From Pleomorphomonas sp. T1.2MG-36 (lineage in GTDB: Bacteria > Pseudomonadota > Alphaproteobacteria > Rhizobiales > Pleomorphomonadaceae): DNA of 64,000 bases. The stretch covers positions 124,001-188,000 of the forward strand of contig NZ_CATNLY010000034.1 of assembly GCF_950100655.1 (NCBI RefSeq), in the 5' to 3' direction. The position numbers and the translations under genes are program-made. This document shows, piece after piece, positions 1 to 64,000 of this stretch (positions are counted from its first letter, which is position 1; each line of letters starts with the position of its first letter). Under the pieces are notes generated by a model. It was not told the DNA's origin. It did not search any database and saw only the letters and a list, made by a program, of their open reading frames with translations.

Positions 1-61
1 CGACGCCCTGCAGGAAACGGCGACGGCCGAGATTGAGGAAGGGCTTGGTCGGTCCAGTCAT
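1..61 (-). CDS. N-terminus of Tat-exported ABC substrate-binding protein (partial)
   Basis: Only the first 20 codons are present; the gene runs off the left edge. The start ATG at 61 follows an AGGAGA Shine-Dalgarno at good spacing. The peptide reads MTGPTKPFLNLGRRRFLQGV, with an RRRFLQG twin-arginine motif, so the product is probably exported folded by the Tat system. It lies 91 bases downstream of the PotA-like ATPase on the same strand, which fits the periplasmic binding protein of that importer. The ligand cannot be judged from so short a piece. Confidence 0.6.
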   Translation of the reverse strand, partial: MTGPTKPFLNLGRRRFLQGV

Positions 62-152
62 TGTCGTTCTCCTCTGGCTCAGTTTCTTGTTACTGCATTC
101 GATTTTCGAAGAGCGGCTTCAGCTTCGGTCCGGTTCTTCGGGGCCGGTCCGC

Positions 153-1265
153 TCATTCCCCGAAGACCAGCACGTCCTGCACGTTCCACCCCAGCGCGAC
201 CGGCGAGCCGACGTCGTGCTGGCTGTGGGCCACGGGGTCGTGGTCGAAGACGCGCAGCGTCGTTCCCCCGAGATCGGCCACCGCCACCTCGTAGACGACG
301 CGCTCGCCCTCGAAGATCGCATCGGTGACGGTCCCGCCGAACACCGTGTCGACATCCCCGAGCGCTTCGCGGCCACCGCCGATCCGGATCTGCTCGGCCC
401 GGAGCGCGCCGCGTGCCGAAACACCGGCCGCCGGACGGAAACCGTTGCCGGTCCGACCGGCAAGTCCGGACCGTTCGAAGGCGATCAGGTCGCCGTCGAC
501 GCTCGCCACCACGCCGTCGATGAAGTTGGTGACGCCGATGAAGTTGGCGACGAAGGCATTTTTCGGCTGGCGATAGGTGGCTTCGGGCCGGGCCTTCTGC
601 TGGATGCGGCCGTGATCCATGACGATGATCTCGTCCGACACCACCAGAGCTTCGCGCTGGTCGTGCGTCACGTTGATAGTGGTGACGTCGAGCTCGCGCT
701 GAATACGGCGGAACTCAAGCTGCATCTCCTCGCGCAGCTTGCGGTCGAGCGCGGCGAGCGGCTCGTCGAGCAGCAGGAGATCCGGTTCGAAGACGAGGGC
801 GCGGGCGATGGCGACGCGCTGCTGCTGACCGCCGGAAAGCTCGTGAATGCGGCGGTCGCCCAGCTTCCCCAGCTTGACGAGATCGAGATAGCGATGCACG
901 CGGTCGGGAATGGTGCGCGCGTCGAACCGGCGCATCCTGAGCGGAAAGGCGACGTTCTCGGCCGCCGTCATATGCGGAAACAGGGCCAGCTTCTGGAACA
1001 CCATGCCGATCGAGCGCTTGTGCGGCGGCACGCTGCCGACGGCGAGACCATTGATGAACACCTCGCCCGACGTCGGCCGACCAAAGCCGGCGATCATCCG
1101 GAGCAGCGTCGTCTTGCCCGAGCCCGACGGCCCGAGAATGGTGAGAAAGCGCCCCTTTTCCAGATCGAACGTGGCGTCGCGCACCGCATGCACGCCGTCG
1201 AACACCATGTTGACGTCGCGGACCGACACCGCGAACGGCGCATCGGCTGCTATCGTTTCCGTCAT
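153..1265 (-). CDS. PotA-like ABC transporter ATP-binding protein
   Basis: This 370-aa ATPase should energise a binding-protein-dependent importer of the spermidine/putrescine/iron class. Visible motifs are Walker A GPSGSGKT (about 45-52), Q-loop Gln about 91, signature LSGGQ (about 143-147), Walker B LLLLDEP (about 163-169) and an H-loop in NVTHDQ. About 130 C-terminal residues after the nucleotide-binding domain match the TOBE region of PotA-type proteins. I chose the ATG at 1265; an upstream extension to 1319 is basic and lacks family character. The gene precedes a Tat-exported binding protein at the window edge and follows an SDR gene on the same strand. The substrate is not shown; no permease is in view. 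Confidence 0.88.
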   Translation of the reverse strand: MTETIAADAPFAVSVRDVNMVFDGVHAVRDATFDLEKGRFLTILGPSGSGKTTLLRMIAGFGRPTSGEVFINGLAVGSVPPHKRSIGMVFQKLALFPHMTAAENVAFPLRMRRFDARTIPDRVHRYLDLVKLGKLGDRRIHELSGGQQQRVAIARALVFEPDLLLLDEPLAALDRKLREEMQLEFRRIQRELDVTTINVTHDQREALVVSDEIIVMDHGRIQQKARPEATYRQPKNAFVANFIGVTNFIDGVVASVDGDLIAFERSGLAGRTGNGFRPAAGVSARGALRAEQIRIGGGREALGDVDTVFGGTVTDAIFEGERVVYEVAVADLGGTTLRVFDHDPVAHSQHDVGSPVALGWNVQDVLVFGE

Positions 1266-1391
1266 CCCCTTACTCTCTGACCCCTTACAACCCCAGCGTT
1301 TCCGCTCCCCCGGGCGCATGAACGCGCCGCAGTACCATATACATCCCTAGACAGGTCGTCATCCGCTTTTCGCATCACTTATGTGCATGCC

Positions 1392-2165
1392 TTAAATTGA
1401 GGCAAGATACCCTCCATCCACCGGAATGCACTGGCCCGTGACATAGGCGGAAGCATCGGACGACAGGAAAATCACCGCGCCGGCAAGATCGCCCAGCGCC
1501 CCGAACCGACCGAGCGGGATCTTGGCCAGCATCGACGCCTGCCAGGCGTCGTCACGATAGAAAACATCGGTCATCGCGGTGCGGAAATAGCCCGGCGCCA
1601 CGGCGTTGACGCGAATGCCGAGGCCCGCCCACTCGGTGGCAAGCGCCGTCGTCATACCGAGAATGCCGGCCTTCGAGGCACCATAGGGCACGGCGGTCGG
1701 TACGCCGACATAGCTGGTGAGCGAGGCGAGATTGACGATAGAGCCCCCTCGGCCGGCGGCCTGCATCTGTCGCGCCGCCGCCTGCGCCATGAAGAAGGCC
1801 CCCTTGAGATTGGTGTCGACCACCCGATCCCACACCGCCTCTTCGATATCCAGCGACGGCGTCACTTCCTCATAGCCGGCGTTGTTGATCAGGATATCCA
1901 GCCCACCGAACTCGTCCGCCGCCTGCTTCACCACGGCCCGGCTGCCGGCCACGTCGCGAACGTCCTGGGCGAGCGGCACGACACGCCGTCCCAGCGATGC
2001 AATCGCGGCGGCGGTCTCGCCGAGCGAGGCCGCATCGCGGGCCGTGACGGCCACATCGGCGCCGGCACCGGCCAGCGCCACGGCCAGGGCCTGGCCGATA
2101 CCGCGACTCGCCCCGGTCACCAGCGCCTTGCGACCTTCAAGATTGAAGAGAGCGAGCGGCGACAT
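1392..2165 (-). CDS. SDR family NAD(P)-dependent oxidoreductase
   Basis: This 257-aa classical short-chain dehydrogenase/reductase is cytoplasmic. It shows the cofactor motif TGASRGIG (17-24), the NNAG motif (94-97) and the catalytic set Ser148, Tyr161 and Lys165 (YGASK). The C-terminal GQCIPVDGGY segment is typical of the FabG/gluconate 5-dehydrogenase-like group. The gene lies upstream of the PotA-like ATPase on the same strand with a 126-base gap, so cotranscription is possible. The substrate cannot be assigned: sugar acids, 3-oxoacyl groups and other alcohols all remain open. Confidence 0.88.
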   Translation of the reverse strand: MSPLALFNLEGRKALVTGASRGIGQALAVALAGAGADVAVTARDAASLGETAAAIASLGRRVVPLAQDVRDVAGSRAVVKQAADEFGGLDILINNAGYEEVTPSLDIEEAVWDRVVDTNLKGAFFMAQAAARQMQAAGRGGSIVNLASLTSYVGVPTAVPYGASKAGILGMTTALATEWAGLGIRVNAVAPGYFRTAMTDVFYRDDAWQASMLAKIPLGRFGALGDLAGAVIFLSSDASAYVTGQCIPVDGGYLASI

Positions 2166-2371
2166 GGGAAACTCCGGCGTGATCGGGATGCGGCGACCCT
2201 CTCAGGGAGCGGTCGGACAATGCGGCCGGCAATGCACCATTTCCAGGCTATGATGTCCAGAGACGTAATGCCGAATTTCGATAGCTCATTCGGAATTCGC
2301 GCAGCTGTCTTGCGCAAGTTGCCGGTCAGCTTGATGGTCTGGCTTGCGAACGGCTTGCATCGCAGTCGAGG
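2166..2371. other. Divergent intergenic region between SDR gene and hut operon
   Basis: The roughly 250 bases between the SDR start and hutI carry divergent promoters. A short dyad, CCGAAT at 2271-2276 and ATTCGG at 2288-2293, is visible but not compelling. No convincing small gene is present. Confidence 0.4.
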
Positions 2372-2383
2372 TTGTCTATACAT
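2372..2383 (+). promoter_or_regulatory. Candidate HutC operator over the hut promoter -10 region
   Basis: The sequence TTGTCTATACAT resembles the TGT-N-TATACA half-symmetric sites known for HutC-type GntR repressors of histidine utilisation. It overlaps a possible -10 element TATACA (2377-2382), which has a TTGCAT -35-like hexamer 16 bases upstream (2355-2360). Transcription from it would start near 2389, before the hutI ATG at 2414. No hutC gene is in the window, so the regulator would be encoded elsewhere. Confidence 0.5.
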
Positions 2384-2413
2384 ATGAGCGAAACATCCAC
2401 CTCAGGTATCGCG

Positions 2414-3616
2414 ATGGCCACCCGCCTGTTCCGCAATGCTCGCCTCGTCACGATGGCCGATCCCGCCTGCATCGATCCGGTGGAGAAGGCGGCGATCCTC
2501 GCCGTGGACGGCCGCATCGCCTATGCCGGCCCGGAAGCGGACATGCCGAAGACCGCGCCGAACGCCGAGCTTATCGACCTCGAAGGGCGTCTGGTCACGC
2601 CGGGGCTCATCGATTGCCATACCCATCTCGTCCACGGCGGCAACCGCGCCCACGAGTTCGAGTTGCGACTTGCCGGCGCCAGCTACGAGGAGATTGCCCG
2701 TGCCGGCGGCGGCATCGTCTCGACCGTTGCCGCCACGCGGGCGGCCGGCGAGGAGGGCCTTCTGGCCGGCGCCCTGCCCCGGCTCGATCACCTGATCGCC
2801 GAGGGCGTCACCACCGTTGAGGTGAAGTCGGGCTATGCTCTCACCCTCGACGGCGAGTGCGCCCAGTTGCGCGCCGCCCGCCGCCTTGCGGGCGAAAGAA
2901 AGGTCACGGTCAGCACCAGTTTCCTCGGCGCCCATGCCTTGCCGCCCGAGTTCAAGGACAACCGCGCCGGCTATCTGGCGCTCGTCCGCGATGAGATGCT
3001 GCCGGTCATGGCGTCGGAAGGACTGGCCGACTGCGTCGACGCCTTCTGCGAGACCATCGCCTTCTCGCCCGATGAGGTGGACGACCTGTTTTCCGCCGCC
3101 CGGCACCTCGGCCTCAAGCTCAGGCTGCACGCCGACCAGCTGTCCAATCTCGGTGGCGCGGCGCTTGCCGCCCGCCACGGCGCGCTGTCGGCCGATCATC
3201 TCGAGCATACCGACGAGGCAGGCGCCTCTGCCATGGCCGCCGCCGGCACCGTCGCCGTGCTGCTGCCCGGCGCCTTCTACTTCATCCGCGAGACCAAGCT
3301 GCCGCCGGTCGACCTGTTCCGCAAGCATGGCACGAAGATCGCCATCGCCACCGACTGCAACCCCGGCACGTCGCCGCTGACCTCGCCGCTGCTCACCATG
3401 AACATGGCGGCGACGCTGTTCCGACTGACGGTGGCCGAATGTCTCGCCGGCATGACCATCCACGCCGCCGCCGCCCTCGGCCTTGCCGGGGACACCGGAT
3501 CGATCGTTTCCGGCAAATGGTGCGACCTCGCCGTCTGGGACGTCGACCGCCCGGCCGAGCTCGTCTACCGCATCGGCTTCAACCCGCTCGCCGCCCGCTA
3601 TTGGAGAGGTGAATGA
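2414..3616 (+). CDS. hutI: Imidazolonepropionase
   Basis: HutI hydrolyses 4-imidazolone-5-propionate to N-formimino-L-glutamate, the third step of histidine degradation, in the cytoplasm. The 400-aa protein is an amidohydrolase-fold enzyme with metal-binding DCHTH (about 68-71), the family-specific [13 protein letters not shown] stretch, a later LHADQL His and the ATDCNPGTS Asp segment. I chose the ATG at 2414 because an AGG lies 7 bases upstream and the putative promoter start is near 2389. An in-frame ATG at 2384 would add 10 residues. The stop overlaps hutH by 4 bases (ATGA), so the two are translationally coupled. Confidence 0.95.
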
Positions 3617-5163
3617 AAGATACCCCGATCCTCCATCGTCTTGTCCCCGGCGAGGTACCGCTGTCCGTCTGGCGCGCCATCTATTTCGGTGACGGCGCAA
3701 CCATCGACGCCGCCGCGCGCGGCCCGGTCGACAAGGCCGCCGCCGCCATCGAGGCGATCATCGGCAAGGGCGACCCGGTCTACGGCGTCAACACCGGCTT
3801 CGGCAAGCTGGCCTCGGTGCGCATCGACGCCGCCGATCTGGAAACGCTCCAGCGCAACATCGTGCTGTCGCACGCGGCCGGCGTCGGCGAACCCCTGTCC
3901 ATATCGGTCGTCCGCCTCATCATGGCGCTGAAGCTCGCGAGCCTTGCTCAGGGTGCCTCTGGCGTACGCTGGACGACGCTCGAGCAACTCGCAGCCTGTC
4001 TCGAGCGTGGCCTGATCCCGGTCATTCCGGGGCAAGGGTCGGTTGGCGCCTCTGGCGATCTCGCCCCGCTCGCTCACATGACGGCGGCCCTGATGGGCGT
4101 CGGGCAGGTGTTCGTCGAAGGGCGCCCCGTCGATGCCGCCGCCGCGCTGGAAGCGAACGGCCTCAAGCCGCTCGTGCTTGGCCCCAAGGAAGGGCTGGCG
4201 CTCCTCAACGGCACGCAGGTGTCGACGGCGCTGGCGCTGGCTGGATTGTTCGAGACCGAGCGCGTCTTCCAGGCGGCGCTCGTCACCGGCGCATTGTCGG
4301 TGGACGCGGCCAAGGGCTCCGACGGTCCGTTCGATCCGCGCATTCACCTGCTGCGGCGCCACAAGGGCCAGATCGACGTCGCCGCCGGTTTGCGCGCCCT
4401 GCTGTCCGGCTCGGCCATTCGCGCCTCGCATCTCGACGACCACGGCCGCGTGCAGGACCCCTACTGCCTGCGCTGCCAACCGCAGGTGATGGGCGCGTGC
4501 CTCGACCTGCTGCGTCAGGCCGCCGTGACCCTCAACGACGAAGCCAACGGCGTGTCCGACAACCCGCTGGTGTTCACCGACACCGGCGAGGTGATCTCCG
4601 GCGGCAACTTCCACGCCGAGCCGGTTGCCTTTGCTGCCGATATCATCGCCCTCGCCCTCTGCGAGATCGGCTCGATCGCCGAACGCCGCATCGCCATGCT
4701 GGTCGACCCGGCACTCAGCGGACTTCCGGCTTTCCTGACGCCCAAGCCGGGCCTCAACTCAGGCTTCATGATCCCGCAGGTGACGGCGGCGGCTCTCGTT
4801 TCCGAAAACAAGCAGATGGCCCATCCTGCCTCGGTCGACTCCATCCCGACGTCGGCCAACCAGGAAGACCACGTGTCCATGGCCGCTCACGGCGCCCGTC
4901 GCCTCCAGGCCATGGCGAGGAACGCCGCCCACGTCATCGGCATCGAATATCTCGCCGCCGCGCAGGGCATCGGGTTCCACGCGCCGCTCGGCACGTCCAC
5001 GCCTCTGGCCGCCGCCATCGATCTGTTGCGCGCCGACGTGCCGCCGCTCGCCGATGACAGACACTTCGCCCCCGACATCGACGCCGCCAGCCGCCTCGTC
5101 ACATCCGGGCGGCTTGCCGCCGCGATCGGAGACGGCCTCCTGCCGGCCCTGGTGCACGAATGA
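3613..5163 (+). CDS. hutH: Histidine ammonia-lyase
   Basis: HutH removes ammonia from L-histidine to give trans-urocanate, the first step of the pathway. The 516-aa length is normal. The Ala146-Ser147-Gly148 tripeptide within [15 protein letters not shown] should cyclise to the MIO prosthetic group. [11 protein letters not shown] (about 57-67) and the [11 protein letters not shown] segment are also typical. It overlaps hutI and hutG by 4 bases at each end (ATGA), so the three genes form a tight operon. hutU (urocanase), which links HutH to HutI, is not in this window. Confidence 0.97.
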
Positions 5164-5984
5164 ACGAAGCGACACCCGATCCGGTGATCCGGCGCGGCGC
5201 GGCGCCACTCGTTCTTTCCCTGCCGCATGTCGGCACGGCCATTTCCGAGGATATCGAGGCGAATCTCGTCTCGCCGTGGCTGGCGAGAAAGGATGCCGAC
5301 TGGTGGATCGATCAGCTCTATGCGTTCGCAGGCGAGCTCGACGCCACCATCGTCCGCGCCCACTGGTCGCGCACGGTGATCGACCTCAATCGCGATCCGA
5401 CCGGCGTCTCGCTCTATCCGGGACAGGCCACCACCGGTCTGTGCCCTGTCGAAACCTTCGACGGCGAGCCGCTCTATCGTCAGGGCAAGGAGCCCGGTGC
5501 CGATGAAATCGAAGCGCGCGTCGGGCTCTACTATCGTCCCTACCATGAGGCGTTGAGCAAAGAAATTAGCCGGCTACGGAAAGGTTGGGATCGCGTGGTC
5601 GTCTACGACTGCCACTCCATCCGTTCCGCCATTCCTCGTTTGTTTGCCGGCAAACTACCTGTCTTCAACCTGGGCACCAACAGCGGTGCGTCGGCCGATC
5701 CTGAGCTGGTCGAGCGCGTCTCCGGCGTGATCGCCGGCTCCGGCCGCAGCCACGTGGTCGATGGACGGTTCAAGGGCGGCTACATCACCCGCCATTACGG
5801 TCAGCCCGAGAAGGGCATCCACGCCCTGCAGATGGAGCTGGCCTGCCGGGGGTATATCCGCGAAAGCCTGGGGCCTGTCGACGAGGCCAACTGGCCGGTC
5901 GCCTTCGATCCGGTCTTCGCCGCGCCGACGCGGGAAACGCTTCGGGCCGTGCTTGCTGCCTGTCTGGCTTTCGCCAGGAGCTGA
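5160..5984 (+). CDS. hutG: N-formylglutamate deformylase
   Basis: HutG hydrolyses N-formyl-L-glutamate to glutamate and formate. It belongs to the N-formylglutamate amidohydrolase family; the 274-aa length fits. Family features include LSLPHVGT near the N-terminus, [20 protein letters not shown] and a [11 protein letters not shown] block. This branch of the pathway also requires a formiminoglutamate deiminase (HutF), which is not seen here. It is the last gene of the hutIHG operon and ends 4 bases from the convergent transglutaminase gene, leaving no room for a separate terminator. Confidence 0.93.
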
Positions 5985-5988
5985 CGGA

Positions 5989-6903
5989 TCATTCGACCAC
6001 GCGAAGAGGCCGCTTTCCGGATGCTCCTGACAAGGGAATGACGTCGACGGCCACCGTCAGGCTGTGGGCGCCGGAGGCGACGATGACGCCGTCGAGAGGC
6101 GAGACGTCGGAATAGTCGCGACCGATGGCGAGCACGAGGTGATCCTCGCCCGCCACGATGCCGTTGGTGGGGTCGAGCCCCACCCAGCCAGCCTCGCCGC
6201 CGCACCACACCTCCACCCAGGCATGGGTCGCGTCGGCTCCTTCCAGCCTTTCCCGGCCGGGCGGCGGTTCGGTGCGAAGATAGCCGGAGACGTAGCGCGC
6301 CGGCAGCGCCAGGCCGCGCAGACCGGCGATCATCACGTGAGCGAAGTCCTGGCAGACGCCCTTCTTCGCCACGAAGGCATCCGACGGGCTGGTGTCGGCA
6401 TCGGTGGCCCCGAGCACATAGGCGAAGTCGCCCTTGATCCGCTTCATGAGTTCGATCGACCCTTCCAGCACCGGTCGCCGGGCCGGAAAGGACAGCGCGG
6501 CATAGCGGGTGATGGCGGCATCGAGCGGAACCGACGGCGAGGCGAAAAGGCCGTGCACGGGGGAATCGGGGCCGGGGTCGCCACTCGCCACCGCGAGCAG
6601 GCGGATTTCCTCGGCCGGCGGCGTCAACGCGGCGAGGTAGGGCTCGGTCGGCGCCACCTCCACCTCCGCCTCCAGGCGAACGACCAACTCGTCGTGCGGC
6701 CGGTCGAGGGCGAAATGGCAGATGCGGTTGCCGAAGAAATCCACGGTCTCGCGCCGTTCGGCCGGCGCGGGCGATATGGACAGCGCCGCCCGGCGCACTA
6801 CCTGCCCCTTGCGATCCACCGGCAGGAGGCGGGCGACATGGCTCGAATAGGGAACCGCCGCCGTATAGAGATAACGCGTTTGCTGGCGGAGCTCGTAGAT
6901 CAT
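5989..6903 (-). CDS. Transglutaminase-like cysteine peptidase-fold protein
   Basis: This 304-aa protein has a beta-rich N-terminal domain of the bacterial transglutaminase N type (residues 1-100) and a transglutaminase-like core. Its apparent catalytic triad is Cys184 (KKGVCQDFAHV), His227 (DATHAWVEV) and Asp244 (GLDPTNG). There is no signal peptide. Members of this family can cleave or form amide bonds; which applies here is unknown. Its start overlaps the stop of the ATP-grasp/alpha-E gene by 4 bases, so the two are translationally coupled. It is the last gene of a three-gene minus-strand cluster. Confidence 0.9.
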   Translation of the reverse strand: MIYELRQQTRYLYTAAVPYSSHVARLLPVDRKGQVVRRAALSISPAPAERRETVDFFGNRICHFALDRPHDELVVRLEAEVEVAPTEPYLAALTPPAEEIRLLAVASGDPGPDSPVHGLFASPSVPLDAAITRYAALSFPARRPVLEGSIELMKRIKGDFAYVLGATDADTSPSDAFVAKKGVCQDFAHVMIAGLRGLALPARYVSGYLRTEPPPGRERLEGADATHAWVEVWCGGEAGWVGLDPTNGIVAGEDHLVLAIGRDYSDVSPLDGVIVASGAHSLTVAVDVIPLSGASGKRPLRVVE

Positions 6904-9416
6904 TCCAGCTCCTCCGGCTGCGCTTCACTCGGCCGCTGGGTGAAGAAGCGATCGGTAACGAGCCCGGACAGCCGCAACAGCCGGCCGTTGATCTTGTCGA
7001 TATCGCGCGCCTCGATCTTCTCGGCCGCCGTGTTGGCAAGCCGCGCATCGAGCTTGCGGGCAAGGCGCAGGAGTTCCACCGGGCGCCCGTCGAGGCGGGT
7101 GGCCGGCAAGGCTTCCAGATGCTCGACGATACGCGCCGTCTGGAAGGCGACGGAACGTGGATTGGCATCGTCGAGCATCAACAGGTCGATCACCGGCAGA
7201 GGCGCCGGCCGCATGACGTAGCGCCAACGATAGGTGATCTGGCTGTCGCCCGCTTCCAGTGCCAGATCGAGCGCCTCGGTCGACGGCGCATCGAGTGCGA
7301 AGCGGCGGACCACGGCCGCCGTTGCGAGAGCCCGTTCGATCCGACGACCGAGGTCGAGAAAGCGCCAGCCCATGGCTCGGTTCATGTTCTCGGCGGCGAG
7401 ACCTGCGAAGGCGGCGATGCGGCGCAGGCCGTGATTGACCTCGTCGAGCATCTGAGCCGGCGTGAGACGACGACGCCCGATGCTTTCGAACAGAACGGCG
7501 ATTTCCGTCACCGCCCGGAAGGCATCCGGCGCCAGACGATCGCGGATGGCCGAACCGGCGGCGCGCGCCGCGCCGGTCAGCGCCGGCAGGCCCGAGGGCG
7601 AGGCCGGATCGCTGAGGGCGGCGGCGACAAGCTCGACCGGCGTGCCCTTGCGCTCGAGATCGACGGCGCCAATAAAACGCAAATGATCGGTCAGCGCCCG
7701 GACGATCGGCTGGTCGGCGTCACCGCCCGCGTCCACCAGGCGGTTGATCAGCGCCCTCAGAAGGCGCAGCGTCGCCTCCGACCGTTCCAGATAGCGGGCC
7801 AGCCAATAGAGGTTGTCGGCCGAGCGCGACGGCAGCGTACCGGTGGAGCGCCGAATGGAGGCACGATCCGGCTGCGGCAGCAACGAGACTTCCCTGACCG
7901 GCGCATCGGACAGAACCCAGACGTCGGCCGTCTCGGCCCCCTGCTGCATGGACACGAGGCGCGCGTCACTCGACCCGGAAATGCGGCAGAAGCCGCCGGG
8001 CATCACCACCCAGTCGCTGTCGCCGACGGCCGCCACGAACAGGCGCAGCACGAAGGGCTTGGGCACAAGACGATTGCCGTCCCACACCGGCATGGTGGAA
8101 AGACCGACATTTTCCTGACCGACCACGTCGAGACCGCGCGTCTCGATCAGCGTCCGGGCCGCCTGACGCTCGGTCTTGTTCATCGCCGCGCCGAGCTTGC
8201 TCCAGAAGGGCAGCCCCGGCAACGGCCCGGAAAAGGCCGAGGCGATGGCCATGCGATCGAAGCCGCCGAGCACCGCCCGCCGCTCCGCCTCCTGTCCGCA
8301 CCACCATGTGGCGAGGTTCGGCAGTTCCAGCTCCTCGCCAAGGAGGTGCCGGCAAAGGGCCGGCGTGAAGCCCATCAGCGCCCGCGACTCGGCAACGCCG
8401 GAGCCGAGCGCATTGGTGACATCGACGCGCCCGGACCGAACGGCTTGGACGAGGCCCGGCACGCCGAGCGCCGAAGCAGTGCGCAGTTCCAGGGGATCGG
8501 CAAAATCGCCGTCGAGGCGGCGCCACAGCGCGTCGATGCGCTTGAGACCGGACACGGTGCGCACGTAGACGGCATCGCCCCGCACCGTCAGATCGCCGCC
8601 CTCCACCAGCAGGAAGCCGAGGTAGCGGGCGAGATAGGCGTGCTCGAAATAAGTCTCGTTAAGCCGGCCCGGCGTCAGCAGACCGACGCGCGCCTCGGCA
8701 CCGGCGTTGAGGGCGGCGAGATCGTCGCGGAAAGCCTGGAAGAACGGCGCGAGACGCTCGACGTTGAGGCCACGCGCCACTTCCGGCAGCGCCCGCGTCA
8801 CCGCCAGCCGGTTTTCCAGCGCATAGCCGGCACCCGAGGGGGCCTGGGCACGATCGGAAAGCACCCACCACCGACCATCGAGGCCACGACCGAGATCGAC
8901 GGCAAAAAAGCGCAGGAAGCGGCCGCCCTTCGGCACGACGCCCACCAACGGCCGCAGGAAATCCGGGTTGCCGGCTATGGCGGCGGCGGGCAGAACCCCG
9001 TCGCGCGCAAGCCGTCCCGAACCATAGACATCGGCAAGCAGCGCCTCGGCAAGCCGGGCGCGCTGGACGGCGCCAGCTGACAGCGCCGTCCATTCCGACT
9101 GAGAAATGAGCAGCGGCACCGGCGCCAGCGGCCAGGGGCGCTCGGCGCCCGCCGGATCGTCGTAAACGCGGAAGAACACGCCGGAGTTCTTGAGCTGCTG
9201 CTCGGCGCCGGCAAAGGCCTCCCGCACGCCCTCCTCGCCGAGGTCCGCCAACCGTTGCAGAAACGACGGCCAAGGGCCGCGCAACGAGCCGTCCGGCGCC
9301 ATCATCTCGTCATAGGCGCCCGCGAGCGGCTTATACCCCCGCGTCAGCAAACCCAGTCCGGCTTTGGGCTCGGCTTTCTGTCCGGCGGGGATCGGATCGG
9401 GCTGCAACTGACTCAT
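6900..9416 (-). CDS. Circularly permuted ATP-grasp / alpha-E domain fusion protein
   Basis: This 838-aa protein joins two domains often encoded separately. Residues 1 to about 525 form a circularly permuted ATP-grasp ligase (DUF404/DUF407 type), with YDEMMAPDG near the N-terminus and an EQQLKNSGVFFRVY block. Residues 530-838 form the helical alpha-E (DUF403) domain, starting at SRSADNLYWLARYLERSE. ATP-grasp enzymes of this kind are predicted peptide ligases that join a carboxylate to an amine using ATP. It sits between two transglutaminase genes on the same strand, overlapping the downstream one by 4 bases and lying 89 bases after the upstream one. The substrate is unknown. Confidence 0.9.
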   Translation of the reverse strand: MSQLQPDPIPAGQKAEPKAGLGLLTRGYKPLAGAYDEMMAPDGSLRGPWPSFLQRLADLGEEGVREAFAGAEQQLKNSGVFFRVYDDPAGAERPWPLAPVPLLISQSEWTALSAGAVQRARLAEALLADVYGSGRLARDGVLPAAAIAGNPDFLRPLVGVVPKGGRFLRFFAVDLGRGLDGRWWVLSDRAQAPSGAGYALENRLAVTRALPEVARGLNVERLAPFFQAFRDDLAALNAGAEARVGLLTPGRLNETYFEHAYLARYLGFLLVEGGDLTVRGDAVYVRTVSGLKRIDALWRRLDGDFADPLELRTASALGVPGLVQAVRSGRVDVTNALGSGVAESRALMGFTPALCRHLLGEELELPNLATWWCGQEAERRAVLGGFDRMAIASAFSGPLPGLPFWSKLGAAMNKTERQAARTLIETRGLDVVGQENVGLSTMPVWDGNRLVPKPFVLRLFVAAVGDSDWVVMPGGFCRISGSSDARLVSMQQGAETADVWVLSDAPVREVSLLPQPDRASIRRSTGTLPSRSADNLYWLARYLERSEATLRLLRALINRLVDAGGDADQPIVRALTDHLRFIGAVDLERKGTPVELVAAALSDPASPSGLPALTGAARAAGSAIRDRLAPDAFRAVTEIAVLFESIGRRRLTPAQMLDEVNHGLRRIAAFAGLAAENMNRAMGWRFLDLGRRIERALATAAVVRRFALDAPSTEALDLALEAGDSQITYRWRYVMRPAPLPVIDLLMLDDANPRSVAFQTARIVEHLEALPATRLDGRPVELLRLARKLDARLANTAAEKIEARDIDKINGRLLRLSGLVTDRFFTQRPSEAQPEELE

Positions 9417-9505
9417 CGGAGTTCCGGCATGGACGGCGGGCGGGGGCGCCGCGAGTTAAGCAGACAGACGGGACATCGCCAAGATGTCCGCCAGTCGACA
9501 AGGCA

Positions 9506-12500
9506 TCAGATGCCGGCCGGCCGCCGGAGGTCGAGTGTGGTGGGAAATTCCCCGGACGTTTCTTCATCCGGCAGGCTCATCATTCCGAGAGAGTGGCCGA
9601 AGTCCTGGAAGCGAGCCAACCGCCTCGCTTCCGCTTCATAGGCGTTGACGGGGAAGGTATCGTAGTTGCGGCCGCCGGGATGGGCAACGAAGTAGGTGGC
9701 CCCACCCAGCGAGCGCTTGGACCAGCGATCGACGATCTCGAAGGTCAGCGGCGCGTTGACCGGCAACACCGGATGAATGCCGCTGGCCGGCTGCCAGGCC
9801 TTGAAACGAACGCCGCCGACATAATCGCCTCTGCGGCCGGTCGCAGCCACCGGCACACGCCGGCCGTTACAGGCCAGCACGTGGCGCGCCGGATCGAAGC
9901 CGGAAACGCGGGCCTGCAACCGCTCCACCGAGCTGTCGACGAAACGCACCGTGCCGCCGCCCCCGCCTTGCTCGCCGGTGACGTGCCATGGCTCCAGCGC
10001 GCCGCGGAGCTCCAGCGAGACGCCCTGCCGGCTGATCGTGCCGAAGTAGGGGAAGCGGAACTCGCGCTGGGCATCGTACCAGACCGATTCCATCGGGAAG
10101 CCCGCCCGGTTGAGGTCGGCGATCACCTCAAGAAAGTCCTGCCAGACGAAATGCTCCAGCATGAAGCGGTCGAACAGCGCCGTACCATGGCGCGTGAAGC
10201 CACCCTCAAGCGACTCCTTCCAGAACCAGGCGATCAACGCCCTGAGCAGGAGCTGCTGGGCGAGCGACATGCGCGAGTCCGGCGGCATCTCGAAGGACCG
10301 GAACTCCACGAGGCCCAGCCGACCGGTCGGGCCGTCCGGCGAGAACAGCTTGTCGATGCAGATTTCCGAGCGATGCGTGTTGCCGGTGACATCGGTCAGA
10401 AGGTTGCGGAACAGGCGATCGACCAGCCAGGGCAAGGGCGCGCCCCCTTTGCCCGGCGCCGGCACCTGGGCGAGCGCGATTTCCAGTTCGTAGAGACCGT
10501 CGTGCCGCGCCTCGTCGATGCGCGGTGCCTGGCTGGTCGGCCCGATGAACAGGCCGGAAAACAGATAGCTCAGCGACGGGTGGCGCTGCCAATAGAGGAC
10601 GAGGCTCTTGAGAAGGTCGGGACGGCGCAAAAATGGGCTGTCGGCAGGCGTTTCGCCACCCACCACGACGTGATTGCCGCCTCCGGTACCGGTGTGGCGG
10701 CCATCGATCATGAACTTGTCGGTACCGAGGCGGGACAACCGCGCCTCCTCGTAGACGGCCGAGGTGATGGCGACGCAGTCCTTCCAGCCGGCGGCGGGAT
10801 GGATGTTCACTTCGATGACGCCAGGGTCGGGCGCCACGCGGATGACGTTGAGGCGTGGGTCGTGCGGCGGCGGATAGCCTTCGATATGGACGGGCAGGCA
10901 GAGATCCTCGGCCGTCGATTCCACGGCGGCGAGCAGCTCCAGATAGTCGTCGGCACCGGCGACCGGCGGCATGAACACGCAGAGCCGGCCATTCCTCGGT
11001 TCGACGCTCATGGCCGTGCGGACCGCACCGACGCCAGTCATCCATTGATCGACACGCGGATCGTCAGCCGCCTGTTCGCGCGAATGCTCGTAGGCAGTGG
11101 CGAGCTGATCCGGATCCGGCAGATCGGGCAGGTCGCCCATCAGGTCGCGGTCGACGTGGAAGGGATAAGCGGCCGGCGGCACCCATGGCAGCGCCGCAAG
11201 CGGCAGGCGGAAGCCAGCCGGCGAATCGCCCGGAACCAGATAGAGTTTGCCACGCCGGAAATTCCAGACCTCCGACACCCAGGTCCTGCCTGCGCTGGCC
11301 TGCCAGCGCTGCACGGGAAGCACATAGGCGCTGGGAGTCCCGAGGCCGCGCTCGAAAACCCGGGCAATGCGAGCACGCGCTTCCGGGTCATCCAACCTGC
11401 TATCTTCCGTGGTGACGTTGTCCGGCAGGCCGCTTTCCTTCAGAATCCAGTAGGCCGGGTCCTCGTAGGCCGGAACGGCGCACTTGCCGGACACGCCGAG
11501 CCGTCTGGCGACGCCGCGCGCCAGCGCGCAGGCCGCTTCGGCGTCGGCCGGCGTCGGCTGCCGCTCGGGCGCGACGAGATCGAGATTGCGCCAGATCGGC
11601 TTGCCGTCCTTGCGCCAGTAGAGAGAGAAGGTCCAGCGTGGCAGGCTCTCGCCGGGATACCACTTGCCCTGTCCGTAATGCAGAAAACCGCCCGGCGCGA
11701 AACGAGCGGCAAGGCGACGGATCAGGTCGTCGGCAATGCCACGTTTCGTGGGACCGACCGCCGCCGTGTTCCACTCCTCCGATTGATAGTCGTCGATGGA
11801 GACGAACGTCGGCTCGCCGCCCATGGTCAGGCGCACGTCGCCGTCCCTAAGATCGGCATCCACCACCTGCCCCACTGCGTCGAGCCTCGCCCAGGCTTCT
11901 TCGGAAAACGGCCAGGTGACGCGCGGTCGCTCGTCGATGCGGGCTATCTTCATGTCGAAGAAGAATTCGGTCTTGGTGTCGGGCGCCCCGCTGTAGGAGC
12001 CGACAATCGGCGCCGCAGAGCGATAATGCGGCGTGGCGGCGAGCGGAATGTGGCTCTCGCCGGTCAGAAGGCCCGAGGTGGGGTCGAGACCGACCCAGCC
12101 GGCACCGGGAATATAGACCTCCGCCCAGGCGTGCAGGTCGGTGAAATCGACCTCCGTGCCGGACGGGCCGTCGAGTGCCTTGACGTCGGGCTTGAGCTGG
12201 ATGAGGTAGCCGGAAACGAAGCGGGCAGCGAGGCCGAGCCGGCGCAGAAGCTGCACCAGCAGCCAGCCGCTGTCGCGGCAGGAACCGGCGCGGCGCGACA
12301 GCGTCTCCTCCGGGCTCTGCACGCCGGGTTCGAGACGGATCTCGTAGGCGATGTGCCCTTGCAGTGCCTGATTCACCGCCACCACGAAATCGGTGGTCTG
12401 CTTGCGATCGCGCGGGATCGTCGCAAGATAGGCCTCGAAGAGGTCTCCCTCCCCCTCGCATTCGAGGAAGGGTGCCAGATCCTTGGCGAGCTCCGGCGCG

Positions 12501-12817
12501 TAAGCGAATGGCCAGTGCTCGGCGTAATCCTCGATGAAGAAGTCGAACGGATTGTAGACCGCCATCTCGGCAAGCAGATCGACGCTGACGGAAAACTCGG
12601 ACGTCGGCTCGGGGAAGACGAACCGGGCCAGCCAGTTGCCGTGCGGATCCTGCTGCCAGTTGACGAAGTGATTCTCCGGCGTGACCTTCAGCGCATAGGC
12701 CGGCACGGCCGTCCGGCTGTGCGGTGCGGGCCTGAGACGCACCAGTTGCGGAGAGAGAACGACCGGCTTGTCGTAGACATAGCGGGTGACGTGCGTCAGC
12801 TTGGTCAGGACAGCCAT
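9506..12817 (-). CDS. Transglutaminase-DUF2126 amidoligase fusion protein
   Basis: This is a 1103-aa cytoplasmic-looking protein. The N-terminal part (1-300) is a transglutaminase-like domain with Cys180 ([10 protein letters not shown]), His229 (DLHAWAEVY) and Asp245 (GLDPTSG). From about 320 to 1000 it is DUF2126, a predicted COOH-NH2 ligase related to the glutamine-synthetase/GCS fold. Candidate active-site blocks there are EVNIHP (Glu669), GTGGGNH (710-716) and [10 protein letters not shown] (746-755). The ATG at 12817 has AGGGAG 5 bases upstream. The fused peptidase-like and ligase-like activities suggest editing or turnover of an amide-linked product made together with the ATP-grasp protein next door. 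Confidence 0.9.
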
Positions 12818-12923
12818 CATCTCTCCCTGCGGTCGCGTCGAGCGCGACCGCATTTAAGGGCGAAACGGCCATCCGGGAAAGCCCTGAGCTTGGGCTATAC
12901 CTGCTCGCTTTGTAGGCAATCCG

Positions 12924-13406
12924 TCAGGATTTGCGCGACAGAGGGTCGATGATGATGTCGTAGAGCTTGGAGGTCGACGGCGTGGCGATCTCCTCGTAGA
13001 GCGCGGTATCGGTCGGCAGGCCGGTGGCGGCGGCGTCGACCGGCGGCGGCACCACCCAGCGCAGGCGATCCCAGCCGCGGCTCTGCCCCTCGACTTTCAG
13101 CACTTCGACGAACTTGCGGCCGATGCCGCGATTGCGGAACGCGGGCAGGACGTAGATGTCTTCGAGATGGCCGACCCGGTGGCCCGACATGGTGTCCGGC
13201 AGATCGAAGAACACGGCAAAGCCGATTAGTTCCTCGTCGACGAAGGCGCCCAGCACTTCCGTTGCCGGATCGACGGCGAGAAGCTCGGCATAATACTCGT
13301 CCGGGCGGCGCGGCGCCCCGCGCTTCATTGCCTGGGCATAGGCGGCGATGATCGGCGCCAGCTTGTGGGCGTCCGCCTGGGTGACAGCGGCAATCGTCAG
13401 CGACAT
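12924..13406 (-). CDS. GNAT family N-acetyltransferase
   Basis: This 160-aa protein has the GNAT fold, with the acetyl-CoA-binding segment VLPAFRNRGIGRKF and the preceding HLEDIYVLP strand. It would transfer an acyl group from CoA to an amine of unknown identity. The ATG at 13406 is chosen because the family N-terminus begins here and a GGGGGA lies about 10 bases upstream. It lies 106 bases upstream of the amidoligase fusion on the same strand, so it may share its transcript; this link is only positional. Confidence 0.8.
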   Translation of the reverse strand: MSLTIAAVTQADAHKLAPIIAAYAQAMKRGAPRRPDEYYAELLAVDPATEVLGAFVDEELIGFAVFFDLPDTMSGHRVGHLEDIYVLPAFRNRGIGRKFVEVLKVEGQSRGWDRLRWVVPPPVDAAATGLPTDTALYEEIATPSTSKLYDIIIDPLSRKS

Positions 13407-13625
13407 GGTCAAAAGTCCCCCGGAAAAGCGACACTTACGCGTGACACCCGCATTACTTGCCCCATGCCGGCGGCTTGGGCAAGGCTGAGACGAAGCGAGT
13501 TGCAATTTTTGATCTGGAAGCGCGCGTCACCCGCTCACGCCGGCGTGACGGCCTCCGGGCTGGTCATTGCCGTTCCCCGCCGCTATCGTCGCGACAAATT
13601 CGGGAACGCCGGGGGGCAAGCCGCG

Positions 13626-14654
13626 ATGAGCGACATCTTCGACCACTTCCATCGCCAGGCCGAGGCCTGCCGCACCATGGGCTCCCCGTTCACCGCCCGA
13701 CTTGCCGACCTCGCGCCGCGCTTTCTCGATCGGACGACGCTGACCGGCCGCCGCATCCTCACCTGGAACGGCCACGCCGGAGAAGATGCCGTGCCCCTGC
13801 GCCTGTTTGGCGGCCTGCATCGGCTGGTCCTGACCCGGCGCGATGCCGGGCTCGTCGCTGCCTATCCACCGACCGACGTGTCGGACGACACGCTCGTCGC
13901 CGCGGTCGGCGCCGCCATCGCCCGGCACGACCACGAACTGCACGACATCCTGATGAGCCCGCCGCAGACCAACGAGGTCGGCCGGTCGGCCATGCTACTG
14001 CCCGGCTTTCTGTGGCTGGCTCGGCGTTTCGGGCCGAAACTGGACATTCTCGAAATCGGCGCCAGCGCCGGGCTCAACCTTCACTGGGACGAGTACGCCT
14101 ATCGCTATGGAGCCGCCCGCTGGGGGAAGACCAAAGCGCCCATCGAGCTCGCGCCCGAGTGCGATACGCCGCCACCGCTCGATACCACCGTCGAGGTGGT
14201 GCACCGCAGGGCCTGCGATCTCGCCCCCCTCGACCCGGCGGATGCCGAGCACCGCACGCGGCTGCTGTCCTATGTCTGGGCCGACCAGACCGACCGCAAA
14301 GCCCGGCTCGTCGCCGCCCTCGATCACGCCGCGGCCCGCCCCGAACGCGTCGAGGCCGCCGACGCCGCGGAGTTCCTCGCACGCGAACTGGCAGCGCCGC
14401 CCGAAGAGGGAACGCTGCGCGTCGTCGTCCACTCGATCTTCTGGCAGTATCTCGCCGATCCGGCCCGGCTCGGCATCCAGACGGCCATGCTCAGGGCCGC
14501 CGAGACGGAGCCGCTCGCCTGGCTGCGGCTGGAGGCGGACGGCCAGACGCCCGGCGCCGGCCTCCTCGTCACGCTGTTTCCTTCTGGCGAGCACCACGTT
14601 CTGGCGCGCGGCGACTTCCACGGGCGTTGGCTGCGCTGGCTCGGGAACACATGA
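13626..14654 (+). CDS. DUF2332 family protein
   Basis: This 342-aa protein belongs to the uncharacterised DUF2332 family. A block reading LDILEIGASAGLNLHWD resembles the nucleotide-binding strand and glycine loop of class I methyltransferases, and VVHSIFWQYL follows later, as in other members. No signal peptide or membrane segment is seen. The ATG at 13626 is the first start that gives the family N-terminus; upstream in-frame codons run into the promoter of the divergent GNAT gene. Function is unknown; an S-adenosylmethionine-dependent role is a guess. Confidence 0.8.
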   Translation: MSDIFDHFHRQAEACRTMGSPFTARLADLAPRFLDRTTLTGRRILTWNGHAGEDAVPLRLFGGLHRLVLTRRDAGLVAAYPPTDVSDDTLVAAVGAAIARHDHELHDILMSPPQTNEVGRSAMLLPGFLWLARRFGPKLDILEIGASAGLNLHWDEYAYRYGAARWGKTKAPIELAPECDTPPPLDTTVEVVHRRACDLAPLDPADAEHRTRLLSYVWADQTDRKARLVAALDHAAARPERVEAADAAEFLARELAAPPEEGTLRVVVHSIFWQYLADPARLGIQTAMLRAAETEPLAWLRLEADGQTPGAGLLVTLFPSGEHHVLARGDFHGRWLRWLGNT

Positions 14655-14682
14655 AAAAGGCCGGAGCGATCGGCTCCGGCCC
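14654..14682 (-). terminator. Rho-independent terminator of leuC
   Basis: On the minus strand a 9-bp perfect stem (14659-14667 with 14673-14681, 5-base loop) is followed by five T residues. It lies 28 bases past the leuC stop. Read on the plus strand it has no T-run, so it should stop leuC rather than the convergent DUF2332 gene. Confidence 0.8.
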
Positions 14683-14709
14683 TTGAACTCTCCGCGCCGG
14701 GGCGCCGGG

Positions 14710-16122
<1,413 letters not shown>

Positions 16123-16215
16123 GATGATCGAACTTTCGATTCCGTGGGGCGGGCGAACCACGCCCCTGATCTATCTGGAAAACAGTAGAAGGGTCCGGCG
16201 GTGCCGGCCGTCATC

Positions 16216-16341
16216 TCAGGGCCGGAGTCGGCTGTCGCCGGTCTGCCGCGCCAAAAACCGCCACGGCAGGCGCGCGTGATCGTGGGCCGGGAAGTAGTCG
16301 GCCGACGTCGGCAGGCGCGTGATCTGCGGCTTCGCGTTCAT
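16216..16341 (-). CDS. Possible small protein between leuB and leuC
   Basis: A 41-codon frame starts with ATG at 16341. Its product would be MNAKPQITRLPTSADYFPAH followed by a basic tail. A TATAGA element lies about 10 bases upstream of the ATG, but the ribosome binding site is weak. I do not recognise a family. It may be a real short protein, or chance in a GC-rich gap. Confidence 0.25.
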   Translation of the reverse strand: MNAKPQITRLPTSADYFPAHDHARLPWRFLARQTGDSRLRP

Positions 16342-16431
16342 GACCCGCTCTATACTGAAAAACCGGGGCGCCGACAATCGTCGATCTTCCGGCATCGATC
16401 GTCTCGGCAACTCTGGAACACCAATATGAAA

Positions 16432-16460
16432 GCGCCCAGCCTCGGGGGAAGGCTGGGCGC
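16432..16460 (-). terminator. Hairpin downstream of leuB, probable terminator
   Basis: A perfect 10-bp stem (16432-16441 with 16451-16460) with a 9-base loop is followed on the minus strand by TTT. It lies about 190 bases after the leuB stop. The short T-run makes it a weak terminator or an RNA-stabilising element. Confidence 0.45.
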
Positions 16461-16647
16461 GGCGCTAGGGATCAGCGCGAGCCGGGAGGGGAACCCGACC
16501 GACGGTCACCGCCGCTGGCGAGACGGGGGGCAGTGCCTGATGGGCGATGCCGTCATGACTATGATTTGGTGCGGCACCCCTCGGAAACAAGAGCGGCGGA
16601 GTTAACAACCCCGTGAGCGGCCCTCCGATCGCCGAAAGTCGAATGCG

Positions 16648-17760
16648 TCAGCCGACCAGCGCCTCGAACTCGGCCCGGATGGCCGCGCCCATGGCCCGGG
16701 TGTCGACGGTCGCCTCGCCCTTCTGGGCGATGTCCTTCGTGCGAAGCCCCTTGCCCAGCACGCGGGCGATCGCCTCGTCCAGCTTGCCGGCGAGATCGAT
16801 CAGACCGAAGGAGTAGCGCAGAGCCATGCCGAAGGAAGCGATCATGGCGATCGGGTTGGCCGCGCCGGTGCCGGCGATATCCGGCGCCGAACCGTGGACG
16901 GGCTCGTAGAGCGCCTTGCGCTTGCCGGTGGCGGCATCCGGGGCACCGAGCGAAGCCGACGGCAGCATGCCGAGCGAACCGGTCAGCATGGCGCCGATGT
17001 CGGAGAGAACGTCGCCGAACAGGTTGTCGGTCAGGATGACGTCGAACTGCTTGGGGTAGCGGACGAGCTGCATGGCGCAGTTGTCGGCGAGGATGTGGTC
17101 GAGCTTGACGTCGGCATATTCGTCCTTGCCGATCTTCGTCACCACCTGGTTCCAGAGAACGCCCGACTTCATGACGTTGCGCTTCTCGGCCGAGGAAACG
17201 CGGCCGTTGCGCGCCTTGGCAAGGTCGAAGGCGACGCGGGCGATGCGCTCGATCTCGTGCGTGGTGTAGACCTGCGTGTCGACGGCGCGCTTTTCGCCGT
17301 TCTCCAGCGTGACGATCTCCTTCGGCTCGCCGAAATAGACACCACCGGTCAGCTCGCGCACGATCAGAATGTCGAGGCCTTCGACAACCTCGCGCTTCAG
17401 CGACGAGGCGTCGGCCAGCGCCGGATAGCAGATGGCCGGACGCAGATTGGCGAACAGGCCGAGATCCTTGCGAAGGCGCAGGAGACCGGCTTCCGGCCGG
17501 CAGTCATAAGGAACGCTGTCCCACTTGGGACCGCCGACCGCGCCGAACAGCACCGCATCGGCGGCAAGCGCCTTGGCCATGTCGGCTTCCGAAATGGCAG
17601 CGCCGTGGGCGTCATAGGCCGAGCCGCCGACGAGACCGCGATCGAGCGAGAAATCGGTGAGCCCCTTGCGGTTCAGGAAGGCGATGATCGTCTCGACCTC
17701 GGCCATGATTTCCGGGCCGATGCCATCGCCGGGCAGCAGGAACAGCGAATTCTTTGCCAT
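16648..17760 (-). CDS. leuB: 3-isopropylmalate dehydrogenase
   Basis: LeuB oxidatively decarboxylates 3-isopropylmalate to 2-oxoisocaproate with NAD+. The 370-aa length is normal. It starts with [14 protein letters not shown] and carries [19 protein letters not shown], the substrate- and metal-binding region [10 protein letters not shown], and [13 protein letters not shown]. The ATG at 17760 has GAGGA 8 bases upstream. The gene lies upstream of leuC on the same strand, separated by a long gap that contains a hairpin, so the two may be transcribed separately. Confidence 0.97.
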
Positions 17761-17847
17761 CGTCGCATCCTCAAGAACTGAAAGCAGGGCGCACGGCCTC
17801 ATCCGGCCGGCTTCGGCGGTTAGCCGTAATCGCCTTGCCGTCAAGGT

Positions 17848-18534
17848 TCAAGGGGCAAGCGTACCGGAGAGGACGGTGAAGGCGCCACTGTCGGGGTCGA
17901 GCACGCGGAGCTCCCCCTCGGCAACGTCGAACCAGGCGCCGTGCAGCGCCAACGAGCCGGCATCCACCCGCGTCTTCACGAAGGGATAGGCAAGCAGGTT
18001 CTTGAGCGAGGACTTGACGGCCTCGTGCTCGAGCGCGGTGTAGCGAAGGCCAGGGGCGATGGAATGGTCGCAGCGCACCCGCTCGGCCGTCTCGTCCAGC
18101 ACCGACACCCACTTGCCGATGAAGTCCGTCGGCGTCAGCGGGTCGCGGCTGCCCAGCGCCGCCGCGATGCCGCCGCAGCGGCCGTGTCCCATCACCACGA
18201 TATGCCGGACGGCAAGCGCCATCACGGCAAACTCGAGGGCGGCCGACGTGCCGTGCGTCTCGCCGTCCGGCGTATAGGGCGGGACGATGTTGGCGACGTT
18301 GCGGACGACGAAGATCTCGCCCGGACCGGCGTCGAAGATCACTTCCGGCGATACGCGGCTGTCCGAGCAGCCGATGATCATGATTTGCGGCTTCTGCCCC
18401 TCAGCGGCCAGCCGCTTGTAACGCTCGTTCTCGCTTGGATAGCGACCGTCTCGGAAGGCCTCGTAGCCAGTCGTCAGGCGCCCCGGAAAGGAGGCGGGGA
18501 GCTTCGGACGAAGAGGCGCTTTCGGTTCGGTCAT
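17848..18534 (-). CDS. Beta-class carbonic anhydrase
   Basis: This 228-aa enzyme interconverts CO2 and bicarbonate. The zinc ligands and catalytic dyad are visible: Cys56, Asp58 and Arg60 in GCSDSR, then His117 and Cys120 in GHGRCGG. No signal peptide is seen, so it should be cytoplasmic, supplying bicarbonate for carboxylases such as acetyl-CoA carboxylase. It lies 87 bases upstream of leuB on the same strand and could share its transcript. Confidence 0.94.
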   Translation of the reverse strand: MTEPKAPLRPKLPASFPGRLTTGYEAFRDGRYPSENERYKRLAAEGQKPQIMIIGCSDSRVSPEVIFDAGPGEIFVVRNVANIVPPYTPDGETHGTSAALEFAVMALAVRHIVVMGHGRCGGIAAALGSRDPLTPTDFIGKWVSVLDETAERVRCDHSIAPGLRYTALEHEAVKSSLKNLLAYPFVKTRVDAGSLALHGAWFDVAEGELRVLDPDSGAFTVLSGTLAP

Positions 18535-18626
18535 TGGCGATATCCGGCTGGAGGGGTGGAGCGGCGGATGGGGCCCGCCGGGGCGTTATAAGGAAGTCTA
18601 CTTATTAACGTCAATCATCGCACAGT

Positions 18627-19526
18627 TCACAAGGTCTCGATTCCGGAGGGACGCGCAACGGGCCGGCGCGGCGTGGCGAGCCGGCGAATGTCGACCATGG
18701 CCATAGGCCGGACCAGCGCCTCCTGCTGATCCACGAGTTCCAACTCGCGTCCGCCCGCCTTCACCGACCGGGCGATGATCTCGAAGGTGGAGGCCGACGC
18801 GGCGGCCAGCGCCGCTTCCTCGGACGCGCCGCCGATCAGCCGCGACAGGAACAGGGCCGCGAACAGATCGCCCGTCCCGTTGGGGGCGCCCTCGATCATC
18901 TGGTTCTCGGCAACGATGGCCTCGCCTGCGGTGACGAGCGCCGCCGCGATCTTGCCGGTCATCAGTGCGGGCGCCGACGTGACGACGACCCGCTTTGGCC
19001 CGAGCGCCCGGGCTGCCACGGCAATCTCGGTCAGCGTTTCGACTGGCCGGCCGGTCAGCCAGCCGAGTTCGAAGCGGTTGGGCGTGGCGATGTCGGCGAT
19101 GGCGATCAGACGGTCGCGCTGGGCGATGGCGACGGGTTCGGGCACGTAGAGACCGCCCGTGCCGCCGGTGGTCATGTCGCCGATGACCGGGTCGGCGAGA
19201 TGCAGCGCTTCCGGGTTGGCCGCCCTGACGGCGGCGACCAGGTTGGCGGCAGCGTCCGCCTGCCCGGGCGAGCCGAGATATCCGGTGATGATGCCGCCGA
19301 CTTCGGACAGCCAGGGCGCCCGGGCAAGATCGGCGCAGAGCGCGGCGAAATCGTCCTCCGGCAGGACCATGCGATGGGCGCGGCCATGGCCGGGATGCCA
19401 GGGCAGAATGACCGTGGGCAACGTCCAGACGCGATGGCCGAGCCGCTCCAGCGCGAAGGCGGCACGAGCACCCACCGATCCGCGGGCAACGAAGGAGGAA
19501 AGAACGATGACGGCGGGACGGCTCAT
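18627..19526 (-). CDS. pdxY: Pyridoxal kinase PdxY-like protein
   Basis: This ribokinase-superfamily enzyme should phosphorylate pyridoxal to pyridoxal 5-phosphate with ATP. The 299-aa protein begins SRPAVIVLSSFVARGSVGAR, close to PdxY N-termini, has ADPVIGD, and ends the active site with GAPNGTGDLFAALF, where the Asp is the usual catalytic base. Start choice is uncertain: ATGs at 19526, 19544 and 19553 are all in frame, and 19526 gives the family N-terminus. It is divergent from priA with about 90 bases between. Confidence 0.85.
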   Translation of the reverse strand: MSRPAVIVLSSFVARGSVGARAAFALERLGHRVWTLPTVILPWHPGHGRAHRMVLPEDDFAALCADLARAPWLSEVGGIITGYLGSPGQADAAANLVAAVRAANPEALHLADPVIGDMTTGGTGGLYVPEPVAIAQRDRLIAIADIATPNRFELGWLTGRPVETLTEIAVAARALGPKRVVVTSAPALMTGKIAAALVTAGEAIVAENQMIEGAPNGTGDLFAALFLSRLIGGASEEAALAAASASTFEIIARSVKAGGRELELVDQQEALVRPMAMVDIRRLATPRRPVARPSGIETL

Positions 19527-19618
19527 GGTCGGCGGCGTTTCCATATGGGCCATGGCTTGGCGAGGCGGCGGTCCTCCGTTTAGCCTATGATCGTTCTCCG
19601 TACATCTCGAATCAGCCG

Positions 19619-21853
19619 ATGCCGACCGAAAAACCCACTTCCTCGCTCCACGATCTGTTCGGAGAAGCCGCGCCCCGCCCGGCGTCCGGCAGCGAAGTGG
19701 TGCAGGTACTCACCCCGGTCGGTCTCGATCTATCCTACTCCTATCGCGTGCCGCACGGGATGCGGGTGGGACCGGGCTCGATCGTTCAGGTGCCGCTCGG
19801 TCCGCGCAAGGTGGTGGGGGTCGTGACGGCGGAACCGGCCGAACTGCAGGCCTCATCGAACCGGCTGCGCCCCATCGAGATCGCCTTCGACGCACCGCCG
19901 CTGACGTCGGAGATGCTCACCTTCGTCGACTGGGTCGCCCGCTACACGCTGACGCCACGCGGCATGGTGATGCGCATGGTGCTGCGGGCGCCGGATGGGC
20001 TGGAACCGGAGCCGCCGCTTCGCGGCCTTGTGGCGACTAGCGCGCCGCCGGAGCGCCTCACCGACGCCCGCCGCCGGGTCCTGGCATTGCTCGACGAGAA
20101 CGAGGGGCAAGCCTGGACGCGTGCTGGCCTCGCGGCGGCGGCGGGCGTCTCCCCCTCCGTGGTCGAAGGACTGGTAACCGCCGGTGCGCTGGCCGAAGTG
20201 CAACTGCCCCCCGGCCGGCCGTTTCGGACGCCCGATCCCGATTTCAATCCCATCGAGCTCACGCCCGACCAGACCGCCGCCGTCGCCCGCCTGCGCGAGG
20301 CGCCGGACGACGGCGTGACGCTGATCGACGGCGTCACCGGCTCGGGCAAGACGGAGGTCTATCTCGAAGCTGTGGCCGATGCGCTGAGAGCCGGCCGACA
20401 GGCGCTGATCCTGGTGCCGGAAATCGCGCTGACCAGGGCCTTTCTCGAGCGCTTCTCCGAGCGTTTCGGAGCCCTGCCGGCCGAATGGCATTCCGACGTC
20501 GGCCCGAAGATGCGCGCCCGCGCCTGGCGTGCCGTCGCTCTCGGCGAGGCCCGCGTGGTGGTCGGCGCCCGCTCGGCCCTGTTCCTGCCCTTCCGCGACC
20601 TCGGCCTGATCGTCGTCGACGAGGAGCACGACGGCGCCTACAAGCAGGAAGAATGGGCGAGCTATCACGCTCGCGACATGGCGGTGGTGCGCGGTCGACT
20701 GGAAAAGATTCCGGTCATCCTCGCCTCGGCGACGCCGTCGCTCGAAAGCCGCGTCAATGCCGAGCGCGGCCGCTACCGGCACGTTATTCTACCGGCCCGT
20801 GCCACCGGGCGCGAGCTGCCCAGCCTCTATGCCATCGACATGCGGAAGGCTGGTCCGCCGCGCGGCCGCTTCCTGGCGCCCGGCCTCGTCGCCGCCATCC
20901 GCGAGGTGACCGAGCGAGGCGAACAGGCGATGCTGTTTCTCAACCGGCGCGGCTATGCGCCGCTCACGCTCTGTCGGTCCTGCGGCCACCGCTTCCAGTG
21001 CCCGCAATGTTCGGCCTGGTTGGTGGAGCATCGTTTTCGGGGGCGGCTCGTCTGCCATCACTGCGGCCACACGGTGCCCCGCCCCGAAGCCTGCCCCTCC
21101 TGCGGCACGCTCGACAGCCTCGTCGCCTGCGGACCGGGCGTCGAGCGCATCGCCGAGGAGATGCAGACGCTGTTGCCCGACAAGCGCACCGTGGTTCTGT
21201 CGTCCGACATCGGCGGCGGCGTCCAGCGCCTTAGGGCGGAATTCGAGGCGGTCGCCAAGGGCCAGTGCGACATCGTCGTCGGCACCCAGATGGTGGCGAA
21301 GGGACACACCTTTCCCAAGCTGACCCTGGTCGGCGTGGTCGATGCCGACCTCGGCCTGTCGCAAGGCGATCCGCGTGCCGCCGAACGCACCTTTCAGCTC
21401 CTCGCCCAGGTCACCGGCCGCGCCGGCCGCGTCATCGGCAAGGGGCTTGGTCTGCTCCAGACCTACGCACCGGAGAGTCCGGTGATCGAGGCGCTGGTTT
21501 CGGGCGATGCCGAACGCTTCTACCGCACCGAACTGGCCGAACGCGAACGGTCGGTCATGCCGCCCTTCGGCCGCCTTGCCGCCATCCTGGTGTCCGGCCC
21601 GAGCCGCGAACTCGCCGAGGACCACGCCCGCCACCTCGCCCGCATGGCGCCGCGCGATCCGGCCGTGGAGGTGCTCGGGCCGGCCGAGGCGGCGCTCGCC
21701 GTGGTGCGTGGCCGCCACCGCTTCCGCCTCATCGCCCATTCGGGCCGCGATACCGACCTCTCCGCCTACATGCGCGCCTGGATCGCCGCCGCAGACCGGC
21801 CGACGCGCGGCGTCGAGGCTTATGTCGACGTCGACCCGCAGAACTTCCTCTGA
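19619..21853 (+). CDS. priA: Primosomal protein N' (replication restart helicase)
   Basis: PriA is a 3'-5' superfamily 2 DNA helicase that recognises stalled forks and reloads the replisome. The 744-aa protein has Walker A GVTGSGKTE, the DEEH box (VVDEEHDGAYKQEEW), eight Cys in C-x2-C zinc pairs (CRSCGH, CPQC, CHHCGH, CPSCG) and the GTQMVAKGHTFP and VTGRAGR helicase motifs. It is followed by a terminator and then the atp operon, a gene order common in this group of bacteria. Confidence 0.96.
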   Translation: MPTEKPTSSLHDLFGEAAPRPASGSEVVQVLTPVGLDLSYSYRVPHGMRVGPGSIVQVPLGPRKVVGVVTAEPAELQASSNRLRPIEIAFDAPPLTSEMLTFVDWVARYTLTPRGMVMRMVLRAPDGLEPEPPLRGLVATSAPPERLTDARRRVLALLDENEGQAWTRAGLAAAAGVSPSVVEGLVTAGALAEVQLPPGRPFRTPDPDFNPIELTPDQTAAVARLREAPDDGVTLIDGVTGSGKTEVYLEAVADALRAGRQALILVPEIALTRAFLERFSERFGALPAEWHSDVGPKMRARAWRAVALGEARVVVGARSALFLPFRDLGLIVVDEEHDGAYKQEEWASYHARDMAVVRGRLEKIPVILASATPSLESRVNAERGRYRHVILPARATGRELPSLYAIDMRKAGPPRGRFLAPGLVAAIREVTERGEQAMLFLNRRGYAPLTLCRSCGHRFQCPQCSAWLVEHRFRGRLVCHHCGHTVPRPEACPSCGTLDSLVACGPGVERIAEEMQTLLPDKRTVVLSSDIGGGVQRLRAEFEAVAKGQCDIVVGTQMVAKGHTFPKLTLVGVVDADLGLSQGDPRAAERTFQLLAQVTGRAGRVIGKGLGLLQTYAPESPVIEALVSGDAERFYRTELAERERSVMPPFGRLAAILVSGPSRELAEDHARHLARMAPRDPAVEVLGPAEAALAVVRGRHRFRLIAHSGRDTDLSAYMRAWIAAADRPTRGVEAYVDVDPQNFL

Positions 21854-21896
21854 CAGCCGGACGTTGTGGTGGCTCGCACCGCCGAAATATCGGCAA

Positions 21897-21945
21897 AACC
21901 CCATCTAAAACGATAAACTATTCGACTTTAGGATGAGGTTTTTTT
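21897..21945 (+). terminator. Rho-independent terminator of priA
   Basis: An imperfect stem pairs 21897-21909 with 21927-21940 (one mismatch and one bulge) around a 17-base loop and is followed by seven T residues. It lies about 45 bases past the priA stop. Confidence 0.65.
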
Positions 21946-22167
21946 AAGGGGATGTCCCAAGCGGCCAATTACCTAAGGATATCCGCGCAAAACGCGGAAT
22001 TCCTGAATCCAGTGAACGCGTTGCGTGAGGGAAAGTCCTGTGATAGAGGGTGCCAAGTTCGCTGCGGGGCCGTGCGCCGTGCCGCCGTCGTATTCTTTTC
22101 TGCGAATTTCTTCAAAGCGTTCAAACGGGTGAACCTTTGATGGTTCGCACCGATGAGGGGTTCTTAC
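21946..22167 (+). promoter_or_regulatory. Leader and promoter region of the atp operon
   Basis: Between the priA terminator and atpH there is no convincing gene. A 5-bp hairpin CCGCG/CGCGG sits at 21983-21997. A weak -35/-10 pair (TTGCGT at 22021, GATAGA near 22042) is the best promoter guess. The atpH ribosome binding site GAGGGG is at 22155-22160. Confidence 0.4.
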
Positions 22168-22727
22168 GTGAGCGAAGCGGAAACGATGGTCTTCGGGGTC
22201 GCCGAACGTTATGCCACGGCCCTGTTCGAGTTGGCGAGCGAGACCGGTGAGCTTGAAATCGTCGAGGCGGACATCGCCCGTTTCGAGACCCTCCGCCGCG
22301 AAAGCGCAGACCTTCGCCGCCTGATGAAGTCGCTGGTCTTCAGCAACGAGGATCAGACCCGGGCCATTGGCGCCGTGGTCGAGGCTGCCGGCCTCGGTCA
22401 CACGGTGAGCAATTTCATCAAGCTGGTCGCCTCCAACAACCGCCTTTCGGTGATGGCCGACATGTTCCGCGGCTTCCGTCAGCTGCTCGCTGACCGCCGT
22501 GGCGAAGTGACGGCCGGCATCGTCTCGGCGATCCCCCTTTCCGACGGCCAGCTCGCCGACGTCAAGCGCGCTCTGGCCGACATATCCGGCAAGTCGGTTC
22601 ATGTTGAACTCGACGTCGACCCGTCGCTGATCGGCGGTCTCGTCGTCAAGCTCGGCTCGCGCATGATCGACACGTCGCTCAAAACGAAACTCGACGCACT
22701 CAAGATTGCATTGAAAGAGGTCGGCTG

Positions 22728-22728
<1 letters not shown>
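22168..22728 (+). CDS. atpH: F1F0 ATP synthase subunit delta
   Basis: The delta subunit joins the F1 head to the peripheral stalk. The protein is 186 aa. I chose the GTG at 22168, which has GAGGGG 7 bases upstream and gives the peptide [20 protein letters not shown]; an ATG at 22153 is also in frame but lies upstream of that Shine-Dalgarno. The conserved C-terminal [15 protein letters not shown] motif is intact. The stop overlaps the atpA start by one base (TGATG). The operon holds only F1 genes; the F0 genes must be elsewhere. Confidence 0.95.
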
Positions 22729-24257
<1,529 letters not shown>

Positions 24258-24278
24258 CGCCAACGCCGGATGAACCCG

Positions 24279-24299
24279 GGAGGGCGGGATCCGCCCTCC
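24279..24299 (+). promoter_or_regulatory. Intercistronic hairpin between atpA and atpG
   Basis: A perfect 9-bp stem (24279-24287 with 24291-24299) closes a 3-base loop 21 bases after the atpA stop. There is no T-run, so it is not a standard terminator. It could protect the 3' end of the upstream message or mark a processing point. Confidence 0.6.
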
Positions 24300-24336
24300 T
24301 CTCCCGCGCCCCGATGCCCGCTGGGCAGGAGCCGAT

Positions 24337-26675
<2,339 letters not shown>

Positions 26676-26690
26676 TCGCCAATCCGGGAT

Positions 26691-26761
26691 CGGGCGGCAA
26701 GCCGCCCGCGCCTCCGGCGTTCGCCACGCCGGAATTGAGACGTGACCGGCCCGAACGGGCC
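26691..26761 (+). promoter_or_regulatory. Three tandem hairpins between atpD and atpC
   Basis: Three perfect stems lie in a row: 8 bp (26691-26698 with 26701-26708, 2-base loop), 8 bp (26713-26720 with 26726-26733, 5-base loop) and 6 bp (26748-26753 with 26756-26761, 2-base loop). None is followed by a T-run. They fill most of the atpD-atpC spacer. Confidence 0.65.
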
Positions 26762-26830
26762 ATAGCAATCCCCAGAGGGCGAACGCGTCCTTGTCGGGAT
26801 CTGCCAGAAAAACACCGTGGGGAGCGCCGG

Positions 26831-27226
26831 ATGGCAACCTTCAAGTTCGAGCTCGTCAGCCCCGAGCGCCTGATTCTGTCGGTCGACGCCGATCAGGTGG
26901 ACCTGCCCGGCAGCGAGGGCGACTTCGGCGTGCTTGCCGGCCACGCGCCGTTTCTCACCACGCTGAAGACCGGCATCGTCACCGTGAAGACCGGCGGCGT
27001 ATCGAGTCGGATCTACGTTCGCGGCGGCTTTGCCGACGTCAACGCGTCGGGCCTCAGCGTTCTGGCCGAGAAGGCGGTGCCGGAGGCCGAGTTCGGCCCG
27101 GCGATCGCCGCGTCTGAAGTAGCCGCCGCCGAGGCTGTTCTCGCCGAGGCGAAGAGCGAAGAGGCCAAGGATCGCGCGGTTGCCGCCCTGGATCAGCTGA
27201 AGACCGCCGTCGCGGCGCTCGCCTGA
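26831..27226 (+). CDS. atpC: F1F0 ATP synthase subunit epsilon
   Basis: Epsilon sits on the central stalk and can inhibit ATP hydrolysis. The 131-aa protein starts MATFKFELVSPERLILS and has the conserved PGSEGDFGVLAGHAPFLT block. The ATG at 26831 has GGGGAG 8 bases upstream; the in-frame extension towards 26672 runs through the hairpin spacer and is not coding. It is the last gene of the operon and converges on deoR 36 bases on. Confidence 0.97.
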   Translation: MATFKFELVSPERLILSVDADQVDLPGSEGDFGVLAGHAPFLTTLKTGIVTVKTGGVSSRIYVRGGFADVNASGLSVLAEKAVPEAEFGPAIAASEVAAAEAVLAEAKSEEAKDRAVAALDQLKTAVAALA

Positions 27227-27262
27227 TCAGGTTTCAGGCGGCCCATCACCGCCGGACCACCG

Positions 27263-27955
27263 TCACTCAGTGATGACTTCATCGAACTGGCCGGCGCTCG
27301 CAAAGAACGCCGGCTTTATCTTTTCCAGCTTGCTTGTGTCGATCACCAGGTAGCTCACGCCGGCGCGGGCCAGCACGGCCTGTTTGATCGGCACTTCGTG
27401 AAAGTTGGAGCAGGTGGCGCCGTGCTGGGCATGCAGGCCGCCGGCCGACAGGAAGGCCTTGCCGATGCCGAGCCGCTCCACCGATCTCAGCGCCTCATCG
27501 CCGGAGAAGCTCTGCGACGAAGCGTGAAACAGGCCGCCTAGCAGAACCAGATTGGTATTCGGGCGCTTCATGATGCGCTCGGCGACGTTCATCGCATAGG
27601 TGATGACCGTCAGGTTGCCGGACGTCGGCAGGTACTCGGTCATCCGCGGCGTCGTAGTGCCGCAATCGATGAAGATGGTGTCGTCCGGCTCGACGAGGCG
27701 CGCGGCGTTGCGACAGGCAAGCTCCTTGGCTTCCGCATGGGTGTCGGCTTCCGCGTCGAAGCGATAGGTGGTGCGCTCGCCACCGACCGGCAGAATATAG
27801 CCGCCGAGATAGCTGAACAGGTGCGGCGCCGAGGCGAGATCCCGCCGTACGGTCATTTCCGACACACCGAGATGGCCGGCGGCGTCGCTGAGATGCAGCA
27901 CGCCCGCCTCTTTGAGCCTGTCCTCGAGACGTTCTATGCGTTCGGCCTTCTTCAC
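27263..27955 (-). CDS. deoR: DeoR family transcriptional regulator of deoxyribose use
   Basis: This 230-aa protein has an N-terminal DeoR-type helix-turn-helix (recognition region VSEMTVRRDL, about 32-41) and a C-terminal sugar-phosphate sensor domain with IDCGTTT and LSAGGLHAQHG. The start is a GTG at 27955 with GAGGG 7 bases upstream. It is divergent from deoC across 125 bases that hold a close match to the E. coli DeoR operator. This predicts repression of the deoxyribose genes, relieved by deoxyribose 5-phosphate or a related ligand. The ligand is inferred, not shown. Confidence 0.88.
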   Translation of the reverse strand: MKKAERIERLEDRLKEAGVLHLSDAAGHLGVSEMTVRRDLASAPHLFSYLGGYILPVGGERTTYRFDAEADTHAEAKELACRNAARLVEPDDTIFIDCGTTTPRMTEYLPTSGNLTVITYAMNVAERIMKRPNTNLVLLGGLFHASSQSFSGDEALRSVERLGIGKAFLSAGGLHAQHGATCSNFHEVPIKQAVLARAGVSYLVIDTSKLEKIKPAFFASAGQFDEVITE

Positions 27956-27998
27956 GGAGCACCCTCGCCGTTCCCCGAACTTTCAATCCACCTTTCCC

Positions 27999-28012
27999 CT
28001 TGACTCGTCAAG
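27999..28012. promoter_or_regulatory. Dyad in the deoR-deoC intergenic region
   Basis: A perfect 14-base inverted repeat CTTGAC-TC-GTCAAG lies between the divergent deoR and deoC genes, 29 bases before the candidate DeoR operator. It contains a TTGACT -35-like hexamer. It may be a second regulator site or part of a promoter. Confidence 0.35.
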
Positions 28013-28040
28013 ACGGATATGGAACCTTCCGAACAATTCT

Positions 28041-28056
28041 TGTTAGAATCATAACA
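28041..28056. promoter_or_regulatory. Candidate DeoR operator
   Basis: TGTTAGAATCATAACA matches 14 of 16 positions of the E. coli DeoR palindrome TGTTAGAATTCTAACA as I recall it, with both mismatches at the centre. It lies 25 bases before the deoC start and beside a deoR gene, where a repressor site is expected. Confidence 0.75.
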
Positions 28057-28080
28057 TAACGGCCGAACGGAGGCCTGAAA

Positions 28081-28785
28081 GTGGAAGAATTGAAACATAA
28101 TTCTGTCAGGAATTCGCAGATTCTCGCGGGGATGATCGACCATACGATTCTGAAGCCGGAAGCGACCAGGGCCGAAGTGGCTCGCCTCTGCGACGAGGCG
28201 ATCGCTCATGGCTTCGCCTCGGTCTGCGTCAACGCCGTGCACGCCGGCTTCGTGGCCGGGCGCCTGAAGAACAGCGCGGTGAAGACCTGCGTGGTGGTCG
28301 GATTCCCGCTCGGCGCCTCGGGTGCCGCCGCCAAGGCCGACGAGGCGGTGCGCGCCATCGCCGACGGGGCGGACGAAATCGACATGGTGATCGACATCGG
28401 CGCCCTGCGTGAGGGCGATCTCGACCGGTTCCGCGCCGACATCGCCGCCGTAAGACGAGCGACGGCCGGCAAGGTGCTGAAGGTGATCATCGAGACCTGC
28501 CTCTTGAACGACGCCCAGAAGGAGACGGCCTGCCGGATCTCCAAGGACCTTGGCGCCGATTTCGTGAAGACATCCACCGGCTTCTCGTCGGGTGGCGCGA
28601 CAGTTGAGGACATCGCGCTGATGCGTCGGGTCGTGGGGCCGGACATGGGAGTGAAGGCTTCCGGCGGTGTTCGTACCGCCGAGACTGCGTGGGCCCTGGT
28701 GGAAGCCGGCGCCACGCGCATAGGTGCCAGCGCCAGTATCGCCATTGTTGGCGGCGCCGGTAAGGGAGGCCCCGCAGGATACTGA
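28081..28785 (+). CDS. deoC: Deoxyribose-phosphate aldolase
   Basis: DeoC cleaves 2-deoxyribose 5-phosphate to acetaldehyde and glyceraldehyde 3-phosphate. The 234-aa class I aldolase has the Schiff-base Lys163 in DFVKTSTGF, Lys192 in VKASGG and Asp101 in EIDMVID. The start is a GTG at 28081 with GGAGG 7 bases upstream. It opens a plus-strand operon that continues with the ABC importer and deoxyribokinase. Confidence 0.96.
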   Translation: MEELKHNSVRNSQILAGMIDHTILKPEATRAEVARLCDEAIAHGFASVCVNAVHAGFVAGRLKNSAVKTCVVVGFPLGASGAAAKADEAVRAIADGADEIDMVIDIGALREGDLDRFRADIAAVRRATAGKVLKVIIETCLLNDAQKETACRISKDLGADFVKTSTGFSSGGATVEDIALMRRVVGPDMGVKASGGVRTAETAWALVEAGATRIGASASIAIVGGAGKGGPAGY

Positions 28786-28825
28786 CGGGCCATTGACAAT
28801 CGATCTCTTGGGAGGAGACGACACA

Positions 28826-29872
28826 ATGAAGAAGACACTGATATCGCTAGCCGCCGGCCTCTCCTTGCTGGCACTGCCGGCTTTCGCGGCCGGCGTGGTC
28901 GACGTGAGCCAGGCCCGCAAGGACATCTCCGCCGACGCCGCCGGCAAGACCTTCTCGATCGCCACGGTGGTCAAGGTCGACGGCATCGCCTGGTTCGACC
29001 GCATGCGCGATGGCGTCAAGCAGTTCGGCGAAGATACCGGCCATGACGTCTGGCAGGTTGGTCCGAGCCAGGCCGACGCGGCTGCCCAGGTGCAGCTGAT
29101 CGAAAACCTGATCGCCCAGGGCGTCGACGCCATCTGCGTCGTCCCCTTCTCGGTCGAAGCCGTCGAGCCGGTGCTGCAGAAGGCCCGCGATCGCGGCATC
29201 GTGGTCATCGCCCACGAGGCCTCCAACCTCAAGAACGCCGACTACGTGCTTGAAGCCTTCGACAACAAGGCCTACGGCGCCAAGCTGATGGAAGTGCTCG
29301 GCAAGTCCATGGGCGGCAAGGGCAAGTACCTCGCCACCGTCGGCAGCCTGACCTCGCAGTCGCAGAACGAGTGGATCGACGGCGCCATCGCCTACCAGAA
29401 GGAACACTTCCCCGACATGACGCTCGCCACCGAGCGCCTCGAGACCTACGACGACGCCAACACCGACTACAACCGCCTGTCGGAAGCCCTGACGACCTAT
29501 CCGGACGTCACCGGCATCGTCGGCGGCCCGATGCCGACCTCGGCCGGCGCCGGTCGTCTGATCGCCGAACGCGGCCTCAAGGACAAGGTGTTCTTTGCCG
29601 GAACGGGCCTGCCGTCGGTGGCTGGCAAGTACCTGCAGGACGGCGACATCCAGTACATCCAGTTCTGGGATCCGGCCGTTGCCGCCTACGCCATGAACAC
29701 TCTCGCCGTCATGGCGCTGAACGAGAAGAAGGATGAGATCAAGGCCGGTCTCAACCTCGGCCTCAAGGGCTACGAGAGCCTGACGACGCCGGAAGGTGCC
29801 TCCCCCAACCTGCTTTATGGCCAGGGCTGGGTCGGCGTCACCAAGGACAACATGGCCGACTACAACTTCTGA
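28826..29872 (+). CDS. CUT2-type sugar ABC transporter substrate-binding protein
   Basis: This 348-aa periplasmic binding protein has a Sec signal peptide (MKKTLISLAAGLSLLALPAFA, cleavage near residue 22) and the type I periplasmic fold of the ribose/AI-2 group. The blocks AAAQVQLIENLIAQGVDAI, VIAHEA and TSAGAGRLIAERGL resemble RhaS/LsrB-like members. Start ATG 28826 has GGAGGAG upstream. Context with deoC and deoK makes 2-deoxy-D-ribose or a deoxynucleoside the likely ligand. A strong hairpin follows the gene and may raise its message level. Confidence 0.88.
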   Translation: MKKTLISLAAGLSLLALPAFAAGVVDVSQARKDISADAAGKTFSIATVVKVDGIAWFDRMRDGVKQFGEDTGHDVWQVGPSQADAAAQVQLIENLIAQGVDAICVVPFSVEAVEPVLQKARDRGIVVIAHEASNLKNADYVLEAFDNKAYGAKLMEVLGKSMGGKGKYLATVGSLTSQSQNEWIDGAIAYQKEHFPDMTLATERLETYDDANTDYNRLSEALTTYPDVTGIVGGPMPTSAGAGRLIAERGLKDKVFFAGTGLPSVAGKYLQDGDIQYIQFWDPAVAAYAMNTLAVMALNEKKDEIKAGLNLGLKGYESLTTPEGASPNLLYGQGWVGVTKDNMADYNF

Positions 29873-29881
29873 CGGACGATG

Positions 29882-29911
29882 TGGGGAGCGGCGGCAAGCC
29901 GCCGTTCCCCA
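29882..29911 (+). promoter_or_regulatory. Intercistronic hairpin after the binding-protein gene
   Basis: A 13-bp stem (29882-29894 with 29899-29911, one G-U pair, 4-base loop) follows the binding-protein stop by about 10 bases and has no T-run. Such elements often protect the message of abundantly needed binding proteins. Confidence 0.6.
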
Positions 29912-30026
29912 TACCTTGCGTGACGATCACGGATCGACGGGGCGGCCCATCCGGCCGGCCATCGCGGTCGATCGTCATGTCATCCATCCCAAAGGTCGTT
30001 CCCGTTCGGAAATCGAAGCGCACACC

Positions 30027-31520
30027 ATGGCCGACCCCCTGATCGAACTCCGCGCCGTCACAAAGCGCTTTCCTGGCATGAAGGCGCTCGACGGCGTCGA
30101 CTTCCAGATCTTCCCTGCTGAGATCGTCTGCCTTGCCGGCGAGAACGGTTCCGGCAAGTCCACCCTCATCAAGATCGTCTCCGGAGTCTACGACTTCGAC
30201 GAAGGCGAACTTCTGGTCGACGGCAAGCCCGTCGCCGACTTCGGCCCGCGCGCCGCCATCGCCGCCGGCATTCAGGTCATCTACCAGGACTTCTCGCTGT
30301 TCCCCAGCCTGACGGTGGCCGAGAACCTTGCCCTCAACCGGCTGCTCAGCGAAGGCAGGGCCTTCGTCGACCCCAAGCGCCGTCGTGAGCTTGGCGCCGA
30401 GGCGCTGGCCCGGCTCGACGTCGCCATCGATCTCGACGCCACGGTCGGAACCCTTTCCACCGCCGACCGCCAGATCGTCGCCATCGCCCGCGCACTGATG
30501 AGCGACACGCGCCTTTTGATCATGGACGAGCCGACCACAGCGCTGACCGGCCGCGAGGTCGATCGCCTGTTCTCCATCGTCCGCGAGATCCAGGCCAAGG
30601 GCATCGCCGTGCTGTTCGTCAGCCACAAGATGCGCGAGATGCTGGAGATTTCGGAACGCATCACCGTCTTCCGCAACGGTCGCAAGGTTGAGGAAGGCCC
30701 CACCGGCGAGTTCAACGAGGCGCGCATCACCCGCGCCATGACCGGCCACGACATCGGCCACGAGCGGCACGTCTGGACCGGCGACGACGGCGCGACACCC
30801 CGCCTTTCGGTGCGCGGACTCTCTGTCGGCGAAACGGTGCGTGGCGTCGACCTCGACCTTCAGCGAGGCGAGATCGTCGGCCTCAGTGGCCTCCTCGGAT
30901 CCGGTCGCACCGAACTTGCCATGGCGCTGTTCGGCATGGAGCCGCACAGCGGCGACATCCGTCTCGACGGCACGCCACTCAGTCTGGCGAGCGTGCAGGA
31001 CGCCGTTGCCGCCGGTATCGCCTATGTGCCCGAGGATCGTCTCTCCGAAGGGCTGTTCATGCGGCAGCCGATCGCCCGCAACGTCATCGCCAGCGCCATC
31101 GGCAGGGCGACGCGCGGTCCGTTCCTCGACCATGAACGGCTCAACGGCCTAGCCGAGCAGATCGTGTCCGACATGCGCATCGCCACGCCGGACATCGAAA
31201 AGCACGCCGGGCAGCTGTCCGGCGGCAATCAGCAGCGCGTCGTCATCGGCCGCTGGCTGCTCACCAATCCCAAGGTTCTGATTCTCAACGGCCCCACCGT
31301 CGGCGTCGATGTCGGCTCCAAGGCGGAGATCCATCGGCGCATCCGCGAGTTGGCCGCCAGCACCGGTCTCGCCGTGCTGATGATTTCTGACGACGTGCCC
31401 GAACTCATTCAGAACTGCAACCGCATCCTGCTGATGCACCGGGGCGAGATCGTCGACCGGCTCGACGCCCGGAGCGTCGAGGAAGACGACATCCATGGCC
31501 GCCTGAAGGGTCTGCGCTGA
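30027..31520 (+). CDS. CUT2-type sugar ABC transporter ATPase with altered second Walker B
   Basis: This 497-aa protein has two fused ATPase domains, as in RbsA. Domain 1 is complete: GENGSGKST (38-46), LSTADRQ and LLIMDEPTTAL. Domain 2 has the family-type GLLGSGRTE and LSGGNQQRV (from 397), but its Walker B reads VLILNGPTVGVD. The usual Asp-Glu is replaced by Asn421-Gly422. It drives import with the two permeases that follow; the stop overlaps the first permease start (TGATG). Start ATG 30027 gives the family N-terminus; its ribosome binding site is weak. Confidence 0.92.
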   Translation: MADPLIELRAVTKRFPGMKALDGVDFQIFPAEIVCLAGENGSGKSTLIKIVSGVYDFDEGELLVDGKPVADFGPRAAIAAGIQVIYQDFSLFPSLTVAENLALNRLLSEGRAFVDPKRRRELGAEALARLDVAIDLDATVGTLSTADRQIVAIARALMSDTRLLIMDEPTTALTGREVDRLFSIVREIQAKGIAVLFVSHKMREMLEISERITVFRNGRKVEEGPTGEFNEARITRAMTGHDIGHERHVWTGDDGATPRLSVRGLSVGETVRGVDLDLQRGEIVGLSGLLGSGRTELAMALFGMEPHSGDIRLDGTPLSLASVQDAVAAGIAYVPEDRLSEGLFMRQPIARNVIASAIGRATRGPFLDHERLNGLAEQIVSDMRIATPDIEKHAGQLSGGNQQRVVIGRWLLTNPKVLILNGPTVGVDVGSKAEIHRRIRELAASTGLAVLMISDDVPELIQNCNRILLMHRGEIVDRLDARSVEEDDIHGRLKGLR

Positions 31521-32491
31521 TGACCTCTGTTTCCAAACTTCTGCGCCGGTCCGAAACGGCGGTGCTCGCCATCCTCATCGTCGTGATGATCGTGATCGGC
31601 GTGATCAATCCGGCCTTCTGGCAGGCCGACAACCTGTTCAACCTCTTGAGGGCCAACGTCGTCATCGGCATCATGGCGCTCAGCGTGCTGATCGTCATGA
31701 TCTCGGGAGGCATCGACGTCTCCTTCCCCGCCTTCGCCGTCGCCGCCATGTACCTGACGGTGATCGCCATGAACGCGATGGGCTATCAGGGGGTGGTGCT
31801 GCCGTTCATCGGCGCCACGCTGATCGGCCTGATCTGCGGTCTGGCAAATGCCTTCTTCATCCACACCTTCCGCATGATCCCGCTGATCGTCACGCTCGGT
31901 TCGGCATCGGTGGTGCGCGGCCTGTTGCTCGGCCTCGTCGGCACGTCGATCATCAACATCGATCGCATGCCGCCGTCGCTGATCGCCTTCGGCAGCAGCA
32001 CCGTCGGCATCGGCGGCAGCAAGCTATCGCTGATGATCTTCATCTACATCGGCATCGCGGTGCTGATGTGGCTGTTCCTGACGCGCACCATGGCCGGCCG
32101 CGCCGTGTTCGCCTATGGCGACGACGCCGAGTCGGCCAAGCGCGTCGGCTTCAACACCCGCCGCACGGTCTATCTGGTCTACGGGCTCGCCGGAGCGCTC
32201 GCGGGGTTTGCCGGCCTATTGCATTCCTCGATGATCTGGCTTGCCAACCCGCGCGATTTCGTCGGTTACGAGCTCGACGTCATCGCCGCCGTCGTGCTGG
32301 GCGGTGCGTCGATCTTCGGCGGCCGAGGCTCGGTATTCGGCACCATCCTTGGCGTCTTCATGCTGACGCTGATCAAGAACAGCCTGATCATCATGCGCAT
32401 CGACAACACCTGGCAGGGCGTCGTCGTCGGTTGTGTCATCGTCATCGCCACGGCCCTCACCGCCTGGCGTGACCGCAAGGCGCTCGTGTGA
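31520..32491 (+). CDS. CUT2-type sugar ABC transporter permease
   Basis: This 323-aa inner-membrane protein has about eight to ten hydrophobic segments and the RbsC-family blocks MISGGIDVSF, ANAFFIHTF and VIAAVVLGGASIFGGRGS near the end. It forms half of the channel with the next permease. It overlaps the ATPase gene by one base and the next permease gene by four. Confidence 0.93.
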   Translation: MTSVSKLLRRSETAVLAILIVVMIVIGVINPAFWQADNLFNLLRANVVIGIMALSVLIVMISGGIDVSFPAFAVAAMYLTVIAMNAMGYQGVVLPFIGATLIGLICGLANAFFIHTFRMIPLIVTLGSASVVRGLLLGLVGTSIINIDRMPPSLIAFGSSTVGIGGSKLSLMIFIYIGIAVLMWLFLTRTMAGRAVFAYGDDAESAKRVGFNTRRTVYLVYGLAGALAGFAGLLHSSMIWLANPRDFVGYELDVIAAVVLGGASIFGGRGSVFGTILGVFMLTLIKNSLIIMRIDNTWQGVVVGCVIVIATALTAWRDRKALV

Positions 32492-33501
32492 AAGCCAGAT
32501 CCATGAACAAGCTCACCGACCTCCGTCGCTTCATCAACCGCGACAACAACATCGTCCAGCTCCTGATCATCACCGCGGTGATCTTCCTGCTGATGTCGGC
32601 GTTGGAGCCGAACAAGTTCCTGCGCTACTACAACTTCGAATCAATCAGCTTCATCTTTCCCGAGCTCGGCATCGTCGCCATCGCCATGATGCTGGCCATG
32701 CTGACCGGCGGTATCGACCTGTCGGTAATCGGCATCGCCAACCTCGCCGGCATCCTGGCCGGCGTGTTCTTCACCCGCCTCTACCCGGCCTCCCCCGACG
32801 CCGGCACGGCGGCGGAGCTGATGCGGGTGGCTGCCGGTGTGACCCTGGCGCTGGGGGTCGGACTGATTGCCGGCACGCTCAACGGCCTGCTGATCGCCAA
32901 GGTGAGGATTACGCCGATCCTCGCCACGCTCGGAACCGGCCAGATCTTCACCGGCTTCTGCATGGTGCTGACCGGCGGCCCGGCCATCGTCGGGTTTCCC
33001 GCCTGGTGGGGCTTCATCGGCAACGGCAAGATCCTCGGCATCGCCGTGCCGCTGGTCCTGTTCCTGCTGGTGGCAGTGGCAATCGCTGTCATGCTGACGC
33101 GGACGCCCTTCGGCCTCAACCTGTTCCTGATCGGCACCAACCCGCGCGCCGCCGTGTTCGCCGGTCTCAGGACCGAGCGCATGGTGCTCTACTCCTACAT
33201 GCTGAGCGGCACGCTCGCCGCGCTGGCCGGCATCGTGCTCTCGGGCCGCACCAACGCCGCCAAGTCCGACTACGGCACCTCCTACCTCCTCCAGGCGGTG
33301 CTGATCTCGGTGCTGGGCGGCACCAATCCCGCCGGCGGCAAGGGCACGGTGCTCGGCGTTTCCATCGCCGTCATCGCCCTGATGCTGCTCGCCTCCGGCT
33401 TCCAGATGATGCGCTTCTCCAACCACCTCATCGATTTCATCTGGGGCGGCTTCCTGCTGCTCGTCATGGTGATCAACGTTTTGAGGAATCGCGGCAAATG
33501 A
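32488..33501 (+). CDS. CUT2-type sugar ABC transporter permease
   Basis: This 337-aa membrane protein is the second RbsC-type permease. It has MLTGGIDLSVIG, LNGLLIAKVRITPILATLGT and VLISVLGGTNPAGGKG. The GTG at 32488 has AAGG 7 bases upstream and overlaps the preceding stop; an ATG at 32503 would drop five residues. Two different permeases suggest a heterodimeric channel. It overlaps the next gene by four bases (ATGA). Confidence 0.92.
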   Translation: MKARSMNKLTDLRRFINRDNNIVQLLIITAVIFLLMSALEPNKFLRYYNFESISFIFPELGIVAIAMMLAMLTGGIDLSVIGIANLAGILAGVFFTRLYPASPDAGTAAELMRVAAGVTLALGVGLIAGTLNGLLIAKVRITPILATLGTGQIFTGFCMVLTGGPAIVGFPAWWGFIGNGKILGIAVPLVLFLLVAVAIAVMLTRTPFGLNLFLIGTNPRAAVFAGLRTERMVLYSYMLSGTLAALAGIVLSGRTNAAKSDYGTSYLLQAVLISVLGGTNPAGGKGTVLGVSIAVIALMLLASGFQMMRFSNHLIDFIWGGFLLLVMVINVLRNRGK

Positions 33502-34574
33502 CCACTTTCCACCTCTCTCGCGCCGCCTTCGACGAAGTCGAGCGTCCGGCCGTCGAGCACGGCTCCCTCAAGGCCGGCCTGTTCCGCTACCCGACGGGCG
33601 TCGAGGCGATCCGTCTCGAGAATGCCCGTGGCGCCCTCATCGTCCTGCCCTATCTCGGACAGATGATCTGGCAGGCAGCCTTCGACGGCGTCGACCTCAC
33701 CATGAAGAGCATCTTCAAGGCGCCGCGCCGCGTGCCGACCATCGGCGAGACCTATGGCTGCTTCGCCTTCCACTCGGGGCTCCTGCGCAACGGCGTCCCC
33801 GGCCCCACCGACACCCACCCCTCGCATGGCGAAATGCCCTGCGCCGCCATGGACTGGGCCGGCATCGAGACGGGCAGCGACGCTCGCGGCGACTATCTGC
33901 GCGTCGTCGGCAGGTACGAATATGCCATGGGCTTCGGCTCGCACTACGAGGCGCGGCCGTCGGTGACGCTGCGGGCCGGCTCGGCTCGCTTCGACATGGC
34001 GATGGAGGTGACCAACCTGTCGGCCGGCGATCCGATGGACCTCATGTACATGTGCCACGTCAACTACGCCTTCAGCGAAGGCGCCGAGATCCTTCAGCAG
34101 GCGCCCTTCACGCCCGACCGCACGGTGACGCGCAGTGCGGTGCCGGCCCATGTCCGCCCCAACCCCGACTATCTCGCGCGCGTCGCCGCGCTGGCCGCCG
34201 ATCCCGCCGGCAGTCGCATCGTTCGCAGGGCCGACGGCTATGATCCCGAGCAGGTGTTCTATCTGCGCGGTCTCGGCACCGATGCCGCTGGCGACACGCG
34301 CCTGATGATGCGCCGGCCGGAGGGCGACGCCTTCTTCGCCCGCTACAACACCACCGATTTCCCCAAGACGGTGCGCTGGATCCTCGCCGGGCACGACCAG
34401 CAGGTGGCGGCCTTCGCGCTGCCGTCGACCTGCGAGCCGGAAGGCTACACGGCGGAAAAGCAGAAGGGCAACGTCCGCAGCCTTGCGGCCGGAGAGACGG
34501 CTCGCTTCACCGTGGAGCTCGGCCACCTCGATGCAGAGGAATGCCGGCGGGAAACTCAGCACATCGCCGGCTGA
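33498..34574 (+). CDS. DUF4432 family protein, possible sugar mutarotase
   Basis: This 358-aa protein belongs to DUF4432, a family with the galactose mutarotase-like beta-sandwich fold. YGCFAFHSGLLRNG and DLMYMCHVNYAF carry His residues that could act in the active site. No signal peptide is present, so it works in the cytoplasm after uptake. It is coupled to the second permease by an ATGA overlap and precedes deoxyribokinase, so anomerisation of imported deoxyribose is a reasonable inference. No activity is established for it here. Confidence 0.8.
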   Translation: MTTFHLSRAAFDEVERPAVEHGSLKAGLFRYPTGVEAIRLENARGALIVLPYLGQMIWQAAFDGVDLTMKSIFKAPRRVPTIGETYGCFAFHSGLLRNGVPGPTDTHPSHGEMPCAAMDWAGIETGSDARGDYLRVVGRYEYAMGFGSHYEARPSVTLRAGSARFDMAMEVTNLSAGDPMDLMYMCHVNYAFSEGAEILQQAPFTPDRTVTRSAVPAHVRPNPDYLARVAALAADPAGSRIVRRADGYDPEQVFYLRGLGTDAAGDTRLMMRRPEGDAFFARYNTTDFPKTVRWILAGHDQQVAAFALPSTCEPEGYTAEKQKGNVRSLAAGETARFTVELGHLDAEECRRETQHIAG

Positions 34575-34634
34575 ACGTCGCGCGAGGAACAATCGGCCGC
34601 GCTCCCTGGCGGGCGGCGGACACCGGAGGAACAG

Positions 34635-35549
34635 ATGTCGAAGATCGCCGTTGTCGGCTCCAACATGATGGACCTGATCACCTACGTGAATCGCATGCCA
34701 CTGCGCGGTGAGACCATCGAGGCACCGACCTTCGAGATGGGTCATGGCGGCAAGGGCGCCAACCAGGCGATCGCCGCCGCCCGGCTCGGCTCCAAGGTGG
34801 CGATGGTGACGCGCGTCGGCGACGACGCCTTCGCCGATGCGACGATTGCCAACTTCCAGCGCAACGGCATCGATACCACCCACGTGCTGCGCACGCCGGG
34901 CCGCTCGTCGGGCGTGGCGCCGATCTTCGTCGAGCCCTCGGGCGAGAACTCCATCCTGATCGTCAAGGGCGCCAACGCCGACCTGACGCCGGCCGACGTC
35001 GACGCCGCCACCCCGGCTCTCAAGGACTGCAAGCTGATCCTGATGCAGATGGAAGTGCCGGTCGAGACCGTCTACTACACGGTCCGCAAGGCCAAGGAAC
35101 TCGGCGTGCCGACGCTGCTCAACCCCGCGCCCGCCGCCGCCGACCTCGACGTGGCGCGCCTGGCCGACCTCGCCTTCCTCACCCCCAACGAAACCGAGCT
35201 CGCGACGCTGACCGGCCTGCCGGTCGGCAACGAGCACGAGGCCGAAGTGGCTGCACGCTCGCTCACCGCCCGCGGCATCGGCACGGTGGTCGTCACCATG
35301 GGCGGACGTGGCGCCCTCCTGGTCGATGCCGGCGGCACCCGCCGCATCGCACCGATCAAGGTGGAACCGGTGGACACCACCGGCGCCGGCGATGCCTTCA
35401 TCGGGTCGTTCGCCCACTTCTGCACCGAGGGGCTGCCGGTGTTCGAAGCCCTGACGGAAGCGGCCAAATACGCCGCCGACTCGATCACCAGGCGCGGTAC
35501 CCAGCGCTCCTACGCGACACTTGCGGACTTCCGCGCCCGCTTCCCCTGA
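34635..35549 (+). CDS. deoK: Deoxyribokinase (ribokinase family)
   Basis: DeoK phosphorylates 2-deoxy-D-ribose at O5, producing the substrate of DeoC. The 304-aa PfkB-family protein has GSNMMDLITYVNRMPLRGET at the N-terminus, where ribokinases read GSxNMDL and deoxyribokinases have GSNMxDLITY, plus GHGGKGANQA, LLNPAPA and the catalytic DTTGAGDAF. Together with deoC and deoR this supports deoxyribose over ribose. ATG 34635 has GGAGGA upstream. It appears to be the last gene of the operon. Confidence 0.88.
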   Translation: MSKIAVVGSNMMDLITYVNRMPLRGETIEAPTFEMGHGGKGANQAIAAARLGSKVAMVTRVGDDAFADATIANFQRNGIDTTHVLRTPGRSSGVAPIFVEPSGENSILIVKGANADLTPADVDAATPALKDCKLILMQMEVPVETVYYTVRKAKELGVPTLLNPAPAAADLDVARLADLAFLTPNETELATLTGLPVGNEHEAEVAARSLTARGIGTVVVTMGGRGALLVDAGGTRRIAPIKVEPVDTTGAGDAFIGSFAHFCTEGLPVFEALTEAAKYAADSITRRGTQRSYATLADFRARFP

Positions 35550-35706
35550 GCGCGGCAAGCCTGCGGGAACGCCAACGACGGCTTTCGCGGGAACTGCTCC
35601 GCCGATACTTCGTTGTTTCCTCGTCGCCCTGACTCGGCTGCCGGACAAAACCCTCGGCAGTCGATGCTGGGTCCTTCACTATGAATGGATCGCGCGAGGT
35701 GAGAAG

Positions 35707-35958
35707 ATGAACGACGCAAGCATCGGCTGGATCGCAGCCATCATTATCGGCGGCCTCGCGGGCTGGATTGCCTCAGGCCTGATGAAAACCGACACGGGCA
35801 TTTTCCTGAACGTCGTGCTCGGCATCATCGGTGCCGCCATTGCTAGTTTCCTGTTCGGGATCCTCGGCATCTCGTTCGGCGGCTGGATCGGCTATCTGAT
35901 CGCCGGCGTCGTCGGCGCCTGCATTCTGGTCGGCGTCGTCAGGGCCGTCAGAAGATAA
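35707..35958 (+). CDS. GlsB/YeaQ/YmgE family small membrane protein
   Basis: This 83-aa protein is almost entirely hydrophobic, with three membrane segments rich in Gly (IAAIIIGGLAGWIASGLMK, LGIIGAAIASFLFG, IAGVVGACILVG). It matches the YeaQ/YmgE transglycosylase-associated family, which is linked to stress responses without a known activity. ATG 35707 follows GAGGTGAGAAG. It lies 20 bases before the tRNA-Arg gene on the opposite strand. Confidence 0.88.
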   Translation: MNDASIGWIAAIIIGGLAGWIASGLMKTDTGIFLNVVLGIIGAAIASFLFGILGISFGGWIGYLIAGVVGACILVGVVRAVRR

Positions 35959-35978
35959 CGAATCTCACAGTTGGAAAG

Positions 35979-36055
<77 letters not shown>

Positions 36056-36060
36056 GCGGT

Positions 36061-36085
36061 GCGGCCGGACCAAGCGTCCGGCCGC
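36061..36085. repeat. Strong inverted repeat beside tRNA-Arg
   Basis: A perfect 10-bp stem (36061-36070 with 36076-36085, 5-base loop) lies 5 bases upstream of the tRNA. It has no T-run on either side. Its role is unknown; it may be an upstream processing signal or a weak terminator. The rest of the gap to 36228 shows no gene. Confidence 0.5.
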
Positions 36086-36228
36086 TTCGGCTCATCTATC
36101 AAATCAATGGCGGCTTTGACAGCCCTTTTCGACGGACCGCATGCCCTCAGGGGAAGGCAGCCTTGCCATCGGGCGGATAGGCGAGAGGCGCGGCGTTCGC
36201 TAGAGTCGGATGCCTCAGAGTTCCTGTC

Positions 36229-37047
36229 ATGTCCAGCGTCCGATCAATCGTGCTCTGCCTTGTCCTGTCCATGCCGGCCGCCCTGCCGGCAGAGGCGCAG
36301 GAGACCTGCGGCAATGGTTCGGTGACGCCGACCCATCGGATAGGGGCGCCGATCCCGCTGCCGGCGGCGACCATCCGTCCGGTGGTGACGCTGATCCCGC
36401 TTCAGGCGGACGCCCCCACGCTTATGGTCGTCCTTGAGGGCGTCGTCCTGCCCGCCAGGGCGGGGGCCGCGGCCCGCGCGATCCAGACCGGTGTCCTTGC
36501 CGGCCTCCGTGACACGCCCGCCACATTCGTCGCGTCGGACGAGGCGCCGGACCGTCACGGACGGCGGCGCGGCACCGTCCAGTTCGAGGGAGGCGACGGC
36601 CTCGGTGAGCGGCTTCTTCACGCCGGAGCAGGCCTTGCCGATGTGTCCTTTGCGCCCTGCGCGGACCGCTTTCTTGCCGCCGAAGCCCAGGCGCGCGCGG
36701 AAAAACGTGGCGTTTGGCGGCAAAGCCGGATATGGACGGACTTGAACGCGGCGGCGACTGGCCTGCCCGATTTCGTGCTCGGCCGCGGCAAGGTTGCCTC
36801 GGTTGGCCGATCGGGCCGAACCACCTATATCAATTTCGGCGACAACTTCCGGACGGATGCCACGGTGCGCCTTCGAGAGGCCTTGACGTCGTCACTTGTC
36901 GCTGCCGGGCGACCACCGGAGAGTCTCTCCGGACGGATGATCGAGGTTCGCGGCTGGGCTCGCTGGCGCGACGGCCTCGATTTGGAACTCGATACGCCGG
37001 CAGCCTTGCGGCTGTGGGACGAGGCGACGGATAAGGGAACGGACTAG
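36229..37047 (+). CDS. Secreted thermonuclease-like protein with degenerate active site
   Basis: This 272-aa protein has a signal peptide ending at PAEAQ (about 24). Residues 45-165 resemble the staphylococcal nuclease fold: DRHGRRRGTV (108-117) matches the DRYGR block and ADRFLAAEAQARAEKRGVW the C-terminal helix. The usual L-x-G-IDAPE motif is EGVVLPA (70-76), so the metal-binding Asp and the Glu are absent. A further C-terminal region (about 185-265) resembles the beta-rich extension seen in some alphaproteobacterial members. It may bind rather than cut nucleic acid. It lies just upstream of the M48 lipoprotein. Confidence 0.7.
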   Translation: MSSVRSIVLCLVLSMPAALPAEAQETCGNGSVTPTHRIGAPIPLPAATIRPVVTLIPLQADAPTLMVVLEGVVLPARAGAAARAIQTGVLAGLRDTPATFVASDEAPDRHGRRRGTVQFEGGDGLGERLLHAGAGLADVSFAPCADRFLAAEAQARAEKRGVWRQSRIWTDLNAAATGLPDFVLGRGKVASVGRSGRTTYINFGDNFRTDATVRLREALTSSLVAAGRPPESLSGRMIEVRGWARWRDGLDLELDTPAALRLWDEATDKGTD

Positions 37048-37053
37048 GGCAGC

Positions 37054-38547
37054 ATGGTCGGACGGATGGGTATGACAGGCACTGTCTGCTGGTTCTCATC
37101 GAGAGCCGCCATGCTGGCGCTCGCGCTGTCGCTCGCCGGCTGCATGGGGCTGTCCGGCGAGGACGGCGGCATTTCAGCCGAGCAGATGGCGTCCGCCACC
37201 GTTCCGCAAGGCAAGGTCGACCCCAACGAGGTGGCGATTGCCGAGCGCGAGCACCCCAAGATCGTCGCCGCCTTCGGCGGTACCTACGAGGATCGCGAAG
37301 CCGAGCTGGCAATCGCCAGCGTGGTCGGGCGGTTGGTTGCCGCCAGCCCCGAGCCCTGGCGCAGCTATCGCGTCACCATTTTGAATTCGCCCGCCGTCAA
37401 CGCCTTCGCCCTGCCGGGCGGATACGTCTACGTGACGCGCGGCCTCCTGGCGCTCGCCAGCGACACGGCCGAAGTGGCCGCCGTCATCTCCCACGAGATG
37501 GCCCACGTCACCGCGCGCCACGCCTTCCTGCGCGCCCAGAAGGCCGAGGCCGCCGCCGTGGCCAGCCAGGCCGTGCAGGACGTCGTGCAAGACCCGGCTG
37601 TGCAACGCGTGGCCCTCGCCTCCACCCAGGTGTCGCTGGCCCGATTCTCCCAGATCCAGGAGCTCGAGGCCGATCGGGTAGGCATCGCAACGCTGGCCAA
37701 GGCCGGCTTCGATCCATTCGGCTCGCCACGCTTCCTGACCTCGATGTCTCGACTCGCCGCCTGGAAGAACGGGCTGCCGGAGGACGACACCGGCGCCATC
37801 GACTTCCTGTCCTCGCATCCGTCGACCCCCGAGCGCCTCGCTCAGGCACAGGAAGTCGCGAAGGCCACCGGCGTTACCGACGGCGAGGTCGACCGCGACG
37901 GCTATCTCTCGCGCATCGACGGCATCATGTATGGCGACGATCCGAACGAAGGCTATGTGCGCGGCCGCCAGTTCCTGCATGCCAAGCTGGGCTTTGGCTT
38001 CGAGGTCCCCCAAGGGTTCATGATCGACAACACGTCGAAGGCGGTGCTGGCCACCAATGCCGACGGCGTTGCCATGCGCTTCGACGGGGCCACCATCGCC
38101 GCCGGCAGCGACCTCGTTGAATATCTCACCTCGGGCTGGGTCAACGGCCTCGACAGGCAATCGGTGCGCACCGTATCGATCGCCGGCCTCCCGGCCGCCG
38201 TTGCCTCCGCCGCGGCGCGCGGTTTCACCTACCGCATCGCCGTCATCCGTTTCAACGACCAGGCCTTCCGCTTCCTGTTCGCGACGCGGGGCGATGCCGC
38301 CGCGCTCGACAGTACCTTCGCCTCCACGGTCGCTTCCTTCCGGTCGCTGTCGGAAGGCGAGAAAGCCTCGCTTGCCCCGTTGCGCATCCGCGTCGTCACG
38401 GTGGCCGCAGGCGACACGGCCGAGTCGCTCACGCGGCGCATGGTGTCGATGGATCGCGGTGTCGTCCTGTTCAGGGCGCTCAATGGTCTGGCGGCCAGCG
38501 AGCAGCCTCGCCCCGGTACGCGCGTCAAGATCATCGTCGATCGCTGA
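37054..38547 (+). CDS. M48 family metallopeptidase, lipoprotein
   Basis: This 497-aa protein has a lipobox LAGC with lipid-acceptor Cys30. The zinc motif HEMAH is at 147-151, and ELEADRVG supplies the third ligand, so it is a BepA/LoiP-like periplasmic protease probably involved in outer-membrane protein quality control. The last 55 residues (VVTVAAGDTAESLTRRM to the end) resemble a LysM-type peptidoglycan-binding domain. It starts 6 bases after the thermonuclease-like gene and is likely cotranscribed. An alternative start is ATG 37072. Confidence 0.9.
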   Translation: MVGRMGMTGTVCWFSSRAAMLALALSLAGCMGLSGEDGGISAEQMASATVPQGKVDPNEVAIAEREHPKIVAAFGGTYEDREAELAIASVVGRLVAASPEPWRSYRVTILNSPAVNAFALPGGYVYVTRGLLALASDTAEVAAVISHEMAHVTARHAFLRAQKAEAAAVASQAVQDVVQDPAVQRVALASTQVSLARFSQIQELEADRVGIATLAKAGFDPFGSPRFLTSMSRLAAWKNGLPEDDTGAIDFLSSHPSTPERLAQAQEVAKATGVTDGEVDRDGYLSRIDGIMYGDDPNEGYVRGRQFLHAKLGFGFEVPQGFMIDNTSKAVLATNADGVAMRFDGATIAAGSDLVEYLTSGWVNGLDRQSVRTVSIAGLPAAVASAAARGFTYRIAVIRFNDQAFRFLFATRGDAAALDSTFASTVASFRSLSEGEKASLAPLRIRVVTVAAGDTAESLTRRMVSMDRGVVLFRALNGLAASEQPRPGTRVKIIVDR

Positions 38548-38551
38548 GATT

Positions 38552-38586
38552 CCGCCACTGTTCACCTTTCGAGAACAGTGCGGCGG
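38552..38586 (+). terminator. Hairpin after the M48 peptidase gene
   Basis: A 12-bp stem with a 2-base bulge pairs 38552-38563 with 38573-38586 just past the stop. There is no T-run, so termination would be weak. Confidence 0.4.
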
Positions 38587-38677
38587 CAATACGCGGTCCT
38601 GACAAAACGGGCGCACGGTTCCATCTTCGGGTCACCAAGCGGGCGATACATCTTCGCCCCGTTCAGGGAGACCCGCG

Positions 38678-39379
38678 ATGATCACCATCCGCAAGGCCGC
38701 CGAGCGCGGCCATACCGACGCCGGCTGGCTCGACAGCCACCACAGCTTTTCCTTCGGCCACTATTTCGATGCCGCCGCCATGGGCTTCGGTCCCCTTCGC
38801 GTCATCAATGACGACCGCGTCGCCGGCGGTGGCGGCTTCCCGCCCCATCCGCATGCCGACATGGAGATCGTCTCCTACGTGCTCGAGGGCGCCCTGCAGC
38901 ACCGCGACAGCCTCGGGACCGGTTCGGTGATCCGGCCCGGTGACGTTCAGCGCATGAGCGCCGGCACCGGCATCCGCCACAGCGAGTTCAATGCGTCGTC
39001 AACCGATCCGGTGCACTTCCTGCAGATCTGGATCCTGCCGGAAGCGGATGGCTTCGCGCCGTCCTACGAGCAGAAGAGCTTTGGCGATGCCGAACTCGGA
39101 GATCGCCTGCGGCTGGTCGCTTCCCGCGACGGCCGAGACGGTGCGCTGACGCTCCACCGCGACGTGGATCTCTATGCCGGACGCCTCAAGGCCGGCACCG
39201 AGGCCAACCACGCGTTTGCCACGGGCCGGCTGGGCTGGCTGCAAGTGGCGCGCGGCAGCGTCACGATCAACGGTCAGGACCTGGAAGAGGGCGACGGTGC
39301 TGCCATCGAGCGGCTGTCCAACCTGTCGGTCGTCGCCAAGGGTGATGCCGAGATCCTGCTGTTCGACATGGCCCGCTGA
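38678..39379 (+). CDS. Pirin family protein (YhhW-like)
   Basis: This 233-aa bicupin has GGFPPHPHADMEIVSYVLEG, with the metal-binding HPH-x-x-x-E set, and RMSAGTGIRHSEFNAS, with a further His. It matches the YhhW group, whose E. coli member has quercetin 2,3-dioxygenase activity in vitro. The natural substrate is unknown. It is cytoplasmic. The ATG at 38678 follows an AGGGAGA ribosome binding site. Confidence 0.92.
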   Translation: MITIRKAAERGHTDAGWLDSHHSFSFGHYFDAAAMGFGPLRVINDDRVAGGGGFPPHPHADMEIVSYVLEGALQHRDSLGTGSVIRPGDVQRMSAGTGIRHSEFNASSTDPVHFLQIWILPEADGFAPSYEQKSFGDAELGDRLRLVASRDGRDGALTLHRDVDLYAGRLKAGTEANHAFATGRLGWLQVARGSVTINGQDLEEGDGAAIERLSNLSVVAKGDAEILLFDMAR

Positions 39380-39390
39380 GGACAGAGGAA

Positions 39391-39424
39391 AGCGCCGCCG
39401 TCCAACAACATCGGCGGCGGCGCT
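39391..39424. terminator. Hairpin between convergent genes
   Basis: A 10-bp stem (39391-39400 with 39415-39424) lies between the pirin gene and the convergent secreted-protein gene. T-runs are short on both sides, so it would be a weak shared terminator. Confidence 0.4.
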
Positions 39425-40308
39425 CATTCGGCAAACTTGGCATTGAAATCGTCGAGCGCCGACGTATCGCCTTCATAGCGGGCACCGTCAAAGACGAGCC
39501 GCATCGGGAAGGACTTCGCCTCGACCTGCTGGCTGGCGTCGCCGTTGACACAGGTGGCGGTGTAATCGATGGCAATGTCCAAGTCGGCGAGGCCGCGGTG
39601 CTTCTGCGTCCGTGTCTCGAAGACCGAGGGCGTCTCGCGATGGTCGAGAGTCTCGCATTGCTCGGTCTCCTCGCCCAGCGAATAGAGATACGGTCCGTCG
39701 TAGAGGTCGACGAGTTCGCCACTGACCACGCCGACCAGATGGAAGGAATCGAAGCCCTCCTGGGAATTGAAATGGCTGCTGAGCGTCACCGCCACCGGAC
39801 TGTCGGATGCGGCGAGCGGCAGCCGATAGCCGCCGGTCGGTCCGCCGGGATCGGTGGCGACCAGGAGTCGGCCGAGCGGCCTGTAGGCTGGCTTGACCTC
39901 CGCCACGGTCACCACACCGCCGCTGACGGCGGCGGCGTACGCTTTCCTGCCCGCCTCGATCACCGCGATTTCGGCGTAGTCCTGGGCGGCGATCTCCACG
40001 CCACGGTCCACGGGCTGGCCGGCGTCGGGATCGCTGGCGGCCTCGACGGCGTCCGCACCGGCAAACCGGTGCCCGATGCCATCCGTCCCGAGGCCCGGAT
40101 AGATGTCGTGCAGGACGTCGAGCGCCGTCGTGGTCGCCCCCGAAACGAGCGGCGCCGTCAGGCAAACCTTATCCTGATCGGCCGAAGCGCAATCCCCCAC
40201 CGCCACCGAGCGAAAGATAGCTCCGTTGTCTCCAGCGGCAGATGACCCCGCCGTCGGGAGTGACATCGCCGGAATGGCCAAGGTCAGCCACAGGCAAGAT
40301 CGCCTCAT
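39424..40308 (-). CDS. Secreted protein of unknown function
   Basis: This 294-aa protein has a signal peptide (RRSCLWLTLAIPAMSLPTAG, cleavage near SSAAG). I do not recognise a family. The mature part has several Cys residues (GDCAS, KVCLT, EQCETL, ATCVNG) that could form disulfides in the periplasm. ATGs at 40311 and 40308 are both possible; GGGGGAG lies 6 bases before 40308. It lies between pirin and carD. The frame is open over its full length with normal codon use, so it is a real gene, but no function is proposed. Confidence 0.75.
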   Translation of the reverse strand: MRRSCLWLTLAIPAMSLPTAGSSAAGDNGAIFRSVAVGDCASADQDKVCLTAPLVSGATTTALDVLHDIYPGLGTDGIGHRFAGADAVEAASDPDAGQPVDRGVEIAAQDYAEIAVIEAGRKAYAAAVSGGVVTVAEVKPAYRPLGRLLVATDPGGPTGGYRLPLAASDSPVAVTLSSHFNSQEGFDSFHLVGVVSGELVDLYDGPYLYSLGEETEQCETLDHRETPSVFETRTQKHRGLADLDIAIDYTATCVNGDASQQVEAKSFPMRLVFDGARYEGDTSALDDFNAKFAE

Positions 40309-40358
40309 CATATTCTCCCCCCAAGGACCGTCACTCGGCGCTCCCCCGAGCGAATGGC

Positions 40359-40390
40359 AAAAGGCCCGGCAGGTTTCCCCGCCGGGCCTT
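40359..40390 (-). terminator. Rho-independent terminator of carD
   Basis: On the minus strand a 10-bp stem (40361-40370 with 40381-40390, 10-base loop) ends in a run of four T, about 35 bases past the carD stop. Confidence 0.75.
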
Positions 40391-40425
40391 GAAAAAGAAA
40401 CGGACTAAAGCGCCGGCGACGCTTA

Positions 40426-41016
40426 TCAGGCGGCTTCCGCCTCGTCCTCGCTCTCGTCGGCCACATCCTCGGCAGCATCGCCACGCGCGGCGATGCGCTT
40501 CGGGCTCTTGTTGAGGCTGTCCTCGATGCGACGGATGGCTTCGGTCTCGGTAATGCGTGACACCGCCGAGATCTCGCGCGCCATGCGGTCGAGCGCGGCT
40601 TCGTAAAGCTGACGCTCGGAATAGGACTGCTCGGGCTGGCTCGAGGCGCGGTGCAGATCGCGCACCACCTCGGAAATGGCCACCAGATCGCCAGAGTTGA
40701 TCTTGGCTTCGTATTCCTGGGCGCGGCGGCTCCACATGGTGCGCTTGACGCGAGCACGGCCCTTGATGATCTCAAGCGCCTTGTCGACGGTATCGTCCTC
40801 GGCAAGCTTGCGCATGCCTACCTGCTCGGCCTTCGCCATGGGGACACGCAGGGTCATCTTGTCCTTCTCGAAGACGATGACGTACAGCTCCAGCTTCATG
40901 CCGGCGATTTCCTGCTCCTCGACGGCGACGATTTGGCCGACCCCATGGGCCGGATAGACGATGTGCTCGTTGGTCTTGAACCCATTACGGACAGCGGGTT
41001 TCTTCGCAGTGGCCAT
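40426..41016 (-). CDS. carD: CarD family transcriptional regulator
   Basis: CarD binds the RNA polymerase beta subunit and promoter DNA and stabilises open complexes. The 196-aa protein has the N-terminal Tudor-like RNA-polymerase-interaction domain (NEHIVYPAHGVGQI, LYVIVF) and a helical C-terminal DNA-binding part including KRTMWSRRAQEYEAKINSG. An acidic tail rich in Asp, Glu and Ala ends the protein. It is followed by its own terminator. In this group of bacteria it is commonly found near fdxA, as here. Confidence 0.95.
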   Translation of the reverse strand: MATAKKPAVRNGFKTNEHIVYPAHGVGQIVAVEEQEIAGMKLELYVIVFEKDKMTLRVPMAKAEQVGMRKLAEDDTVDKALEIIKGRARVKRTMWSRRAQEYEAKINSGDLVAISEVVRDLHRASSQPEQSYSERQLYEAALDRMAREISAVSRITETEAIRRIEDSLNKSPKRIAARGDAAEDVADESEDEAEAA

Positions 41017-41409
41017 TCAGTCCATCCACTCCTCAGTGCCGGCGACGACAAAATCACCCTCTCCTGCCGGGAGGCAGCAAGTTAGCAAGGGTCGATTAGA
41101 ACTGCGAACCCACAGGTTCGCTCCGCCGGCACGCTTTCGCGTTGTTTCCAGTCGATCTGGGGTTTCGCTTCCGATCACAGCGTACTGACTGCACGCATGC
41201 GAACACCGACATAAAGGCCAATGCCTCCATGAAGGTCATAAAAAAGACCCCGTGCAGGGTCCCGCTGGCGACCGGAAGAATTCGTCGACTGTCAAGTTTA
41301 GCTATAGCACAAAAACCACAAAAAACAAAGCAATAAGACGCGCCGCGCCGCAAAATGCGTCGTCACATGGCTGCATTGCCTATTCCGCAGACTCTATGGC
41401 GGGTTTTTC
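41017..41409. other. Region between fdxA and carD
   Basis: This 393-base gap is more AT-rich than its surroundings. It holds the fdxA terminator (41240-41261), the carD promoter region and a 7-bp hairpin GCGAACC/GGTTCGC at 41104-41121 about 90 bases before carD. An 85-codon minus frame at 41096-41353 crosses the terminator and looks non-coding. Confidence 0.55.
41240..41261 (-). terminator. Rho-independent terminator, probably of fdxA
   Basis: On the minus strand a 5-bp GACCC/GGGTC stem with a 6-base loop is followed by six T residues. It lies about 150 bases past the fdxA stop and before carD. Confidence 0.6.
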
Positions 41410-41748
41410 TCAGCCGCCTTTGCCCGGCTTGGGAGAGAACATGGCAGCAAGCTTGCCTTCCACTCCATCATTTTCCTTGGCATCCGGCAAAGGATCGCGC
41501 CGCGCGGCAAGATTGGGCCAAACCGCCGAATACTCGGCATTGAGCTTCAGCCAGTTGTCGAGGCCCGGCTCGGTGTCCGGCTTGATCGCCTCGGCCGGGC
41601 ATTCGGGTTCGCAAACGCCGCAATCGATACACTCGTCGGGATGGATGACGAGCATATTCTCGCCTTCATAGAAACAATCGACCGGACAGACTTCCACACA
41701 GTCGGTGTACTTGCAGGCGATGCAGTTGTCGGTGACGACATAGGTCAT
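41410..41748 (-). CDS. fdxA: 7Fe ferredoxin
   Basis: This 112-aa electron carrier binds one [3Fe-4S] and one [4Fe-4S] cluster. The N-terminal part has [18 protein letters not shown], and [12 protein letters not shown] supplies the second set. The ATG at 41748 gives the usual [20 protein letters not shown] start; the longer frame to 41811 is not supported. It follows the S4-domain gene on the same strand by 80 bases. Confidence 0.96.
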
Positions 41749-41828
41749 GAGCGAATACCCTGATATCCACAGGCGAGGCGCCTGCTGGCGTAGCGGACTT
41801 CCACCGGCCATTCAAGGCCGATCATCTG

Positions 41829-42212
41829 TCAATTCTGGTCTGGATCGGTCAGCTTTTCGAAGCGGCGGCGATCGCGCTTTGTCGGCCGCCCTTCCCCCGC
41901 GCCGACAGTCGGCGGGGCGGCCTCGACGACCGGTGGCGGGGTCATATCCTCGTAAAGTTCGGATGCGACCGAGAAGGATCCCCGCCGCTCGGCGAAGTCG
42001 AGCACCTTCAGCACCCTGACCCCGCCATGCAGGCCGATTGTCAGGACGTCCCCAGCCCTGACGGGCTGGGCGGGGTCGTCGATCTTGCGCCCGTTGAGGC
42101 GCACATGACCGGAAGCGGCAAGAGCCTGCCCGAGCGTTCGCGTCTTGACCACCCGCGCGTAGACCAGCCACTTGTCTATCCGCTGCCGGTCGGAGCCTCG
42201 TTCCTCGGACAC
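41829..42212 (-). CDS. S4 domain RNA-binding protein (Hsp15-like)
   Basis: This 127-aa protein begins with an S4 domain (QRIDKWLVYARVVKTRTLGQ, then VRLNGRKIDDPAQPVRAGD) like that of Hsp15/HslR, which binds the large ribosomal subunit carrying a stalled nascent chain. The C-terminal part is basic (PTKRDRRRFEKL). It lies 14 bases after the SUV3-like helicase and upstream of fdxA, so the three likely form an operon linked to RNA handling. Confidence 0.9.
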   Translation of the reverse strand: MSEERGSDRQRIDKWLVYARVVKTRTLGQALAASGHVRLNGRKIDDPAQPVRAGDVLTIGLHGGVRVLKVLDFAERRGSFSVASELYEDMTPPPVVEAAPPTVGAGEGRPTKRDRRRFEKLTDPDQN

Positions 42213-42226
42213 GCTCGCCCGTGCTC

Positions 42227-45200
42227 CTACTTCTTCTTCTGCTGCTCGAGCGACGCCTTGAGGGCGGCCAGCGCAGCGAACGGCGAATTGGGGTCGGCGA
42301 CCTTCTCCTTGCGCGGCGCCCGATCGGCCGAGCGTTCGGCGTTCCGGTCATTGGGACGGCCATCCCGGCGGTCGCCGAAACGGCGCTCCTCGCGCCGGTC
42401 GCCCTGCGGGCGCCGATCCTGGCGACGATCGTCCTGCGGACGCTGGCCCCGCCCTTCGGATGCCACGACTTCGCCGGGTTCACCCGCCCGAGGAGATGCG
42501 CCGCGATGCTGACCGCCACGACGCTCGCCGCGATGGTCCTGCCTCTGCTCGCCCCTATGCTCGCCGTGCCGGGGCCGATCGCCACGACCGGGCCGCCAGA
42601 CATCGACTTCGCGGTCTTCCAGGGCTTCGCCCGGCTCGGCAGCGGCTTCCGCGGTGACAGCGTCGGCCGCCACTTCGGGGCCGGCCTCAGGAGCCGCAGT
42701 CTCGACGGATGGCGTCTCGGCGGCTGGCGTTTCGATGGGCGCGGCCTCGACGAACGGCGCATCGACGGCAACCGCTTCGGTGGATGCCGTCTCGGCCGGG
42801 GCTTCGACAGCTCCCAAATCGGCGGGAACAGCGTCGGCGCTGGCGCCTTCGGCCGGCGCCTCGGCCTTCTGCACCTTGACCGGCACCTTGATCGTCCGCT
42901 TCTCGGACCGATAGCCGAGCCCGCGCAGGATCGAGGCGAAGTCTTCGCCGGAGCAGCCCAACAGCGAGGTCATGGCCACCGTCACCGTGAAGCCGCCGCC
43001 TTGCGACAGTGCGCCCTCGGGCGGGGTGGCGCCATCGACCGACTTGAAGGCGATCAGCGGACGAATGATGTCGGCGAGGCGTTCGAGAATGTCGAGACGC
43101 ACCGCCCGCTCGCCGGCGACACGGAAACCGACGAGACGATAGAGCGTCTTGTCGAAAGCCGGATCGACCTTGATCGAGGTGCGGCCGGAAGCCGAGAGCT
43201 GCGGCAGCTCGGCAAGGCCCGGCATGTCGAGCGAACCATGCTTCAACGCCCAGAGCTGGGCGACCAGCGCGGCCGGCGCCGGCTTCAGAAGCGCCGGGAC
43301 ATAGATGTGATAGGCACCGAAACGAACGCCGTACTTGCGCATGACGGCGCGCTGCGTCTGGTCGAGCGCCTTGACGTCATCGGCAATGTCATGCCGTTCG
43401 ACGGTACCGAGCGCCTCGACCATGCGGAAGGCGACCCCGCGCGCGATACCTTCGAGATCGGCGGCGGTCCGCAGATCGAACAACGGCTTCAGAAGCGTCT
43501 GGATATGGGCTCCGACCCAGAGGTCGAGCCGATCCTGCGCCTTCTCGCGGGCGGCACCGGCAAGCTGCTCGTCGGCGAGCAGCATCACCTTCGGTGCCAG
43601 CGTGTCATCACCGGCGACCAACCGCCCCACAGGCTCGCCGAGCCAGCGCAGGCTGCCATCCGTGGACAGGACGATTTCCTCGTTGGGGGCCTTGGAAATC
43701 TTGTCGGCGCGCTTGTCGAACTCGCCGGAGAGCGCCTGCTGCGCCGCGGCTTTCAGAGCCTTGGCCTCGGAACCGTCGCCGCCCACTGCCGAGTCAGGCA
43801 CGAAGCGGAAGCCGTGCAGCTCCCCGACCGCCTGCCCTTCGACGAGCACGCCGCCGGTACCGGTGATTTCAGCTTCGAGCATGGTGTTCTCTCTCAATCT
43901 CTTTAACAATACCGATGTCCGGCGATCCACGAAACGCTGGGTCAACCGGTCATGCAACGCATCCGACAGCCTGTCCTCGATGGCGCGCGTCTTCTCCCGC
44001 CAATGGCCGGGCGCAAACAGCCAGTCCGGCCGATTGGCGACAAAGGTCCAAGTCCTGATGTCTGCCAAGCGCCGCGACAGTGTATCGATATCGCCATCTG
44101 TCCTGTCAGACAACCCGACCTGCCGTGCAAACCAATCGTCTGGAATCACGCCTTTTGCAATGAGGAATCGATAGAGTGCGACGATGAGATCACCGTGCTG
44201 CGCCGGTGATATCTTGCGGAAGTCGGGAACCTGGCAGACGTCCCAGAGAAGCTCAACCCGTTCGCGGCCACGAGCCGCCGCCGCCACATCCTCCGCCCTC
44301 AGTGCGAAGTCGAGCGCCCGCTGGTCATCGGACGGCAGGGCCCGCGTCAGTCCCTCGACGCCCGGCAAGGTCTCAAGCGAGGCCCGAAGCGCATCGACCG
44401 AGGAAAAGTCGAGGTCGCCGGTGCGCCACTGGAAGACGCGCACCGGTTCGAAATCATGCCCTTCGATAGCCGTGACGATATCCTCGTCGAACGGCATCAC
44501 CCGGCCGGTGACGCCGAAGGTGCCGTCGTTGAGATAGCGGCCGGCGCGGCCGGCGATCTGGGCGAGCTCGGCCGCCGTCAGGCCACGATACTGATAACCG
44601 TCGAACTTGCGCGCCTGGGCGAAGGCGACGTGATCGACATCGAGGTTGAGGCCCATACCGATAGCGTCCGTCGCCACCAGAAAGTCGACCTCGCCGTTCT
44701 GGAACAGGGCCACCTGCGCGTTGCGGGTGCGGGGGGACAGCGCGCCCATCACCACCGCCGCGCCGCCCCTCTGGCGGCGGATCAGTTCGGCAACGGCGTA
44801 GACCTCTTCGGACGAGAAAGCGACGATGGCCGACCGGGGCGGCAGACGGGTGATCTTCTTCGCACCCGTATAGGCGAGATGGCTGAGGCGCGGCCGCGAG
44901 GTGACGGCGACTCCCGGCAAGAGGCGTTCGATCAGAGGCCGCGCCGTGGCCGAGCCGAGCAGCATGGTCTCCTGCCGGCCGCGCACGTTGAGCAGGCGGT
45001 CGGTGAAGACGTGGCCGCGTTCGATGTCGCCGGCGAGCTGTACCTCGTCGATGGCCACAAAGGCCACGTCGAGATCGCGCGGCATCGCCTCCACCGTCGC
45101 CACCCAGTAGCGGGCGTCGCGCGGCACGATCTTCTCCTCGCCAGTGACCAGCGCCACCGCGCCAGCCCCGACGCGGGCGACGATCCGGCCATAGACCTCG

Positions 45201-45361
45201 CGCGCGAGAAGACGCAACGGCAAGCCGATGGCGCCCGAGCCATGGCTCAGCATCTTCTCGATGGCGAGATGGGTCTTGCCGGTGTTGGTCGGCCCCAGCA
45301 CCGCCGTCACAGCCCGGGCACGGGCGGGCGAGAACATGGGAGCCGCTCGGACGATATTCAT
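42227..45361 (-). CDS. SUV3-type DEAD/DEAH-family RNA helicase with long charged tail
   Basis: This 1044-aa superfamily 2 helicase has Walker A GPTNTGKT (23-30), a DEVQ box (105-108), GSATAR, VATDAIGMGLN and QIAGRAGRY, as in the mitochondrial SUV3 degradosome helicase and its alphaproteobacterial relatives. After about residue 815 the sequence turns into an Ala/Glu/Pro-rich stretch and then an Arg/Asp/Gly/Gln-rich repeat region (for example QDRRPQGDRREERRFGDRRD). That tail is probably disordered and RNA- or partner-binding. It heads the helicase-S4-fdxA operon. A dyad overlaps its likely promoter. Confidence 0.92.
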   Translation of the reverse strand: MNIVRAAPMFSPARARAVTAVLGPTNTGKTHLAIEKMLSHGSGAIGLPLRLLAREVYGRIVARVGAGAVALVTGEEKIVPRDARYWVATVEAMPRDLDVAFVAIDEVQLAGDIERGHVFTDRLLNVRGRQETMLLGSATARPLIERLLPGVAVTSRPRLSHLAYTGAKKITRLPPRSAIVAFSSEEVYAVAELIRRQRGGAAVVMGALSPRTRNAQVALFQNGEVDFLVATDAIGMGLNLDVDHVAFAQARKFDGYQYRGLTAAELAQIAGRAGRYLNDGTFGVTGRVMPFDEDIVTAIEGHDFEPVRVFQWRTGDLDFSSVDALRASLETLPGVEGLTRALPSDDQRALDFALRAEDVAAAARGRERVELLWDVCQVPDFRKISPAQHGDLIVALYRFLIAKGVIPDDWFARQVGLSDRTDGDIDTLSRRLADIRTWTFVANRPDWLFAPGHWREKTRAIEDRLSDALHDRLTQRFVDRRTSVLLKRLRENTMLEAEITGTGGVLVEGQAVGELHGFRFVPDSAVGGDGSEAKALKAAAQQALSGEFDKRADKISKAPNEEIVLSTDGSLRWLGEPVGRLVAGDDTLAPKVMLLADEQLAGAAREKAQDRLDLWVGAHIQTLLKPLFDLRTAADLEGIARGVAFRMVEALGTVERHDIADDVKALDQTQRAVMRKYGVRFGAYHIYVPALLKPAPAALVAQLWALKHGSLDMPGLAELPQLSASGRTSIKVDPAFDKTLYRLVGFRVAGERAVRLDILERLADIIRPLIAFKSVDGATPPEGALSQGGGFTVTVAMTSLLGCSGEDFASILRGLGYRSEKRTIKVPVKVQKAEAPAEGASADAVPADLGAVEAPAETASTEAVAVDAPFVEAAPIETPAAETPSVETAAPEAGPEVAADAVTAEAAAEPGEALEDREVDVWRPGRGDRPRHGEHRGEQRQDHRGERRGGQHRGASPRAGEPGEVVASEGRGQRPQDDRRQDRRPQGDRREERRFGDRRDGRPNDRNAERSADRAPRKEKVADPNSPFAALAALKASLEQQKKK

Positions 45362-45391
45362 GAGGTCCCGTTCGATTGCGCGATGAGGCCG

Positions 45392-45414
45392 TGACTTTCC
45401 CTATACGAAAGTCA
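45392..45414. promoter_or_regulatory. Dyad over the helicase promoter region
   Basis: A perfect inverted repeat TGACTTTC-N7-GAAAGTCA lies 31 bases upstream of the helicase start. On the minus strand its centre contains TATAGG, a -10-like element. It could be an operator or a 5' UTR hairpin. Confidence 0.45.
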
Positions 45415-45920
45415 GGCCGAGAGGCCAGAGAAAACCGGCGGAAGCAAGGCAATCGCCCTACAAAAGGAATCAAACGAGAACAGAAACGGGACGAATCGCA
45501 ATTTCAAAGAGATTCCGCATTCGTTCCCTACAAGATATGGCGGATACCAGAGTCTTTGCCGCGCTATGTTGAATCCGGAGACTCGGGACCCCGAGTCGTT
45601 CGATTCTCAGCCAGAATCGATGTCAAGACCAGATCACGCACAAGACTCGAAAGCGGGATCATGGTTAACAATTTATACTGAAGACTGAAAGTAGAACGGC
45701 AACTGCGTTAATCATTTCAACGGAGCGGGAACGAAGGTGGGGCGAATCGCTGACAGGCCGATGTTCTCGGTTTGCTCTCACCAGATATTCCGCTCGCTTC
45801 AACCGGACCCACTAGATGTCCAGCCGCCGCCGACCTTATCGCGCGCGCCGGTCACCGAAGCGTTAACGTATCTGTCTCGAATTGAGACGACCGGTACCCG
45901 TCCCCATGAGGACCGGCAAC
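45415..45920. other. Long AT-richer intergenic region with hairpins
   Basis: About 500 bases without a convincing gene separate the helicase from the DUF3108 gene. Two adjacent 7-bp hairpins lie at 45580-45597 and 45601-45619. The composition is clearly more AT-rich than the coding parts. Plus-strand frames at 45376-45681 and 45737-46171 have no family character. A small RNA or long 5' UTR is possible. Confidence 0.5.
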
Positions 45921-45950
45921 AAAAAAGCGCCCCGGAAGGCGCTTCTTTTT
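45921..45950. terminator. Bidirectional rho-independent terminator
   Basis: A 7-bp stem (45925-45931 with 45938-45944, 6-base loop) is flanked by six A on the left and CTTTTT on the right, so it can work in both directions. On the minus strand it ends the DUF3108 gene; on the plus strand it would end any transcript of the preceding intergenic region. Confidence 0.75.
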
Positions 45951-45972
45951 CATCGTGCGGGATTTCCGCCGT

Positions 45973-46818
45973 TCAGTTGGATGCCTGTTCCACCTTGCCG
46001 AGCTTGGCGTTTTCGCCGAACTGGGTCGCGACCACCAGAAGCATGCCCCGCATCGTCTTGACCGAAATCTTGCTCGGCACCATCACCCGCCCCTCGGCCA
46101 TCGGAACAAACCAGACGTCGAGGTCGCGATTGTCGCGCATGTACTCGGTGGATTTGGTGCCCTCGCGGTGACCGGCCACCGGCACCCATCTCGCCGAGCA
46201 ATGGACAGCGTCGCCCTTGTAGCCGGGGATGTCGACGGGGTCGGTGCTGGTGTAGCTGAGCTTGATGTCGTAGCGCGTCCAGCCATCGAAGATCGGCAGC
46301 GTACGGTCGCAGACATCCTTGTCGTCGCGGGTGACCGGCAGGATCGCCGCCGACAGCGGGTCGACGACGCGGCGCTTGGACGCCGACGTCACAGGCACCC
46401 TGTCCTCGCGCTCTATGAGTTCGGGTATGGCCTTGAGGCTGCGGACATTGCCGCCACCGAGCGCCATCGAGACCTGCGTCACCGTGTCACCCCGGCTCAT
46501 CAACTCGTAGGTGGACGGCACCAGCGACCGGCCGACGTAGCCCTTGGCGTCGATGTAGCTCTCTTCCGAGCTCACGATTCGGGCAAGACCGGCGGTCGAA
46601 ATATGAAGCTTGGCGGCATAGGCGCCTCGATCCACCTTGATCGACAGCGATCCCTTGGCAATGCCGATGCCCATGAAAGAGGCGGAATAGAGCGCCTGCA
46701 CCTCGCCCTCGCGCGCGGCGGCCGCACCGGAAGGCGGCACGGCGGACAGCGCTGCGACAAAGGCCGCTGCGGCCATGGCGCCTTTCAAACGACGCGGGAG
46801 AGTTTCGACACGAACCAC
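45973..46818 (-). CDS. DUF3108 domain exported protein
   Basis: This 281-aa protein has a signal peptide (KGAMAAAAFVAALSAVPPSG) and then the DUF3108 beta-rich domain, with YSASFMGIGIAKGSLSI and RRVVDPLSA as landmarks. The family is periplasmic and of unknown function. I prefer the GTG at 46818, which has GGAGG 7 bases upstream; the neighbouring GTG at 46821 is also in frame. The longer open frame to 47226 crosses the rpmB promoter and is not supported. Confidence 0.8.
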   Translation of the reverse strand: MVRVETLPRRLKGAMAAAAFVAALSAVPPSGAAAAREGEVQALYSASFMGIGIAKGSLSIKVDRGAYAAKLHISTAGLARIVSSEESYIDAKGYVGRSLVPSTYELMSRGDTVTQVSMALGGGNVRSLKAIPELIEREDRVPVTSASKRRVVDPLSAAILPVTRDDKDVCDRTLPIFDGWTRYDIKLSYTSTDPVDIPGYKGDAVHCSARWVPVAGHREGTKSTEYMRDNRDLDVWFVPMAEGRVMVPSKISVKTMRGMLLVVATQFGENAKLGKVEQASN

Positions 46819-47246
46819 CACGGAACCTCCGTTTGCGGACGGCAAGCCGTCCTCACCCTCGGCCGCCACCAAGCGGCCGGAACGACGTCTGGAAGAACAT
46901 TCCGGCGGGCGACGCACCTGCCGGCGGGAAGACCGGCAACCCTTCGGCCGATCACCGTCCGCCGAATGATCGACTGTCATGGTAACCGGATGGTTAACGC
47001 GACGAAAGCCTCGTTGTTCCAACCTTGGGAATTTCGGCAGACATCCGCCGAGCCCTCCCGGCGCCCAACGGCATTTTTGCCGGCTTCCGCTCGCTTCCGG
47101 GGTTGACGGGGCCAATGCCGACCGACTATAGGAACGCGACTTGAAACGGCGCCGTCGGCAGATGCAAGCGGCGCCTTGGCTTATTTCATCGCGAGGAGCG
47201 GCCGCAAGGCCTCGATCCCGCGCCAACAGAAAAAGAGGGTATCCCG
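46819..47246. other. Divergent region between DUF3108 gene and rpmB
   Basis: These 428 bases hold the DUF3108 ribosome binding site and promoter on the minus side and the rpmB promoter (47103-47132) and leader on the plus side. No gene is convincing. Confidence 0.5.
47103..47132 (+). promoter_or_regulatory. Promoter of rpmB
   Basis: TTGACG at 47103-47108 is followed after 18 bases by TATAGG at 47127-47132, a good sigma-70-type pair. Transcription would start near 47139, leaving a leader of about 108 bases before rpmB. Confidence 0.6.
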
Positions 47247-47543
47247 ATGGCCCGGCGCTGCGAACTTACCGGCAAGGCCGTTCTGACGGGTAATAACGTC
47301 AGCCACGCCAACAACAGGACCAAGCGGCGTTTTCTGCCGAATCTCCTGGCTGTGACGCTCCTGTCCGATACGCTCGGTCAGTCGGTGCGCCTGCGCATCT
47401 CCGCCAACGCCCTGCGTTCGGTCGAGCATCGCGGCGGTCTTGATGCCTACCTCGCCAAGGCGAGCGACGACGAGCTGTCGACGCGCGCCCGGCTGATCAA
47501 GAAGCAGATCGCCAAGAAGGCCGCCGAGGTCGCTGCCGCCTGA
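47247..47543 (+). CDS. rpmB: 50S ribosomal protein L28
   Basis: L28 is a small component of the large ribosomal subunit. The 98-aa protein starts [20 protein letters not shown], has [11 protein letters not shown], and ends in a basic Ala/Lys-rich tail, as in alphaproteobacterial L28. It is a single-gene unit with its own promoter and a strong terminator. Confidence 0.98.
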
Positions 47544-47568
47544 GTTTCGGGCAGAGCAGTTCAAATTC

Positions 47569-47606
47569 AGCCGCGACGCCTGAAAACGGCGTCGCGGCTT
47601 TATTTA
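47569..47606 (+). terminator. Rho-independent terminator of rpmB
   Basis: A perfect 12-bp stem (47569-47580 with 47588-47599) with a 7-base loop is followed by TTTATTTA, 26 bases past the rpmB stop. Confidence 0.85.
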
Positions 47607-47709
47607 TGTGTGCCGGAAATGGTACACGACATGCGAAATCGCGACCTCGCGGTCTGGTTTCGTTTCATAGCTCCAAAAGCCTGGTCTGTTCTGCCGGAGA
47701 CCTTCTGGA

Positions 47710-48255
47710 ATGTTCGATAGACGCCTCACCCCTTCGGTGTTGGCGATGGTCGCTACCGTCGTCGCATCCAATATCCTCGTTCAATATCCCTTCACGCCCT
47801 TCGGGCTTGGCGACCTGCTCACATGGGGCGCCTTTACCTACCCGTTCGCCTTCCTGGTGACCGACCTCACCAACCGTTGGTTTGGGCCGGTGAAGACTCG
47901 CCGCGTCGTCTACGTCGGCTTCGCCATCGCCGTGCTGCTGTCGGTCTGGCTGTCCGAGCCGCGCATCGCGCTCGCCTCGGGAACGGCCTTTCTCTGCGCC
48001 CAGCTTCTCGACGTGACGCTGTTCAATCGGCTGCGGACCGGTTCCTGGTGGCGGGCGCCGCTGGTATCTTCCTCGATCGGCTCGGCGCTGGATACCGCGA
48101 TCTTCTTCTCCATCGCCTTTGCCGGTTCTGGCCTGCCATGGACCACCTGGGCGCTCGGCGACTTCTCGGTGAAGATGCTGGTGGCGATCGCGTCGCTCCT
48201 GCCCTACGCCAGCCTGATGAACTGGGTGAAGCCCTATCAGACGATCCGCAGCTGA
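47710..48255 (+). CDS. Queuosine precursor transporter (YhhQ/VUT family)
   Basis: This 181-aa inner-membrane protein has about five to six hydrophobic segments and the family motifs PFAFLVTDLTNRWFG and SSSIGSALDTAIFFSIAF. E. coli YhhQ imports 7-cyano-7-deazaguanine and related precursors of queuosine. ATG 47710 follows the terminator of rpmB by about 100 bases. I looked for a preQ1 riboswitch in that gap and did not see one. It converges on the Rsm22-like gene 4 bases on. Confidence 0.88.
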   Translation: MFDRRLTPSVLAMVATVVASNILVQYPFTPFGLGDLLTWGAFTYPFAFLVTDLTNRWFGPVKTRRVVYVGFAIAVLLSVWLSEPRIALASGTAFLCAQLLDVTLFNRLRTGSWWRAPLVSSSIGSALDTAIFFSIAFAGSGLPWTTWALGDFSVKMLVAIASLLPYASLMNWVKPYQTIRS

Positions 48256-48259
48256 CCAG

Positions 48260-49255
48260 TCAGCTCGAAAGGTCGTCGGGAAGGAAGTCGCCCCAGCCGA
48301 GCTTGCCGGCCGCCTTGAAGGCACTCCGGTCGCGGCTGGCGATCCCGGTCTCGCCCATCGTGCCGTCGGCGCGGCAGAGGCTGAAGACGATCTCATGCTT
48401 GGAAGCACGCGGCGGGCGCAGGATGCGGCCGCCGCTCTCGTTGGCGTGATCGGTCAACGACGGCGACTCCAGCACCAGATAGGCGTAGCGCTCGTCCTCG
48501 AAAGGCACCGTTCCGCCCTTGAGACGCATGTGGGCGCGGCTCCGCTCGACGCGTACCGACGCATGGCACCAATCGTCCGCCGGCAGAGGACAGGCGCCCG
48601 CGTGCGGACAGGGTGCAAGGATGCGGGCCCCGGCGGCCAGCGCCGCCTGCCGCACGGCCATCAGCCGCCCATAATCGCGCGGCGTCCCCGGTTCGACGAT
48701 GACGATACGGCCTGCCCGGCCGACCAGGCCGCCAACAAGCCGCTCGGCGGCCGCGAGATCGAGTTCGGTCAGCGCATAGGCGATGATCGCGAGATCGAAG
48801 GATCCGTCCGGCAGACCCGACGGCTGCGCGATATCGCCGCCGCGAATATCGGCAGCGTTGAGCACCGGAGGGCCTGCGCGCGCCAGATCGGACGCAAGCG
48901 CCCGAAAATCGGCGCTGGCCTCCACCATGGTCAGCGATGCAACCGCCGGCCACAACGCCGCCACCGCCCAGCTCGCCGTACCCGGACCGGCGCCCAGGTC
49001 GAGTACTCTCAAGGGCGACAAATCCGGCCGCGCAGCCGCAAGACGGTCGAGCGCGGCCGCTACCGCCGCATAGGTGGCGGGCATGCGGCTCGCCGCGTAG
49101 GCGGCGACGCCGGCGGCATCGGGGACGGCGTGGCGGGAGGACAGATTGGCGCGATAGCCGGCCGACAACCGCGCCGCCGCCGCTCCAAGCCGCTCCGGCC
49201 GGACGCGCTCGGCTACGGCGGCAGAGAGGGCTGAAGGAAGACGACGATCGCTCAT
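48260..49255 (-). CDS. Rsm22-like small-subunit rRNA methyltransferase family protein
   Basis: This 331-aa protein has a class I methyltransferase fold with the S-adenosylmethionine loop VLDLGAGPGTASW and the post-II block IIAYALTELD. A CPHAGACPLPADDWCH segment carries the conserved Cys set of the mitochondrial Rsm22/METTL17 family, recently linked to iron-sulfur cluster binding. It probably acts in ribosomal small-subunit assembly. Its start overlaps the upstream phytase-like gene by 4 bases (ATGA), so it ends a tightly packed minus-strand chain. Confidence 0.85.
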   Translation of the reverse strand: MSDRRLPSALSAAVAERVRPERLGAAAARLSAGYRANLSSRHAVPDAAGVAAYAASRMPATYAAVAAALDRLAAARPDLSPLRVLDLGAGPGTASWAVAALWPAVASLTMVEASADFRALASDLARAGPPVLNAADIRGGDIAQPSGLPDGSFDLAIIAYALTELDLAAAERLVGGLVGRAGRIVIVEPGTPRDYGRLMAVRQAALAAGARILAPCPHAGACPLPADDWCHASVRVERSRAHMRLKGGTVPFEDERYAYLVLESPSLTDHANESGGRILRPPRASKHEIVFSLCRADGTMGETGIASRDRSAFKAAGKLGWGDFLPDDLSS

Positions 49256-50274
49256 GGGCTACCGAGGCGGAACTCTAGGTAGAGCGTCCGCTGCAAGAAA
49301 GCGCGGTTGTCGTCGGAGATCAGGGATATCCGGGTTTCGCCCCCCGCGGTCCTCCAGACTGCCAGCCCCTCCATGTTGTCGATCTCCTCCGACATGCTCG
49401 CTTCGAGCAGCGTCTCGCCATCAATCACGGCCCCTGGCCGGATGTCGGAGAGGGAGAAGACGCGAATGCGGCAGCGGATCCCCGTCAGAAAGGAAAAGCT
49501 TCGTTCGAGAACATAGAGACGCCCGTCCGGGCCGACCTTGGCATCGGTAAGGTCGTAGCCGTCGGTGCGGCGGACACGGAAGGAATAGGGAGACTTGCCT
49601 CCCACCACCCAGCCGGGCTGATTGTCGGTCTTGGCACCCCGCTCGGCCTCTTCGGCCAGGATGATGAAGCGCCCGCCGAGACCGTTGCCGGCCGGCAACG
49701 CGGCCACCGACTCGAGACCACGGTTGGCCTGGAGCAGCCGAGTTTCCTTCGGCAGATCGATGGCCGTCATCGGCCCGACGAAACCGTCGGCATCCATTGG
49801 CCCGACCATCACCGTCGGCCGCCCCTCGAAGGACACGACACCGAATGACCGGCCACCATCGCCGACGTAAACGTCGAGCGACTCCGTGTCGGACTGGGCC
49901 TTGTCGCGCGACAGCACACCCTTGGACGTCCGCAGACGCCGGACCACCGCCGACGACAACCCGACCGGCCGCCCGCGCGCGTCGCGCTCAATCTGCGCCT
50001 TGACCATCAGGCCATCGTCGCTGAGCGAAAGAAAGCGCCGGCCGCCATCGCCGATCACCAGCCCGGACAGGCCGCCGACTTCCCGCCGGTCGGCGCGGAC
50101 CTCAAAGCCGCCGACATAGTCGAGACGGCCAAAGCGAACCCGCGACGGATCGCTCACGGCAAAGCCGGGCAGCTGCCGCGCGGTGATGCGCGCCGCAATG
50201 TCTGCTGCGGAGGCGTCGATCGCCAGTAGGGACAGGGCAAGCACGGCGGAGAGAAGCGCCCGCCCGCCCGTCAT
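49252..50274 (-). CDS. Esterase-like/phytase-like beta-propeller protein, exported
   Basis: This 340-aa protein has a signal peptide ([23 protein letters not shown]) and the phytase-like beta-propeller domain (PF13449 type), with [22 protein letters not shown] early and [10 protein letters not shown] late. The enzyme activity is unknown; phosphoester or ester hydrolysis is possible. It overlaps cobT and the Rsm22-like gene by 4 bases at each end, which couples its translation to both, though no functional link is obvious. Confidence 0.85.
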
Positions 50275-52184
50275 GAAAGCCCCAGCGTCGAGACGCGCCT
50301 GGGCCTCGGCTTGTTGCCCGCCCGGATCGCCTTCTGGGTCGGCTGCTCTTCGAACAGTTCCGCCAGTTGGTCGGTCATCGCACCGGCCAGTTCCTCGACG
50401 TCGACGATGGTCACCGCGCGTTTGTAGAAACGCGTCACGTCGTGACCGATGCCGATGGCGATCAGCTCCACCGGCGAACGCTCCTCGATCTCCTCGATGA
50501 CGTAGCGCAGGTGGCGCTCAAGGTAGTTGCCAGGGTTGACCGATAGCGTCGAGTCGTCGACCGGCGCACCGTCGGAGATCATCATCAGGATGCGACGGTT
50601 CTCCGAACGGGCGAGCAGGCGCTGGTGCGCCCAATCGAGTGCCTCGCCGTCGATGTTCTCCTTGAGAAGCCCCTCGCGCATCATCAGGCCGAGGTTGCGC
50701 CGCGCCCGCCGCCACGGGGCATCGGCCGGCTTGTAGACGATATGACGCAGATCGTTGAGGCGGCCGGGACCGGCCGGTTTGCCGGCGGCAAGCCAGGTCT
50801 CGCGTGCCTGCCCACCCTTCCAGGCCTTGGTGGTGAAGCCGAGGATTTCCACCTTGACGCCGCACCGCTCCAGCGTGCGGGCGAGGATGTCGGCGCAGGC
50901 GGCTGCCACGGTGATCGGCCGGCCGCGCATCGAACCGGAATTGTCGATGAGAAGCGTCACCACCGTGTCTCGGAAGTCGGTGTCGCGCTCCATCTTGAAG
51001 GCGAGCGGCGCCAGCGGGTCGGTGACGACGCGGGTGATGCGCGCCGTATCGAGGATGCCCTCCTCGATGTCGAAGTCCCAGGCACGGTTCTGCTGCGCCA
51101 TCAGGCGACGTTGCAAGCGGTTGGCGAGCCGCGCCACCACGCCGGCGAAATTGGCGAGCTGCTTGTCGAGAAGGCCGCGCAGACGGTCCAGTTCGGCACC
51201 GTCGCAGACGTCTTCCGGCCGTGTCACCTCATCGAACTTGGTGGTGAACACCTTGTAGTCGCTGACCGGCGGCTGGTTGGTGAACGGCAGTTCCGGACGC
51301 TTGGCCTCGCCGGGGTCGCTTGAATCGTCTTCCTCATCGAAGTCGCCGGGATCGTCGGACATCTCCGATTCGGAGTCGCCCTCCGAGGACTCCTGATCCT
51401 CGCCGGCGACCTCGCGCTCGCGAGCCGCCGTCTGGTCGGCATCGGCGTCGTCGGCGGGCTCGGCGGACGCCTCGCTGTCTTCGGCCTCCTGCTGCTCGCC
51501 GTCCTGGTTGTCGTCCTGATCGGGGTCGCTGCCCAGCTCGTCGCCCATTTCGAGGTTGACGAGAAGATTGCGCGTCGCGCGGGCGAAGGCCTGCTGGCTG
51601 GACATGGCATCGGCGAGGTCGGCGAGGTCGTCACCGGCGCGTTCTTCGATGAAGTCTCGCCAAGCGTCCATCAGCGCCTGGGCGCTTTTCGGCGGCGGCG
51701 CGCCGGTCAGCTTCTCGCGCACCATCAATGCCACCGCCTCGGACAGCGGCGCATCGTCGCGGTTCTCGATGTGCTGGAGATTGGCGCGGAGGTAGCGCTC
51801 CTCGAGCATGGCGGCGAGATTGCCGGCGACGCCGGGCATGACGCGGGCGCCGAGCGCCTCGCACCGCGCCTGCTCCATGGCGTCGAACACCGCCTTGGCG
51901 CGCGGTCCCTCCGGCACGAAGGTGCGATGCACCGTCTCGTTGTGACAGGCAAGGCGCAGGGCCAGCGCATCGCCGGCGCCACGGGTGACGGCAACGTCGA
52001 AGGCGGACGGCCGACGCGGCGGATCGGGCACGCGCGCCTTGTGGCCGTTGAGCGACGGCCGGTCGGCGGCGAACACCACTTCCAGCTCGCCGTCGCCCGA
52101 AATCGCCCGCATCGCCGTCGTCACCGCCTTCTTGAGCGGCTCGATGGCGATTTCCTTGCCTTTGGCCTGGTTGGAGGAGGACAC
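50271..52184 (-). CDS. cobT: Cobaltochelatase subunit CobT
   Basis: CobT works with CobS and CobN to insert Co2+ into hydrogenobyrinate a,c-diamide in aerobic cobalamin synthesis. The 637-aa protein has a long acidic centre (about 250-340, rich in Asp and Glu) and a C-terminal von Willebrand A domain with the MIDAS motif [12 protein letters not shown] chose the GTG at 52184, with GGAG 4 bases upstream; it gives the usual SSSNQAKG start. It lies downstream of cobS with a GFA-like gene in between. CobN is not in the window. Confidence 0.95.
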
Positions 52185-52197
52185 GATGCTCCGTTCC

Positions 52198-52557
52198 CTA
52201 GTAGGAAGCTCCGTCGCACCGCTTGATCGGCAGAGTGTCGAGATCGACCCCGTCGAGACAGCGGGCATTGACGGCGATGGACGGCGTACCGTCAGGCGCG
52301 GTACCGGTGGCATAGGGCTGGATGCCGCACACCGGACAGAAGCGATGGGCGATCCGTCCGGTGTGGAAGCGATATTCGGAGACGCCGGCCTCGCCGATCG
52401 TCACCCGGAAATCGCTTTCCGGCAGATAGGCGAGAAGGTGGCCAACGCGGCGGCAGCGGGAGCAGTTGCAGGCCACCAGTTCGCCGAGCACGAGTTCGGC
52501 CGAGAACCTGATGTTGCCGCACTGGCAGCTGCCGCTGTAGCTCCGCTCGCTGGCCAT
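52198..52557 (-). CDS. GFA (glutathione-dependent formaldehyde-activating)-like zinc protein
   Basis: This 119-aa protein has the GFA-family zinc fold: [10 protein letters not shown], then [17 protein letters not shown], then [13 protein letters not shown]. The Cys residues bind one structural and one site-forming zinc. Named family members accept glutathione adducts, but most homologues are uncharacterised. It lies between cobS and cobT, with 7 and 13 base gaps, so it is cotranscribed with the cobaltochelatase genes. Confidence 0.9.
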
Positions 52558-52564
52558 CGTCGCC

Positions 52565-53548
52565 TCAGGTGAGCACCATGTTCGCGGCGCTCTCCGGCAA
52601 TTCCTTGCCGAAGCAACGCTGGTAGAACTCGGCGACCTGCACCCGCTCGGTCTCGTCGCACTTGTTGAGGAAGGTGAGACGGAAGGCAAAGCCGACGTCG
52701 CCGAAGATCGAGGCGTTCTCGGCCCAGGTCAGCACCGTACGCGGGCTCATCACCGTGGATATGTCGCCGTTGACGAAGGCCGAGCGCGTCATGTCGGCGA
52801 CGCGCACCATCTTCGACAGCGTGTCGCGGCCTTCCGGACCGGTGAACGACTTGGCCTTGGCGGCGATGATGCCGACCTCGTGGTCGTGCGGCAGATAGTT
52901 GAGCGTGGTGACGATCGACCAGCGGTCCATCTGGCCCTGATTGATCTGCTGCGTGCCGTGGTAGAGGCCGGACGTGTCGCCGAGGCCGATGGTGTTGGCC
53001 GTCGCAAACAGGCGGAAGGCCGGATGCGGGCGGATGACGCGGTTCTGGTCGAGCAGCGTCAGCTTGCCGGCCACCTCCAGCACGCGCTGGATGACGAACA
53101 TCACGTCGGGACGGCCGGCATCATATTCGTCGAACACCAGCGCCACGTTGTTCTGCAGCGCCCAGGGCAGGATGCCGTCGCGGAACTCGGTGATCTGCTT
53201 GCCATCGCGCAGCACGATGGCGTCCTTGCCGACGAGGTCGATGCGGCTGATGTGGCTGTCGAGGTTGACGCGCACCAGCGGCCAGTTGAGCCGGGCGGCC
53301 ACCTGTTCGATATGCGTCGATTTGCCAGTGCCGTGATAGCCCGACACCATGACGCGGCGATTGTGCGCGAAGCCGGCCAGGATCGCGAGAGTGGTGGCAC
53401 GATCGAACAGGTAGTCCGTATCGAGATCGGGAACGTGTTCGTCAGCCTTGGAATAGGCGGGCACTTCGATATCGGTGTCGATACCGAACACCTCGCGGAC
53501 CGAGACCCGGATATCGGGCAGCGGCGCGTCATACGTCTGCTGAGCCAT
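52565..53548 (-). CDS. cobS: Cobaltochelatase AAA+ subunit CobS
   Basis: CobS is the AAA+ ATPase partner of CobT in cobalt insertion. The 327-aa protein has Walker [10 protein letters not shown], Walker [11 protein letters not shown] and the sensor region [14 protein letters not shown] 53548 has AGGAGG 4 bases upstream and gives [20 protein letters not shown], the family N-terminus. The dnaJ-like gene lies 65 bases upstream on the same strand. Confidence 0.96.
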
Positions 53549-53613
53549 AAGACCTCCTGGAGCGACCAAGCGGAGGAAAAAGTCGCTCCGTCGAATCGGG
53601 AAAATGCGGCCGA

Positions 53614-54237
53614 TCAACAGAAACCGGCAGTCTTCAAGTAATTATAGGCTTGGATGATCTCCCGCAACCGTTCCTCTGAGGACCGATCGCCGCCGTTGGC
53701 GTCGGGATGGTGGCGTTTGACCATGACCTTGTACTGCGCCTTGATCTCCTCCTTCGAGACGCCAACCTCAAGGTGCAACGTTTCGAAGGCGCGCTGTGTC
53801 ATCGGCGACACGCGCCGGCGCGGCTCCTCGGGCTCGGCCCGCATGCCGCCCGACCGCGACCCGTGGAACACGCCGAACGGATCGTTGTAGGTCGGCTCGG
53901 CAGGCCGTCCGTGATGGCCGGCGTTGGGGTCGGTCTGCCCCCAGCGGTTGACCGATACCGTCCAGGTCGGGCGATGGCCGGTCAGCGCGTCCTTCTGGAA
54001 GGCGATGACATCGTCGTCTCCCATGCCCGAGAAGTAGTTGTAGGACTTGTTGTAGAGCTGCACATGCTCCAGGCAGAAGTGATGATACTGCCCCTCGCGA
54101 CCCCGGCCTTTCGGCGCGCGATAGGCGCCAGCGCTCTCGCACCCGTCCCAATCGCAAGGCGGGAACTGGTCGCGAGCGACGCTTTCCTTGTCCGGCTTGA
54201 TCCGGAGTTTGTCGAAGAGCTTGGAATAGGAATCCAT
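53614..54237 (-). CDS. J-domain protein with N-terminal zinc-like motif
   Basis: This 207-aa protein has a C-terminal J domain (about 150-207) with the essential HPD in [10 protein letters not shown], so it should stimulate a DnaK/Hsp70 ATPase. The N-terminal half is not a standard DnaJ part. It carries Cys28, Cys33, His52/His53, Cys55 and His58 ([19 protein letters not shown]), which could bind zinc. This reverse arrangement, J domain last, is seen in an alphaproteobacterial family beside cobS. ATG 54237 fits the family start. Confidence 0.88.
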
Positions 54238-54348
54238 GATCCGCCGATTATGGGCACTCGAAAGCGTGCCGGCAAGGCGTTGACAATCGCCTCGCATGGT
54301 CGCCAGATGCCAGATTGCTTCGCCCGCGCCAACCGCCGAGGATGCCCG

Positions 54349-54639
54349 ATGACTTCGACGACCCCGCCCGTTTCCGCCCGCAAGAACCGCATCGAGGCGG
54401 CGCTCCTCGCCGAGCTGTCGCCGTCCTATGTGAACGTGATCGACGACAGCGAGCGCCACCGCGGACATGGCGGCTGGCGCGAGGGCGGCGAGACCCATTT
54501 CGTCGTAGAGGTGGTATCGGCGGCTTTCGAGGGCAAGAGCCGCCTCGCCCGCCAGCGTCTCGTCATGGATGCGCTGAAGGCGGAGTTCGACACCGGCCTG
54601 CACGCCCTGTCCGTCACCGCTCGCGCACCCGGAGAGTGA
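54349..54639 (+). CDS. BolA family protein
   Basis: This 96-aa protein has the BolA fold: KNRIEAALLAELSPSYVNVI, then GETHFVVEVVSAAFEGKSRL, then RQRLVMDALKAEF. The conserved His in THF and the loop before it are where monothiol glutaredoxins and Fe-S clusters bind. It is likely a morphology or iron-sulfur trafficking factor. ATG 54349 gives the family N-terminus; a much longer frame upstream is antisense to the J-domain gene. It converges on the CNNM/CBS gene with 2 bases between. Confidence 0.9.
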   Translation: MTSTTPPVSARKNRIEAALLAELSPSYVNVIDDSERHRGHGGWREGGETHFVVEVVSAAFEGKSRLARQRLVMDALKAEFDTGLHALSVTARAPGE

Positions 54640-54641
54640 TT

Positions 54642-55934
54642 TCAGGCGCGGAACGCGTCGTCAACCGGTCCGACCTTCAGCGCCGTGATGCGGTTCCGCT
54701 GTCGCCTGAGCACGCGGAAGCGGAAACCGTGAAAGGTGAAGGACTGGCCGGGGTCGGGGATCATCCGCGCCTCGTGAATGACGAGACCGGCAATGGTGGT
54801 CGCCTCGTCGTCGGGCAGACGCCAGTCCATCATGCGATTGAGGTCGCGGATCGGCACCGCCCCGTCCACCGAGGCCGAACCGTCGGGATACGGACGGACG
54901 CCTTGCACCACCACGTCCTGCTCGTCGGCGATCTCGCCGACGATCTCCTCGAGAATATCCTCGAGGGTGACGAGACCCTGCACTTCGCCATACTCGTCGA
55001 CGACCAGCGCGAGATGGACCTTGCGCTTGAGAAACGCCCTGAGCTGGTCGGCGGCCAACGTCGTGTCGGGCACGAACCAGGGCGGCGTCATCAGCGTCTC
55101 GACGCAAACCTTGGCGGGATCGCCGTCGGCGCGGTCGATGGCGCGCATCAGCTCCTTGGAGTGCAGGACGCCGACGATGTTGTCCGGCTCGTCACGCCAC
55201 AAGGGGTGGCGCGTGAACGGGCTTGAGATCAACGCCTTCAGGAGATCGCCGACCGGCATGTCGATGTCGAAGGTACGCATCTTGGTGCGATGCACCATGA
55301 TGTCGGACAGCGGTAGCTCGCTGAGGTCGAGCACGCCGCCGACCATGTCGCGATCGTCCTTGACCACGCCGCCCTCGCGATGCAGCAGGTCGACCGCCTC
55401 GCGAATTTCCTCATGCGCCGTCCAGGCCGCCTCGCGCGGCGCCTTGCTGACCAGCCTCAGGGGGGCGATCACCGCTTTCTCGATGCCGGCAATCAGCGGC
55501 CCCAGCAGACGGGCCGGAATCTCGATCGCCGACAGGAGAACGAAGGCCGATCGTTCCGGCCTCAGCGACACAATCACGCGCGGCACGGCGTCGAGCAGGA
55601 TGGCAAGAATGACGCCGCCGACCGCCCAGACGGCAAGGCGCACGGGATCGGTCTCGAGGGACAGCACCGCCCGCGTCGCGAAGATGGTCAGCGCCACCGT
55701 CGACACCTGGCGCGCCAGACGGATGGCCGACACCGCCCGCGCCCGCTCGGCGGTCAGCTCGACGAGGCGCTTGATGCGGCGGTCGCCAAGCCGCTCCATG
55801 TGATGCAGCTTGGTGCGGTTGGAGGCGAGCAAGGCCGACCCGGCCGCCGACAGGATCACGGTGATGACGACGAACAGGGCGACCGGCACGCCGGCTAACA
55901 CGAGATCGGCCAGCGCCCCGCCCCGTCCGCCCAT
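54642..55934 (-). CDS. CNNM/CorC-type membrane protein with CBS pair (hemolysin family)
   Basis: This 430-aa protein has an N-terminal DUF21/CNNM membrane domain (about 1-190), a tandem CBS pair (about 215-335, with VHRTKMRTFDIDMPV and LALVVDEYGEVQGLVTLEDIL) and a CorC_HlyC transporter-associated domain at the C-terminus. Relatives act in magnesium or cobalt efflux or homeostasis. Its start overlaps the aroB stop by one base (TGATG). The pairing with aroB is positional and its meaning unclear. Confidence 0.9.
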   Translation of the reverse strand: MGGRGGALADLVLAGVPVALFVVITVILSAAGSALLASNRTKLHHMERLGDRRIKRLVELTAERARAVSAIRLARQVSTVALTIFATRAVLSLETDPVRLAVWAVGGVILAILLDAVPRVIVSLRPERSAFVLLSAIEIPARLLGPLIAGIEKAVIAPLRLVSKAPREAAWTAHEEIREAVDLLHREGGVVKDDRDMVGGVLDLSELPLSDIMVHRTKMRTFDIDMPVGDLLKALISSPFTRHPLWRDEPDNIVGVLHSKELMRAIDRADGDPAKVCVETLMTPPWFVPDTTLAADQLRAFLKRKVHLALVVDEYGEVQGLVTLEDILEEIVGEIADEQDVVVQGVRPYPDGSASVDGAVPIRDLNRMMDWRLPDDEATTIAGLVIHEARMIPDPGQSFTFHGFRFRVLRRQRNRITALKVGPVDDAFRA

Positions 55935-57073
55935 CAGGCCTGTCCTTCGCTGAGCTTGTCGGTGAGGAAGCCGCGCACGGCTTCGGCCGGCACGTCCTTG
56001 GCAATGAAGGCCTCGCCGATGCCCCGGCTCAGGATGAAGGTCAGGGCGCCGTTCTGCACCTTCTTGTCCTGGCCGATCAGCTCCATGAAGGTGGAGACCG
56101 ATGGCGCCCCGCCGGGAATGTCGGAGAGCTTGGTCGGAAGCCCGACCTCGGCAAGGTGGGCGCGGATCCGTCCGGCGTCGTCCGCCGACATCTGGTTGAG
56201 GCGTACGGAGAAGTCATGGGCGAGCACCATGCCCAGCGACACCGCCTCGCCATGCACCACGGTGCCGTTGTAGCCGGCCGCCGTCTCGATGGCGTGACCG
56301 AAGGTATGGCCGAGGTTGAGCAGCGCGCGGTCACCGGTCTCGCGTTCGTCGCGGGCGACGATGGCCGCCTTGGAACGGCAGGAAACGGCGATCGCCTCGA
56401 TCCGCGCGGGCCCGCCGGCGAACACGTCGCGCCAGGTCTTCTCCAGCGAGGCGAAGAAGGCGGCATTGTCGATCAGGCCGTATTTGACCACCTCGGCATA
56501 GCCGGCGCGGAACTCGCGCTCGGGCAGCGTGTCGAGCACGCTGGTGTCGGCCATCACCAGATCGGGCTGATGAAACACGCCGACGAGGTTCTTGCCATGG
56601 CGGCTGTTGATGCCGGTCTTGCCGCCCACCGACGAATCCACCTGCGAAAGAAGCGTCGTCGGCACCTGCACGAAACGCATGCCGCGCCGGACGACGCCGG
56701 CCACGAAGCCGGCGAGGTCGCCGACCACGCCACCGCCCAGGGCCACCACCGCGTCGCCGCGCTCATAGCGGCCGCCAACCACCTGGTCGACCACCTGCTC
56801 GAACACGTCGAAGCATTTGGAGGCTTCGCCCGCCGGAATGACGACGGCGCTGGCCGTGACGCCGGCCCGTCGCAACGACTTCTCGAACGCGACGAGATGC
56901 CGGCCCGAGACGTTGGAATCGGTGATGATGCAGGCGCGCGCCTTCGGCAGCACGGCACGGAACCACTTGCCGGCGTCGGCGACAAGCCCCTCGCCGATCA
57001 GGATGTCGTAGGACCGCTCGCCGAGCGACACGGGCACCTTGACGATGCCGTCCGTTTCCCCTTCAGTCGTCAT
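55934..57073 (-). CDS. aroB: 3-dehydroquinate synthase
   Basis: AroB converts DAHP to 3-dehydroquinate, the second step of the shikimate pathway, using NAD+ and a divalent metal. The 379-aa protein has ALGGGVVGDLAGFVAG, PTTLLSQVDSSVGGKTGIN and the metal-binding NLGHTFGHAIE. I chose the ATG at 57073; the frame extends further but into the aroK gene. It lies 34 bases after aroK on the same strand and is coupled to the CNNM/CBS gene. Confidence 0.97.
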   Translation of the reverse strand: MTTEGETDGIVKVPVSLGERSYDILIGEGLVADAGKWFRAVLPKARACIITDSNVSGRHLVAFEKSLRRAGVTASAVVIPAGEASKCFDVFEQVVDQVVGGRYERGDAVVALGGGVVGDLAGFVAGVVRRGMRFVQVPTTLLSQVDSSVGGKTGINSRHGKNLVGVFHQPDLVMADTSVLDTLPEREFRAGYAEVVKYGLIDNAAFFASLEKTWRDVFAGGPARIEAIAVSCRSKAAIVARDERETGDRALLNLGHTFGHAIETAAGYNGTVVHGEAVSLGMVLAHDFSVRLNQMSADDAGRIRAHLAEVGLPTKLSDIPGGAPSVSTFMELIGQDKKVQNGALTFILSRGIGEAFIAKDVPAEAVRGFLTDKLSEGQA

Positions 57074-57107
57074 ATCGTCCCCCCGCCCTTTTTCGGCCCC
57101 GGCGCCG

Positions 57108-57740
57108 TCACGGCGCCTCTCGTTCAGGTCCAGCGTCTTCCATGAGCCAGGCTTCCAGCGCGGCAACCACCGCGTCGACCATCGCCTCATGCGGCACGTC
57201 GACCGACTGGACGACCAGATCCGCCTCGGCATAGACCGGATAACGTGCCTCGACGAGAGCCCTCAGCGTGCCCTCGGGATCGGCCGTCTGAAGAAGCGGC
57301 CGCGTCGGCCGGCGGCGCACCCGCTCGTAGAGCAGCTCCCAGTCGGCCCTGAGCCAGATCGATATGCCCGCGCTCCGGATCGCCGCCCGCGTCTCAGCGT
57401 TCATGAAGGCGCCGCCGCCGGTAGCGATGATATGGCCCGGCTCGCGCAACAGGCGGGCGATCACCCGCCGTTCGCCCTGGCGAAAGTAGTCCTCGCCATG
57501 CTCGGCGAAGATCTCGGACACCGTCTTCTTGGCCGCCTCCTCGATCGCCGTGTCGGCGTCGATGAAGGTGAGGCCGAGCCGGCCGGCGAGGCGTTTGCCC
57601 ACCGACGTCTTGCCAGCCCCCATCATGCCCACCAGCACCACCGAGCGGCCGCCGAGCAGTTCGACGATACGCGCATTGGCACTGGCGCGCCGATGGGCGG
57701 CGTCGTGATCGCGGCTGCGGCTGGTCTTGACGTCGGTCAT
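57108..57740 (-). CDS. aroK: Shikimate kinase
   Basis: AroK phosphorylates shikimate with ATP. The 210-aa protein has Walker A GMMGAGKTS, the shikimate-binding DADT, GQGERR-like YFRQGERRVI and ATGGGAFMN. About 30 residues precede the kinase core, as in many alphaproteobacterial forms. Three in-frame ATGs (57740, 57752, 57776) are possible and none has a clear ribosome binding site; I chose the shortest. It precedes aroB. Confidence 0.95.
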   Translation of the reverse strand: MTDVKTSRSRDHDAAHRRASANARIVELLGGRSVVLVGMMGAGKTSVGKRLAGRLGLTFIDADTAIEEAAKKTVSEIFAEHGEDYFRQGERRVIARLLREPGHIIATGGGAFMNAETRAAIRSAGISIWLRADWELLYERVRRRPTRPLLQTADPEGTLRALVEARYPVYAEADLVVQSVDVPHEAMVDAVVAALEAWLMEDAGPEREAP

Positions 57741-57827
57741 GAGAAGTCTCATGGGTTGGGGCGGCGCATCTGTCAAGCTGTTAGCGCTGCCGAGCGGCCT
57801 CGCCGGACCACACCCGCGAGTGGAACC

Positions 57828-58070
57828 ATGCCAACCGTCACACGCTTTCTCGGCTTTCTCTTCGTTCTGGCCGCCATCGCCATGGCCGCCGTGCTGGCGC
57901 TGGCCTATCTGGTCACGCCGGAGCCGCGCACCTTTACCGTCCCGATCGATGCTTCGGTACTCTCGGGCGCCCGCCCCCTGTCGCCGCCGCCAGCCGCCCC
58001 CATGCCGGATCCGGCCACGACCGGATCGGTCGAGATCGACCCTGCCGGCCCACCGGCCAACGCCCCATGA
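57828..58070 (+). CDS. Small single-pass membrane protein coupled to xerD
   Basis: This 80-aa protein has one N-terminal hydrophobic segment (FLGFLFVLAAIAMAAVLALA) and a Pro/Ala-rich tail that would face the periplasm. I do not recognise a family. Its stop overlaps the xerD start by 4 bases (ATGA), so xerD translation depends on it. It is divergent from aroK with about 90 bases between. Confidence 0.65.
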   Translation: MPTVTRFLGFLFVLAAIAMAAVLALAYLVTPEPRTFTVPIDASVLSGARPLSPPPAAPMPDPATTGSVEIDPAGPPANAP

Positions 58071-59002
58071 GCGTCAGTGACGCCACGCTGGTCGAGACCT
58101 ATCTCGAGGCGGCAAGCATCGAGAATGCCGCCTCCGACAACACGCTCGCCGCCTACCGCGCCGACCTCGATCTCTACATCGGTTTTCTTGCCGGTCGGGG
58201 GCGCGGCCTCCTCGACGCGGCGACGGACGATGTCGAGGATTTCGTCGCCGGGCTCGCCGCGGAGGGCTACGCCGCCGCCACGCAGGCCCGCCGCCTGTCC
58301 GCCGTCCGCCAGTTGCACAAGTTCCTCTACACGGAGGGACGACGCGCCGACGACCCCACCGCGCGGGTCGACCGCCCCCGTACCCGCCGTCCGCTGCCCA
58401 AGGTACTTTCCGTCGAGGACGTCGGCCGACTGATGGACGCGACCGCCGCCACGGCCGCCGAGCCCGTCGAGGATCGGGCCGAAGCGCTGCGCCGTACCCG
58501 CTTCTGGGCCATGCTGGAAACGCTCTATGCGTCCGGCCTGCGCGTCTCCGAGCTCGTCGGCCTGCCGGCCGGCGCCATCCGCGAGGGCACGGCCGCCATG
58601 ACCGTGCGCGGCAAAGGCTCCAAGGACCGGCTGGTGCCGATCGGCGACACCGCCCGCGCCGCCGTCATCGCCTATCGCAGCCTCCTCAAGGCAAGCGGCC
58701 GGCACGCCGGTAGCCCCTTCCTGTTTCCGGCCAACTCCGAAACCGGCCACGTGACGCGCCAGAGTTTCGCCCGCGACCTCAAGGACGCCGCCGCTCGGCT
58801 GGGCATATCGCCCGACAAGGTGTCGCCGCACGTCCTGCGACATGCCTTCGCCAGCCATCTGCTCCAGAACGGAGCCGACCTTCGCATCGTCCAGGAATTG
58901 CTCGGCCACGCCGACATCGGCACGACCGAGATCTACACGCACGTTCTCGAGCACCGTCTCGCCGCGCTTGTCGCCGATCATCACCCACTGTCCGAGCGAT
59001 AA
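58067..59002 (+). CDS. xerD: Tyrosine recombinase XerD
   Basis: XerD resolves chromosome dimers at dif with XerC. The 311-aa protein has an N-terminal SAM-like core-binding domain (SDNTLAAYRADLDLYIGFL) and the C-terminal catalytic domain. Its tetrad is visible: Arg in SGLRVSELVGL, Lys in GKGSKDR, His-x-x-Arg in HVLRHAFASHLL, His in LGHADIGTT and the Tyr nucleophile in EIYTHV. Its position next to accA and its sequence fit the housekeeping enzyme, not a phage integrase. Confidence 0.95.
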   Translation: MSVSDATLVETYLEAASIENAASDNTLAAYRADLDLYIGFLAGRGRGLLDAATDDVEDFVAGLAAEGYAAATQARRLSAVRQLHKFLYTEGRRADDPTARVDRPRTRRPLPKVLSVEDVGRLMDATAATAAEPVEDRAEALRRTRFWAMLETLYASGLRVSELVGLPAGAIREGTAAMTVRGKGSKDRLVPIGDTARAAVIAYRSLLKASGRHAGSPFLFPANSETGHVTRQSFARDLKDAAARLGISPDKVSPHVLRHAFASHLLQNGADLRIVQELLGHADIGTTEIYTHVLEHRLAALVADHHPLSER

Positions 59003-59061
59003 TCGCCTTGGTAATGGCACGGAGATGATCACAGAATTGCCGGCATTTGCGGCGATTGGCG

Positions 59062-59090
59062 TTGACAAGGCGTCGATCGGAAGCCAAGTG
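59062..59090 (+). promoter_or_regulatory. Possible promoter of accA
   Basis: A consensus -35 TTGACA (59062-59067) is followed after 17 bases by CAAGTG, a poor -10. It is the best candidate in the 160-base gap before accA. Confidence 0.35.
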
Positions 59091-59161
59091 TGCGCGGTCG
59101 CCGCACCTTTGGTTGTCCCTCGGGATTAAGACGGCGGCCGGGGCACCATGAAGAGAGCCGG

Positions 59162-60121
59162 ATGAGAAGCTATCTCGACTTTGAGAAACCCATCGCCGAC
59201 CTTGAGGGCAAGGTTCAGGAGCTGAAAGCCCTGGCCGACGGCGGAGCCGCCCTTCCCATCGACGACGACATCGCCAAACTCGAGACGAGCGCCGCCCAGG
59301 CGCTGGCCGACATCTACGCTCGCCTCACGCCTTGGCAGAAGGCGCAAGTCGCACGCCATCCCGACCGGCCGCATGCCGCCCACTACATCGAACGGTTGAT
59401 CTCCGACTGGACGCCGCTCGCCGGCGACCGCAACTTTGGCGAAGACGCAGCGATCCTGGCCGGCCTCGGCAGTTTCCGTGGCCGTCCGGTGGCCGTCATC
59501 GGTCAGGAGAAGGGCCACGACACCCAGACGCGCATCCGCCATAATTTCGGCATGGCGCGTCCGGAGGGCTACCGCAAGGCCATCCGCATCATGGAACTGG
59601 CCGACCGCTTCAATCTGCCGGTGATCTCGCTTGTCGACACCGCTGGCGCCTATCCCGGCATCGGCGCCGAGGAACGCGGCCAGGCCGAAGCCATCGCCCG
59701 TTCGACGCAGGCCTGCCTCCGCTTGGGCGTGCCGATCGTCTCGGTGGTCATCGGCGAAGGCGGCTCCGGCGGCGCCATTGCCATCGCCACCGCCAACCGC
59801 GTCTTCATGCTCGAGCACTCCATCTACTCGGTGATCTCGCCCGAGGGCGCGGCCTCCATTTTGTGGAAGGATTCGGCCAAGGCCCAGGACGCGGCGATGA
59901 ACATGCGCATCACCGCCCAGGATCTCGTTCGCTACGGCATCATCGACGGCATCATCGACGAGCCCGTCGGTGGCGCCCATCGTGCGCCGAACCAGGTGAT
60001 CGAGGCCGTCGGCGGCGTTGTCGAGGCGGCATTTGCCACCTTCGACGGCAAGAGTCGCGACGACATCCGCGCCGATCGGCGCCGCAAGTTCCTGGCGATC
60101 GGCCGCGACCTCAAGGTCTGA
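59162..60121 (+). CDS. accA: Acetyl-CoA carboxylase carboxyltransferase subunit alpha
   Basis: AccA pairs with AccD to transfer the carboxyl group from biotin to acetyl-CoA, the first step of fatty acid synthesis. The 319-aa protein has the family blocks [54 protein letters not shown] and [20 protein letters not shown] 59162 follows GAGAG and gives [15 protein letters not shown], the usual start. Confidence 0.97.
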
Positions 60122-60163
60122 GGCCGGACCGCCCTGCATTTTTCCGGTCGCCTTGCCATGAAT

Positions 60164-60190
60164 TTCTCATGTTTCCATTGGAAATGAGAA
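60164..60190. promoter_or_regulatory. Dyad between accA and the L,D-transpeptidase gene
   Basis: An inverted repeat pairs TTCTCAT-GT-TTCC (60164-60176) with GGAAATGAGAA (60180-60190), 11 bp with a 2-base bulge and a 3-base loop. It has no T-run. It may be an operator or an RNA hairpin. Confidence 0.4.
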
Positions 60191-60358
60191 GCCGGCGGCC
60201 TCGATGAACGGATGCGCCGGTCTCCGGCGCACCGGTTCGGCCTTGATGCGGTGGTAACCATTCGGTAACCCTGACCGTCGAGGATCGCTCCATGATATGC
60301 TGTCCGGCGCCCGGGGGGACGGCCAGACAGCCCCCGCCAGGACCCGGAAGGTGCCGCG

Positions 60359-61933
60359 GTGACCATGAGTGAAACGGAGAGCATGACCTCGTTCCGCCCG
60401 AACCAGCCCTCTCCAGGCATTTCCATCGCCGGCCGCCTTGCGCGACTTGCGGTCGCCCTCGGTCTCGCCGCGCTTCTGGCCGCCTGCCAGGCCGACGAGA
60501 TCGGCTACGGCTATGGCCCCAAGGACCAGCGCCCGGTGTCGGCGAAGACGCTTGAGCTCATGAAGAAGCTCAACATGAAACTCTCCTCCCCGGTGCTGAT
60601 GCGCATCTTCAAGGAGGAGAACAAGTTCGAAGTCTGGAAAATGAATGCGAGCGGGCGCTACGACCTGCTCAAGAGCTACGACATCTGCCGCTGGTCGGGC
60701 GATCTCGGGCCAAAGGTCAGGGAAGGCGACAGGCAGGCGCCGGAAGGCTTCTACGCCATTTCGCCCGGCTTGATGAATCCCAAGTCGGACTGGTATCTCG
60801 CCTTCAACACCGGCTTCCCCAATGCCTATGACCGGGCCAACGGCCGCACCGGTTCGGCGCTGATGGTGCACGGCTCCTGCTCGTCGCGCGGCTGCTACGC
60901 CATGACCGACCAGCAGATCCAGGAAATCTACGCCCTGGCGCGCGAAGCCTTCCGCGGCGGCCAGAAGGCGTTCCAGCTGCAAGCCTTCCCTTTCCGCCTC
61001 AACGGCAAGAACATGGCCAAGCACTGGAACGACCCCAACATGGCCTTCTGGAAGATGCTGAAGGAGGGCTACGACACCTTCGAGATGACCCGTATGGAGC
61101 CGAAGGTGGACGTCTGCGGTCGCAAGTACGTGTTCAACGCCAATCCGGCCCAGCCGCTCGACACGGTCGCCGCCTGTCCCGCCGACCTGGGACAGCCCAA
61201 GGAACTCGTTGCCTCGCTTCAGACGAGGGCCAAGTCGGACTATGCCGAGGCCGAGGTGCTGTTCGCCAAGCTCGAGGAAGACCGCAAGGCTGAGGAAGAC
61301 AAGCGCGTTCAGGTGGCGCTTGCCGCCGAGAAACGCAAGGCCGATGCCGAAAAGGCGCAGGCCGACGCCGAAGCCGCCCGCATCGAAGCCGAGCGTAATC
61401 CGGGTGCTCTCGCCCGCCTGCTCGGCGCCGAACCCAACCCGGACGCGGGCATCACGGTGGGACCGGTGATCGTGCCGCCGACCGGCGCGCCGGTGCCGAT
61501 CGCCGATCCGCGCGGTCCTCGGATTCACGCCGTGGCCATGACCGAGCCCGTCGAACAGGAACGGGCCGGCGCCATTTCCCGCCTGTTCTCCTTCGTGACC
61601 GGCGGGGACAAGACCGAAGCGGCTCCCGTCGCCCCGCCGACCGCCCCCGTGGCCACGGCGCCCGGCGCCCTGGCAGCACCTGCCTCGCCGGCGCCGCCCG
61701 GTCCGGTCGTATCCGCGCCCACGGTCGCCGCACCCATTCCCCCACTGCCCGGTCGACCGTCTCCGTCCGGAGCGAGCCAGCCCGGCGCGATCGCGCCTTC
61801 GGCTGCGCCGCAGCCTGTCTGCGCCATGCCCGGCGTCGCGGTTCCCCCCGGCACTCCGCCGTGCCCGGCCGTGGCCGCCGCACCGACGGAAGCGGACAAG
61901 AGCATTCTCGACCGCATCGGCAACTGGTTCTGA
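60359..61933 (+). CDS. YafK-type L,D-transpeptidase lipoprotein
   Basis: This 524-aa protein has a lipobox LLAAC (lipid-acceptor Cys43) and a YkuD-type catalytic domain with His171 and Cys179 in HGSCSSRGCYAM. The preceding FNTGFPNAYDRANGRTGSA is the hallmark of YafK/DpaA-like members, which act on peptidoglycan or its bound lipoprotein. After about residue 280 comes a charged Ala/Glu/Lys coiled-coil stretch and a long Pro/Ala-rich tail. The GTG at 60359 has GGAAGG 7 bases upstream; ATG 60365 is the alternative. Confidence 0.88.
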   Translation: MTMSETESMTSFRPNQPSPGISIAGRLARLAVALGLAALLAACQADEIGYGYGPKDQRPVSAKTLELMKKLNMKLSSPVLMRIFKEENKFEVWKMNASGRYDLLKSYDICRWSGDLGPKVREGDRQAPEGFYAISPGLMNPKSDWYLAFNTGFPNAYDRANGRTGSALMVHGSCSSRGCYAMTDQQIQEIYALAREAFRGGQKAFQLQAFPFRLNGKNMAKHWNDPNMAFWKMLKEGYDTFEMTRMEPKVDVCGRKYVFNANPAQPLDTVAACPADLGQPKELVASLQTRAKSDYAEAEVLFAKLEEDRKAEEDKRVQVALAAEKRKADAEKAQADAEAARIEAERNPGALARLLGAEPNPDAGITVGPVIVPPTGAPVPIADPRGPRIHAVAMTEPVEQERAGAISRLFSFVTGGDKTEAAPVAPPTAPVATAPGALAAPASPAPPGPVVSAPTVAAPIPPLPGRPSPSGASQPGAIAPSAAPQPVCAMPGVAVPPGTPPCPAVAAAPTEADKSILDRIGNWF

Positions 61934-61948
61934 GCGGCCGGCCGTCGC

Positions 61949-61986
61949 GAACGCCGATAAACGGCGTTCTCGGTGCGCCCTTTTTT
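61949..61986 (+). terminator. Possible terminator of the L,D-transpeptidase gene
   Basis: A perfect 8-bp stem GAACGCCG/CGGCGTTC (61949-61969) lies past the stop; six T residues follow only after an 11-base gap, so efficiency is uncertain. Confidence 0.5.
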
Positions 61987-62025
61987 GCCTTCCGCTCTTG
62001 GGGGGAACCGGGTTAAGCTCCCTCC

Positions 62026-62547
62026 ATGAGCACCCTTTCGATCGACGTCCAGCGCGCCGCCGTGGAGGATGCCGCGGAAATCGCGGCCGTCCATGATGCC
62101 GCATGGCGCTACGCCTACCGGGGCATTCTCGACGGCGTCGAACTCGAGCGGATGATCGAACGGCGCGGTCCCCACTGGTGGGCCAAGGCTATCGCTCGCA
62201 ATGTCGCCGTGCTGGTGGTCAAGGTCGAGGGGCGAGTGGCCGGCTATGCGACGCTGGGACCGAGCCGCATGCGCGCCCTTCCCTTCCGGGGCGAAATCTA
62301 CGAGCTCTATCTTCACCCCGACATGCACGGCGTCGGCCTGGGACGGCGGCTGTTCGAGGAGGCACGGGCGGCCCTTGCCGACATGCACCTCGACGGTCTC
62401 GTCATTCGCGTCCTCGCCGCCAATGCCGTTGGGGTCGGCTTCTACGAGCGACTTGGAGGTCAGGAGGTGGTCGGCTCGAGCGAAGAGATCGCCGGCCGTC
62501 TGGTACCGGTCGTCGTCTATGCCTGGCCGCCGGTCGGAAGAGGCTGA
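62026..62547 (+). CDS. GNAT family N-acetyltransferase
   Basis: This 173-aa protein has the acetyl-CoA-binding motif in YLHPDMHGVGLGRRLFEE, and ANAVGVGFYERLGG near the C-terminus, as in RimI-like enzymes. The substrate is unknown; GNATs of this size modify small amines or protein N-termini. It is followed 107 bases on by ppa. Confidence 0.88.
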   Translation: MSTLSIDVQRAAVEDAAEIAAVHDAAWRYAYRGILDGVELERMIERRGPHWWAKAIARNVAVLVVKVEGRVAGYATLGPSRMRALPFRGEIYELYLHPDMHGVGLGRRLFEEARAALADMHLDGLVIRVLAANAVGVGFYERLGGQEVVGSSEEIAGRLVPVVVYAWPPVGRG

Positions 62548-62653
62548 AAATCGGGCAGTTCGCCACCCCGCCCGCGCTCGCTCCGCCTTGCTTTCGCCCC
62601 ACCATTACGGATAAACACGTGCTCGCGACTTTGTTTCTTTTCAAGGATTAATC

Positions 62654-63193
62654 ATGCGCATCGACGCCGTTCCTATCGGCAACAATCCGCCCGAGGACAT
62701 CAACGTCATTATCGAAGTGCCTCTCGGCGGTGAGCCGATCAAGTACGAGATGGACAAGGCAGCCGGCGCCATGTACGTCGACCGCTTCCTCTACACGGCG
62801 ATGCACTATCCCGGAAATTACGGCTTCGTTCCGCACACCCTGTCGGACGACGGCGACCCGATCGATGTGATGGTGGTGAACACCCGCGCCATCGTGCCGG
62901 GCGCCATCATGAACTGCCGCCCGATCGGCGTTCTCAAGATGCAGGACGAGAGCGGCCACGACGAGAAGATCATCGCCGTTCCCTCCAACAAGCTGACCAC
63001 CCGCTACTCCAAGATCAAGACGATCGACGACCTGCCCGAGATCACGGTTCACCAGATCGAGCACTTCTTCGAGCACTACAAGGATCTGGAACCCGGCAAA
63101 TGGGTGAAGGTGATCGGCTGGGGCGGCGTCAGTGAAGCGGCGGAGCTGATCCTCGCCGCGATTGCCAAAGGTAAGACCGACGCTGAGAAGTAG
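62654..63193 (+). CDS. ppa: Inorganic pyrophosphatase
   Basis: Ppa hydrolyses pyrophosphate to phosphate and drives biosynthetic reactions forward. The 179-aa length is that of family I bacterial enzymes. It has [28 protein letters not shown] and the signature [10 protein letters not shown], with metal-binding Asp residues. ATG 62654 has AAGGA 7 bases upstream. It converges on msrB 31 bases on. Confidence 0.97.
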
Positions 63194-63223
63194 AGCAGTG
63201 ATGGCAGCCATCGGCCGCCATCC

Positions 63224-63628
63224 TCACTCCTGCGGACGGAAGACCAGCGCGACGCCGTTGATGCAGTAACGCAGACCGGACGGCGGCGGCCCATCGTCGA
63301 ACACATGGCCGAGGTGCGAGCCGCAGTGAGCGCAATGCACCTCGGTCCGCACCATGAAATGGCTGCGATCGACCGACGTCTCGACGCCGCCCGGCTCCGG
63401 CTCGTTGAAGCTCGGCCAGCCGGTGCCGCTCTCGAATTTGTCGTGCGCTGCAAACAGCGGCGTATCGCAACCGGCGCAATGGAACACGCCACGCCGCTTC
63501 TCGTAAAGCAGCGCGCAACTGCCCGGCGCCTCGGTGCCGTGGCCACGCATGATGCGGTACTGCTCCGGAGTGAGCAGGCTCCGCCACTCCTCGTCGGTGC
63601 GGGTGACAGGAAAAGTTTCGACGGTCAT
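63224..63628 (-). CDS. msrB: Peptide-methionine (R)-S-oxide reductase
   Basis: MsrB repairs the R form of methionine sulfoxide in proteins. The 134-aa protein has two zinc Cys pairs (CAGCDTPLF, CAHCGSHLGHVF) and the catalytic Cys in RYCINGVALVF. The ATG at 63628 has AGGAGC 5 bases upstream; a longer frame to 63643 lacks support. No signal peptide is present, so it acts in the cytoplasm. Confidence 0.96.
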   Translation of the reverse strand: MTVETFPVTRTDEEWRSLLTPEQYRIMRGHGTEAPGSCALLYEKRRGVFHCAGCDTPLFAAHDKFESGTGWPSFNEPEPGGVETSVDRSHFMVRTEVHCAHCGSHLGHVFDDGPPPSGLRYCINGVALVFRPQE

Positions 63629-63693
63629 CGGGAGCTCCTGCAAGCGGCGGCAATGCCGCTTCCTACGTGGGAACCCCTAGCACGAATCGCAAG

Positions 63694-63954
63694 TCAGCGC
63701 TTGTCGGCATCCTCATCGGCGGCGCCGGACGCGCGCCCGTCGGAGATTTCCAGCGGCTTGTCTACCGGATCGACCCATTTGATCAGGAACACCCAGGCAG
63801 CATAGACGAAGACGCCGGCGGTCAGGACCATCCACATGGGATCCTTGATCACGAAATTCTCGTAGCAGGCCCACGCCCCCGTCACCGCCACGAGCAAAAC
63901 GCGGCGCCAAAGCGGCCTATAGAAGGGGTGATTTAGGTCGGAAACGCGCTTCAT
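63694..63954 (-). CDS. Small two-pass membrane protein
   Basis: This 86-aa protein has two hydrophobic segments (VLLVAVTGAWACYENFVI and MWMVLTAGVFVYAAWVFLI) and a charged C-terminus. It starts KRVSDLNHPFYRPLWRRV and may be a DUF3329-like protein, but I am not sure of the family. ATG 63954 has GGAGG 4 bases upstream and overlaps the stop of the gene at the right edge (TGATG), so the two are coupled. Function is unknown. Confidence 0.75.
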   Translation of the reverse strand: MKRVSDLNHPFYRPLWRRVLLVAVTGAWACYENFVIKDPMWMVLTAGVFVYAAWVFLIKWVDPVDKPLEISDGRASGAADEDADKR

Positions 63955-64000
63955 CAATCCTCCAGCCACCGGCCACGACCGGCGGCGCCCTTCATCGTAG
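63954..64000 (-). CDS. C-terminus of an unidentified gene (partial)
   Basis: Only the last 15 or so codons are visible, ending TMKGAAGRGRWLED and a TGA that overlaps the next gene's ATG. The family cannot be told from this piece. Confidence 0.45.
   Translation of the reverse strand, partial: TMKGAAGRGRWLED

What the first reader, a model, noticed from the sequence alone, without database searches (positions are those of the whole stretch)
5989..12817. Candidate amide-bond-forming and -editing system of unknown product
Three coupled or closely spaced minus-strand genes encode a stand-alone transglutaminase-like protein, a circularly permuted ATP-grasp/alpha-E fusion and a transglutaminase/DUF2126 amidoligase fusion. 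The sequence shows two intact Cys-His-Asp triads (C184/H227/D244 and C180/H229/D245) and two different predicted ATP-dependent ligase folds. Comparative-genomic work by Aravind and colleagues on amidoligase families predicted that such sets make or edit peptide tags, but I know of no established substrate or product. Two ligases plus two peptidase-like domains suggest synthesis and trimming of one amide-linked molecule.
Basis: partly seen in the sequence, partly recalled or inferred. Interest (0 to 1): 0.8.

Follow-up and report, generated by a model that had tools for sequence, protein, structure and literature searches.

The report
Amide-bond gene cluster with dead ligase
Three neighbouring bacterial genes belong to a widespread, still unexplained amide-bond-making and -cutting gene set, but one of the two supposed "ligases" appears to have lost the parts needed to use ATP and probably works with a second, intact gene set elsewhere in the same genome.

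Summary
Observation confirmed: 5989-12817 (-) encodes a transglutaminase-like protein (TG), a circularly permuted ATP-grasp/Alpha-E fusion and a TG-DUF2126 fusion; both Cys-His-Asp triads are intact. The set is common (DUF2126 in 120 of 398 sampled Pseudomonadota genomes) and is of the kind predicted by Iyer et al. 2009 (paper not held; recalled and cited by others).

The interpretation needs correcting. The fusion's ATP-grasp half lacks canonical Mg/ATP residues: E187, N189, R191 and K345 occur in 0 of 34 fusion-type and 146 of 146 stand-alone-type sequences (wider samples show rare single retentions). It is under purifying selection: a conserved pseudo-ligase. All 120 DUF2126 genomes also have a stand-alone-type ATP-grasp, within 10 kb of DUF2126 in 48. 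This genome's lies on another contig, beside a TG paralogue that has lost Cys and His. The window set is best read as half of a two-module system with reciprocally degenerate parts.

The stand-alone module carries sigma54-like promoters (36 of 149 genomes; 0.74 expected; none here), and one published cluster is strongly NtrC-dependent. The product is unknown, and the DUF2126 fold could not be tested.

The parts
5989..6903 (-). Stand-alone transglutaminase-like cysteine hydrolase (TG), 304 aa; triad C184/H227/D244 (Cys codon at 6352-6354)
   Evidence: Pfam PF08379+PF01841; triad intact 78/78; nearest solved relative 3isr, E 2.5e-11
6900..9416 (-). Circularly permuted ATP-grasp/Alpha-E fusion, 838 aa; its 3' end overlaps the start of the TG gene by 4 nt
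   Evidence: Pfam PF14403, PF04174, PF04168; nearest solved relative 3n6x, E 1.8e-80
8844..8858 (-). Degenerate Mg-site motif of the fusion (residues 187-191): S-D-R-A-Q where stand-alone ATP-grasps and 3n6x have E-D-N-[LA]-R
   Evidence: E187, N189, R191 in 0/34 vs 146/146
8202..8243 (-). Degenerate ATP-lysine / Gly-rich-loop region of the fusion (residues 392-405); 3n6x and the C1 paralogue have K-E-V-Q-G-S-G-G-Y-G-M
   Evidence: K392 in 6/34 fusion-type vs 146/146
8382..8384 (-). Residue 345: R in the window, K (of D-D-K) in all stand-alone-type sequences examined
   Evidence: 0/34 vs 146/146
9506..12817 (-). TG-DUF2126 fusion, 1103 aa; TG triad C180/H229/D245; DUF2126 domain about residues 281-1098 (9524-11977)
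   Evidence: Pfam PF09899 1286 bits; triad invariant 131/131 and 102/102; 31 chosen DUF2126 residues conserved in 41-43 of 43
5160..5984 (+). hutG N-formylglutamate deformylase (end of a hut operon), convergent and adjacent to the TG gene; probably not part of the system
   Evidence: TIGR02017; adjacent in the 3 Pleomorphomonas loci of 80; weaker homologues (27-31% identity) lie 3.6-7.4 kb from TG-DUF2126 in 9 further loci; none found in 22 diverse loci

Best explanation
The window holds the 'DUF2126 module' of a two-module amide-bond system. SHOWN by sequence: (1) the module has two intact transglutaminase-type Cys-His-Asp hydrolase/transferase sites and a highly conserved DUF2126 domain; (2) its ATP-grasp half is a conserved pseudo-ligase lacking the usual Mg and ATP residues; (3) every DUF2126-bearing genome sampled also has a paralogous stand-alone ATP-grasp of an anciently diverged clade whose examined members keep those residues, usually with Alpha-E and often with TG and Anbu; (4) in this genus the TG of that second module is the dead one. 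INFERRED: the two modules act as one machine. The intact ATP-grasp (on contig C1 here) and DUF2126 make amide bonds; Alpha-E and the pseudo-ligase/Alpha-E fusion are the scaffold or substrate-binding partner, a heteromeric pseudo-enzyme/enzyme pair; the live TG sites, and Anbu, cut or transfer the product. The system is probably used under nitrogen limitation in many hosts. The product (peptide tag on proteins, or a small gamma-glutamyl-type or other amide) is not determined.
For: Pseudo-ligase: E187, N189, R191, K345 in 0/34 fusion-type vs 146/146 stand-alone; K392 6/34 vs 146/146. In 77 fusion-type proteins from named loci N189 0, R191 0, E187 1, K345 1, K392 2. 20 more fusion-type loci show the same pattern with retentions such as E187 in G259, K345 in G147, R191 in five genomes of one family. 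The motifs are intact in the solved relative 3n6x. Kept by selection: dN/dS 0.060-0.103 for the pseudo-ATP-grasp against three congeners, like its neighbours. Both clades are single-origin, 100/100 (14 fusion-type, 55 of 146 stand-alone sampled). Linkage: all 120 DUF2126+ genomes have an ATP-grasp of the intact clade (at least 45% identity to the C1 one); 8 have no fusion-type match and none has only the fusion. DUF2126 lies within 10 kb of it in 48 of 120, and Anbu within 10 kb of DUF2126 in 16 of 76 genomes with both. DUF2126 without Alpha-E: 0 of 120. Reciprocal loss: own second-module TG has P/A at Cys/His; Cys lost in 12/12 and His in 10/12 congeners. Across genomes the second-module TG is intact in 52/83 DUF2126+ and 54/63 DUF2126- genomes (p 0.0025), degenerate in 6 vs 0. 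Nitrogen: sigma54-like sites at 36/149 stand-alone ATP-grasp genes vs 0.74 expected, 0 on the opposite strand. In B. cenocepacia H111 a cluster of DUF404/407, DUF403, TG and large TG proteins falls by log2 8.2, 9.4, 9.4 and 6.0 in an ntrC mutant under nitrogen limitation (PMC5491218, passages). Anbu is reported up in N-limited P. putida (PMC5666114 section 14).
Against: In this genome the two modules are on different contigs (C34, C1) and neither shows a sigma54-like site; nor did two Burkholderia/Caballeronia clusters scanned the same way. Among Alpha-E-bearing genomes DUF2126 and Anbu show no positive association (76/44/66/26, OR 0.68, p 0.24). The fusion also occurs without DUF2126 in 11 genomes, plus one incomplete one. 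Piasecka et al. (PMC6376114, passages) detected no specific interactions between Anbu-operon proteins. Genome counts are not phylogenetically independent, and the TG comparison was made after seeing the first cases. No structure or activity supports the DUF2126 ligase role here. The residue roles (Mg ligands, ATP lysines) are recalled from ATP-grasp enzymology, not from a ligand-bound relative.
Confidence: 0.55

Rival explanations
1. One reading: the window set is self-sufficient, with two active ligases (ATP-grasp and DUF2126) that synthesise, and two peptidase-like domains that trim, one amide-linked molecule.
For: Domain set and conserved order; intact triads.
Against: The ATP-grasp ATP/Mg residues are lost; an ATP-grasp of the intact clade accompanies DUF2126 in 120/120 genomes, and 8 of these have no fusion-type match.
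Confidence: 0.1
2. Protein-tagging for Anbu: the ligases attach amino acids or peptides to proteins, TG sites edit the tag, and the proteasome-like Anbu degrades tagged proteins to free nitrogen.
For: Anbu next to TG-DUF2126 in several lineages (L124-L128; 16 genomes within 10 kb); Anbu up under N limitation; own Anbu keeps T1/D17/K32.
Against: 44 of 120 DUF2126+ genomes have no Anbu match; Y. bercovieri Anbu showed no peptidase activity and no partner interaction (PMC6376114 passages); no tag or substrate known.
Confidence: 0.2
3. Nitrogen scavenging by temporary glutamylation of amines, working like the Puu or GlnA4 routes (recalled): a GS-like ligase couples glutamate to an amine and a cysteine hydrolase releases the product.
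For: NtrC/sigma54 association; co-occurrence with urea-metabolism domains in marine metagenomes (PMC3597751 passages); ligase plus cysteine hydrolase.
Against: No oxidase or dehydrogenase in the conserved set; immediate neighbours here are a hut operon, GNAT and DUF2332; DUF2126 fold untested.
Confidence: 0.1
4. The fusion's ATP-grasp is not dead but changed: its own conserved residues (D-R-x-Q-A-P-S-G in most, E310, E343) form a different catalytic or nucleotide site.
For: The replacement motif is itself conserved in most fusion-type sequences; purifying selection.
Against: Both the Mg ligands and the lysine/Gly-loop region are gone; the loop varies in length and sequence in the fusion clade.
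Confidence: 0.1

Closest known systems
Predicted peptide-tagging system with circularly permuted ATP-grasp, GS-like ligase, Ntn-peptidase and Alpha-E (Iyer, Abhiman, Burroughs, Aravind 2009; not held; known from citing papers and recalled)
   Same: Same protein families and gene neighbourhood; product unknown
   Different: Here the modules are split over two loci and the ATP-grasp in the DUF2126 module lacks the ATP/Mg residues; whether that paper noted an inactive paralogue could not be checked
Anbu operon (ATP-grasp, Alpha-E, transglutaminase-like, Anbu; Y. bercovieri, P. aeruginosa and others; PMC6376114 passages and sections 8 and 18, PMC5666114 passages and section 14)
   Same: The second module in this genome (C1: ATP-grasp, Alpha-E, TG; Anbu about 26 kb away) is of this type; the Y. 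bercovieri ATP-grasp released phosphate from ATP (PMC6376114 section 8)
   Different: The window module has DUF2126, a fused ATP-grasp/Alpha-E and no Anbu; its ATP-grasp clade is separate
NtrC/sigma54-controlled cluster I35_5080-5083 of Burkholderia cenocepacia H111 (PMC5491218, passages and outline seen)
   Same: DUF404/407 + DUF403 + TG-like + 'large protein containing transglutaminase-like domain', a name that one source also gives a DUF2126 protein (P0315); the layout matches the B. arboris locus L358
   Different: Regulation measured there; no such promoter found in this genome
PDB 3n6x, putative glutathionylspermidine synthase (circularly permuted ATP-grasp)
   Same: Same family as the window ATP-grasp half by sequence (E 1.8e-80)
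   Different: 3n6x has E-D-N-L-R, D-D-K and K...GGYG; the window protein lacks them

Membership tests
Predicted ATP-grasp/Alpha-E/transglutaminase/DUF2126 amidoligase system (Iyer et al. 2009, recalled) | All four domain families encoded together in conserved order | tested here: met
Predicted ATP-grasp/Alpha-E/transglutaminase/DUF2126 amidoligase system (Iyer et al. 2009, recalled) | Ntn-hydrolase (Anbu) partner | tested here: inconclusive
   Not beside the window set; Anbu gene on contig C1 of the same genome
Predicted ATP-grasp/Alpha-E/transglutaminase/DUF2126 amidoligase system (Iyer et al. 2009, recalled) | A demonstrated peptide or amide product | not testable with these tools
   No product named in the listings and passages seen (searches)
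Active ATP-grasp ligase | CP_ATPgrasp domain match | tested here: met
   PF14403 449 bits
Active ATP-grasp ligase | Mg ligands (E, N), ATP lysines and Gly-rich loop | tested here: not met
   residue roles recalled
Transglutaminase-like (Transglut_core) cysteine hydrolase/transferase | Cys-His-Asp triad | tested here: met
   for both window TG domains; not met for the C1 paralogue (PAD)
GS-like (glutamine synthetase/GCS fold) ligase | GS fold and ATP site in DUF2126 | tested here: inconclusive
   No solved relative by sequence; profile comparison uninformative because the GS-GCS2 control also failed; structure prediction not accepted
Anti-phage defence system | Match to PADLOC models | tested here: not met
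   0 of 5 proteins

The most novel reading that the evidence does not exclude
A phylum-wide nitrogen-stress machine is built from two duplicated modules that have become mutually dependent. One keeps the working ATP-grasp and may lose its transglutaminase; the other keeps the transglutaminases and DUF2126 but carries a conserved pseudo-ATP-grasp that acts as a templating or allosteric subunit for the working one.
Probability: 0.4. Interest if true: 0.7.

Novelty: new member of a known kind. Interest (0 to 1): 0.48.

Why it matters
The Anbu/DUF2126 gene sets are widespread (Alpha-E in 212, DUF2126 in 120 of 398 Pseudomonadota genomes sampled) and no established product turned up in the listings and passages seen. 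Knowing which ATP site is plausible, that the fused one looks like a pseudo-ligase, and that a second locus must be considered changes which proteins should be assayed together. The sigma54/NtrC link gives a condition, nitrogen limitation, under which to look for the product. If the two modules are interdependent, expressing one locus alone may miss activity in genomes that carry both.

Tried and rejected
FGase/HutG link: N-formylglutamate deformylase ends next to the TG gene here and in the 3 Pleomorphomonas loci of 80. An earlier count that measured only from the DUF2126 end missed weaker homologues (27-31% identity) 3.6-7.4 kb from TG-DUF2126 in 9 further loci; none was found in 22 diverse loci. 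I read the adjacency as the end of a hut operon, but a functional link is not excluded. Self-sufficient window set: rejected on the ATP-residue loss. Defence system: no PADLOC match. Phage cargo: one weak TG-only phage match and no relative in the viral-contig scan. GS-fold test by profile comparison: uninformative because the positive control failed; one GS frame was probably mis-picked. sigma54 control of this very locus: not found. Literature was searched. The vesiculation paper PMC12096838 concerns a different, membrane-fused inactive transglutaminase (passages). The S. meliloti GWAS paper PMC8407117 lists a COG2308 regulatory-region hit (passage), too weak to use. PMC10318531 and PMC8665760 (passages) gave nothing on function. 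Iyer et al. 2009 (PMC3268129) is not held. The Rv2566/Rv2567 name search gave one paper, seen in the listing only.
Full report
WHAT IS THERE. The three minus-strand genes are real: TG (5989-6903), ATP-grasp/Alpha-E fusion (6900-9416) and TG-DUF2126 fusion (9506-12817), with Pfam matches far over the curated cut-offs. The genome is a Pleomorphomonas-like member of Hyphomicrobiales, from the nearest named proteins and loci. Downstream and convergent is a hut operon (hutG, hutH, amidohydrolase); upstream are a GNAT and a DUF2332 gene. G+C is even across the first 22 kb, 0.65-0.70.

CONSERVED ORDER. In 80 named loci, TG-DUF2126 > ATP-grasp/Alpha-E > TG on one strand holds in 70. Seven have under 3.7 kb of contig left: L034, L065 and L070 show the start of the ATP-grasp gene; L022, L036, L059 and L076 show none in the 759, 548, 5 and 1897 nt left. 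Three differ although there is room (L018 permuted, L068 and L073 with no partner nearby). The same order occurs in Granulicella (Acidobacteriota).

A SECOND SET IN THE SAME GENOME. Contig C1 carries a stand-alone ATP-grasp, Alpha-E and TG (L006), and an Anbu gene about 26 kb away (L007), with Anbu residues T1, D17 and K32 present. A tree of ATP-grasp domains (14 fusion-type, 55 of 146 stand-alone) separates the two types with 100/100 support.

THE FUSED ATP-GRASP LOOKS LIKE A PSEUDO-LIGASE. Against the solved relative 3n6x and the C1 paralogue, the window protein reads SDRAQAPSG for EDNLRTPSG / EDNARTPSG, ESR for DDK, and lacks the K...GGYGM segment. E187, N189, R191 and K345 are present in 0 of 34 fusion-type and 146 of 146 stand-alone type, K392 in 6 of 34 and 146 of 146. 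The 34 are 13 from loci, 20 sampled from the homologue list (every fourth row of A2) and the window. In 77 fusion-type proteins from 84 named loci: N189 0, R191 0, E187 1, K345 1, K392 2. There four true stand-alone ones keep all five; a fifth row labelled stand-alone (L065) is a fusion cut by the contig end. Twenty further fusion-type loci, 12 from genomes without DUF2126, show the same with scattered retentions, among them R191 in five genomes of one family. That these residues are the Mg ligands, ATP lysines and Gly-rich loop is recalled from ATP-grasp enzymology. The domain is nevertheless constrained: dN/dS 0.060-0.103 against three congeners, similar to DUF2126 (0.068-0.105), Alpha-E (0.062-0.090) and the stand-alone TG (0.097-0.139). 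The fused copy also conserves residues of its own (e.g. E310; E343 in 33 of 34), so it probably still binds something.

THE TWO SETS BELONG TOGETHER. In 398 Pseudomonadota genomes DUF2126 occurs in 120, Alpha-E in 212 and Anbu in 145. No DUF2126 genome lacks Alpha-E; 107 of 120 have two copies, whereas 80 of 92 Alpha-E genomes without DUF2126 have one. All 120 DUF2126 genomes have an ATP-grasp of the intact clade (at least 45% identity to the C1 one; its residues were read in the 146, not in each genome). Eight have no fusion-type match (G036, G049, G064, G076, G097, G212, G267, G345; G097 is 84% and G212 86% complete), and none has only the fusion. DUF2126 lies within 10 kb of that ATP-grasp in 48 of 120 genomes, and Anbu within 10 kb of DUF2126 in 16 of 76 with both. 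In several lineages both sets are contiguous. Against this: among Alpha-E genomes Anbu and DUF2126 are not positively associated (OR 0.68, p 0.24), and the fusion occurs without DUF2126 in 11 genomes and one incomplete one, followed by a TG with an intact triad in 11 of these 12.

RECIPROCAL DEGENERATION. The C1 TG of this genome has Pro at the Cys and Ala at the His position. In 12 congeners the Cys is missing in 12 and the His in 10; the frame is open in 11 and broken in one (G408). Over 147 genomes with a stand-alone set, its TG is intact in 52, degenerate in 6 and not found within 1.6 kb, or replaced by TG-DUF2126, in 25 of 83 DUF2126+ genomes (1 more cut by an edge), versus 54, 0 and 9 of 63 DUF2126- genomes (p 0.0025 for intact or not). 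Genomes are related and the test followed the first cases, so this is suggestive only. The B. arboris cluster (L358) also has Ser at the Cys position.

REGULATION. sigma54-like -24/-12 sites (at least 10 of 11) lie within 300 nt upstream of the stand-alone ATP-grasp domain in 36 of 149 genomes, against 0.74 (maximum 4) in dinucleotide shuffles and 0 on the opposite strand, with no difference by DUF2126 status (22/86, 14/63). With 500 nt and mononucleotide shuffles, the fusion and Anbu genes show no excess (0/31 and 0/106 at that threshold); TG-DUF2126 has 2/29 against 0.15 expected, and the internal control upstream of Alpha-E 4/150 against 0.55. Published RNA-Seq puts a DUF404/407-DUF403-TG-large TG cluster in the NtrC/sigma54 regulon of B. 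cenocepacia H111, with log2 changes of -8.2, -9.4, -9.4 and -6.0 in the ntrC mutant (PMC5491218, passages). That its 'large protein' is a TG-DUF2126 is my inference from the same name on P0315 and from the B. arboris layout. Anbu is reported up in nitrogen-limited P. putida (PMC5666114 section 14). In the present genome, and in the Burkholderia and Caballeronia plasmid clusters L358 and L123, no such site is found.

WHAT IS NOT KNOWN. The fold and activity of DUF2126, the Alpha-E function, the substrate and the product. No convincing solved relative of DUF2126 or Alpha-E was found by sequence. The Y. bercovieri ATP-grasp of the Anbu operon releases phosphate from ATP, not stimulated by Anbu, Gln or Glu (PMC6376114 section 8), which fits the intact clade being the working one; that it belongs to that clade is inferred from its operon. 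The authors of PMC5666114 consider a peptide-synthesis role of Anbu less likely than protein degradation (section 14).

VERDICT. The locus is an ordinary member of a widespread predicted system. The added finding is that its ATP-grasp looks like a conserved pseudo-ligase, tied to a paralogue of the intact clade in every DUF2126 genome sampled. Whether the 2009 paper already noted this could not be checked.

Noticed in passing
L006:8217-9044 (contig C1, minus strand): Second transglutaminase-like paralogue with Cys and His of the triad lost (PAD); Cys lost in 12 of 12 congeners, frame open in 11 of them: a pseudo-transglutaminase.
   Followed up: yes
L007:17199-18311: Anbu gene separated by about 26 kb from its usual operon partners in this genome; catalytic T1/D17/K32 present.
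   Followed up: partly
L284, L286-L295 (DUF2126-negative genomes): Pseudo-ATP-grasp/Alpha-E fusion followed by a TG with intact triad but without DUF2126, so the fusion-TG pair may be the more basic unit; L285 has the fusion without a TG found.
   Followed up: partly
L021, L025, L037, L042, L048, L049, L053, L066, L085: Distant FGase (N-formylglutamate amidohydrolase-like) homologues 3.6-7.4 kb from TG-DUF2126 in 9 of 80 loci; shared synteny or a functional link not distinguished.
   Followed up: no
L136:9119-11774: DUF2126 reading frame broken into two overlapping ORFs in one genome (G389); described only.
   Followed up: no
L123:10814-11875: A putative zinc-binding metallopeptidase lies between the stand-alone ATP-grasp/Alpha-E pair and TG-DUF2126 in a Caballeronia plasmid.
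   Followed up: no
window 58067-59002 (+) and 60359-61933 (+): Phage-integrase-family recombinase and a YkuD-type L,D-transpeptidase domain protein; the other window genes scanned look ordinary (CobS/CobT, CarD, sugar ABC transporter).
   Followed up: no
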